This document shows, piece by piece, positions 1 through 35,914 of a stretch of DNA of 35,914 bases. Within the stretch, counting starts at the first letter, position 1. Each line of letters begins with the position of its first letter. The translations under genes were made by a program, and so were the position numbers. A model generated the notes under the pieces. That model was not told where the DNA came from and ran no database searches. It saw only the letters and a program-made list of their open reading frames with translations. Origin of the DNA: a virus; IMG/VR virus record IMGVR_UViG_3300037882_001368, positions 1 to 35,914 of that record. The stretch is one strand, 5' to 3'.

Positions 1-7
1 ATTAAAT

Positions 8-14
8 CCCCCTT
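8..14 (-). promoter_or_regulatory. Ribosome binding site for a gene off the left edge
   Basis: On the minus strand the window ends with AAGGGGG followed by seven bases, the spacing expected of a strong Shine-Dalgarno sequence. The leftward operon therefore very likely continues with another gene whose start codon lies at or just beyond the left edge. Confidence 0.4.
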
Positions 15-38
15 AAAATAAAATATATGCAATGGTTT

Positions 39-527
39 TTATCTTCTGCTAAAATACCGCTCCGCATCATCGCCTAATATGCGTTTGTGTGCTTCAATGG
101 CAGATTTTTCGGTGGCAAAACGTGGCGTGACGTAATAAAATGTTGACGGGACACAACATGCGTTTATTTTCTTATCTACTTTATGGTAAAACCCTCCCCA
201 ATATTCACTTCCATCTACCCAATCCGCAGCGTCCCATAACGCTTGCTCATACTTACAGCGTGTTACCTGCTCCCATAGGGCTTGTTCTTCGCCTTCATTT
301 GTAAGCGGATAGCAATTTCCCAGGCTGTAGCGATAATTATCAATATCATTATTATTCCAGTAAGTTCTTTCTATCTCACCATTATCACAAACATAATAAT
401 AATCATCATAATTTTGAGGCGTAAATCTTTTAGACTTAACTTCAGTTTTTTGTGGTTCAGTTTTTATTTGGTCTCTTAAATGGTTAATTTGTTTTTGTAA
501 ATCGTTTATTTGTGATTGGTAGTCCAT
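39..527 (-). CDS. Hypothetical early phage protein with N-terminal coiled coil
   Basis: A 162-residue acidic protein that I cannot assign to a named family. The first ~25 residues (SQINDLQKQINHLRDQIK) look like a short coiled coil. The body is rich in Trp, Tyr and Asp (DYYYVCDNGEIERTYW, ALWDAADWVDGSEYWGG), a composition common in small uncharacterised phage proteins. I chose the ATG at 527, because GGAG precedes it at good spacing within the end of the upstream gene; the same frame can be extended to a TTG at 545 that overlaps that site. It is the last complete gene of the leftward operon, and a ribosome site for a further gene lies just left of it. Confidence 0.75.
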   Translation of the reverse strand: MDYQSQINDLQKQINHLRDQIKTEPQKTEVKSKRFTPQNYDDYYYVCDNGEIERTYWNNNDIDNYRYSLGNCYPLTNEGEEQALWEQVTRCKYEQALWDAADWVDGSEYWGGFYHKVDKKINACCVPSTFYYVTPRFATEKSAIEAHKRILGDDAERYFSRR

Positions 528-531
528 GGTT

Positions 532-825
532 TTATTCTCCGTCAATATAAATTATTGTTAAATTGTTGTTGCGTTCAACTGGTAAATATTGCTTCTTTTG
601 AAGTTCATTAATTGCCATTTTATTTATTTCTTGCCTAAACTTTTCGCTTGTATGATGCAAAATATATGGAATAGCGTCACGTGGATACTGTGACAAATTA
701 TCATATTCATTTATAAAATCCTGCGGTGCAAATAATAAATAAACAGCTAAACCAAGTTGTTTTTTAATTTCAAGTTCTAATAATTCCGCTTGTTGTTGTT
801 GCGTTAGATCTATATACTTTTTCAT
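532..825 (-). CDS. Hypothetical early phage protein (97 aa)
   Basis: Starts MKKYIDLTQ and contains two likely helical stretches: a Gln/Leu/Glu-rich N-terminus (TQQQQAELLELEIKKQL) and a later Lys/Glu helix. No family is recognised. The ATG at 825 follows GGGAGAA at proper spacing. This Shine-Dalgarno lies inside the last codons of the upstream 59-residue gene, so the two are probably translationally coupled. A TTG 33 bases upstream in frame is ignored because it has no ribosome site. The gene ends in IYIDGE, and its final codons in turn supply the ribosome site of the next gene, a recurring arrangement in this operon. Confidence 0.75.
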   Translation of the reverse strand: MKKYIDLTQQQQAELLELEIKKQLGLAVYLLFAPQDFINEYDNLSQYPRDAIPYILHHTSEKFRQEINKMAINELQKKQYLPVERNNNLTIIYIDGE

Positions 826-829
826 AATT

Positions 830-1009
830 TTATTCTCCCTGTTGTTTAATTGTAGCAAATGGTTTATTACTCCATTCGTTTTTTGGGTTTACATGCACCG
901 CAACATTATTAAAAAAATTGCGTGCAAGCGTAGTTGCTTCCTGCGGTGATTTGGCAATTATTTTTATAACTTTATTTGTGCTTGATGTTTCTATTGCGAA
1001 AAATTCCAT
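830..1009 (-). CDS. Small hypothetical phage protein (59 aa)
   Basis: Reading leftward, ATG at 1009 opens a 59-codon frame beginning MEFFAIETSS and ending KQQGE, with the stop at 830-832. It is supported by a GAGG ribosome site about seven bases before the ATG, formed by the last codons of the upstream gene (..TR stop). It also fills an otherwise empty gap in a fully packed operon. The sequence includes SPQEATTLARNFF, a helix that resembles small phage proteins handling modified or processed residues, but no function can be assigned. Its end carries the Shine-Dalgarno of the following gene. Confidence 0.7.
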   Translation of the reverse strand: MEFFAIETSSTNKVIKIIAKSPQEATTLARNFFNNVAVHVNPKNEWSNKPFATIKQQGE

Positions 1010-1012
1010 AAA

Positions 1013-1231
1013 TTACCTCGTTTGTTGTGCTATTAAATTATCTAATTCTGTTGCATCATTAACTTCAAATGATGCAGGCGTTGCCTGTAGTTTGTGCGTA
1101 TTTATCTGCATAAAACTAGCTTGATTTGGCAGCACCCATTCCTGATTGCTGATTTTATGGCTATAATATGCAAGTCCGCATATCAACCAAAACATACTTG
1201 TCATTGCGACACAAATTAATCGGTTTTTCAT
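1013..1231 (-). CDS. Small single-pass membrane or secreted phage protein
   Basis: A 72-residue protein starting MKNRLICVAM. Residues ~4-23 (LICVAMTSMFWLICGLAYY) form one hydrophobic segment after a positively charged N-terminus, so the product is either a signal-anchored inner-membrane protein or a secreted one. The rest is polar. The ATG at 1231 is preferred over an in-frame TTG 15 bases upstream because a GAGGAG ribosome site sits directly before it. Its start overlaps the end of the upstream coiled-coil gene. Function unknown; small early membrane proteins of phages often act on host envelope processes or superinfection, but nothing here proves this. Confidence 0.72.
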   Translation of the reverse strand: MKNRLICVAMTSMFWLICGLAYYSHKISNQEWVLPNQASFMQINTHKLQATPASFEVNDATELDNLIAQQTR

Positions 1232-1242
1232 TTTGTTACTCC

Positions 1243-1446
1243 TCAAGAATCAAATGGATTGTTAAAATAATCTAATCTTTGTGCAAAATCATTGTTACAG
1301 CTGTTTTTTAAGCGTTGATTATCACACTGCAAACTAAATATCTCTTTTTCTAATTGTTTAATTTTTCTTTCCCATGGCGCAATGCTTTGCATGGTTGTTA
1401 AATGCGGATATTTACGCACATTTTCTTCTATTTCATTCTGGTTCAT
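1243..1446 (-). CDS. Small coiled-coil hypothetical protein (67 aa)
   Basis: Begins MNQNEIEENV. Residues ~27-48 (RKIKQLEKEIFSLQCDNQRL) have the heptad pattern of a coiled coil or leucine-zipper-like helix, suggesting an oligomer or a partner-binding protein. The start overlaps the end of the upstream gene by 14 bases, and GGGGAA lies about ten bases before the ATG. No family recognised. Confidence 0.68.
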   Translation of the reverse strand: MNQNEIEENVRKYPHLTTMQSIAPWERKIKQLEKEIFSLQCDNQRLKNSCNNDFAQRLDYFNNPFDS

Positions 1447-1693
1447 CGGTTACATTTCCCCAATAGTTAATATTTACCCATTTAATAAATGCTTTCAAAG
1501 TGCTTTCATGTATTCCACAAGCCTCATCAATTTTACTTGCAAATGTTCCTAATGGGGCAAGAGGTGGCAATCCAGTTTCCTTGTAAAACAAATCAGTTAT
1601 TTCTTTTCTGCTAACTGCCCATGATATGCAACCAAGCCAAGCATCAATCATATAATTGGGCGTAGTATTAGGCTTTAATTCTAAAATATTCAT
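1433..1693 (-). CDS. Hypothetical early phage protein (86 aa)
   Basis: Starts MNILELKPNT with a very strong AAGGGGGGAG ribosome site just upstream. The protein is compact, with Trp-rich ends (DAWLGCISWAVSR near the start, FIKWVNINYWGN near the end), and likely a small globular domain. The spacing of SRKEITDLF and ESTLKAFIKWVN is compatible with a helical DNA- or protein-binding fold, but I cannot name it. It overlaps the upstream regulator-like gene by four bases (ATGA-type coupling). Confidence 0.72.
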   Translation of the reverse strand: MNILELKPNTTPNYMIDAWLGCISWAVSRKEITDLFYKETGLPPLAPLGTFASKIDEACGIHESTLKAFIKWVNINYWGNVTDEPE

Positions 1694-1905
1694 AACTCCC
1701 CCCTTGCAATAGCGTCTTGAATTAACTTTGCATTTTTAGCGTTTAATATTTGCCTATCTTTACGCCAATTTTCAACTGTTACCTCTGATAATCCTACAAT
1801 TTTAGCAACATCTCTTATAATTTCGTAAAATCGCTTGTTTGTTTTTTGGCTATAAATTTCAACCCAAGCCTTAAACGTAGCGTTGTCCGTGATTTTAATT
1901 GTCAT
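1690..1905 (-). CDS. Probable helix-turn-helix transcription regulator
   Basis: A 71-residue protein. Residues ~33-53 (RDVAKIVGLSEVTVENWRKD) fit a helix-turn-helix: a first helix, a Gly turn, then a recognition-type helix ending in Trp-Arg-Lys, as in Cro/CI-type small phage repressors. It is the second gene after the leftward promoter and lies beside three 13-bp repeats that overlap that promoter. The natural inference is that it binds there and governs the early/late switch. The ATG at 1905 follows AAGGA and overlaps the stop of the preceding gene. Alternative: a DNA-binding accessory protein without regulatory function. Confidence 0.65.
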   Translation of the reverse strand: MTIKITDNATFKAWVEIYSQKTNKRFYEIIRDVAKIVGLSEVTVENWRKDRQILNAKNAKLIQDAIARGEL

Positions 1906-2080
1906 AATTTACATTCCTTATTGTTAAATTTGCGCCTTCAATGTCATAAGATATTTTTTCAATGCTATTCCTGTTTTCAAATATCTTAACCCCATCAAGG
2001 CAAGTTATTTGTATTCCATATTTTTCACTTGCGCTTTCTAATGCAATTAAAAAACTAGCTATTCTATTTTCTCGGTTCAT
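1895..2080 (-). CDS. First gene of the leftward operon, unknown (61 aa)
   Basis: Starts MNRENRIASF, preceded by GGGAG at good spacing. It reads like a small alpha/beta protein (IASFLIALESASEKYGIQI followed by beta-like strands YDIEGANLTI). It is unrecognised. As the promoter-proximal gene of the leftward operon it should be the earliest-expressed product of this transcript, a position often taken by regulators or host-takeover factors. That role is inferred from position only. Confidence 0.7.
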   Translation of the reverse strand: MNRENRIASFLIALESASEKYGIQITCLDGVKIFENRNSIEKISYDIEGANLTIRNVNYDN

Positions 2081-2106
2081 TTTTTATCTCCCTTGTTGAT
2101 AAATAC

Positions 2107-2135
2107 AATATAACACTAACATTCTAAAATAGCAA
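2107..2135 (-). promoter_or_regulatory. Leftward sigma70-type promoter of the early operon
   Basis: On the minus strand TTGCTA (2135-2130) and TATATT (2112-2107) are separated by exactly 17 bases, giving a predicted start near 2100, just upstream of the first leftward gene. The -35 box is part of the first 13-bp repeat, so a protein bound to the repeats would block this promoter. Confidence 0.6.
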
Positions 2136-2161
2136 TCTAAAATAACATTCTAAGATAGCAA
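2123..2161. repeat. Three tandem 13-bp repeats (probable operator)
   Basis: Three head-to-tail copies begin at 2123, 2136 and 2149: TCTAAAATAGCAA, TCTAAAATAACAT and TCTAAGATAGCAA. A weaker fourth copy may lie at 2110. A 13-bp period puts neighbouring copies about 1.2 helical turns apart. They sit between divergent promoters and overlap the leftward -35 box, which fits a repressor operator; iteron-type binding by a replication protein is the alternative. Confidence 0.65.
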
Positions 2162-2199
2162 TAATAAAAAACACATATATTCCAATGATATAAAAATAC

Positions 2200-2228
2200 T
2201 TGCAATTACTATTATGATGCAATATAAT
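2200..2228 (+). promoter_or_regulatory. Rightward promoter of the packaging/structural genes
   Basis: TTGCAA (2200-2205), a 17-base spacer and a perfect TATAAT (2223-2228) form a good sigma70 promoter. The predicted start falls at about 2234-2236, on the terminase small subunit ATG (2236). No Shine-Dalgarno is seen before that ATG, so the transcript could be leaderless. Related boxes occur at 7936 and 25729. Confidence 0.65.
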
Positions 2229-2235
2229 TAATATT

Positions 2236-2648
2236 ATGGATAAATTAACCGCAAAACAACTTGCTTTTTGTCAAGAATATGTTGTAGATAAAAATGCTAC
2301 GCAAGCTGCAATTCGTGCTGGTTATAGCGAAAATACGGCGCATGATATAGGTTGTGAGAACCTTAAAAAACCCAACCTAAAAAAAAAATAGATGAGCTTA
2401 TGTTAGAAAAGCAAGAAAAAACACAGTGGGACGCTTTAAGAGTGGTCAAAGAGCTTGAAGAAATTGCTGGGCTTGCGAAAAATGAAGGGCAATTCTCCGC
2501 TGCTGTAAATGCCATCAAGACAATTATTGATGTGAATGGAATTGAAGCTCCGAAAAGTCTCAACTTAAATCACAAGACTGAAAATATAGACGATAAAACA
2601 CTTGCAAATAAGATTGCGCTTGTGTTACAATCTGCGGTAAAGAAATAA
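2236..2648 (+). CDS. terS: Terminase small subunit, interrupted by a -1 frameshift
   Basis: The DNA-recognition subunit of the packaging motor. Frame 1 (51 codons) begins MDKLTAKQLAFCQEY and includes KNATQAAIRAGYSENTA, the N-terminal helix-turn-helix typical of the Terminase_2 family, then GCENLKKPN. It stops at TAG 2389 immediately after ten A residues (2379-2388). Moving back one base on the A-run continues IDELMLEKQE.. through the rest of the family's oligomerisation region to the stop at 2648, giving a normal-length protein of about 137 residues. Either ribosomes or polymerase slip on the A10 run, or the run was miscounted in sequencing, or the gene is broken. No ribosome site precedes the ATG. 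An internal ATG at 2400 lacks a clear one too. Confidence 0.82.
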
Positions 2649-2663
2649 TTTTTAGAGGTTTAT

Positions 2664-3131
2664 ATGACATTCGGTAGCGCATTTCAAAATAATAACGATG
2701 TTCAAGGCAACCGTGGCTTTGATGTCGCTGCTAATGGCGCATTAATTGTTAATCGCAACATAGCAACTCACCCTGCTGTAAATGTTGTTTTTACTATTGG
2801 TGCAGAAGTTTCTAACGTGCGTAACTTATCGTTGCAATTTAGAAATGCAAACAAACGTAATATTGCTGAAGAGGTGATGTATGATTTATTTGTGTTTGCT
2901 GGTGCGTCTCTTGCGCTTGCTTCAACTGGCGGTTCAACTGGTATTGCTGACGGTGGTGCGGGCTCAATTTTTCAAACTGTTGTTGCCAAAATGCAATTTA
3001 GATGTTTGACAAATGCAGCTGGGTTGTCGGAGTTCACTTGGACAGATACTGGAAATGAGAGTGTTCGTTTGGGGGTGAAATTACCAAATGGTAATGTAAT
3101 GTTATCTAGCGCATTTGCTAATGCGTTGTAA
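2664..3131 (+). CDS. Unknown virion-like protein between terminase genes
   Basis: A 155-residue protein, MTFGSAFQNN.., preceded by AGAGG. It is rich in Gly, Ala, Asn, Val and Thr with alternating hydrophobic residues (NVVFTIGAEVSNVRNLSLQF, VRLGVKLPNGNVMLSS), the look of an all-beta structural domain such as a capsid decoration, head fibre or fibre-tip module. It has no membrane segment or catalytic motif. Its place between the two terminase subunits is unusual for a structural protein. Its stop overlaps the terminase large subunit start (TAATG), so the two are translationally coupled. Structural role is inference from composition. Confidence 0.7.
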   Translation: MTFGSAFQNNNDVQGNRGFDVAANGALIVNRNIATHPAVNVVFTIGAEVSNVRNLSLQFRNANKRNIAEEVMYDLFVFAGASLALASTGGSTGIADGGAGSIFQTVVAKMQFRCLTNAAGLSEFTWTDTGNESVRLGVKLPNGNVMLSSAFANAL

Positions 3132-5632
3132 TGAATGATTTAACTGTCTTAATTTCTCAATTATTGCAAAACCCTGATAAAAAACAGGAATTAGCCTCGT
3201 TAGTTCAATCTAGCGAGGTTTTTGATAAGCCCTTTACGCCATGTTCGCAACCGCAGCGAGATATGTATCTCAGTAAAGCTGATGTTTTGTTAGCAGGTGG
3301 GTGTGTTCCTGCTGAAACCGAGTTTTTAACCCCAAATGGCTGGAAGGCAATATCTGATTATTGCGTCACAGATAAAATTGCACAATGGGATATCGGAGGC
3401 AAATTATCATTTGTTAAGCCATTAAATTACATTGATGCACCATGTAATGAGATGATAGAGTTTTCTAACTCTCGTTTCAAAATGATTGTTTCTGCTAATC
3501 ACAGAGTCCCATTATATAAATGGGACGGTGAATTTTGTGTTAAAACAGCTAGTGATTTAGAAAAAAAACCATCACGTCATAAAATACCAGTGCATTATCA
3601 TATTGATAATATTGGAATTGATTTAACTGATAACGAATTAAGGCTTGCGGTTGCAATTAATGCTGATGGTAGTTTTAATAACGGTTCACAACAATGTCGC
3701 ATGAGTTTACGAAAAATGCGCAAGCGTGAAAGATTAGAAACATTACTTGTTGCGCTAGGGCATAAATGGAAAGAATATCACAATCCCAAAAGACCAACAG
3801 AAGTTCGTTATAGTTTTTATCCTAAATACACAAGCAAACGATATGATGATTTTTGGTGGCAAGCAAATCAACGTCAGCTTGAAATTATCTTAGAGGAAAT
3901 GTCATATTGGGACGGTGATTATTCTGGTGCTTGTGGTGGCGAAGTAATTTTTAACAGTAGTCATAAATGTGATGTTGATTTTATGCAATATGCAGCTCAC
4001 GCTTGCGGACGTGTTGCCACAATAAGCAAAAAAGATAATTGTTATAGATTGTTTATTAGTCAAAATGGCAGCGTCAAATCGTCATTAGTTTTTCGTGGTG
4101 ATGCTTTGAATATTAAGCGCATTAAAGTTGATAGACAATATTGTTTCGAAGTTCCTAGCAGTTTTTGGCTTGCTAGATATAATGATATGATTTTTGTGAC
4201 AGGCAACTCTCCTGGAGGAGGGAAAACCGCTGTTGGTGTCGGCTTAGCATTAAATAATCACAAGCGTTCTCTTGTGGTTCGTCGTCAATTTGTTGATTTA
4301 GCTGCACCAATTCACACGTTATCAAATATTTTAACTGAAAGCGGACGAGGATTAAAAGGCTTAACTAAAGGCAACCGACCATTATATCGCTGGAATGAGC
4401 AAGAAATTGTATTTATGGGGCTTGGTGAAGACCAAGGCGGAAAGCAAGGCTTGCCATTTGATTATATTTATTTTGATGAAGGCTCGCAATTTTTAGAAGA
4501 GCAATTTAGAATGTGTTTAGGTTGGTTGCGTTCACCAGATGCAAATCAGCGCACAAGGGTTGTTATCGGCACAAATCCGCCAGTATATCCATATCATTTA
4601 ACAGGTGCGTGGCTATCACGTTATTTTGCGCCTTGGCTTGACCCTGCGCACCCTAACCCTGCAAAGGCTGGTGAGTTACGTTATTTTAACCCAACAAACA
4701 ATGATGAATGCAATAAAGATGATGTTTTTATTATTGCAGGTCGTGAAGTCGGAGCGCATAGCAGAACTTATATTCCATCATCATTTACAGATAATCCATA
4801 CTACAATCCTGATGAATATATTAAAAGCCTTGCTTCATTGCCAGATACTGTGCGAGATAGATTGCTTGCTGGTGATTTTATGTCGGCTTATGAAGATAGT
4901 GAATGGCAGGTAATACCTACTGCATGGGTTGAAGCTGCATTTGAGCGATGGGAACGTTACGGCAAGCCAGCTAATGTTCCAATGTGCGCTATGGCCGTTG
5001 ATATTGCACAAGGTGGCAACGATTGCACTACAATAGCAATGCGTTATGATATTTGGTATGATAAATTAACATCAGTCAAAGGAAGTGAAACGCCTACAGG
5101 GGCAGAAGTTGCGGGGTTGGTTATTCAGCATAGACGCAACAATGCGGTTGTTGTGGTTGATGCGCAAGGCGGTTTTGGTGGTGCAACTATTGAGCATTTG
5201 AAAATAAATGATTTTGATTGTGTTCCACATCATGGTGGCAATGCGTCAATGGCTCGCACATTGGACGGCACTATGGGTTTTTATAATAAGCGTGCTGAAG
5301 TATATTGGAGATTTAGAGAAGCCCTTGACCCTAGCCAAGCTGGAGGCAGTAAAATTATGTTGCCTCGTGACCCTGAGTTATTATCTGATTTATGCGCTGT
5401 CGAGATTGACCAGAGTGAAATGATTAATAAAAAAGGCATAAAACTTGTCAAAAAAACTGATTTAATTAAATCATTAGGGCGTTCACCAGACAAGGGTGAT
5501 GCTGTGGTTATGGCTTGGAGCGTTGGACTTAAGCAAGAAAATATTGCAGGTGGTTGGGGTGCATATAAAACTAATAGACAAAATGCAGTTCCTCGTGTTA
5601 ATATGGGTAGAGATAATATGCGGAGAAGGTAA
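3131..5632 (+). CDS. terL: Terminase large subunit containing an intein
   Basis: The ATPase/nuclease that packages phage DNA. The 833-codon frame holds a 302-residue intein at residues 58-359; removing it leaves a 531-residue terminase, a normal size. The exteins join LLAGG to SPGGGKT, so the intein sits inside the Walker A loop. Walker B is YIYFDEGSQF (D449, E450). The C-terminal RNase H-like nuclease has an acidic first strand, AMAVDIAQGGND, a second strand, VVVVDAQGG, and a final DKGDAVVMAW acidic motif. ATP binding cannot occur until the intein splices out. Codon use of intein and exteins looks alike. The gene is coupled to the upstream gene and followed closely by small head genes. Confidence 0.93.
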   Translation: MNDLTVLISQLLQNPDKKQELASLVQSSEVFDKPFTPCSQPQRDMYLSKADVLLAGGCVPAETEFLTPNGWKAISDYCVTDKIAQWDIGGKLSFVKPLNYIDAPCNEMIEFSNSRFKMIVSANHRVPLYKWDGEFCVKTASDLEKKPSRHKIPVHYHIDNIGIDLTDNELRLAVAINADGSFNNGSQQCRMSLRKMRKRERLETLLVALGHKWKEYHNPKRPTEVRYSFYPKYTSKRYDDFWWQANQRQLEIILEEMSYWDGDYSGACGGEVIFNSSHKCDVDFMQYAAHACGRVATISKKDNCYRLFISQNGSVKSSLVFRGDALNIKRIKVDRQYCFEVPSSFWLARYNDMIFVTGNSPGGGKTAVGVGLALNNHKRSLVVRRQFVDLAAPIHTLSNILTESGRGLKGLTKGNRPLYRWNEQEIVFMGLGEDQGGKQGLPFDYIYFDEGSQFLEEQFRMCLGWLRSPDANQRTRVVIGTNPPVYPYHLTGAWLSRYFAPWLDPAHPNPAKAGELRYFNPTNNDECNKDDVFIIAGREVGAHSRTYIPSSFTDNPYYNPDEYIKSLASLPDTVRDRLLAGDFMSAYEDSEWQVIPTAWVEAAFERWERYGKPANVPMCAMAVDIAQGGNDCTTIAMRYDIWYDKLTSVKGSETPTGAEVAGLVIQHRRNNAVVVVDAQGGFGGATIEHLKINDFDCVPHHGGNASMARTLDGTMGFYNKRAEVYWRFREALDPSQAGGSKIMLPRDPELLSDLCAVEIDQSEMINKKGIKLVKKTDLIKSLGRSPDKGDAVVMAWSVGLKQENIAGGWGAYKTNRQNAVPRVNMGRDNMRRR
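3302..4207 (+). other. Intein with LAGLIDADG-type homing endonuclease remnants
   Basis: A self-splicing element encoded in frame. It starts with Cys58 (CVPAETEFLTPNGW, block A); block B is IVSANHRVPLYKW with His124. The end reads CFEVPSSFWLARYNDMIFVTGN (blocks F/G, broken here only by length: CFEVPSSFWLARY then NDMIFVTGN), followed by Ser as the +1 residue. The terminal Asn is preceded by Gly where most inteins have His, a known variation. Between the splicing blocks, LRLAVAINADG (residues 170-180) and a second motif around MSYWDGD resemble the paired LAGLIDADG helices of a homing endonuclease. The catalytic Asp is present in the first and the second is degenerate, so endonuclease activity is uncertain. 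Confidence 0.9.
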
Positions 5633-5635
5633 GAT

Positions 5636-5785
5636 ATGGAAAATAAAAATAATGATTTTTTTACGAGCGATTATGTGCCTATATATACAAACAGCAAAAC
5701 GTTTATTCCTAAAGATAAAAACGATACAATAAAAGGTTATTTACCAATTTACAAAGATGAAAAACCATCAGAAAAGGTGAGTTAA
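5636..5785 (+). CDS. Small hypothetical head-module protein (49 aa)
   Basis: Opens with MENKNNDFFT three bases after the terminase stop and ends KPSEKVS just before the next ATG. GGAGAAGG in the last terminase codons serves as ribosome site. It is hydrophilic, with an internal near-repeat (DYVPIYTNSK and GYLPIYKDEK, each containing P-I-Y), suggesting two copies of a short binding motif. No family recognised. Position between terminase and portal suggests an assembly or connector accessory. Confidence 0.65.
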   Translation: MENKNNDFFTSDYVPIYTNSKTFIPKDKNDTIKGYLPIYKDEKPSEKVS

Positions 5786-5787
5786 TT

Positions 5788-5985
5788 ATGGGCGGGCTGT
5801 TCAGCAAACCAAAAACACCAGAAATAAAACCAGTTCAATCAATACCTGAACCAGATGATGCGCTGATGCAGGTTAATCAAAGACGCAAGCAAGCAAAACG
5901 TGCGATGCAGCAAGGAATTATGTCAACTAGATTATCAGATGCAAACACTCAAGACACAATGCAGAATAAACCAGTGGGGCAGTAA
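5788..5985 (+). CDS. Small conserved protein preceding the portal
   Basis: A 65-residue protein beginning MGGLFSKPKTP, with a Pro-rich stretch followed by a basic Arg/Lys/Gln helix (QRRKQAKRAMQQG). Short proteins starting MGGLFS(K/S)PK.. and ending in a basic Ser/Thr region are common just upstream of portal genes in podoviruses; that resemblance is from memory of such loci. Their function is not established; an assembly or minor virion role is plausible. GTGAG lies just before the start, and the stop abuts the portal ATG. Confidence 0.75.
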   Translation: MGGLFSKPKTPEIKPVQSIPEPDDALMQVNQRRKQAKRAMQQGIMSTRLSDANTQDTMQNKPVGQ

Positions 5986-7608
5986 ATGAGTGACATAAAA
6001 CGTTTAGCAAAAACCGCTGATGAATTATTTAGCGCAAAATTGACGTTAAATACCTTGTGGCAAGAAGTTGCTGAACTAACTTATCCTGAGCGTGCAGATT
6101 TTACTGTCTGTCGCAACCTTGGTAGTGATTTTGCAACTAACTTAAGCAACTCGCATCAGTTAATTGCTAGGCGTGAAAGTTCAACTATTATGTCAACTAT
6201 GATGTTTCCTAAAAATCAAATATGGGCGCATATTAAAGCTGATGATATTGGTGATAATGATATAGATGCTATCGCTTGGCTTGAGTTTGCAACTCATAGA
6301 ATGCGCAAAGTAATGTATCAATATGATGCGAAGTTCACCAGGGCGATTATTGAAGCGTGCAATGATATATGGGCGTTTGGCAATGCGGTTATTTCGGCTG
6401 AATATAATCCATACACAAAAGGTTTGTTATATAGATGCTGGCATTTGCGAGATATGGCTTGGATTGATGGTTATGATGGCGAGCCGTGCGAGATATATCG
6501 TAAAACTAAAGACACAATTTACAATTTGAATAAAACTTTTAACGGTAATATATCGGATAAATTAAAGCAACGGCTAGAAAAAACCCCACATGAAATGGTT
6601 GAATATTGTCATGCTGTATTGCCTATAGATAGATATGAGCCAAAACAAAAAGTAAAAACTAAATATGTTAGTGTGTTTTTTGAAGGCGAAACAAAGCATA
6701 TTTTGAAAGAGGAAGCCGCTAGAACTAAGATTTACGCAATTGGAAGATGGCAAACTGTAAGTGGTTATCAATATGCTTATAGCCCTTCAACTGTTGCAGC
6801 ATTGCCTGAAATTAGAATGTTGCAAGCATTATCGCTAATGGTGCTTGAAAATACGGAGTTAGCCGTTCGCCCTCCAATTTATAGCAGAAATGAAATATTT
6901 AGAGGTGACATAAACAGAATGGCTGGTGGCGTTACCTATTTGGATTTAGAGCCTGAGCAGCGCATTAATGATACCATGATGTTTGAACCTTCAAATGCGC
7001 AAGGATTGCAAAGCGCAATTACTAAAGAAATGCAGTCAATGGAGCTTATCAACCGGGCTTATTTCTTGGATAAATTAAAATTACCCCCGCCAATGTCTGG
7101 GACTACCGCATTTGAGTTTGCAAAGCGTATGGAAGAATATATTTTGATTAATCTTCCAATATTTGAGCCGTTAGAATTAAACTTTGTGCAGCCTTTGTGT
7201 GAGCTTACATTTGAAACAATGCAGCAATATAATATGTTTGATAGCTGGGAAGATTTACCTGAAACTTTACTTGAGGCTGACATCAACTTTGAGTTCCGTA
7301 ATCCATTACAAAAAGCTATTGAAGAAATGCAAGCCCAACAATATATTGATGCCCAAGGGTTAATAGCGCAAGCAGCAGCAATTAATCCGCAAGCAGCTAA
7401 AATACTTAAAGCAGGTTCGCTTCGTGATGCGTTGCTTGCAAAAAGCGTTCCAGCTAAATGGATTAATAGTGATGAGGAAATACAGGCGTTAGATGCGCAA
7501 GAAGCGCAAGCACAACAAGCACAACAAGCAATAGCATTATTACAGCAAGGTGGCGAAGCTGCAAGGGCTGTTGGCGAAGGTGCGCAAGCATTAAATGGAA
7601 TTATGTAA
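5986..7608 (+). CDS. Portal (head-to-tail connector) protein, T7 type
   Basis: Forms the twelve-subunit ring at one capsid vertex through which DNA enters and leaves and to which the tail binds. The 540-residue length, N-terminal ELTYPERADF and SSTIMSTMMFPKNQIWAHIKADD, the mid-region VRPPIYSRNEIFRGDINRM (residues ~292-310), and the Gln/Ala-rich C-terminal tail (QEAQAQQAQQAIALLQQGG) fit the T7 gp8 head-tail connector family. The Gln/Ala tail should form the helical barrel or crown. It starts immediately at the stop of the upstream gene, with GGGGCAG as ribosome site, and lies between terminase and scaffold as in T7-like heads. Confidence 0.92.
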   Translation: MSDIKRLAKTADELFSAKLTLNTLWQEVAELTYPERADFTVCRNLGSDFATNLSNSHQLIARRESSTIMSTMMFPKNQIWAHIKADDIGDNDIDAIAWLEFATHRMRKVMYQYDAKFTRAIIEACNDIWAFGNAVISAEYNPYTKGLLYRCWHLRDMAWIDGYDGEPCEIYRKTKDTIYNLNKTFNGNISDKLKQRLEKTPHEMVEYCHAVLPIDRYEPKQKVKTKYVSVFFEGETKHILKEEAARTKIYAIGRWQTVSGYQYAYSPSTVAALPEIRMLQALSLMVLENTELAVRPPIYSRNEIFRGDINRMAGGVTYLDLEPEQRINDTMMFEPSNAQGLQSAITKEMQSMELINRAYFLDKLKLPPPMSGTTAFEFAKRMEEYILINLPIFEPLELNFVQPLCELTFETMQQYNMFDSWEDLPETLLEADINFEFRNPLQKAIEEMQAQQYIDAQGLIAQAAAINPQAAKILKAGSLRDALLAKSVPAKWINSDEEIQALDAQEAQAQQAQQAIALLQQGGEAARAVGEGAQALNGIM

Positions 7609-7609
7609 T

Positions 7610-7923
7610 ATGAATGATTTTGTATGGAAAGACTATGGCGTTCAAACTTATAAAACTGGTAAAAAATCTTGGACTGGTGAATATGTTGTTTTTACAAAGA
7701 ACCTACTTTTCAAATAACTCAAGGCTGTTTTGTTGAAGCTAGAGCAACCATTATACATATAAGCCAATCAAGCGGGTTGAGTTATTCTTATTTTTTTTTA
7801 GTAAATAATAAATATTTAGCTAGCGAAAGATTATCTCATTATCTTGGGTTAGATTTACCAAAAAATATTTGGGAAATTGTATTGAAAAAATTAAATGATA
7901 TTTATATCAATAATATTGAATAG
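7610..7923 (+). pseudogene. Small unknown gene split by a -1 frameshift
   Basis: ATG 7610 opens MNDFVWKDYGVQTY.. but stops at 7717 after 35 codons. One base back, the other frame continues smoothly from about 7695 (KEPTFQITQGCFVEA..) to the TAG at 7923, ending DLPKNIWEIVLKKL and a short tail. Joined, they would give about 104 residues. The downstream half has no start codon or ribosome site of its own. The shift region is TTTTTACAAAG, which is not a classic slippery heptamer, and a T9 run at 7791-7799 is another possible sequencing weak point. It may be decaying, miscounted, or truly frameshifted. No family recognised. Confidence 0.6.
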
Positions 7924-7935
7924 TTTTAATAACAC

Positions 7936-7964
7936 TTGCAATTTGTATTAAAAAAACTTATACT
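7936..7964 (+). promoter_or_regulatory. Promoter before the Bbp19-like/scaffold genes
   Basis: TTGCAA (7936-7941), exactly 17 bases, then TATACT (7959-7964). The -35 context ACTTGCAATT matches that of the promoter at 2200. The predicted start is near 7971, only a few bases before the ATG at 7975, again leaving almost no leader. Confidence 0.55.
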
Positions 7965-7974
7965 TGATTTAATT

Positions 7975-8250
7975 ATGAATGACATTAGCGCAATTTTACC
8001 TTTATTACCAAAAAACACAGATATTTCTGTTGCGTATGCTATGCAAGCGTTGTTTAATGGTGAAGCTACAACAGAGCAACAAAAAAAAGCCTTAAATTGG
8101 ATTGTTGAGGCAGGAGCAAGAACTTATCTGCCGTCAATAGGTAAAAATACAGATGAAACCTTGTATAATGAAGGCAAACGTTCTGTTGGATTGCAAATTG
8201 TTCAAATGGTAAATGCTAATTTGAGTGCAATAGGAGAAAAACTTAAATGA
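7975..8250 (+). CDS. Bbp19-like small head protein
   Basis: A 91-residue protein, MNDISAILPLL.., with the pattern of the small protein called Bbp19 in Bordetella phage BPP-1 and relatives: a helix followed by ALNWIVEAGA, then TLYNEGKRSVGLQIVQMV, where NEGKRSV matches the family's (R/N)EGRRSV core. Function of the family is not settled; it sits beside portal and scaffold genes in podoviruses. The ATG at 7975 is chosen over an in-frame TTG at 7936 because the latter lies in the promoter -35 box. No strong ribosome site is present. Its stop overlaps the scaffold start (ATGA). Confidence 0.72.
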   Translation: MNDISAILPLLPKNTDISVAYAMQALFNGEATTEQQKKALNWIVEAGARTYLPSIGKNTDETLYNEGKRSVGLQIVQMVNANLSAIGEKLK

Positions 8251-9167
8251 CTGAAACAGAAGTAACAACAACTGGAACGAGCAACGACACTGTTGTTGCA
8301 AGTCAAAACGACACTGTTGCAAGCGGTGCGGGTGATACAGTTGTATCTAGTGAAGCTGATGCAAAGCCAACTAATGAGTTTTCTTGGAATGAATATGTAA
8401 ATAATGTTAAAACAAAAAATGAAAAACTTGCTAAAACTTTAGAGCGTTATTCGTCTGTTGATGATGTAACAAAAGCATTATTTGAGGCAAAACAACTTAT
8501 AAGCAAGGGTGTAAAAGAGCCTGAATTACCTAAAAATGCAACTGAAGAGCAAATTAAAGAATATCGTCAAAAAATCGGCGTTCCTGAAAGCTCAGACAAA
8601 TATCAATTTCCTGAAACTGTAAAAGTTAAAGATGAGGACAAGCCGTTATGGGATTTGTTTGGCAAGTTCGCTATTGAAAATAATATCTCACAAGAAGACT
8701 TCGGCAAATTAGCTCCAGCTTATTATGCAATGGAAGCTGCCATTAGAGAACAGGGCGAGGCTGATTATAAAACGATTGTAAGAGAACAAGACGCTGCTGT
8801 CAAAGAAATGTGGGGTAGCGATGCGACAACAAATATAAAAACAAATGAGGATTTTCTAATTAATTCTGGTGGCGAAACTTTGGCGCAGTTGTTATTAGGC
8901 GCAACAAGTTCGGACGGAAAGCCTTTAGGTAATAATCCTGTTGTTGCAAAATGGATTAATGAACAAGCAAGGCAAGCTGGTTATTCTAGTTTGATGCCTT
9001 ATTACAGTCAAACATCTATAGATGATTTGAATACAAAAATAGAAAACTTGGAAAAAATGATGGGCGACCACAATTCCGCATATTGGAAAGGTGAACACGC
9101 ACAAGTCAAGCAAAAAGAATACCGAGAACTTACTATGCTTCGTGATAAAATCACAGCTAGAAAGTAA
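8247..9167 (+). CDS. Scaffolding protein
   Basis: A 306-residue acidic protein immediately before the capsid gene, the standard place for a scaffold that shapes the procapsid and is then lost. The N-terminus is low-complexity Thr/Asp/Val (ETEVTTTGTSNDTVV), followed by predicted helices with many Lys/Glu. It carries IKEYRQKIGVPESSDKYQF, a stretch seen in many podovirus and siphovirus scaffold-like proteins, and the C-terminus (LREL-type basic helix ending RDKITARK) should bind capsid protein. Translation is coupled to the upstream gene through ATGA. Confidence 0.85.
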   Translation: MTETEVTTTGTSNDTVVASQNDTVASGAGDTVVSSEADAKPTNEFSWNEYVNNVKTKNEKLAKTLERYSSVDDVTKALFEAKQLISKGVKEPELPKNATEEQIKEYRQKIGVPESSDKYQFPETVKVKDEDKPLWDLFGKFAIENNISQEDFGKLAPAYYAMEAAIREQGEADYKTIVREQDAAVKEMWGSDATTNIKTNEDFLINSGGETLAQLLLGATSSDGKPLGNNPVVAKWINEQARQAGYSSLMPYYSQTSIDDLNTKIENLEKMMGDHNSAYWKGEHAQVKQKEYRELTMLRDKITARK

Positions 9168-9309
9168 TTTGTATAAATCAAACTAATTATGAAGCCCTTT
9201 TTATTTGCTAATAGCACCCCAATACTGGTTACCTGCAAAAAAAGCATAAAAAAGACACCCTGTAATAATTAAAAATATTCACAACATTTTTAACTTATGG
9301 AGTTTTATT

Positions 9310-10155
9310 ATGACAGATACTGCTTTTATGAACCAGTATAGAAAAGAGTTTATTATGGGGTTTGAACAACGCGAAAGTTTGTTGCGTCAAACCTGCCTAA
9401 CTGAAGCTGTTATTAGTGGAAATCAAGCGATTTTCTTAGTAACTGACAGCGGAGATGCTGTAGCCACTACTCGTGGTGTTGATGGTATGTATGTTTATAC
9501 TGATGATAATCGTGACCAATATACGTGCATTCTTTCTGATAGCACGCACCCAACACGTCGCAATAATTGGAACATTTTTGCATCTCAAGGTGACGAAAGT
9601 CAGCAGCGTATGGCAATGCAGAAAAATGGAATTGGCGTAATTAATAGAAAGATTGACAATACTATTTTAACTGCGTTATCTGCTGCAACGCAAACAACTG
9701 GTTCTGCAACTACTGCTGATTTATTTCTAATTATGAAAGCAATAGCTATTCTTGGTAATAATGAGGTTGACACAGAAGATGGCAATGTTACATTTGTAAT
9801 ATCACCAGCCATGAATGCTAATTTAATGCAAATTGATGGTTTCACCAGCGCAGATTATGTAAATGACAAGCCTCTTGGTGCTGGCCAAAGCAGAGTGCGC
9901 AAATGGGGTAATTATAATTTTATTGTTCACCCAAATATTATTGGTAAAGGCACTGCATCTGAAACATGTTATGCTTATCACCGTGATGCTATTGGTCATG
10001 CCATTAACACAAAGGGTATGGATATTGTTGTTGGATACAATGAAGAGCAAGCATATTCATACGCTCGTGCCACTGTGTTCCAAGGTGCAAAACTTTTGCA
10101 AAATACTGGTGTTGTAAAAATATTGCATGACGGTTCTAATTACGTTGCATCTTAA
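9310..10155 (+). CDS. Major capsid protein
   Basis: The 281-residue shell protein. Position after the scaffold, the size, and segments such as MNQYRKEFIMGFEQRESLL, KIDNTILTALSAATQTTG and a C-terminal QEQAYS-like region (YNEEQAYSYARATVFQGAK) fit the HK97-fold capsid proteins of podoviruses (Phage_capsid_2-like). The ATG follows GGAG. The 142 bases between scaffold and this gene (9168-9309) hold only a 27-codon frame without a ribosome site; I see no clear promoter or terminator there, though such a gap before the most abundant virion protein may carry a translation enhancer. Confidence 0.9.
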   Translation: MTDTAFMNQYRKEFIMGFEQRESLLRQTCLTEAVISGNQAIFLVTDSGDAVATTRGVDGMYVYTDDNRDQYTCILSDSTHPTRRNNWNIFASQGDESQQRMAMQKNGIGVINRKIDNTILTALSAATQTTGSATTADLFLIMKAIAILGNNEVDTEDGNVTFVISPAMNANLMQIDGFTSADYVNDKPLGAGQSRVRKWGNYNFIVHPNIIGKGTASETCYAYHRDAIGHAINTKGMDIVVGYNEEQAYSYARATVFQGAKLLQNTGVVKILHDGSNYVAS

Positions 10156-10178
10156 ATTTTAACATAGGAGTATAAAAT

Positions 10179-10445
10179 ATGCCTTATTCTGTAAGTAACC
10201 CCCCTTTAGTAATTGCGCAAGGCGGAGGCGGAGCGTCACCGTCTCTTTGGATTTATAATAGTGAAGATGTCCACACTGATGTTGATGCACCAGGATATTT
10301 TACTAATGGTTTTGAATTGGGAATGAAGGTTAATGATTTTGTTTTGGTCGGCAAATCCACGGCAACTATCGGAGCAACTTTACATTTAGTTTCAACTGTA
10401 GTAACTAATGGTGCTGCAACTATTGCGCCAGCAATTTTAGCTTAA
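10179..10445 (+). CDS. Small capsid-adjacent protein (decoration/head-fibre candidate)
   Basis: An 88-residue protein with strong AGGAG ribosome site, following the capsid gene. After a Gly-rich start it contains LWIYNSEDVHTDVDAPGYFTN and GMKVNDFVLVG, a pattern (aromatic-Tyr-x-Ser/Thr-x-Asp .. GYF .. GMKxND) found in many small phage proteins encoded next to capsid genes. A short beta domain decorating the capsid or serving as a fibre base is likely but not proven. A strong terminator follows at once. Confidence 0.72.
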   Translation: MPYSVSNPPLVIAQGGGGASPSLWIYNSEDVHTDVDAPGYFTNGFELGMKVNDFVLVGKSTATIGATLHLVSTVVTNGAATIAPAILA

Positions 10446-10453
10446 TAACAAGT

Positions 10454-10482
10454 GGGGAGGGTAAAATCCTCCCCTTATTTTT
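10454..10482 (+). terminator. Rho-independent terminator ending the head module
   Basis: GGGGAGG (10454-10460) pairs perfectly with CCTCCCC (10468-10474) across a seven-base loop, followed by TTATTTTT. This is the most GC-rich stem of the window and should stop or attenuate transcription after the capsid genes, keeping head products in excess of tail products. Confidence 0.9.
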
Positions 10483-10494
10483 AATGGATTTATT

Positions 10495-10911
10495 ATGACA
10501 ACATTATTAAAAAGTGATTTTAATTTAAGTAAAGCAGCAAAAAACACATGGTTTATTTCTTTGCAAGATGGCTTAACAAAAGAAGATTTACTTAATCCGT
10601 CTTTTTATGCGCATGTTGCTGAAAAAATACGTCCGCAAGATACAATAGAAGTTGTTAGTAAAGGCAATACTTTTTATGCAGAGTTATTTGTATTAAGTTC
10701 AGATAAAAACTCCGTTAAAGTTTCTGTTTTAAGATGGCACAATTTCAAAGAAAATAACGTTGATTTTGAAGATAATGAAAATTATAGAATAAGATATGTT
10801 GCTAATTTTGGTTATCAAGTAATTAGAGTTAATGACAAGAAATCTATGCACGATGTGGGATTTAACACAAAAAAAGAAGCAGTTGCATTTGCTTCATCAT
10901 TAGCAGCGTAA
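10495..10911 (+). CDS. Hypothetical protein at head-tail junction (138 aa)
   Basis: Starts MTTLLKSDFN. The middle (YAELFVLSSDKNSVKVSVLRW) is beta-rich and the end (VGFNTKKEAVAFASSLA) helical. A similar-looking small protein with a C-terminal 'F.TKEEA...' helix lies between capsid and tail tube genes in several podoviruses, but I have no firm family name. Only a weak GGA precedes the ATG; no promoter after the upstream terminator could be identified, so expression probably depends on read-through. Confidence 0.75.
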   Translation: MTTLLKSDFNLSKAAKNTWFISLQDGLTKEDLLNPSFYAHVAEKIRPQDTIEVVSKGNTFYAELFVLSSDKNSVKVSVLRWHNFKENNVDFEDNENYRIRYVANFGYQVIRVNDKKSMHDVGFNTKKEAVAFASSLAA

Positions 10912-10912
10912 A

Positions 10913-11551
10913 ATGGCAGACAAACTTCAAGTTTATAATGGCGCATTATTGCATTTAGGAGGTAAAACGCTTGCATCTTTAACGGAAGAGCGTAAATCAA
11001 GGCGTATTTTAGATGCGTTATGGGCTGCTGGTGCTGTGCGTTATTGCCTTGAACAAGGTTATTGGAACTTTGCAGTAAGAACTATAAAAATTGAAGCAAC
11101 GCCAAGTTTAGAACCAGATTTTGGTTTTAGATATGCTTTCACAAAACCGCTTGATTTTGTGCAGCTTGTTTCTATTTCTCTTGATGAATATCAATTAATT
11201 CCACTAAACAATTTTACTGATGAGCAACAATACTGGTTTGCAGACCACGATATATTATATATATCTTATGTTTCTGACGATGTTACTTATGGTAATTCGT
11301 TAGGTAATTGGACTGAAAGTTTTACTAGGTTTGTTGAGCTTTATTTGGCTTATCGTGCAGCACCACAAATTACGCATGAACAAACAATCATTCGTGACAT
11401 AGAAGATAAAATGAAACGTGCTATGCTGAGCGCAAAAACAAAAGATGCTGTTAATCAAGGTGCAAAAGAAACGCCAATGGGCATTTTAGCAAGCGCAAGA
11501 TTTAATGGTAAAGGCAGCGGAATCAGAAGCAAAAATGGGTGGTTGATGTAA
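10913..11551 (+). CDS. Tail tubular protein A (adaptor/gatekeeper)
   Basis: The ring protein that joins the portal to the tail nozzle, corresponding to T7 gp11. It is 212 residues long; typical segments are LQVYNGALLHLGGKTLASLTEE at the start (family form: 'NxALxxLG'), ALWAAGAVRYCLEQGYWNFAVRT (residues ~36-58), a Pro/Asp beta region containing RYAFTKPLDFVQL, and VELYLAYRAAPQIT. The ATG comes one base after the preceding stop. It is followed directly by tail tubular B, as in T7. Confidence 0.9.
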   Translation: MADKLQVYNGALLHLGGKTLASLTEERKSRRILDALWAAGAVRYCLEQGYWNFAVRTIKIEATPSLEPDFGFRYAFTKPLDFVQLVSISLDEYQLIPLNNFTDEQQYWFADHDILYISYVSDDVTYGNSLGNWTESFTRFVELYLAYRAAPQITHEQTIIRDIEDKMKRAMLSAKTKDAVNQGAKETPMGILASARFNGKGSGIRSKNGWLM

Positions 11552-14262
11552 TGGGTGCAAAAACCAATGTTATTTTTAATAGATTTAACTATGGTATAGT
11601 TTCAAAAATGGCGTTTGCACGCCGTGACATTGCTAAATTAGCATTGGCTGCGGAGGAGCAAACTAATATTATTGGAAGGGCTTTGGGTGCTGCAAAGTTT
11701 AGAACTGGTATGCAATATTTGCTCAATATTTTTAATAATAGCAAAGTGCGCTGCATTCCATTTGTTTATTCTGTTGATGATACTGCAATTTTAGAGTTCA
11801 GTAATAATATTTTGCGACCACTGGTAAATGAGCAACCAATTTTAATTCCAGCAACTAGCACCGCAATAACAAATCCAGCGTTTGTGACTGATTTAACTGG
11901 TTGGACTGCCAGAGATGATGCAGGGGCTTTATCATATCATGCTGCTGGTTTTATGTTGCTTCGTAGTGTTGGTGATACTGCGGTTGCAAGGCGTTATCAG
12001 CAAGTTTCTGTTGCGGTTGCGGATCGAAATAAACGTCACTGCATAAGAGTTGCGTTGCAGCGTGGTGAAGTTCAAATTAATATTGGTAATACATTGAATG
12101 ATGGTGCTTATATTTCACAAACAGTGTTAGCATCAAGTGCAACGCAATCTGCAAGTTATCATTATTTTACTTTTACACCAACTGGTGATTTTTTTATTGA
12201 GTTTTCAAGCGTGCAAAAATATGCTGATGCAATTGTTGATAGTGTTGAAATTGTATCAAATAATACGATAGAATTGACTACAGAATATACCGAAGCAGAT
12301 TTGCCATTTATTAGAAGCTCGCAAGTCAATGATGTTATATATTTGGCTTGTAAAAATAAACCGCCTAAAAAAATATCTCGCTATAATGCGTTTAGTTGGG
12401 GCATTGAAGATTTTGCGCCTCGTGATGGAGTATTTGGATTAATAAACACAAGTGATATTGCGCTCGTTCCTTCTGCATTAAATGGGCAGGTTGTGATTGC
12501 CTCAAATGTAAATTACTTTACTCCCGCTATGGTTAATAGTTTAGTGAAAATTACATCAAATGGGCAGTTGGTGCAAAACACAGTTAGTGGCAATAACCAA
12601 TATAGTGATTGGGTGCGAGTAAGTGGCGTTTCTTCTGCAAGGCGAATTAACATAACAATTAGCGGCACATGGACTGGGACATTAGCTTTGCAGCTTGCTA
12701 TTGGAGAGCCAACCGCATTTACAGATACAGGCACAAGTTATACAGCCAATGGCAATTATACTTTACAAGATGCGGCTGACAATTCAATTTATTATTATCG
12801 TATTGGGTTTAGTGCTGGTTATAGTAGTGGCAGCGCATCAATTCAAATGGCAACTGGTAGCGGAAGCATCACTGGAATTGCTCGCATTTTAGAATATACG
12901 TCACCGACAAGTGTTATTGCAAGTGTGTTAAAGCCGTTTGGCGGATTGACTTTATCGTTAAATTGGTATGCTGGAATATGGAAACAAAACAATTATCCAA
13001 GCGCAGTTGCCACTCATGAAGGTCGTTTGTGGTGGGGTGGTAAAGATAGAATAATTGGTAGTGCTTCTGATGCGTTAGAAAGTTATGATGAAGATATTGA
13101 AGGCGATAGCGCACCAATAAATGTGATAATTGGTTCAAATGGTAATGATACAATAAACTGGTTACTACCATTATTTAGGCTTGTTATTGGTGGCGAGATT
13201 GCCGAACGGACGGCTCGCAGCACATCGCTTGATGAGCCATTAACGCCAACTAATTTTAGCCTAAAAAAAGATAGCACCAGAGGTAGCTCGCCAGTTGAAG
13301 CGGTTGAGGTTGACCAGTCTGGTTTTTTTGTGCGCAATAATCGTTTATTTAATTTAGCTCCAAGTGATAGGGTAGATACTTCATATTTAGCTAAAGACGT
13401 AACTTTAATTGCGCCAGAGGTTGGGAGTAACGGAATAGTGCGCCTTGCGGTGCAACGTTACCCCGACACTCGCATTCATGCGTTGCGCAATGATGGCAAG
13501 GTTGCATTATTTGTGTTTGATGAATTAGAAGAAGTGCAATGTTGGCAAATTATAGAAACAGACGGATTTATTGAAGATGTTTTTGTATTGCCAGCTGAAA
13601 ATAACACTGATGAAGATAGGATTTATTATGTTGTGCGTAGGGTTATTAATAGCGTCACAGTTCGCCATTTATGCAAATTTGCGTTTGAAAATGAATGCGT
13701 TGGTGGCACGTTAAATAAGCAAGCTGATAGCTTTATTGTGTGGAATGGAAGCAGCAATGTTATAACTGGATTATCGCATTTAGAAGGCAAGCAAGTTGTT
13801 GTTTGGGCTGATGGTAATGATTTATCCGCTGGTTATGGCAATAATCAAGTGCGATATACTGTAGCAGGTGGACAGATTACGTTAAACACAACTGTATCAC
13901 AAGCTATAGTTGGGTTGCCATATACAGGACGTTATAAATCGAGCAAATTAGCATTTGTTGCGAGATATAATCAGCCTTTAACGTTTGTGAAACGCATTAG
14001 TCAATTAGGGGTGATGTTGCTAAATAGCCATAACAGGGCGTTGCGATATGGACAAAGTTATGATGAGATGGACGAGTTGCCATTAAAATATAATGAAACG
14101 CTTATAAATCCAAATACTGTTTGGAATGAATTTGACGAAAATTTGTTAGAGTTTGACGGCGATTGGAATAATGATAGCCGCTTGTGTTTGGAAATGCAAG
14201 CTCCTCGCCCTTGCACAGTTATTGGAGTGGTTATAGGATTAGAAACAAATGATACTATATAG
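11551..14262 (+). CDS. Tail tubular protein B (tail nozzle)
   Basis: A 903-residue beta-rich protein corresponding in position and type to T7 gp12, the nozzle at the end of the short tail. The N-terminus (NRFNYGIVSKMAFARRDIAKLALAAEE) and the mid-segment (YPSAVATHEGRLWWGGKDRIIGS, around residues 475-500) with FPERV-type strands are typical of the family. The ATG at 11551 overlaps the TAA of the preceding gene (TAATG); an in-frame GTG 12 bases earlier is less likely. It is longer than T7 gp12, the extra length lying in a central Ser/Thr/Gly-rich beta region (~250-430) that could be an inserted carbohydrate-binding or spacer domain. Confidence 0.88.
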   Translation: MGAKTNVIFNRFNYGIVSKMAFARRDIAKLALAAEEQTNIIGRALGAAKFRTGMQYLLNIFNNSKVRCIPFVYSVDDTAILEFSNNILRPLVNEQPILIPATSTAITNPAFVTDLTGWTARDDAGALSYHAAGFMLLRSVGDTAVARRYQQVSVAVADRNKRHCIRVALQRGEVQINIGNTLNDGAYISQTVLASSATQSASYHYFTFTPTGDFFIEFSSVQKYADAIVDSVEIVSNNTIELTTEYTEADLPFIRSSQVNDVIYLACKNKPPKKISRYNAFSWGIEDFAPRDGVFGLINTSDIALVPSALNGQVVIASNVNYFTPAMVNSLVKITSNGQLVQNTVSGNNQYSDWVRVSGVSSARRINITISGTWTGTLALQLAIGEPTAFTDTGTSYTANGNYTLQDAADNSIYYYRIGFSAGYSSGSASIQMATGSGSITGIARILEYTSPTSVIASVLKPFGGLTLSLNWYAGIWKQNNYPSAVATHEGRLWWGGKDRIIGSASDALESYDEDIEGDSAPINVIIGSNGNDTINWLLPLFRLVIGGEIAERTARSTSLDEPLTPTNFSLKKDSTRGSSPVEAVEVDQSGFFVRNNRLFNLAPSDRVDTSYLAKDVTLIAPEVGSNGIVRLAVQRYPDTRIHALRNDGKVALFVFDELEEVQCWQIIETDGFIEDVFVLPAENNTDEDRIYYVVRRVINSVTVRHLCKFAFENECVGGTLNKQADSFIVWNGSSNVITGLSHLEGKQVVVWADGNDLSAGYGNNQVRYTVAGGQITLNTTVSQAIVGLPYTGRYKSSKLAFVARYNQPLTFVKRISQLGVMLLNSHNRALRYGQSYDEMDELPLKYNETLINPNTVWNEFDENLLEFDGDWNNDSRLCLEMQAPRPCTVIGVVIGLETNDTI

Positions 14263-14602
14263 GGTAAAAGATTTAACTTTTAATGATTTTTTTTATTTTT
14301 ATGGTAGGTTTTGTGATAGTTGCGTTATAGATGGCTGGACTGTTTGGCTAAATGATGACATTGTTTGCATTGCAACTTTAATTTATGATAATGGTGTTTA
14401 TATTTTAAGCAGTGATTTTAATTCAAACGTTAAACATTCTGCTATAACAACTTATCGTATATCTTGCTTTATTGTTGAAAAAGCGTTAAAATACAGTAAG
14501 AATATTATTGCATATGGTGATATAAATCCAAGCAAATATTTATTAAAATTAGGGTTTCAATATATTGGCACACAAGGCGATAAAGGCGTTTATAAATTAT
14601 GA
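14249..14602 (+). CDS. GNAT-like small protein of the ejection module
   Basis: A 117-residue protein whose C-terminal part (NPSKYLLKLGFQYIG, residues ~91-105) matches the last motif of GNAT acetyltransferases, with a mid-protein beta strand (VCIATLIYDNGVYIL). The family transfers acetyl groups from acetyl-CoA, but the acetyl-CoA pyrophosphate-binding motif (RxxGxG/A) is not evident: YRISCFIVEK stands where it should be, so activity is doubtful. Several T7-like phages have such a protein between tail tubular B and the internal virion proteins. Its start overlaps the preceding gene by 14 bases and its stop overlaps the next start (ATGA). Confidence 0.7.
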   Translation: MILYRVKDLTFNDFFYFYGRFCDSCVIDGWTVWLNDDIVCIATLIYDNGVYILSSDFNSNVKHSAITTYRISCFIVEKALKYSKNIIAYGDINPSKYLLKLGFQYIGTQGDKGVYKL

Positions 14603-15150
14603 CTGGAATTGAAACGGCATTGTTGGCGGTAGGAGTTGGAGCTAAAACGGCTGCAACAGTTGGCACAGCTGCAAGTATTGCTAGTGGTGTAGGTGCTGCT
14701 GCAAGTGCGCTTGGCTCAATTCAAGAGGGGCGTTCGGCTGCGGCATCTGGTAAGTTTCAAGCTAAGCAATATGAGATGAAAGCCAAACAAGAACAAGCAA
14801 TAGCACAAAGGCGTGGATTAGAGCAAAGACGCCAAATAGAGTTAGCATCATCTCGTGCAAAAGCAATTAGTGCTGCAAGCGGAGTTTCAAGCGCATCACC
14901 AACAGTTGCAAATATATTGGCTGATTTAGATAGAGAAGCTGATTATGCGTTTGATACAAATATATTAGCTGGCAATGAAGCTGCTGAGGGTTTAAGAACC
15001 GCTGCCGATGTGCAAGTTTTAGCTGGTAGGCAAGCAAGGCAAGCAGGACTTTATGGTGCATTAACTGGCGTTTCTCAATTTGCAGCTATGAGCGCATTTC
15101 CTAAATCTTATCGTTCATCAAGCGTCAAGAAAAAAATAGGGGTTGTTTAA
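14599..15150 (+). CDS. Internal virion protein, small core/ejection protein
   Basis: A 183-residue protein comparable to T7 gp14, which is ejected into the outer membrane at the start of infection. The N-terminal 45 residues are an Ala/Gly/Val-rich helix (AKTAATVGTAASIASGVGAA) suited to membrane insertion. The middle is a charged Gln/Glu/Arg coiled coil (KAKQEQAIAQRRGLEQRRQ), and GVSSASPTVANILAD follows, a recognisable stretch of this family. It is encoded ahead of the two large ejection proteins, as in T7. Confidence 0.83.
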   Translation: MTGIETALLAVGVGAKTAATVGTAASIASGVGAAASALGSIQEGRSAAASGKFQAKQYEMKAKQEQAIAQRRGLEQRRQIELASSRAKAISAASGVSSASPTVANILADLDREADYAFDTNILAGNEAAEGLRTAADVQVLAGRQARQAGLYGALTGVSQFAAMSAFPKSYRSSSVKKKIGVV

Positions 15151-17633
15151 TGGCTAGATTACCATCGGCACAAGACATTAACCGACAAATACCAACAGTT
15201 GAAAGACCAGTTGTTAATTTACCAGTTGATACTACTGGCAGGTCATTGCAGCAAGCTGGTAGCGCACTAGCGCAGGTTGGTTCTAAATTACAAGCTCAAT
15301 CAGCAAGATTACAATATTATGAAGAGCAAGTGCTTGAGCAAGAACGCAACAAAGAAATAAAACTGCAACAAGCATTTGCACAAACTGGACATTTGCAAGA
15401 TTTGAATGAATGGCGAGCTAATTCGCAAAATGATACTGATTATGCAACGCTACCAGATAGATTTGAACAATTTGCAAACGAAGCTTTGCAACGCCGTTCT
15501 GCTGGAATAATGGATAATGACGTTAAAACTTTGTTTGAATTATCAGCAAAACAAAATATTTCAAATTATAAATTAAAGATAAGAGAAAACGCATATACTA
15601 TCAGAAATCAGCAATTAGTGGCTGGTTTTGAAGATAGTTTTGCAAAAACAACAAATCAAATTAGCGCAACAGATGATCCTTCGCAAATAGACGCATTAGT
15701 TAAATCGCAAATACAACAATTAGATGGTTTGATAGCAATCGGTGCTATACCTGCATCAAAACGCCCTGAGGCTATAAGAACAATACAAAATACTGTATCG
15801 TATAGTAAGTTTGATAAAATGCCAGCGGAACAAGTTATAGATACCTTTAACAATGGTAGTGGCGTTGATTTTACAACTACAGGTAATCAAGCGTTAGATG
15901 AGGTTCACAAAAAAGTTGCTGCACAAACTGGAACTCCTTATGAGTTTTTAACTCGTAATGCGCAAATAGAAAGCAACGGCAACCCTAATGCAAAAAATCC
16001 TGAAAGCAGTGCCGCTGGTGCGCAACAAATTACCAAAGGCACAGCTAAATCGCTTGGAATAAATCCTTATGATATAAATCAAGCTGCGTTAGGAACTGCC
16101 CAATTATATAATGAACATAAGCAGCGGTTTACTAAAGAAATGGGGCGTGAGCCAACAGATGCTGAACTATCTGCTATGCACTGGTTAGGCTCTGGTGATA
16201 GCATGGCTTTGTTTCGTGCTTATGACACAGATGAAAAGGCGTTTGATATTTTAACTAGAAAAAAAGATGCGTCACAAGCTAGAGATATTATATTAAATCA
16301 TCGTGGTAATTTAGACATGACTGCCGCTGAATTGTTAAATATAAGAATCAATAAATATAATGGCACTGAAAACAAAGAGCTATTAAAATATTTAACTCCA
16401 GCGCAACAGAAACAACTGCAAACTAAAGCAAAATCTCAAATCAGAACTAATATAGCGCAAGAGTTTGATAATGTGCAAAAAGCTACTCAAGGCGGTGCTG
16501 TGATTCCAATGGAAACGTTTGATAAATTAGCAAATCAAGCATTATTAATGGAAGATGCGCAATTAGCTAATACAATAAAAACTTATGGCAACAATCAAAA
16601 CAATATGGCTATTTTTGCAACATTGAGTTTTGAAGAACAAGTATCTCAATTATCTAGGCTGCAAGCTGAATTAGACGCTGGCAATAACCAAAATGGCGCA
16701 TTGTATAGTGGCTTAAAAACAATTTATGATAATAAGATGCAAGCCATACAGACAAACCCTACAGATTATTATGCTAGAATTGGCGTCGCAACTCCAGTTG
16801 CACCTATAGATTTTTCTGCACAAGATTTAGATATAGGAATGCTACAACAACAAATGCAAGTTCGCCGAGAGAATGTTGACGCAATAACTAAATATGAAAA
16901 AGGGTTAGTTGATGTTGCTATATTATCTGGTGATGAAATTAAAGCGATAAAAACTGATTTTGACAAGGGAGACCCAATAACTTTTGCAAACAAAATGCAA
17001 ACTCTGAAATCCACATTATCGCCAACTGAGCAAGCTAAAGTTGCTTATGAAGCTGGGAAAGCTGATAGCATTTTAGGAGCGGTTATTGCAAGCGAACCAG
17101 AAGTTGCTGCTCGTTTGATGCAAGGCAAAAACATTAAACTACCTATACAATATAAAACGCTAAAAGATGACTTTTTAGCTGAAATAAAAGATATGAAAAT
17201 AGCTGGAGATAGAGCAACTCCTATGTTTGAAGCTGTTAAATCATATTATAATTTTTTACACGCACAACGTGATATTTCAGATAATGCGGTTGATTCTGAC
17301 GACTTAAGCACTGCAATCGCTGATGTGCTAGGAAAACCAGTTGAAATTAATAATAGTAAGATATTTTCATTCAAAGTTGGCGACACAATGCTTGAAGAAG
17401 ATGTTTTTCAAAATATGGTTGACCTTTTAGATGACCAAACAATACTTTCAACACATGGTGAATTACCTATATTTAATGGCAAAGAGCGCAGCATTAATAA
17501 CTATCGTAATGATGTCACTTTCGCAACTGCTGGTGATGGTAAATATTTTCTATATGTTGGCTCAGTTCCATTTGTAAATAGCCAACAAGAGCCGTTTATA
17601 TTAGACCTAAAAAAAATAATGGTTAGCAAATGA
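15150..17633 (+). CDS. Internal virion protein with lytic transglycosylase domain
   Basis: An 827-residue ejection protein. Residues ~250-345 form a soluble lytic transglycosylase (SLT) domain: FLTRNAQIESNGNPNAKN with the presumed catalytic Glu274, then SSAAGAQQITKGTAKSLGI and ALGTAQLYNEH. Such domains cut peptidoglycan so that the ejection channel can cross the cell wall. The N-terminal part is a long Gln/Glu coiled-coil region and the C-terminal ~450 residues are helical without known motif. In T7 the transglycosylase is at the start of gp16; here it is internal to a protein in the gp15 position. TAATG and ATGA overlaps couple it to both neighbours. Confidence 0.88.
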   Translation: MARLPSAQDINRQIPTVERPVVNLPVDTTGRSLQQAGSALAQVGSKLQAQSARLQYYEEQVLEQERNKEIKLQQAFAQTGHLQDLNEWRANSQNDTDYATLPDRFEQFANEALQRRSAGIMDNDVKTLFELSAKQNISNYKLKIRENAYTIRNQQLVAGFEDSFAKTTNQISATDDPSQIDALVKSQIQQLDGLIAIGAIPASKRPEAIRTIQNTVSYSKFDKMPAEQVIDTFNNGSGVDFTTTGNQALDEVHKKVAAQTGTPYEFLTRNAQIESNGNPNAKNPESSAAGAQQITKGTAKSLGINPYDINQAALGTAQLYNEHKQRFTKEMGREPTDAELSAMHWLGSGDSMALFRAYDTDEKAFDILTRKKDASQARDIILNHRGNLDMTAAELLNIRINKYNGTENKELLKYLTPAQQKQLQTKAKSQIRTNIAQEFDNVQKATQGGAVIPMETFDKLANQALLMEDAQLANTIKTYGNNQNNMAIFATLSFEEQVSQLSRLQAELDAGNNQNGALYSGLKTIYDNKMQAIQTNPTDYYARIGVATPVAPIDFSAQDLDIGMLQQQMQVRRENVDAITKYEKGLVDVAILSGDEIKAIKTDFDKGDPITFANKMQTLKSTLSPTEQAKVAYEAGKADSILGAVIASEPEVAARLMQGKNIKLPIQYKTLKDDFLAEIKDMKIAGDRATPMFEAVKSYYNFLHAQRDISDNAVDSDDLSTAIADVLGKPVEINNSKIFSFKVGDTMLEEDVFQNMVDLLDDQTILSTHGELPIFNGKERSINNYRNDVTFATAGDGKYFLYVGSVPFVNSQQEPFILDLKKIMVSK

Positions 17634-20524
17634 GTATATTAGATTTATATTCACGTTCATTTCTAAACAATGCAAAAACCAATGAGTTGTATAATCCAAC
17701 TGGTTTCTTTGATGTGCAATCTTCTGCTACTTATGCTGGTTTTTTAGATACTCCAGCTTATTTTAATTATGATATATCATCAGCTGAAAGTGAGAGAGAT
17801 TCAAAATTATTAGAGTTAGCTGAAACCACTGGATTTAATTTAATTGAAGAAAATCGCTTTAATACCGAAAATGATTTGCAAGGGCGCACTATTTTACCAT
17901 CAGATAGTGAAAAAGAAGAATTATATAAAAAAAACCTTGATGAATCAATTATCGCACAACGTGAAGCTGCTCCTAACATTTGGCAAGGAATAAAAACTAA
18001 CCAAGAGATACTTGACGAAATAGCAGAAAAACGCAATTTAGCAGAAGATATTTTAAGCGTCAAAACTGAACAAGCCGAAGGTTTTGCTGCTCGTTATATT
18101 GCCCCTTTAACTGGTGGACTTGCTGCTGGTATGGTTGACCCAGTAAATATTGCGACTTTACCGCTTGGAATTGGTGCATTTGGCACAGGATTTAAGGCTT
18201 TTTTGCAAACTGCTGGCGCAAATGCTTTGCTAAATATGGGAGTTGAAACATCTTTATTACCTGAATATGCAAAAATGCGTGAAGTTGTTGGTAGACCAGT
18301 CACTAGTGGCGAAATGGCAGCGCAAGTTGCCTTGTCTGGTGCTGCAACATTTGGATTGATGGGGTTAGCAAAAGGGATAGAAGTTGCGGCACCAAAGGTT
18401 AAATCAGCGTTAGCAAATGCACCTTCTGTAATAAATACAACATCACGTTCATTTAGAAAAAAACGTAAAGCTGCAATATCTGAATTAGAAACGATTATAA
18501 ATACTTCAGAAGTTCCAATCTCAATAAAACAGGAAGCCAAAGAAACGTTGCGTGAAGTTGAGACTGTTTTAGATTATCCGCCACAACTAGAAGAAACAAT
18601 AGCTAGGCAGTATGAAGATACTGGTAGGTTATACGATGATAATGCAACTATTGATGCCATTGAAAGTGATGCAATTACGTTGCACAAAGAAGCATTATTA
18701 GAAACTGCAACTGCGTTAAGCGAAGGCAAAAAACCAAGTTATAATCCTTTGTTGCTTGAAACCGATATTCCTTATCGTAATTTTTACACGCCACCACAAA
18801 TTGAAGTAGATAGGTATGTTGCACACTTGCGCAGTCAACAGCCTGATTTTGAAGCGGCATTAAAACAAACTAGAAAAAAAACATTAAAAGCGCAAATCGG
18901 CTATAATCCAATTAGGCTAAATCAGTTTTTGAAACAAAAAGGCGGTATTGCTAATTTTAATGGTGAATTAGAGACTAGAGGATTAAACACGTCTAATTCT
19001 ATTGGGTTGGTTCGTGAAAAATATAAGAAACGTCGTGACGGCACTTACGATATAAATATTAACAATAGAAATAGCGTTGGGAATGTTGGCACTAGCTTTG
19101 ATTGGGATAGGCAAAAACAATTAGCATTTGATGCTGGTTATTTTCCTGAGTTTGATAGTGCTGACGCAATAACAATGAGTGCGTTTTTTGATAAAATTGC
19201 AGAAGATAGGTTTAGGCAGCCAGTTTATGATGCGGAAGCAATCAGAGATATTGAAAATTATAATAATCAGTTCCCAGATATTGAGGCAAGTCAATTTGCG
19301 TATGAAAGCGAAAAATTGGCATTGGCTAGTGAATATGGTATTTCAACAAATGGCACATTTGATGAAATAAATAATGCTATTTTTGAATATGAAGCAATTC
19401 AAGCGTTGCAACAAAAATACGCAAAACAAAATGATTTTATTAATAAAAAAGCTGATAAAGTTTATCAGTCATTATTGCGCATAGGATTTAGTGAGCAAGC
19501 ATCGTTAGCGCAACATGCTTTTTTTACATCAACAATGCACGCATTTTTGCGCAATTATGGCGTGATTGCAAGTGATATTGAAAACATAATTAATGATTAT
19601 TTTTCACGCCTGAATATCTCTCGTGGCGACACAGCTATGCAGCAAGACATAAGATTTGCACCAGAAGACTTTGATACATTGCAACAACGCAAACAAACTT
19701 CAAACACACAAACTCCATCATTAGAAGGCTTTGAGCCAATATCGCAACGTGAATTGATTGAGCGCAAAATGGAAGGCGCAAGTAAAGCCAAGGTTGCGCA
19801 AAAAGGAATGACAGGCGAAACTAACTTATTTGACCAGTCGGAATTAGCGCAAGATACTCTGTTTCAAGGACAAACCAAAGGCGCAATTAGCTTTGCAGAA
19901 CGAAATAGCTTTATTCAAATGTTTGAAGGTGCAGACGTTTCAACATTTATTCATGAGATGGGGCATTTTAATATGCGCATCATGCACGATATTGCAAATA
20001 GTCCAAACGCAACTCAATCTTTAATTGATGATTATAATGTGTTGCGTAATTTTGTTGATGCGGAAGAAAATGTTAGATTTAACGTTGAGCAGGAAGAAAA
20101 AATCGCTCGTGCGTTTGAATTATATGTTCGTGAAGGTAAAGCACCAAGTGAAGGGTTAAAAGGTGTATTTTATAAATTAGCAACATGGTTGCGTGAAATA
20201 TACCGCAAAGTATCAGATTTAGATGTGACCATCAACGATGAATTGCGTCAAGTATTTGACAAATGGGTTGCACCAGTTGAAGCTGCACCAGTTAACACCT
20301 TTGTTGATACGCCTGCTAGTTTTAAGCCAATTTTAGATGATGTGCAATTTGAGCCAAATGCAGTTATGGACGCTAATATGGCGGAGTTTATGAGGCTTGT
20401 TAAAGATTTACCAGATGAAAAAATATTTATGGATAATGGCGTTGAAATAAGCTATGCTAATATTATGCAAGAAATTGAAAATGATAACGCTTATTTGGCA
20501 GCTATAAACACTTGCGCAAGGTAG
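17630..20524 (+). CDS. Large ejection protein with HEMGH metalloprotease-like motif
   Basis: A 964-residue protein. A Gly/Ala-rich segment near residues 160-205 (FAARYIAPLTGGLAAGMVDP) could span or insert in a membrane, as in proteins ejected from virions. Near the C-terminus ADVSTFIHEMGHFNMRIM carries H775-E776-x-x-H779, the zinc-binding signature of metalloproteases, followed 50 residues later by ARAFELYVREGKAP with E830 as possible third ligand. The set 'FxHExGHF .. FAxxFExYxxEGKAPS' also recurs in large polyvalent phage and plasmid proteins. Whether it is proteolytically active is unknown; it could cleave host periplasmic proteins or process virion proteins. Coupled by ATGA to the upstream gene. 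Confidence 0.82.
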   Translation: MSILDLYSRSFLNNAKTNELYNPTGFFDVQSSATYAGFLDTPAYFNYDISSAESERDSKLLELAETTGFNLIEENRFNTENDLQGRTILPSDSEKEELYKKNLDESIIAQREAAPNIWQGIKTNQEILDEIAEKRNLAEDILSVKTEQAEGFAARYIAPLTGGLAAGMVDPVNIATLPLGIGAFGTGFKAFLQTAGANALLNMGVETSLLPEYAKMREVVGRPVTSGEMAAQVALSGAATFGLMGLAKGIEVAAPKVKSALANAPSVINTTSRSFRKKRKAAISELETIINTSEVPISIKQEAKETLREVETVLDYPPQLEETIARQYEDTGRLYDDNATIDAIESDAITLHKEALLETATALSEGKKPSYNPLLLETDIPYRNFYTPPQIEVDRYVAHLRSQQPDFEAALKQTRKKTLKAQIGYNPIRLNQFLKQKGGIANFNGELETRGLNTSNSIGLVREKYKKRRDGTYDININNRNSVGNVGTSFDWDRQKQLAFDAGYFPEFDSADAITMSAFFDKIAEDRFRQPVYDAEAIRDIENYNNQFPDIEASQFAYESEKLALASEYGISTNGTFDEINNAIFEYEAIQALQQKYAKQNDFINKKADKVYQSLLRIGFSEQASLAQHAFFTSTMHAFLRNYGVIASDIENIINDYFSRLNISRGDTAMQQDIRFAPEDFDTLQQRKQTSNTQTPSLEGFEPISQRELIERKMEGASKAKVAQKGMTGETNLFDQSELAQDTLFQGQTKGAISFAERNSFIQMFEGADVSTFIHEMGHFNMRIMHDIANSPNATQSLIDDYNVLRNFVDAEENVRFNVEQEEKIARAFELYVREGKAPSEGLKGVFYKLATWLREIYRKVSDLDVTINDELRQVFDKWVAPVEAAPVNTFVDTPASFKPILDDVQFEPNAVMDANMAEFMRLVKDLPDEKIFMDNGVEISYANIMQEIENDNAYLAAINTCAR

Positions 20525-20527
20525 AAT

Positions 20528-23020
20528 ATGAGTTTTTTAGATTGCGTATATTCAAATGCTAACTTAAGCCCAGAGCAGAAAAAACAACTTGCACAAAAGT
20601 ATGATAAATTAGTCAAGCAATATTCTCAAACAATGGGCAGTGTTGAGGCTGCTGGTGCTGCTGCAAATAAAATTGTAAGCATAGAGCGTGAAATATTAAC
20701 CGCAAAACATAAAGCCACAATCAATGACGCTTTGATGTTTCAAAAAATTAAATCACGCATTGATAAAAGTATAAATGCTTATGAGCTACAAAGAGAGGCT
20801 TCGCCAATACAAGGTAAATGGTTATTTAGAAAAAATGCAACTGTATATGCAGTTAATGAGTTTATGGAAGAAGCGCATTTATTTCAATTAGCCAAAGAGC
20901 GTGAATATACTTTAGCTATAGCAGATGTCATAGAAAAGCATCGCAGTAAATGGGGTGGATTAACGCAAGCATCAGAAGAGTTTGCGCTGATAGTTGATGA
21001 AATATTAGGCAAAAACACAGATAGCGCATATGCGAAATCTGTTGCAAAAGATTTGATGGCGCTTAATGACAAGATGCGTGATGATTTTCTTGCAGTTGGT
21101 GGCGTGATGGGCAAAGTTGAAAATTGGTTTATTCAGCGTCATTTACCTGAAAGAGTTGCTCCAGCTAAAATGGATATAGAAACTGCATTCAAACAATGGT
21201 CTAATTTTATTACTTCATTGCTTGATTGGAATAAAATGATTAATTTTGAAACTGGGTTGCCATTTTTTGAAACTGCTGCAAATCAGTTGCCATTAAGTCA
21301 AGATATGCAGGTTCAAACAATGATGCGCAAAATATTTGACAATATTCGCAGCAATGGGTTTAATGATTTAATGGAAAAAGCCGAAGAAGGTATTATTTCT
21401 TACGGCAAAGGTGGTGCAATGATGCGTCATTCATCTTCACGTTTCTTTGTGTTCAAAGATGCTGATAGTTATCACAAATATAATGATGCTTATGGTGCAG
21501 GACGTGAAGGGTTATTTGATGCTTATATGGGGCATATTAGCGGAATGGCTCGTGATGTTGGCTTGATGAAAGCCATGGGTGCAAAACCTCGCAATCAAAA
21601 TGAAAGATTAAAGCAAATGTTAAAAGCGTCAAGAGCAAACATTGGCACGACTGCTTTACATGATGCAAAATGGAATGTTTTAAGTGGTGAAATAAATAGA
21701 GATATAGGGCAGCCACATGGATTTTATTACTTATGGCGTGGCACAACTAACTTAGTTCGTGGCTCATTAATGCAGTTTGCAACTTTATCAACAATTACGG
21801 ATTTAGAGCATCAACGACAAGCCGCAAAAATGGCTGGATTACCTGAAACAGCTATTATAAAGCAACATCTTAAATTAATAAATCCAGCTAGTGGCGTTGA
21901 CAGAAGAATAGCTAGAAGGCTTGCGCTAATAACCGATGCAGCAAGTGGCAATAGCTTAAGTCGTGCTAGGTATGCAGCGTCTATAGAAGCTGGTAATTCT
22001 GCAACAATGATGGGTAAGTTTGACAATTTTGCAGGTGCATTAAGTAATTTTTCACATCGTTTAAGTGGAATGATGGCAGTTAGTGACGCATCAAAACAGG
22101 CTGCATATTTAGGGGCAAGCGGAACATTAGAAGAGTTTCGCTTAGCCAAAATACCTTTTGAAGAAATACCAAAGCAAATGAAGCAAATGTTTGCAAAGTT
22201 TGATATGGGTAAAGCTGAATATGACGCAATAATGCGTGGTAACCCTATTGATTACGAAGGAGCAACTTTTTTGTTACCAGAAGGAATGCGCTTAGAAGAT
22301 AAAGAGGCTGCATTAAAATATAATGTATGGTTAACAGAATTAGCAAAATTATCTTCAAATGAGCCTCGGCTATTTACTCAAGCCGTGCAAACAGGAGGAT
22401 TTGCTTTTGGAACTCCAGCAAGAGCCGTTACTGCATCAATGATGATGTTCAAAGGTTTTTTTGTGACATCAATGTTTAATCATTTTATCCCTAATTTGAA
22501 ACGTGGTTTTGTTGAAAATAAATGGATACAAGCTGGTGAAAATTGGCTCGCTTTAACTTTACTTGGAGCAATATCTGTGCAGTTATATTCGCTTGCCAGT
22601 GGTTATGATTTAGAAGATATGGATACAAAAGAGTTTTGGACAAGGGCTTTTCTAAAAGGTGGTGCTGCTGGTGCTTTTGCAGATTTTGCTTTGCAAGATA
22701 CTAACAATTTTGGTAGAGATTTAGGTGGGTTTTTAGCTGGACCTATGACTGGTTTTATAACAGATACGCATAGATTAGTCATGGGTAACTTAGACCAAGC
22801 ACTAGATGACAAAACTGAAACAGAATTTTTAGCTGATTTATCATTATACGCTGGGAGATATACTCCAGCAATAAATATTTGGTATTATAATTTGATTGTT
22901 AATCGAACGATTGGTGATGCGATAATGCGCAGAGTTGATAAAAACTTTGACAAACGAATAAGAAACAAAGACAAAAGACGTAAAGAACGTGGCGCAGAGC
23001 CATATTGGGGAGCAAAATAA
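20528..23020 (+). CDS. Large internal virion/ejection protein (830 aa)
   Basis: An 830-residue, mostly helical protein, third of the large ejection proteins. The second half has several hydrophobic helices (SMMMFKGFFVTSMFNHFI, NWLALTLLGAISVQLYSLA, and Gly-rich GGAAGAFADFAL, LGGFLAGPMTGF), suggesting membrane insertion during DNA ejection. The C-terminus is strongly basic (NKDKRRKERGAEPYWG), possibly for DNA contact. RHLPERVAP and the 'WYYNLIVNR' stretch near residue 790 recur in large C-terminal proteins of podovirus ejection modules. No enzymatic motif is seen. It starts three bases after the preceding stop, and the first fibre gene begins immediately after it. Confidence 0.78.
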   Translation: MSFLDCVYSNANLSPEQKKQLAQKYDKLVKQYSQTMGSVEAAGAAANKIVSIEREILTAKHKATINDALMFQKIKSRIDKSINAYELQREASPIQGKWLFRKNATVYAVNEFMEEAHLFQLAKEREYTLAIADVIEKHRSKWGGLTQASEEFALIVDEILGKNTDSAYAKSVAKDLMALNDKMRDDFLAVGGVMGKVENWFIQRHLPERVAPAKMDIETAFKQWSNFITSLLDWNKMINFETGLPFFETAANQLPLSQDMQVQTMMRKIFDNIRSNGFNDLMEKAEEGIISYGKGGAMMRHSSSRFFVFKDADSYHKYNDAYGAGREGLFDAYMGHISGMARDVGLMKAMGAKPRNQNERLKQMLKASRANIGTTALHDAKWNVLSGEINRDIGQPHGFYYLWRGTTNLVRGSLMQFATLSTITDLEHQRQAAKMAGLPETAIIKQHLKLINPASGVDRRIARRLALITDAASGNSLSRARYAASIEAGNSATMMGKFDNFAGALSNFSHRLSGMMAVSDASKQAAYLGASGTLEEFRLAKIPFEEIPKQMKQMFAKFDMGKAEYDAIMRGNPIDYEGATFLLPEGMRLEDKEAALKYNVWLTELAKLSSNEPRLFTQAVQTGGFAFGTPARAVTASMMMFKGFFVTSMFNHFIPNLKRGFVENKWIQAGENWLALTLLGAISVQLYSLASGYDLEDMDTKEFWTRAFLKGGAAGAFADFALQDTNNFGRDLGGFLAGPMTGFITDTHRLVMGNLDQALDDKTETEFLADLSLYAGRYTPAINIWYYNLIVNRTIGDAIMRRVDKNFDKRIRNKDKRRKERGAEPYWGAK

Positions 23021-25738
23021 ATGACATCGGCAAAAACAGATAGATTAAGCGGATTAAGCGGAAGTGCAGCAATTAAAGTTCCTTGTTTGGTTGCAACCAG
23101 CGGAAATATTGTATTAAATGGTTATCCTATAGTTGACACAAGTTTGGGTGTTGCGGTTAGTGATGGCGATAGAGTGCTGGTTAGATTGCAAAATAATCCT
23201 GCCGAAAATGGTATTTATATTGTGTCTGCTAGTGACTGGGTTCGTTCTGATGATTTTAATGGTGCCAAAGATGTTGTGTTTGGCACTTATGTTCGAGTTA
23301 ATCAAGGGGTGCATAGAGGGTTATGGTTTGTAAATACGACAGACCCTATTGTAATTGGCACAAGCAACATTAATTTTGAAAAAGTTATTGATACTGTGGA
23401 TTTTGCTATTGATGATAGTGACGATATTGTGCAAGGTTCAATTAATTTATTTATGACAAGTCAGGAGAAAACCAAATTGCAAGAAATAAATATTCAAAAT
23501 CCAGTGACAATATTTGGCAGTAATTTATTGGCTTGGTTAGATTTCAAAGATAAGTCAACTATTATACATAAAAGCAATAACATACTACGTTGGAAAGATA
23601 AAAGCGGTAATGACAACGATTTTTTCGCTGGCACAACTCCGCCAACATTAGAAAGTAATGGGGTTACATTTACTGCAACTCAAAGTTTGCGATGTAATAA
23701 AGCTATATTTAGACCTTATTGTTTTGTAATATTTAAGCCAACAACAACAATCAATGATGCGACATCATCTCAAACTATATTAAATTGGGAGGATTTAACT
23801 AATTCTGTGCGCTTTGGTTCGGTAACTGGTGCATATGCTGGCGAAGTTATAACTTGTGTTGGTAATGCTTCCAATAGGTTTTCTATAGATAATCGTAGGG
23901 TAACTGAAATAAACAACACACAATTTCATATGTTGGGAGTATTTCATCACGTCAACACGCCAACAAACATTGATATTCGCGCGCTACATTATGATGGTTC
24001 GCAAAATATATCTAATGCAACTGATGGCACATCAACATCAAATAACGCATTAAGCAATGCAGTTATTGGTGCAAATAGCGGTGGTTTTGTTGGTGAAATT
24101 CTAGAAATTATGTTTTTTAATTCAACGCCAATCGTTGAACAAATGAGTTTATTAAATGAATATGTTTCTGATAATTACGGAATTGAGCTTATAACTATTG
24201 GTGATAGTGGGCAGTCTAATATTGAACGCAGATATATGTCGGCTGGGCTTGATGCTTTAGCAGTTAGGCGCAAAAATATGTTAGATTTTCAAGACACCGC
24301 AACTTTTGTTAATTTTTATGATTTAGCAGAAGGTGGTTCGTTTGCTTCAAGAGTAAATGCTAATGTTATTGGCAGTAGTGAGTATTGGGTAAATGATATA
24401 GACGCTAACAATCTTCAAGATGGAAATGAGTTAAATGCGTTTATTACTAAATGGAATGCGACTATAACAAAACCTAAAATATTAGAGTGGTTTCAGGGTG
24501 AATCAGATGGTAATCGCATGATGTTTCAAACTGGAGCAATAATTAATCAAACTCAAATAACAAATGTGTATCGTTATTTATTTCAGCGATTAAACCAAAT
24601 AACAGGTTGTGACATTTTAATTCATGATTTGGCAAGACGTGGTTTTGATGATAATCCTACTCAAGGACTAGGTTATCAAATGATTAGACGTGCTTATGCT
24701 GCAATAATTGCAGATACTGTTTACGTTAAGCGTGGTGCAACGCATTATGATTTATTGGTAAATAACACTGTTGATGATAAAGTTCACTTGCAAAACAGCC
24801 AATATGCTATTTCGGCAACTCGTAGTATTTTAGCTTATCGCCGTTACTTAGGCTATATTATTAACGGACTTGGTGCAATTATGACATCAGTATCACGTAG
24901 CGGTGCTAATTTAGATTGCTCATTTAATTTTGATGGTGGTTCTGTTTTTCAGGGGCGGTTGCTTGCTAATAATCCAATAACTACAACAAGCGGAAGCGGG
25001 ATAATTACAATTAATCATGTTGGTCATGGAATGTTGGCTGGTAATGAAGTTAGAATAACTAGCGCAACATCAGTTGGCGGAATTACCAATATTCAAATCA
25101 ACAATATAACTTTTACAGTCACGTCCGTTGTTGATGCGGATAATTTCACTATAACCACCGCTGGCACTGCTTCAAGTTCAACTTCTGGTGGAGGTGCTGC
25201 GGTTCGCTCATTGAAACAAAGTGGATTAGAGCCAAAAAATATTACTTTGGGTATTGGTTTGGTTGCCACAACAAACGGTAGTAACGTTGTCACAATTACA
25301 TCAACGGCTCATTTGTTGGTTGCTGGTGATGCAATTAGATTAAGCGGATTACCAGATATTGGTGGTATATTAGCTGCATCACTCAACATAAACACAACTG
25401 TTACGTCTGTTATTGACGCAAACACATTCACAATAACAGTGGCTTCACCTGCAAGTTCTGACGCAACAAATGCAAGTGCTGGTGCATTTGCTCGTGGTAA
25501 AGATGGGTTTTTTAGAGTTATTAGAGTATCTGATAATGTTGAGTTTGTTCCAAGTGACATTAGAATTAGAGTAAGTGCATCGCAAATAAGACTGACGTTG
25601 CCGACATCACCAGCTAGTGCTTGCAATGTTATTGCTGGTAATGCTGATATGCAATATGTGGTGCATCAAGACAATTTCTTTTATGGTAACGGAGAAAACA
25701 ATCTGCCACTTAGAACATCAGAAATAACTAGCAATTAA
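23021..25738 (+). CDS. Tail fibre/spike with lectin-like and SGNH esterase domains
   Basis: A 905-residue receptor-binding protein. Residues ~1-125 (LVATSGNIVLNGYPIVD.., DRVLVRLQNNPAENGIYIV) form the attachment domain shared with the next fibre. Residues ~150-385 resemble a concanavalin A/LamG-type lectin (NLLAWLDFKDKST, LRWKDKSGNDNDF, ending LNEYVSDNYGI). Residues ~390-620 are an SGNH hydrolase: GDS396GQSN nucleophile block, WFQGESDGN (E494) and D586-K-V-H589 catalytic pair, as in sialate/carbohydrate O-acetylesterases. This enzyme probably deacetylates a capsule or O-antigen receptor. Two similar beta modules follow (~645-720 and ~735-820; both contain 'TxTSVxDAxxFTIT'), then a short C-terminal cap. 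Confidence 0.88.
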   Translation: MTSAKTDRLSGLSGSAAIKVPCLVATSGNIVLNGYPIVDTSLGVAVSDGDRVLVRLQNNPAENGIYIVSASDWVRSDDFNGAKDVVFGTYVRVNQGVHRGLWFVNTTDPIVIGTSNINFEKVIDTVDFAIDDSDDIVQGSINLFMTSQEKTKLQEINIQNPVTIFGSNLLAWLDFKDKSTIIHKSNNILRWKDKSGNDNDFFAGTTPPTLESNGVTFTATQSLRCNKAIFRPYCFVIFKPTTTINDATSSQTILNWEDLTNSVRFGSVTGAYAGEVITCVGNASNRFSIDNRRVTEINNTQFHMLGVFHHVNTPTNIDIRALHYDGSQNISNATDGTSTSNNALSNAVIGANSGGFVGEILEIMFFNSTPIVEQMSLLNEYVSDNYGIELITIGDSGQSNIERRYMSAGLDALAVRRKNMLDFQDTATFVNFYDLAEGGSFASRVNANVIGSSEYWVNDIDANNLQDGNELNAFITKWNATITKPKILEWFQGESDGNRMMFQTGAIINQTQITNVYRYLFQRLNQITGCDILIHDLARRGFDDNPTQGLGYQMIRRAYAAIIADTVYVKRGATHYDLLVNNTVDDKVHLQNSQYAISATRSILAYRRYLGYIINGLGAIMTSVSRSGANLDCSFNFDGGSVFQGRLLANNPITTTSGSGIITINHVGHGMLAGNEVRITSATSVGGITNIQINNITFTVTSVVDADNFTITTAGTASSSTSGGGAAVRSLKQSGLEPKNITLGIGLVATTNGSNVVTITSTAHLLVAGDAIRLSGLPDIGGILAASLNINTTVTSVIDANTFTITVASPASSDATNASAGAFARGKDGFFRVIRVSDNVEFVPSDIRIRVSASQIRLTLPTSPASACNVIAGNADMQYVVHQDNFFYGNGENNLPLRTSEITSN

Positions 25739-25757
25739 CACATAAAAATATTATAAT
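25729..25757 (+). promoter_or_regulatory. Possible promoter of the second fibre gene
   Basis: TAGCAA (25729-25734), 17 bases, then a perfect TATAAT (25752-25757). The predicted start (~25764) is two bases before the ATG at 25766, and no Shine-Dalgarno is present, the same arrangement as at 2200-2236. The -35 box is weak and overlaps the last codons of the upstream gene. Confidence 0.45.
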
Positions 25758-25765
25758 ATTTGCAT

Positions 25766-28390
25766 ATGACGACAACATCACGCATTGAGGGCTTAGAAGC
25801 AGCTTTGGCAATTAAAGCACCAGTTCGTGTCGCCACTACTGCAAACACTTTCTTAAACGGATTGCAAATTATTGATGGCATAACTACACTTGAAAATGAT
25901 AGGGTGTTGGTAAAAAATCAAACAAATGCGGTTTTGAATGGTATATATATTGCAACTACTGGTAAATGGGTTAGAGCAGAAGATTTCAACGGCGCACGAG
26001 ATGTTGCGAAAGGCACAAGAGTATTTGTCACTGATGGCACAACCAATGCTAATATAATATATTTTGTCACAACTGAAAACCCGATTACGATTGGCACAAC
26101 TGCGCTTGCATTTGCAGCTGAGGATAGTTCAGGGTTTGATTTTATTTCGCCAATGACACAACTTGGTGATATTATTGTTGGTGGTGCTGCTGGCGCAGCG
26201 CAACGTTTAGCTGGTAACACGACTACAAATAGAAGGTTCTTAAATCAAACTGGTGACGGCACAAATAGCGCAATTCCATCATGGAATAGTATCGGCACGG
26301 CTGATTTGCCAACAGTTCCAATTACGAAAGGAGGCACTGGTGCAACTGATAAAACAAATGCGTTTGATGCTTTAGCTCCAACTACAACAAAAGGCGATAT
26401 CGTAGTTTTTAATGGAAGCAATAATATTAGGCTTCCAGTTGGTGCAAATGGTGCGGTTTTAGTTGCCAATAGCGCAACGGCTCCTGGCGTTGCTTGGGAT
26501 ACTGTAGCTGGAGGCAGTAGCATATTTGTTGACAATGTATTTCGCATTCAAGATGAAATTGACGGCACTAAAAGACTAGGGTTTCAAGTGTCTGGTATTT
26601 CAAGCGGTGCAACACGCATACTAACCCCACCAAATCAAGATGATACTATTGTTGGCACAACTGCAACGCAAACTTTAGCCAATAAAACTTTAACTACTCC
26701 AGTTATTAGTAGCATTTCTAATGGTGGAACAATTACATTACCAACTAGCACAACCACATTAGTTGGCAGGAATACTATTGACACATTAACAAATAAAACA
26801 CTTACATCACCAACTGTAACTGGTGGCACTGTGAACGCTTCTATTGTGCGAGTGAATGGCGTTGATGTGTTGACTGATAGTGATGGGTTAAATAGCCTTG
26901 CTGATGTTGATGCGGCTGGCGCAACTGTTGATGGTTCGTTATATGGATTAGAGTATAGTAGCGTCACTGGTGGTTACGCTTTAGATGCTATATCTGTATC
27001 TGGCGAGGTTAATACTGCAAGTAATGTTGGCGTGACTGGCGAAGGGGTATTTAAGCAAAAAACTGGCGTTGATTTAGAGTTTAAGAAAATTGTTGCTGGT
27101 AGTAATGTCACGGTAACTGGTGGCACTAGTGATATAACTATTGCTGCTGGCGGTGGCGGTGCAAATGCGCTCAATGATTTAAGTGATGTAATTATCACAA
27201 GTCCAGTTTCAGGGCAGGTAATAAGTTACAACGGCTCTAATTGGGTGAATGCAACTGTTGCTGGTGCGTTTGGTGGTGATTTTGCTGATTTAGGTGAGGT
27301 GACAATAACATCGGGTTTTGGATTTGATGTGAGAAGATTTGCGATTGCTAGCAATCATCGCATTCAATATGAGCATACAGTTAATACGCCATCAAGTTTT
27401 GCGTCTATTAATTTAATTAGGAATAATCAATCTAGTGGTGGTTTTGGAGTAAGCACAGGAATTAGAATTGATTGCACCGCTGGCGCAGCTGTTCAAAGTA
27501 ATGAATGGGCGTTATGTTCGGTGCTAGAAAATTATGCCACATTTAACGGTGGCGGTGGCGGTGGCGGTGCTGAGAATTGCGCTGCTTATTTTCAAGCTAA
27601 TCATTATCGTGCATATAGTTCATGGGGACTTGCGGTTGAAGCCAAAGATATGCTTGTTAGTGGTGTTGCAAGTGGTATTGTTTGGGGTATCGAAAATTTA
27701 CTTGTCACGGATAGGCAAAATGTAAGGTCTGATTTGATAGTGCAAACATTTTTGCAACGTAATTTTGGCACTGGTGCAACTGGACGAATTTATGCTTATG
27801 GTTTAGCTGATTGCGCTGCTAATCAGCCAACACAAAACACAGCGCAATATGGGTTTTTAGTTGGTGATAAAGACAATAGGCTTGCATTTTTTGGAGGGTT
27901 GCGTCCAACTGTAAATAATGGTTTTGCGGTTTATGCAAATGGAATAACAGGGTTTCAAGATGAAGGCAACAAAGTAACAGGATTGTTGCTTGCTGGCTCA
28001 TATTCTGGTGCTGCAATTTCTATACCAGCTAATAATTCTATTGCTTTTGAAAACACTAATGCTGTTAGGTTAGGTTATAGCACTGGCACGCTTGCTCTTG
28101 AAGCAACACGCCCTATTATTGCCAATGGTAGCGGATTACAGGCTTGTTTTCAAGGGGCAGGCAATGCGCAATGGGGTATTGATTTTAGTAATACTGGATT
28201 AGGCAGTGGTGTTTTGAACTCTCAAGGGTTTGCTATTAGAAATGGTGGGCTGCTTGATTTTAAGGCTGCGCAAGCAAATGGATATTTCACCAATGGCAAT
28301 ACTAGATTTTTTAATGGGCAACCATGGGCTGGTAGGTTTTTGCAAGTCACTGGTGATTTTGGAACGGGGTATATGGCAATTTATGTTTAA
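25766..28390 (+). CDS. Long tail fibre with shared attachment domain and fibre repeats
   Basis: An 874-residue fibre. The N-terminal ~120 residues (VRVATTANTFLNGLQIID, DRVLVKNQTNAVLNGIYIA, KWVRAEDFNGARDV) match the start of the upstream fibre. Next come fibre-shaft repeats, including LANKTLTTPVIS and LTNKTLTSPTVTG around residues 305-365, a motif typical of trimeric phage fibres, and a Gly-rich hinge (IAAGGGGANALNDLSD). The C-terminal ~370 residues are an aromatic, Gly/Asn-rich beta domain with a Gly7 run (NGGGGGGGAEN), probably the receptor-binding tip; no catalytic motif is visible. I use ATG 25766; a TTG two codons earlier is in the promoter. No ribosome site is seen. Confidence 0.85.
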   Translation: MTTTSRIEGLEAALAIKAPVRVATTANTFLNGLQIIDGITTLENDRVLVKNQTNAVLNGIYIATTGKWVRAEDFNGARDVAKGTRVFVTDGTTNANIIYFVTTENPITIGTTALAFAAEDSSGFDFISPMTQLGDIIVGGAAGAAQRLAGNTTTNRRFLNQTGDGTNSAIPSWNSIGTADLPTVPITKGGTGATDKTNAFDALAPTTTKGDIVVFNGSNNIRLPVGANGAVLVANSATAPGVAWDTVAGGSSIFVDNVFRIQDEIDGTKRLGFQVSGISSGATRILTPPNQDDTIVGTTATQTLANKTLTTPVISSISNGGTITLPTSTTTLVGRNTIDTLTNKTLTSPTVTGGTVNASIVRVNGVDVLTDSDGLNSLADVDAAGATVDGSLYGLEYSSVTGGYALDAISVSGEVNTASNVGVTGEGVFKQKTGVDLEFKKIVAGSNVTVTGGTSDITIAAGGGGANALNDLSDVIITSPVSGQVISYNGSNWVNATVAGAFGGDFADLGEVTITSGFGFDVRRFAIASNHRIQYEHTVNTPSSFASINLIRNNQSSGGFGVSTGIRIDCTAGAAVQSNEWALCSVLENYATFNGGGGGGGAENCAAYFQANHYRAYSSWGLAVEAKDMLVSGVASGIVWGIENLLVTDRQNVRSDLIVQTFLQRNFGTGATGRIYAYGLADCAANQPTQNTAQYGFLVGDKDNRLAFFGGLRPTVNNGFAVYANGITGFQDEGNKVTGLLLAGSYSGAAISIPANNSIAFENTNAVRLGYSTGTLALEATRPIIANGSGLQACFQGAGNAQWGIDFSNTGLGSGVLNSQGFAIRNGGLLDFKAAQANGYFTNGNTRFFNGQPWAGRFLQVTGDFGTGYMAIYV

Positions 28391-28461
28391 CATGAAAATA
28401 ATTTACATATGCAATTCAAAGTTTTATTTAATAAATAATTATTTATATTTGAGGCATTAAA

Positions 28462-28812
28462 ATGAGAATTAATTTTGAACAACCATTATTAAACGAATAT
28501 GGCGAACAATATATTGATATAGATTTTTCAAAAAACATTGAAAATCAAAAATTAATTGCTGAGCGTAAAGAGCCACATAAAAAGCCATGGTCAATGAAAG
28601 ATGCTGTAATTCAAATGTTACTTGCGCAAAATCAACAAATTGAGCAATTAGAAAAGTTACAACGTGGTAAAATTGTGTTATCATTAATTGATGGCAAAGA
28701 TGAGTTTAGTGCAGAAGAATTAGCAATTATAAAAAAAGCAACTGAGCCGCACCCTAATCCGATTGTTTGCTGCCGAATAATAGATTATATTGAACAATTA
28801 GAACGGAGATAA
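28462..28812 (+). CDS. Small protein of the fibre region (assembly accessory candidate)
   Basis: A 116-residue protein, MRINFEQPLLNEYGEQ.., with GAGG ribosome site. The sequence runs 'phi-x-F-x-x-P-L..' at the N-terminus, a Gln/Leu helix (AQNQQIEQLEKLQRG), and DEFSAEELAIIKKATEPHPNPIV. Similar short proteins starting with a 'FxxPLxxxDG' motif and ending in '(E)ELxLIKKxxxxxxxPxV' occur in the tail regions of many phages, where a chaperone-like role is suspected. The 71 bases upstream contain a 16-bp AT palindrome (28431-28446) and no clear promoter. Confidence 0.68.
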   Translation: MRINFEQPLLNEYGEQYIDIDFSKNIENQKLIAERKEPHKKPWSMKDAVIQMLLAQNQQIEQLEKLQRGKIVLSLIDGKDEFSAEELAIIKKATEPHPNPIVCCRIIDYIEQLERR

Positions 28813-28816
28813 TTAT

Positions 28817-29161
28817 ATGGCTAATAAAAAAATAGGGGCAATAAATAGCCAAGTTTTATTGCAGGAAAATGCAACAAGCACGGTGGCAGGGGCTGCGGTT
28901 GATGTTGAACAAAGCGGCACATATAGATTTTTAGTTGAGGGAACATTAGATGCAACGGCAAGACCTCAATTATTTGTAAAATCTAAAAATGGAACAAGGC
29001 AAGCCTATACAACTATTAGCAATGGTTTGGAATTAAGTGCAACATTGACAAATAGCGGAAGAACAATAAATGTTGATTTGGGTGCTGGTGATGAGGTTGA
29101 TAGTCAAAACCTTGCTGGCGGCACAACTAATTATATCACTAAATTAACAAGGATTAGATAA
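28817..29161 (+). CDS. Small beta-rich virion-type protein
   Basis: A 114-residue protein (MANKKIGAINSQVLL..) with AGGAGAT-like ribosome site (CGGAGATAA). It is built of alternating strands (SGTYRFLVEGTLD, QLFVKSKNG, ELSATLTNSGRTINVDLGAGD, NYITKLTRIR), suggesting a small beta sandwich, such as a fibre-associated or decoration protein. No family recognised. Its stop overlaps the tailspike start (TAATG), so it is probably made in step with the tailspike and may be its adaptor; that is inference. Confidence 0.7.
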   Translation: MANKKIGAINSQVLLQENATSTVAGAAVDVEQSGTYRFLVEGTLDATARPQLFVKSKNGTRQAYTTISNGLELSATLTNSGRTINVDLGAGDEVDSQNLAGGTTNYITKLTRIR

Positions 29162-31614
29162 TGCCATATTTTTCATCGCAGCTTCGTCAAATTGATACTG
29201 GAATATATGTCTATGAAGCCAATTTAGGCGAAAGTATGGCTGAATTATTGTCAGACAATTATTTTAGTGGATTACCAAATAATGCAATAGTTAAAATTGT
29301 TGACAAAGACGGAGCTTCAAAGTCCAGTTATCGCACATTTATTAACAACTTCACCCTTACCATAAACGCAGTCGGCACTGCTAGCGTGGCTGGTGGTTCT
29401 GGGAGTGGTTCTAAAGTATTTAATGTTAAAGATTTTGGTGCTAAAGGTGATGGAGTAACTGATGATAGGGCTGCGATACAAGCAGCTATAAATGCCCTTG
29501 GTGTTGCTGGCGGGGGTATTTTATATGCTCCTAAGGGAGATTATGTAATTAATGGTGATTTAGTACCTACTTCTACTTTGCAGTTACTAGGTGATGGGCG
29601 GGGAGCTACTATATTTAGAGTACCTAACGGTAATAGTGCAAGAAACTCTATATTTAGATACGTTAATATGTCTGTGCCATTTAGTCGAGTTACAATTAAA
29701 GGTATAACATTTCGAGGTCAGTGGGATAATTTCCAAAGTGAACTCTCTGCAAATGGGTTAATTACTCTTAAAAATATAGATGATTTATTTATTGATGAGT
29801 GTGAATTTTTATACTCAAGAGCTTTTACTCTAAACATCAATGAAGTAAGAAATGTCAAAATAACAAATAATGTATTTTCGCATAGTGTTAGAGACATGTG
29901 TGCTATTTGGAATGCACCTAATGTTATTATAAAAGATAATATATTTAGGCATAATGATGATGATGTTATATCATTGCAAATAGAGAATGTTACTACAGTT
30001 CCTGTTAGAAGTAGAGCGGTTATTACCGGTAACATCATGGAAGATACTTCTGGAATATCTATACAAGGTACAAAATCGGTTACATTATCTGATAACATTT
30101 TTCATAGAACTAAAGGGCAAGCATTCATTATTACAGGCTCTCCTGCCTTTGGTATTAATAAAGTAAGTGGTCATAGTGTTATAGTGAATAATAATGTTAT
30201 TAATGATGTAATAGATAGATTTTACAATGTTAATGGCGCTGCTTCTGATATTAATTCTAGAAAATATATAAATATAAATGGCGTAACTCCTTTAGCTGGC
30301 GGGCTTCCAGTACCTCCCGGTGAATATACTTCTACAGGGGCAATGCAGTCACCTTATGATTATTACTACACAACTGCTGGAGTCGACAATCTCTTGCCTG
30401 TTAGAATGACTGAAGGTATTATTATATCTAACAACGAAATGAGAAGAACACTACCTGCTGTTGCAAATTATAGTGATTGGGGGTTTGGGCAATGTTTTAG
30501 TAAAAATGGTTTTGTAAACACTGAAGTAACTGATGATATGTTAAATTGTGCTGGTATAGATTTACGTATACCTATTAAAGACGTATCTATATTTGATAAT
30601 CACATAGATACAGGAAGAACATCAGTCAGAATATTAAGCGTATCGGGACATACTATTACTGATTATGATGCAAAAAATATTATAATATATAATAATACAT
30701 TGAAAGGATTTACAACTGCTGGAATACAATGGAATGCGGCAAGTTTGACTCATCAAGATATTATAGTAGAGAATAATTTGTTTGATGGTGATTATCGCAT
30801 GGTTTCATCTAATCGTAAAACTCCTTTAGATGGGACGTACTTAGCTGACGGAGATCCTACAGCATTAGCAATAGCGTTTTGTGGAGGAGCTATAGTAAAA
30901 AACAATACATTTAGAAACGTTTGTAGAGTAACTGAATCTGGAGCTTCTGTTAATTTTACGTATTTTGAAGGTAATATAGTAATAGCAGACCCTGTGAGCG
31001 GTGCTGGGTTTAGTACCAGTAATAAAGGAGTCGGTAATATACCAAACATAGGCTCTGGTGATGCATTTTGGTTGCTTGCTAGAAATTGCGATCCAGCCTC
31101 CGCTGAATATGATAGAAGCTATGGCAGAAACCTCAAAGTATCTAATGGCGTTCCTAATAATGGTAAATGGTTAGAGGGTACTGTAGTAAAAAGTAGGGAT
31201 AGTGGGATTACGGTTAATGGTGTAAGTTCATTTTTTTTAAGAACTACTACTGGGAGTAATCATGTAGTAGGAACTGATTGGTCGGAGCTTAGAATACCTT
31301 ATGGCGAAAACGCACCTTATGGTTCTAATTTAAGATTTAGGTCTGGAAACGCTGGAGTAGGTTCTATTGAGGCATTTGGTACAGCAGCCAATATTAATAT
31401 TGAGTTAGTACCTAAAGGTACTAATGCAGATGTTAGAGTTACAACTCCTTTTGGATTACGCAGCTATGATGTTGCTAGTTTGCCAGCAGCAGCTAATCAT
31501 AATGGAGATGTTGTTCATGTGTCTAATGGTAATGCTGGACAGCCTTGTTTAGCCGTAAGTAATGGAACAAATTGGTTGCGTATAGGACTTGGTACGGCAG
31601 TTAGCGCAACATAA
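29161..31614 (+). CDS. Tailspike with pectate-lyase-type beta-helix (depolymerase candidate)
   Basis: An 817-residue spike. Residues ~1-85 are an attachment domain unlike that of the two fibres. VFNVKDFGAKGDGVTDDRAAIQAAI (split here as VFNVKDFGAKGDG and VTDDRAAIQAAI, ~93-118) is the hallmark start of a pectate lyase 3/right-handed beta-helix. Successive helix turns follow (NVKITNNVF, NVIIKDNIF, SVTLSDNIF, DIIVENNLF). The C-terminal ~150 residues end NGTNWLRIG, a common spike cap. Such proteins usually degrade capsule or O-antigen; catalytic residues cannot be named. Arginine is mostly AGA in the helix, while neighbouring genes use CGT/CGC more, suggesting acquisition from another phage. Confidence 0.88.
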   Translation: MPYFSSQLRQIDTGIYVYEANLGESMAELLSDNYFSGLPNNAIVKIVDKDGASKSSYRTFINNFTLTINAVGTASVAGGSGSGSKVFNVKDFGAKGDGVTDDRAAIQAAINALGVAGGGILYAPKGDYVINGDLVPTSTLQLLGDGRGATIFRVPNGNSARNSIFRYVNMSVPFSRVTIKGITFRGQWDNFQSELSANGLITLKNIDDLFIDECEFLYSRAFTLNINEVRNVKITNNVFSHSVRDMCAIWNAPNVIIKDNIFRHNDDDVISLQIENVTTVPVRSRAVITGNIMEDTSGISIQGTKSVTLSDNIFHRTKGQAFIITGSPAFGINKVSGHSVIVNNNVINDVIDRFYNVNGAASDINSRKYININGVTPLAGGLPVPPGEYTSTGAMQSPYDYYYTTAGVDNLLPVRMTEGIIISNNEMRRTLPAVANYSDWGFGQCFSKNGFVNTEVTDDMLNCAGIDLRIPIKDVSIFDNHIDTGRTSVRILSVSGHTITDYDAKNIIIYNNTLKGFTTAGIQWNAASLTHQDIIVENNLFDGDYRMVSSNRKTPLDGTYLADGDPTALAIAFCGGAIVKNNTFRNVCRVTESGASVNFTYFEGNIVIADPVSGAGFSTSNKGVGNIPNIGSGDAFWLLARNCDPASAEYDRSYGRNLKVSNGVPNNGKWLEGTVVKSRDSGITVNGVSSFFLRTTTGSNHVVGTDWSELRIPYGENAPYGSNLRFRSGNAGVGSIEAFGTAANINIELVPKGTNADVRVTTPFGLRSYDVASLPAAANHNGDVVHVSNGNAGQPCLAVSNGTNWLRIGLGTAVSAT

Positions 31615-31629
31615 TAAAGGAACAACAGT

Positions 31630-31755
31630 ATGACCAACGATTATATTTTTCTCTACCAAAACGATGATTTTTCACCTATAATAGACGATAACATGAGAAC
31701 GGATTTCGATGACAATTCAATCAATCATACAACCACTAATCAGACCAGTAATTAG
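31630..31755 (+). CDS. Very small overlapping ORF after the tailspike
   Basis: A 41-codon frame (MTNDYIFLYQNDDF..) with AAAGGAA about seven bases before the ATG. It overlaps the start of the next gene by 47 bases in another frame. The acidic, Asn/Asp-rich sequence is not recognised. It is supported only by start context and by filling the gap between tailspike and lectin-like gene; it might simply be a leader coupling translation into the next gene. Confidence 0.45.
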   Translation: MTNDYIFLYQNDDFSPIIDDNMRTDFDDNSINHTTTNQTSN

Positions 31756-32497
31756 CTCTATTGTTGGTGCTGATAATTTTTCACCATTTCAGTTGCCGAA
31801 CCTTGCGATATGGTTAGATGCGTTTGATTTGCCAAGCAACACAACGCTTGCTTCATCGTTGCTCAACAAAGGTAATATGGGCGTTGGCAATGCAACTCAA
31901 GCAACGCCGTTGCGTCAACCATTATATGTTGCTAATGGGATTAACGGTAGACCAGCCTTACGTGGATTGCATGATGGCGTTAATGCGTCACAATTAGATA
32001 TTGCTGACCACCCTGCTTTAAGATATACTCAATTTACTATATATGCTGTTTTTCAGCGAAATGCAGACACTGGTGCGCCAGAAACTATAGGAGGAAAATA
32101 TACGGCTGACGGCACAAATCGCCGTGAACATTGGGCGCAAATAAACGGCGGTGGAACAGTAGATAGCTTAAACTTAACTGTGTCACCAGGTGGCACAAGC
32201 ACAGGGTTGCAAGTATTAAATGGAACAGTTGCACAACCAATTAACACTCCACGTATTGCTAGATATCAATTTACTGGAACGCAATTACAAGCTCAAACTA
32301 TTGGATTTAACGAATCAACGCTAAGTTATGCGGGCGGAGTATTTAATGGCACAGGTAAATATACATTATTTTCACGTCCCGAGTTTGCCTCGCCATTCAA
32401 CGGATTAATTGGAACATATTTGTTTTATACAGTTTCTCATGATATTATAACGCAGAATCATATAATTAATTATCTTAAAAGACCATATGGGATTTAA
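31709..32497 (+). CDS. Lectin-like protein related to the first fibre's lectin domain
   Basis: A 262-residue protein. Segments LPNLAIWLDAFDLPS, ALRGLHDGVNAS, FTIYAVFQ and the ending FNGLIGTYLFYTVSHDIITQ..YLKRPYGI have the layout of a concanavalin A/LamG-type sandwich. They parallel the lectin part of the fibre at 23021 (NLLAWLDFKDKST, CFVIFKP, FVGEILEIMFFNSTPIVEQ..YVSDNYGI). The short N-terminus (SIIQPLIRPVISSIVG) may dock it on the tail. It probably binds carbohydrate at the cell surface or caps a fibre. ACGGA lies before the ATG. Confidence 0.75.
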   Translation: MTIQSIIQPLIRPVISSIVGADNFSPFQLPNLAIWLDAFDLPSNTTLASSLLNKGNMGVGNATQATPLRQPLYVANGINGRPALRGLHDGVNASQLDIADHPALRYTQFTIYAVFQRNADTGAPETIGGKYTADGTNRREHWAQINGGGTVDSLNLTVSPGGTSTGLQVLNGTVAQPINTPRIARYQFTGTQLQAQTIGFNESTLSYAGGVFNGTGKYTLFSRPEFASPFNGLIGTYLFYTVSHDIITQNHIINYLKRPYGI

Positions 32498-32499
32498 CT

Positions 32500-32694
32500 A
32501 TGAAAATAATTGAAACAATATATGAATGGTTAATTGAAATATGGCTTGTAATTGTATGGTTTATTGCTGTTTTATTTGCTAATTCAATAGATTTTTTTGA
32601 TAATCACGCTGCTGGGTTGACATTTTTGTGCGGAGTTCCATTTGTAGTTATGAAAACAATTAAGGCGTGGCGTGATATTAAACGAGGTAAGTAA
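32500..32694 (+). CDS. Holin candidate (two-membrane-segment protein)
   Basis: A 64-residue protein, MKIIETIYEWLIEIW.., with a long hydrophobic segment at residues ~10-30 (WLIEIWLVIVWFIAVLFA) and a second at ~38-53 (AGLTFLCGVPFVVMKTI), and a basic C-terminus (KAWRDIKRGK). Size, topology and position directly before the endolysin fit a small class II-type holin that opens the inner membrane at lysis. GGGA precedes the ATG; its stop overlaps the endolysin start (TAATG). Another small membrane protein of the lysis cassette is possible. Confidence 0.72.
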   Translation: MKIIETIYEWLIEIWLVIVWFIAVLFANSIDFFDNHAAGLTFLCGVPFVVMKTIKAWRDIKRGK

Positions 32695-33458
32695 TGAAAA
32701 CATCATATAAGGGAATTGCGTTAATTAAAGAGTTTGAAGGGTTAAAACTTGATGCTTATCAATGTAGCGCTGGCGTGTGGACGATTGGTTTTGGAACTAC
32801 TAAATATCCAAATGGCGAAAAAGTTAAAAATGGTGACAAATTGTCAGGCTTAAAGCAAGCTAACGATTATCTTCATCATGATTTAATTCAGTATGAGCAA
32901 GCGGTTGACAGACTTGTGCAAGTGCCACTGACGCAAAATCAATATGACGCACTGGTGAGTTTCGTTTATAATCTTGGGGCGGGCAGTTTGGCGAAATCCA
33001 CTTTGCTTAAAAAACTTAACGCTGGTGATTATGCGGGTGCATCAAAAGAGTTCAAAAAATGGATTTATGCAACTGACCCTAAAACTGGTAAGCGCATCAA
33101 ATTAACCGGATTAATTGCTCGCCGCAAACGTGAAGCGGAATTGTTTATGAGTAACAATAATCCAACTACTTTTCGAAGAATACACGAGCCCGACCCAAAC
33201 AACACACCAATACCAGTTGCAACCCTACCATTACCAACCGCACAACAACAAGGTTATGAACCACAAGTAAAGCAAAGCAACCCAACTGTGGTAACTGTAG
33301 GGGCTGGTAGTGCAATCGCTGGCAGCGTGGCGATAGTTGAATATTTACCATACATCACAGACATACTGCATGTGGTGCGTGACCTAGACTGGCGTGTTGT
33401 GGTGACAACTGTTTCCATTTTGGCAATAGTTGGGTTTATCTGGTGGAGGCGGAGATGA
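32694..33458 (+). CDS. Endolysin (GH24 lysozyme) with C-terminal membrane anchor
   Basis: Cuts peptidoglycan at lysis. Residues ~1-150 are a T4/P22-type lysozyme: IKEFEGLKLDAYQCSAGVWT places E15, C24 and T30 in the exact E-8-(D/C)-5-T spacing of the GH24 catalytic triad, with Cys in the Asp position as in P1/R21-like enzymes. TIGFGTT, QYDALVSFVYNLG and LTGLIARRKREAELF complete the domain. A Pro/Asn/Gln linker (~155-195) leads to a weak hydrophobic stretch (~200-217) and a clear membrane segment (~232-250, VVVTTVSILAIVGFIWW) ending RRR. There is no N-terminal signal or SAR segment. The C-terminal anchor is unusual. GAGG precedes the ATG. Confidence 0.92.
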   Translation: MKTSYKGIALIKEFEGLKLDAYQCSAGVWTIGFGTTKYPNGEKVKNGDKLSGLKQANDYLHHDLIQYEQAVDRLVQVPLTQNQYDALVSFVYNLGAGSLAKSTLLKKLNAGDYAGASKEFKKWIYATDPKTGKRIKLTGLIARRKREAELFMSNNNPTTFRRIHEPDPNNTPIPVATLPLPTAQQQGYEPQVKQSNPTVVTVGAGSAIAGSVAIVEYLPYITDILHVVRDLDWRVVVTTVSILAIVGFIWWRRR

Positions 33459-33637
33459 TTAACCGCATATATTTATGGCTTATAGCGCAACAAGAAAAAA
33501 GGCACGAAAAAAGCCTTAAAAAAGCGTATAAACAATTAAACTTAACTAACACGTCATTTGATGATTTTAAGATTTATATGAATAATTTATCAGATGGCTT
33601 AAGGGGTTTATCCAATGTTCTCAATGGCAAAAATTAA
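33455..33637 (+). CDS. Small amphipathic protein of the lysis cassette
   Basis: A 60-residue protein, MINRIYLWLIAQQEKRHEKSLKK.., start overlapping the endolysin stop (ATGA) with GGAGGCGGAG upstream. The N-terminal ~12 residues are hydrophobic, then a strongly basic helix follows and a Leu/Asn-rich end (NNLSDGLRGLSNVL). Unrecognised. Its location between endolysin and spanins suggests a lysis accessory (antiholin-like or membrane-associated), but there is no direct evidence. I prefer the ATG at 33455 to an in-frame GTG at 33443. Confidence 0.65.
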   Translation: MINRIYLWLIAQQEKRHEKSLKKAYKQLNLTNTSFDDFKIYMNNLSDGLRGLSNVLNGKN

Positions 33638-33845
33638 AGCATGGCTTATTTCAGTTGCAGGGATATTATCTGCAATAGCGGTTATTTTTATGTCAGGAAA
33701 ACGCAAGGGCAAATCCGAATTGGAGGCAAAACAGAATGACAAAATACTTCAAGACACGAAGGAAATTAAAAAGGTTGAAAATACTATTGCTAGTATGCCT
33801 GATGATAAGCGTGAACGGTTGCGAGAAAAATATACCATTGACTGA
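33615..33845 (+). CDS. Inner-membrane spanin (Rz-like)
   Basis: A 76-residue protein with one N-terminal membrane segment (residues ~9-26, WLISVAGILSAIAVIFM) then a charged periplasmic coiled coil (KSELEAKQNDKILQDTKEIK). This matches i-spanins, which fuse inner and outer membranes in the last step of Gram-negative lysis. AAGGGG precedes the ATG. The overlapping lipoprotein gene in another frame supports the assignment. It is shorter than lambda Rz. Confidence 0.8.
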   Translation: MFSMAKIKAWLISVAGILSAIAVIFMSGKRKGKSELEAKQNDKILQDTKEIKKVENTIASMPDDKRERLREKYTID

Positions 33846-33972
33846 TAGCTATTGCTTGCACAGTAACATGATATTTTTTCACCCTGATGACGTGATGAAT
33901 GAGCGCACCGAAACAGCTATTATTCTGCACAATCAGAAAATAGAAAAATTGTGTGGCGAAAAAAATATATAA
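33736..33972 (+). CDS. Outer-membrane lipoprotein spanin (Rz1-like)
   Basis: A 78-residue protein starting inside the i-spanin gene in a different frame, with GGAGG at proper spacing. A basic N-terminus and hydrophobic core (LKILLLVCLMISVNGC) end in a lipobox-like V-N-G-C29, so Cys29 should be lipidated. The mature part, DSYCLHSNMIFFHPDD..ETAIILHNQKIEKLCG, matches the 'DSYC..I.(hydrophobic)..D..(T)...HN.....LC' pattern common to Rz1-like phage lipoproteins. It forms the spanin pair with 33615-33845. It is the last plus-strand gene before the convergent junction. Confidence 0.85.
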   Translation: MTKYFKTRRKLKRLKILLLVCLMISVNGCEKNIPLTDSYCLHSNMIFFHPDDVMNERTETAIILHNQKIEKLCGEKNI

Positions 33973-33973
33973 A

Positions 33974-34044
33974 TGTGACGTGATGGAATCGAGCCATCAA
34001 CGAGCCACCCGAAGTGGCATGTTTTACCATTAAACTAACGTCAC
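33974..34044 (-). tRNA. tRNA, anticodon UCG (probable tRNA-Arg)
   Basis: Read leftward, 71 bases fold as a cloverleaf: acceptor GTGACGT/ACGTCAC, D arm GTTT-AATGGTA-AAAC, anticodon arm TGCCA-CTTCGGG-TGGCT, a four-base variable region, and T arm GATGG-CTCGATT-CCATC with discriminator A. Positions 34-36 read UCG, for Arg codon CGA, and G37 suits a CNN-reading tRNA. Oddities: the first base pair of the anticodon stem is T-T, the T loop begins with C rather than T54, and no CCA is encoded. It is probably functional, supplying a codon that may be rare in the host, but the oddities allow a decayed copy. Confidence 0.75.
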
Positions 34045-34046
34045 AT

Positions 34047-34075
34047 AAAAAGACTAGCTTGTGGTGGAGCTAGTC
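34047..34075 (-). terminator. Leftward rho-independent terminator upstream of the tRNA
   Basis: GACTAGCT and AGCTAGTC pair perfectly across an eight-base loop (34060-34067). On the minus strand the stem is followed by TTTTT (34051-34047), then by the tRNA three bases later. It would end the transcript from the 34338-34366 promoter. On the plus strand there is no U tract. Confidence 0.75.
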
Positions 34076-34331
34076 ATGTTGATGGAATTATAACATAAAA
34101 TCACCCCCTTGCTTGACTCGCTCTTTGTTTCCAATGTGAAACAGGCTAATACAAACAAGAGGGAGAAAACACAAACCATCACTAAGCGCAAAGAAATCGC
34201 CTTTATAAAGTGAACAACCCACTAAGTTTAATATAGAATAGAATAAAGTTTTAAGCACGTTGCGAGTGCTTAAAACCTTTAATGCATGTGATACGGTGAA
34301 CCTTTGCACACCTATAAAACACGACATATCA
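34047..34331 (-). ncRNA. Candidate structured noncoding RNA (~280 nt)
   Basis: A self-contained transcription unit: strong promoter at 34338-34366, terminator at 34047-34075. Between them are a perfect 11-bp inverted repeat (34248-34258 with 34266-34276), an 11-bp imperfect stem pairing TCTCCCTCTTG with CAAGGGGGTGA (34156-34166 with 34101-34111) and enclosing a 6-bp hairpin (34126-34131 with 34138-34143), and smaller stems. The second stem hides a strong Shine-Dalgarno before a two-codon frame (ATG TTA TAA, 34097-34089). An 83-codon frame also crosses the region, but its first ATG overlaps the promoter and the sequence reads unlike a protein. No known RNA family is recognised. Regulatory role (antisense to late 3' transcript, or trans-acting) is unproven. 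Confidence 0.5.
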
Positions 34332-34337
34332 GAAAAC

Positions 34338-34366
34338 ATAGTAACGTTTTTATAGGAATTTGTCAA
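34338..34366 (-). promoter_or_regulatory. Strong leftward sigma70 promoter
   Basis: A perfect TTGACA (34366-34361), a 17-base spacer and TACTAT (34343-34338), predicted start about 34331. It is the best consensus promoter in the window and has no credible protein gene behind it, pointing to an RNA product and/or the tRNA. A second TATAAT at 34092-34087 could serve the tRNA alone. Confidence 0.75.
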
Positions 34367-34395
34367 TCAAATTCACCGAAACTTACACTTGTGTG

Positions 34396-34441
34396 GGTAT
34401 TGCTAATTAATTATAAATAATTAGTTAGCAATGCCTTTATT
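34396..34441 (+). terminator. Long-stem terminator of the late rightward transcript
   Basis: A 19-bp stem (34396-34414 with 34417-34435, two G-T pairs) with GC-rich base GG/CC followed by TTTATTTAATT on the plus strand. It lies beyond the spanin genes and would end late transcription before it enters the opposing early genes. The late mRNA would then run antisense across the tRNA and the candidate RNA. Confidence 0.65.
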
Positions 34442-34501
34442 TAATTGTTCGCGTATTCTAGTTGCTCCATCAAAAGTTGCAAAATCTAATATTTTCTGCA
34501 T
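34421..34501 (-). CDS. Tiny possible ORF (26 aa)
   Basis: Leftward ATG at 34501 opens MQKILDFATFDGATRIREQL.. to a stop at 34421 inside the long terminator stem. The sequence reads protein-like, but there is no Shine-Dalgarno and it is very short. It may be the end of the leftward operon or chance. Confidence 0.25.
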   Translation of the reverse strand: MQKILDFATFDGATRIREQLNKGIAN

Positions 34502-34512
34502 CACACAATGAG

Positions 34513-34644
34513 TTAATCAATTTTCTCTGTAAATGCAATCCATTTATCACGTCCAACTTGCTGTCCTTCTAAATAAGCCACCATTAAAGTGAAAAACCAA
34601 ACCATATTAATCATAATTTTTACAACTATATTAAATTCACTCAT
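34513..34644 (-). CDS. Small membrane protein (43 aa)
   Basis: Leftward ATG at 34644 overlaps the preceding stop (ATGA) and has GGGGGAG upstream, strong evidence for translation. The sequence MSEFNIVVKIMINMVWFFTLMVAYLEG.. has a single membrane segment at residues ~6-24 and a polar C-terminus (QVGRDKWIAFTEKID). Function unknown. Confidence 0.65.
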   Translation of the reverse strand: MSEFNIVVKIMINMVWFFTLMVAYLEGQQVGRDKWIAFTEKID

Positions 34645-34880
34645 ATCTCCCCCGCTATTTCGTTTGCTTGTTGAAGTGCGTTTTTTAATTGAAAATCAAG
34701 TAATTCTATATCCTTTTCGTTGATTATTATTGAAATGTTATGCAAAAGATATTGAGCGCATTTTATTTTCAGAATTAAATATTCAATCACTTTAATTATT
34801 TTCTGAACCCTAGGGTCAACCGCTAGCACCCCGCCGTGGTTTATTTCAGTGCTGGCAATTATTTTTTGTATGTTGTCCAT
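34641..34880 (-). CDS. Small helical hypothetical protein (79 aa)
   Basis: Starts MDNIQKIIAS with AAGGAG eight bases upstream; an in-frame GTG at 34889 overlaps that site and is rejected. Hydrophobic and charged residues alternate (KIIKVIEYLILKIKCAQYLLHNI, LLDFQLKNALQQANEIAGEI), suggesting two or three helices. No family is recognised. Coupled to the downstream small membrane protein by ATGA. Confidence 0.7.
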   Translation of the reverse strand: MDNIQKIIASTEINHGGVLAVDPRVQKIIKVIEYLILKIKCAQYLLHNISIIINEKDIELLDFQLKNALQQANEIAGEI

Positions 34881-34881
34881 C

Positions 34882-35022
34882 TCACTCACTCCTTAAGATG
34901 CTATCTTGTTCATTTAACGCCACTATTTCGGCGTAGGTTAATTGTTTTAACTGTGCGTTGCTTGGTTTATAAAACAATCCAAATAAAACAATTATAAGTA
35001 ATGCGGTTATGGTTAATCGCAT
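34882..35022 (-). CDS. Small secreted or membrane protein (46 aa)
   Basis: A leftward frame MRLTITALLIIVLFGLFYKPSNA.. (the first 18 residues hydrophobic, then SNA-Q as a possible signal peptidase site) ending SILRSE. Its start overlaps the stop of the 35013-35453 gene and its stop lies one base before the next ATG, an operon-perfect fit. A Shine-Dalgarno is weak (GAGATAG). The product is a short exported peptide or membrane protein of unknown role. Confidence 0.6.
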   Translation of the reverse strand: MRLTITALLIIVLFGLFYKPSNAQLKQLTYAEIVALNEQDSILRSE

Positions 35023-35453
35023 ATTACTATCTCAATTCTATTGCCTTGTTCGTCTATGGCGCAAATTATGTTTTCATAATAACAACCTGCCTCTATAAAC
35101 TCCCATACTGCGCATCTTTTTGTGTTCCAATTCTCAATAAAACTTTCGCCATAAGCATAAAGCCCATGCGCAGCATATAAATGCAACAGTTTAGTGTCAT
35201 CAGCTGTTGGTTTATGTGGAAGTGGCGGGAGTGCAATAGCATTTACATGGTGGTTAGCATCTTTTTTAGTGATTAATATTTGATTAGTTGGGAATATTGT
35301 TATGTAATCATAATATTGCTCAACCCAACCTTTATCATGAAGGTAAGTCAACCCATCGCTTGCTGTTTGCTCTAATGTTTTTTTGTTGTATGGCTTAAAC
35401 CAAATAACAGTATGTTCAACACCATTTATTTTTTCAATCGTAATTTTAGTCAT
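35013..35453 (-). CDS. Hypothetical early phage protein (146 aa)
   Basis: Begins MTKITIEKINGVEHTVIWFK. It appears alpha/beta, with an aromatic-rich middle (WVEQYYDYITIFPTNQILITKK) and several Cys and His in the C-terminal half (KRCAVWEFIEAGCYYENIICA), which could bind metal but form no named motif. ATG overlaps the preceding gene by eight bases. I do not recognise the family. Confidence 0.72.
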   Translation of the reverse strand: MTKITIEKINGVEHTVIWFKPYNKKTLEQTASDGLTYLHDKGWVEQYYDYITIFPTNQILITKKDANHHVNAIALPPLPHKPTADDTKLLHLYAAHGLYAYGESFIENWNTKRCAVWEFIEAGCYYENIICAIDEQGNRIEIVICD

Positions 35454-35775
35454 TGGTTGCCTCTAGTGCCTGTTTCAAATGTATCAATGTGCAATTATCG
35501 CCATCAGCTAAGTTGCCGTTTTCTTCTAAGGTTATATTTATTGCACCCCGCAACCTCGCTATCTCAGCGTCTTTTGCTGCTATGACAGTGTAGTTTAATG
35601 CTTGGCACGCATTCCATGCTTGATACGCATCTTCAATTTTATATTTTTGATATGTTCTATCCGCATCAACATCGTTGCAATCTCTAAGAAATGGACTTTT
35701 GCTAAACTCATTTTCAAAATATATTGTAGCCCACTTCTCAAACTCTGCCCTTACTTTATCATCATCTATTTTCAT
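35446..35775 (-). CDS. Hypothetical early phage protein (109 aa)
   Basis: MKIDDDKVRAEFEKWATIYF.. with GGAAGG seven bases before the ATG; an upstream TTG (35799) is less likely. FEKWA.., YKIEDAYQAWNACQAL and AAKDAEIARLRGAI follow the order of a widespread small phage protein ('FExWxxxx .. YxxxxxxxAWxAWxAx .. coiled coil'), known by sequence but not function. The C-terminal half is a coiled coil. Confidence 0.72.
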   Translation of the reverse strand: MKIDDDKVRAEFEKWATIYFENEFSKSPFLRDCNDVDADRTYQKYKIEDAYQAWNACQALNYTVIAAKDAEIARLRGAINITLEENGNLADGDNCTLIHLKQALEATND

Positions 35776-35805
35776 AATCACCTTCCTATAACGCAACAAT
35801 ATTAT

Positions 35806-35914
35806 TTAGCCATCGCCATAGCCAGAGCCATAGCCATCGCCAAAGCCATCGCCAGAGCCATCGCCATCGCCATGGCCAGAGCCATAGCCATCGCCAAAGC
35901 CATCGCCAGAGCCA
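35806..35914 (-). CDS. C-terminus of a Gly-X dipeptide-repeat protein (partial)
   Basis: Reading leftward from the right edge, every codon of one frame alternates Gly with Ser, Asp, Phe, Tyr or His: GSGDGFGDGYGSGHGDGD then GSGDGFGDGYGSGYGDG and a TAA stop at 35806-35808. The 35 visible residues are the end of a gene that starts beyond the window. Low-complexity Gly/Tyr/Asp tails of this type occur on small phage proteins of unknown function. It immediately precedes, and is probably co-transcribed with, the gene ending at 35446. Confidence 0.7.
   Translation of the reverse strand, partial: GSGDGFGDGYGSGHGDGDGSGDGFGDGYGSGYGDG
35809..35914. repeat. Hexanucleotide and 54-bp tandem repeat
   Basis: The plus strand is a run of GCCNNN hexamers (GCCATC, GCCATA, GCCAGA, GCCAAA). 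A higher-order 54-bp period is superimposed: 40 bases at 35821-35860 recur identically at 35875-35914. It encodes the Gly-X tail and probably extends past the edge. Assembly breaks at such repeats may explain why the window ends here. Confidence 0.85.

Follow-up and report, generated by a model that had tools for sequence, protein, structure and literature searches.

RNAC and RNAD of phage T4 are linked to its tRNA genes, cages of RNA alone are formed by ROOL and GOLLD, and the pRNA of the podovirus phi29 is built around a three-way junction; to our knowledge, the functions of the phage RNAs that accompany tRNAs are unknown. RNAC and RNAD are phage-encoded, have been verified by Northern blot, and are of unknown function (PMC9697503). 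ROOL is a large structured noncoding RNA of phages and prophages, often found close to tRNA islands; GOLLD, a phage and prophage RNA encoded near tRNAs, rises during lysis, and many of its members are longer than 800 nt (PMC12286853).

The locus described here lies in what we call the window, the whole stretch of 35,914 nt that was analysed (positions 1 to 35,914 of the IMG/VR virus record IMGVR_UViG_3300037882_001368). It consists of a candidate structured RNA (34403 to 34046, minus strand) and, 1 nt downstream on the same strand, a gene for tRNA-Arg; as in ROOL and GOLLD, a structured phage RNA thus adjoins a tRNA gene, its predicted fold being more stable than those of shuffled sequences by a z-score of -5.5 to -6.3. 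By analogy, the candidate RNA resembles RNAC/RNAD, ROOL and GOLLD in placement, and we assign it to none of them. No sequence relation to RNAC or RNAD was found, the phage is of a different type, and the T4 RNAs are expressed, whereas the candidate is a prediction from sequence and computed fold. Rfam, searched at gathering score and with E as high as 10, gave no match to ROOL, which often accompanies tRNA islands, whereas a single tRNA stands here, and in which multiple pseudoknots are predicted, and none to GOLLD, many of whose members are far longer than ~358 nt. The likeness to phi29 pRNA is topological only, in that there is no Rfam match and the phage has a terminase large subunit of the ordinary type. 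In a small phage, a compact RNA of ~360 nt would lend itself much better than the giant ones to deletion, probing, and imaging; its value hinges on finding a host or homologues.

The record represents a small phage. Its plus strand carries a late module of podovirus-like make-up (terminase, head-tail connector, major capsid, lysozyme, and Rz-like spanin), which ends at the stop of an Rz1-like frame at 33972. The small genes at the right end are oriented leftward (35799 to 34421), so that the two gene sets converge over 33973-34420, with the tRNA and the candidate RNA inside. By our gene list, 33973-34512 is the longest gene-free gap (540 nt) of this compact phage; if the 26-codon ORF at its edge is counted as a gene, the gap shrinks to ~448 nt and is the longest even then. 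An earlier sequence-only reading of this DNA had described the RNA as antisense to the late transcript where this ends, which holds geometrically, but only 3' of the last lysis gene. The features are:

33615-33845, plus strand: Rz-like spanin (PHROG 1026, E 4e-16)
33736-33972, plus strand: putative Rz1-like lipoprotein frame overlapping the spanin, so labelled for its embedded frame and lipobox-like VNGC
33973..34045, minus strand: tRNA-Arg, anticodon UCG (ARAGORN; Rfam tRNA, 56.6 bits)
34046..34403, minus strand: candidate structured noncoding RNA, 358 nt (MFE -106.7 kcal/mol; ends placed from the fold)
34047..34075, minus strand: P6, terminator-like hairpin with U-run (8 bp, 4 of them G-C, then TTTTTA; -11.5 kcal/mol)
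34080..34181, minus strand: P5, second long hairpin (12-bp core, pair probability 1.0)
34087..34095, minus strand: extended -10 element TGTTATAAT, candidate promoter for the tRNA alone
34217..34398, minus strand: 5' three-way domain closed by P1 (z -5.55 on the minus strand, -4.58 on the plus strand)
34245..34279, minus strand: P3, 14-bp hairpin with one G-U pair (pair probability 0.97)
34281..34389, minus strand: P2, long imperfect hairpin (core helices, pair probability 0.90-0.97)
34398-34393 (ACCCAC) with 34222-34217 (GUGGGU), minus strand: P1 (pair probability 0.94)
34338..34366, minus strand: TTGACA-17-TACTAT, the promoter proposed earlier, inside P2 and at chance level
34395..34436, plus strand: 19-bp hairpin with a TTTATTT tail, probably the terminator of the late genes
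34410..34415, minus strand: TATAAT, which would start transcription near G34403; no -35 element seen
34421-34501 (26 codons), 34513-34644 and 34641-34889, minus strand: final small genes in the operon that runs leftward (coding scores +0.60, +0.42 and +0.24)

The predicted fold of the candidate RNA contains 117 base pairs, 14 of them G-U. Among 478 scanned windows of 200 nt, 34201-34400 on the minus strand ranks first, and it stays first when the leading scan windows are re-scored with 400 shuffles (z -5.24); z-scores from 25 shuffles are noisy and too extreme (-7.66), and the values from 200-400 shuffles (-5.2 to -5.5) are preferred. The transcript of the sequence-only reading, taken alone, also folds more stably than expected (z -4.8; all 200 shuffles were less stable); its boundaries, however, were wrong in detail, as the structured element starts ~35-70 nt farther upstream. 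In the 5' part, P1 encloses P2 and P3 to form the three-way domain. The core helices of P2 pair 34378-34369 with 34303-34294 and 34356-34348 with 34319-34311, and P3 incorporates an 11-bp perfect stem (34276-34248), noted previously, which is real and extends to 14 bp, although 12 of 40 shuffled full-length windows contain a perfect stem of this size. The core of P5 (34163-34152 with 34115-34104) buries a GGGGG, as had been proposed, and the surrounding segment 34080-34182 reaches a z of -4.1 on the minus strand and -2.6 on the plus strand. The hairpin proper of P6 (34075-34052), 6 nt upstream of the tRNA, has the form of the intrinsic terminator for which it had been taken, but in the region terminator-like sites occur about as often as chance predicts (4, with 4.4 expected). 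The core helices form with pair probabilities of ~0.9-1.0 and persist when upstream sequence is added; the base of P5 varies. The fold thus exceeds chance as a composite, in which promoter, terminator, and 11-bp hairpin are singly unremarkable, and as a computed property of this single genome it is well supported.

Relatives were sought in several ways. An Rfam cmscan (gathering score, and E up to 10) matched tRNA as the sole family at gathering score, and distant blastn searches against phages, plasmids, and E. coli genomes gave no real match. No homologous RNA locus emerged from scans of viral contigs with the endolysin, a late protein, an early protein, the connector, the capsid, and the 92-codon frame discussed below, nor a homologue of the candidate RNA from a peptide-pattern scan of IMG/VR or from tRNA-pattern and genome-contig searches. 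The covariance search that had been suggested was run with a model made of the one sequence entered twice, which reaches only fairly close relatives; on the fetched loci its sole match was the window itself, and on 47 related phage contigs it found no homologue, with weak matches in one record, a bacterial genome (best E 0.4). Since the sets searched yielded no homologue, covariation could not be counted, and novelty as an RNA class cannot be claimed; nor does absence from these sets make the RNA unique. What stands of the proposed new structured RNA is a structured, apparently noncoding minus-strand RNA as the best reading; that it represents a new family, of structured phage RNAs of medium size that are made together with a tRNA at the late/leftward junction, have a function of their own during infection, and share no sequence relation with ROOL, GOLLD, or RNAC/RNAD, we consider unlikely. 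Of the relatives with a long contig, the nearest is G002, whose connector is 75% identical; this contig stops within the late region, before the equivalent junction, and is thus uninformative on conservation.

Our preferred reading, held tentatively and at somewhat less than an even chance, is that the minus strand, where the leftward operon ends, encodes a structured noncoding RNA, a leader or a stable RNA, that is co-transcribed with tRNA-Arg; we propose that it accumulates as a stable phage RNA. Transcription, running from ~34403 to 34046 and on into the tRNA, would most likely come from the leftward operon of small genes, or else from a weak start close by, near 34403; the RNA would adopt the three-way 5' domain and the second long hairpin; P6 and its U-run would terminate some transcripts, with the remainder continuing into the tRNA; RNase P would free the tRNA at 34046/34045; and the 358-nt piece would accumulate, as RNAC and RNAD do. 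The tRNA requires transcription of the minus strand at its own position, which makes transcription of that strand likely, and the upstream genes are oriented in the same direction; no terminator-like site was found on the minus strand between these genes and P3, and hence the operon is the likely source. For the RNA itself, no promoter is convincing. TTGACA-17-TACTAT is present at 34366-34338, but it is not the best sigma70 promoter of the window, as had been held: sites matching at least 10 of 12 positions number 22, against ~23.5 expected in shuffles, and TTGACA-17-TACAAT at 8803 (minus strand) matches better (11/12). A transcript starting from within P2 would, moreover, be without the 5' strand of P1 and most of P2. 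Also against the preferred reading stand P6, which, placed between RNA and tRNA, would lower tRNA synthesis if it were efficient; the extended -10 element at 34095, which could yield the tRNA without the RNA; the lack of homologues in the sets searched, and hence of covariation; and the fold of the plus strand, which over 33973-34440 is equally strong.

This last point also speaks for the main rival, in which the junction is a plain boundary between convergent operons, made up of terminators, hairpins that protect 3' ends, and RNase III sites on one or both strands, and contains no separate RNA gene; we regard this as possible, though on the whole doubtful. It accords with the location between convergent transcripts, with the strong late terminator, and with the ability of the plus strand to fold P2b, P3, P6, and the tRNA cruciform; the whole junction has a z of -7.7 on the plus strand and -6.6 on the minus strand, the plus-strand fold being aided by the antisense tRNA and the 19-bp terminator hairpin. 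Sequence and nested structure nevertheless go far beyond the needs of termination, and the core favors the minus strand, both over 34046-34403 (z -6.3, versus -3.5 on the plus strand) and over 34080-34403 (-5.4 versus -3.2); P1 and the continuous 12-bp core of P5 form on the minus strand only. Specificity of the structure for the minus strand is in this way supported, though not proven.

A role confined to the tRNA, in which P5 and P6 control the amount of tRNA-Arg, by attenuation or as a signal for processing, and no free RNA has a role, appears distinctly unlikely. P6 with its U-run does stand 6 nt ahead of the tRNA, and the extended -10 element (34095-34087, ~42-50 nt upstream of the tRNA; two such sites in the window, 4.6 expected) could supply the tRNA without the candidate RNA. 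An attenuator of this kind is disfavored by the fold, however, as no alternative antiterminator structure was found and P6 has a pair probability of 0.97-1.0 in all contexts folded; a leader of 300 nt is also unusual for a tRNA. The tRNA-Arg itself lies directly downstream of the candidate RNA, as described previously. It reads CGA; among the arginine codons of the late genes only 7% are CGA and 2% CGG, and the tRNA thus does not obviously serve the main codons of the phage. Its T loop begins with C (CUCGAUU), and its CCA is not encoded.

The inverted repeats could also act as DNA, as a protein-binding or replication site and not as RNA, an explanation to which we give little weight. The core of P3 is perfectly symmetric, and at one of the convergent junctions of G002 lies a region that is rich in repeats and symmetric between the strands; on the other hand, the window contains a single copy of the P3 palindrome and the G002 pieces none, for which reason a repeated operator was rejected, and nested helices, internal loops, and G-U pairs (14 of 117) are RNA-like. 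The G002 region (L031:8735-9185, 451 nt) consists of repeated inverted GCAAGGTGTA/GGTGCAGGGTGTA units with an AT-rich core, folds to the same degree on either strand (z about -13.5), and adjoins a primase-like gene; it looks like an iteron-type replication origin. Being strand-symmetric, repeat-based, and unrelated, it was rejected as a counterpart of the candidate RNA.

A small protein gene, be it the 83/92-codon frame (34366-34088) or a lipoprotein-like one of 45 codons (34191-34054), both on the minus strand, is highly improbable on codon scores of -0.09 and -0.46 per codon, when known genes score at least +0.19 and 43 spurious ORFs (at least 60 codons, nested in known genes) average -0.09 (sd 0.22). 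The codon score was trained on the known genes, which somewhat flatters the contrast, but two small genes outside the training set, 34513-34644 and 34882-35022, nevertheless score +0.42 and +0.18. At 92 codons, the first frame is long for noncoding sequence; no relatives of it were found in phage records or viral contigs. The 45-codon frame has a TTG start after AAAGG and a hydrophobic, signal-peptide-like N-terminus, and it ends within P6, but its GC3 is 58%, against 24-29% in genes. With a strong fold, no coding signal, and a frame without relatives, the best reading of the candidate RNA is noncoding, in agreement with the earlier view that the region holds no convincing protein gene.

Three short leftward genes near the junction (34421-34501, 34513-34644, and 34882-35022, minus strand; 26-46 codons) have gene-like codon scores, and two of them encode products with a single hydrophobic segment or a signal-peptide-like sequence. 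Where the leftward genes and the late module diverge, the gap between them contains 2.8 tandem copies of a 26-base AT-rich unit (2101-2173), possibly a regulatory or origin site. The terminase large subunit (3131-5632, plus strand) looks, from its sequence, to be interrupted by an intein of ~298 residues, called by eye, immediately ahead of the P-loop, with the boundaries LLAGG/CVPAETEFLTPNGW...SANHRVPL...FVTGN/SPGGGKT; NCBIfam gave no match, a 'PhoH-like' PHROG match (56-300) lands on the insert, and the terminase of G002 is without residues 58-353. At the right end, a hexamer tandem repeat (TAGCCA/TCGCCA, 18 copies) occupies 35807-35914 up to the end of the record, and the assembly probably broke there.
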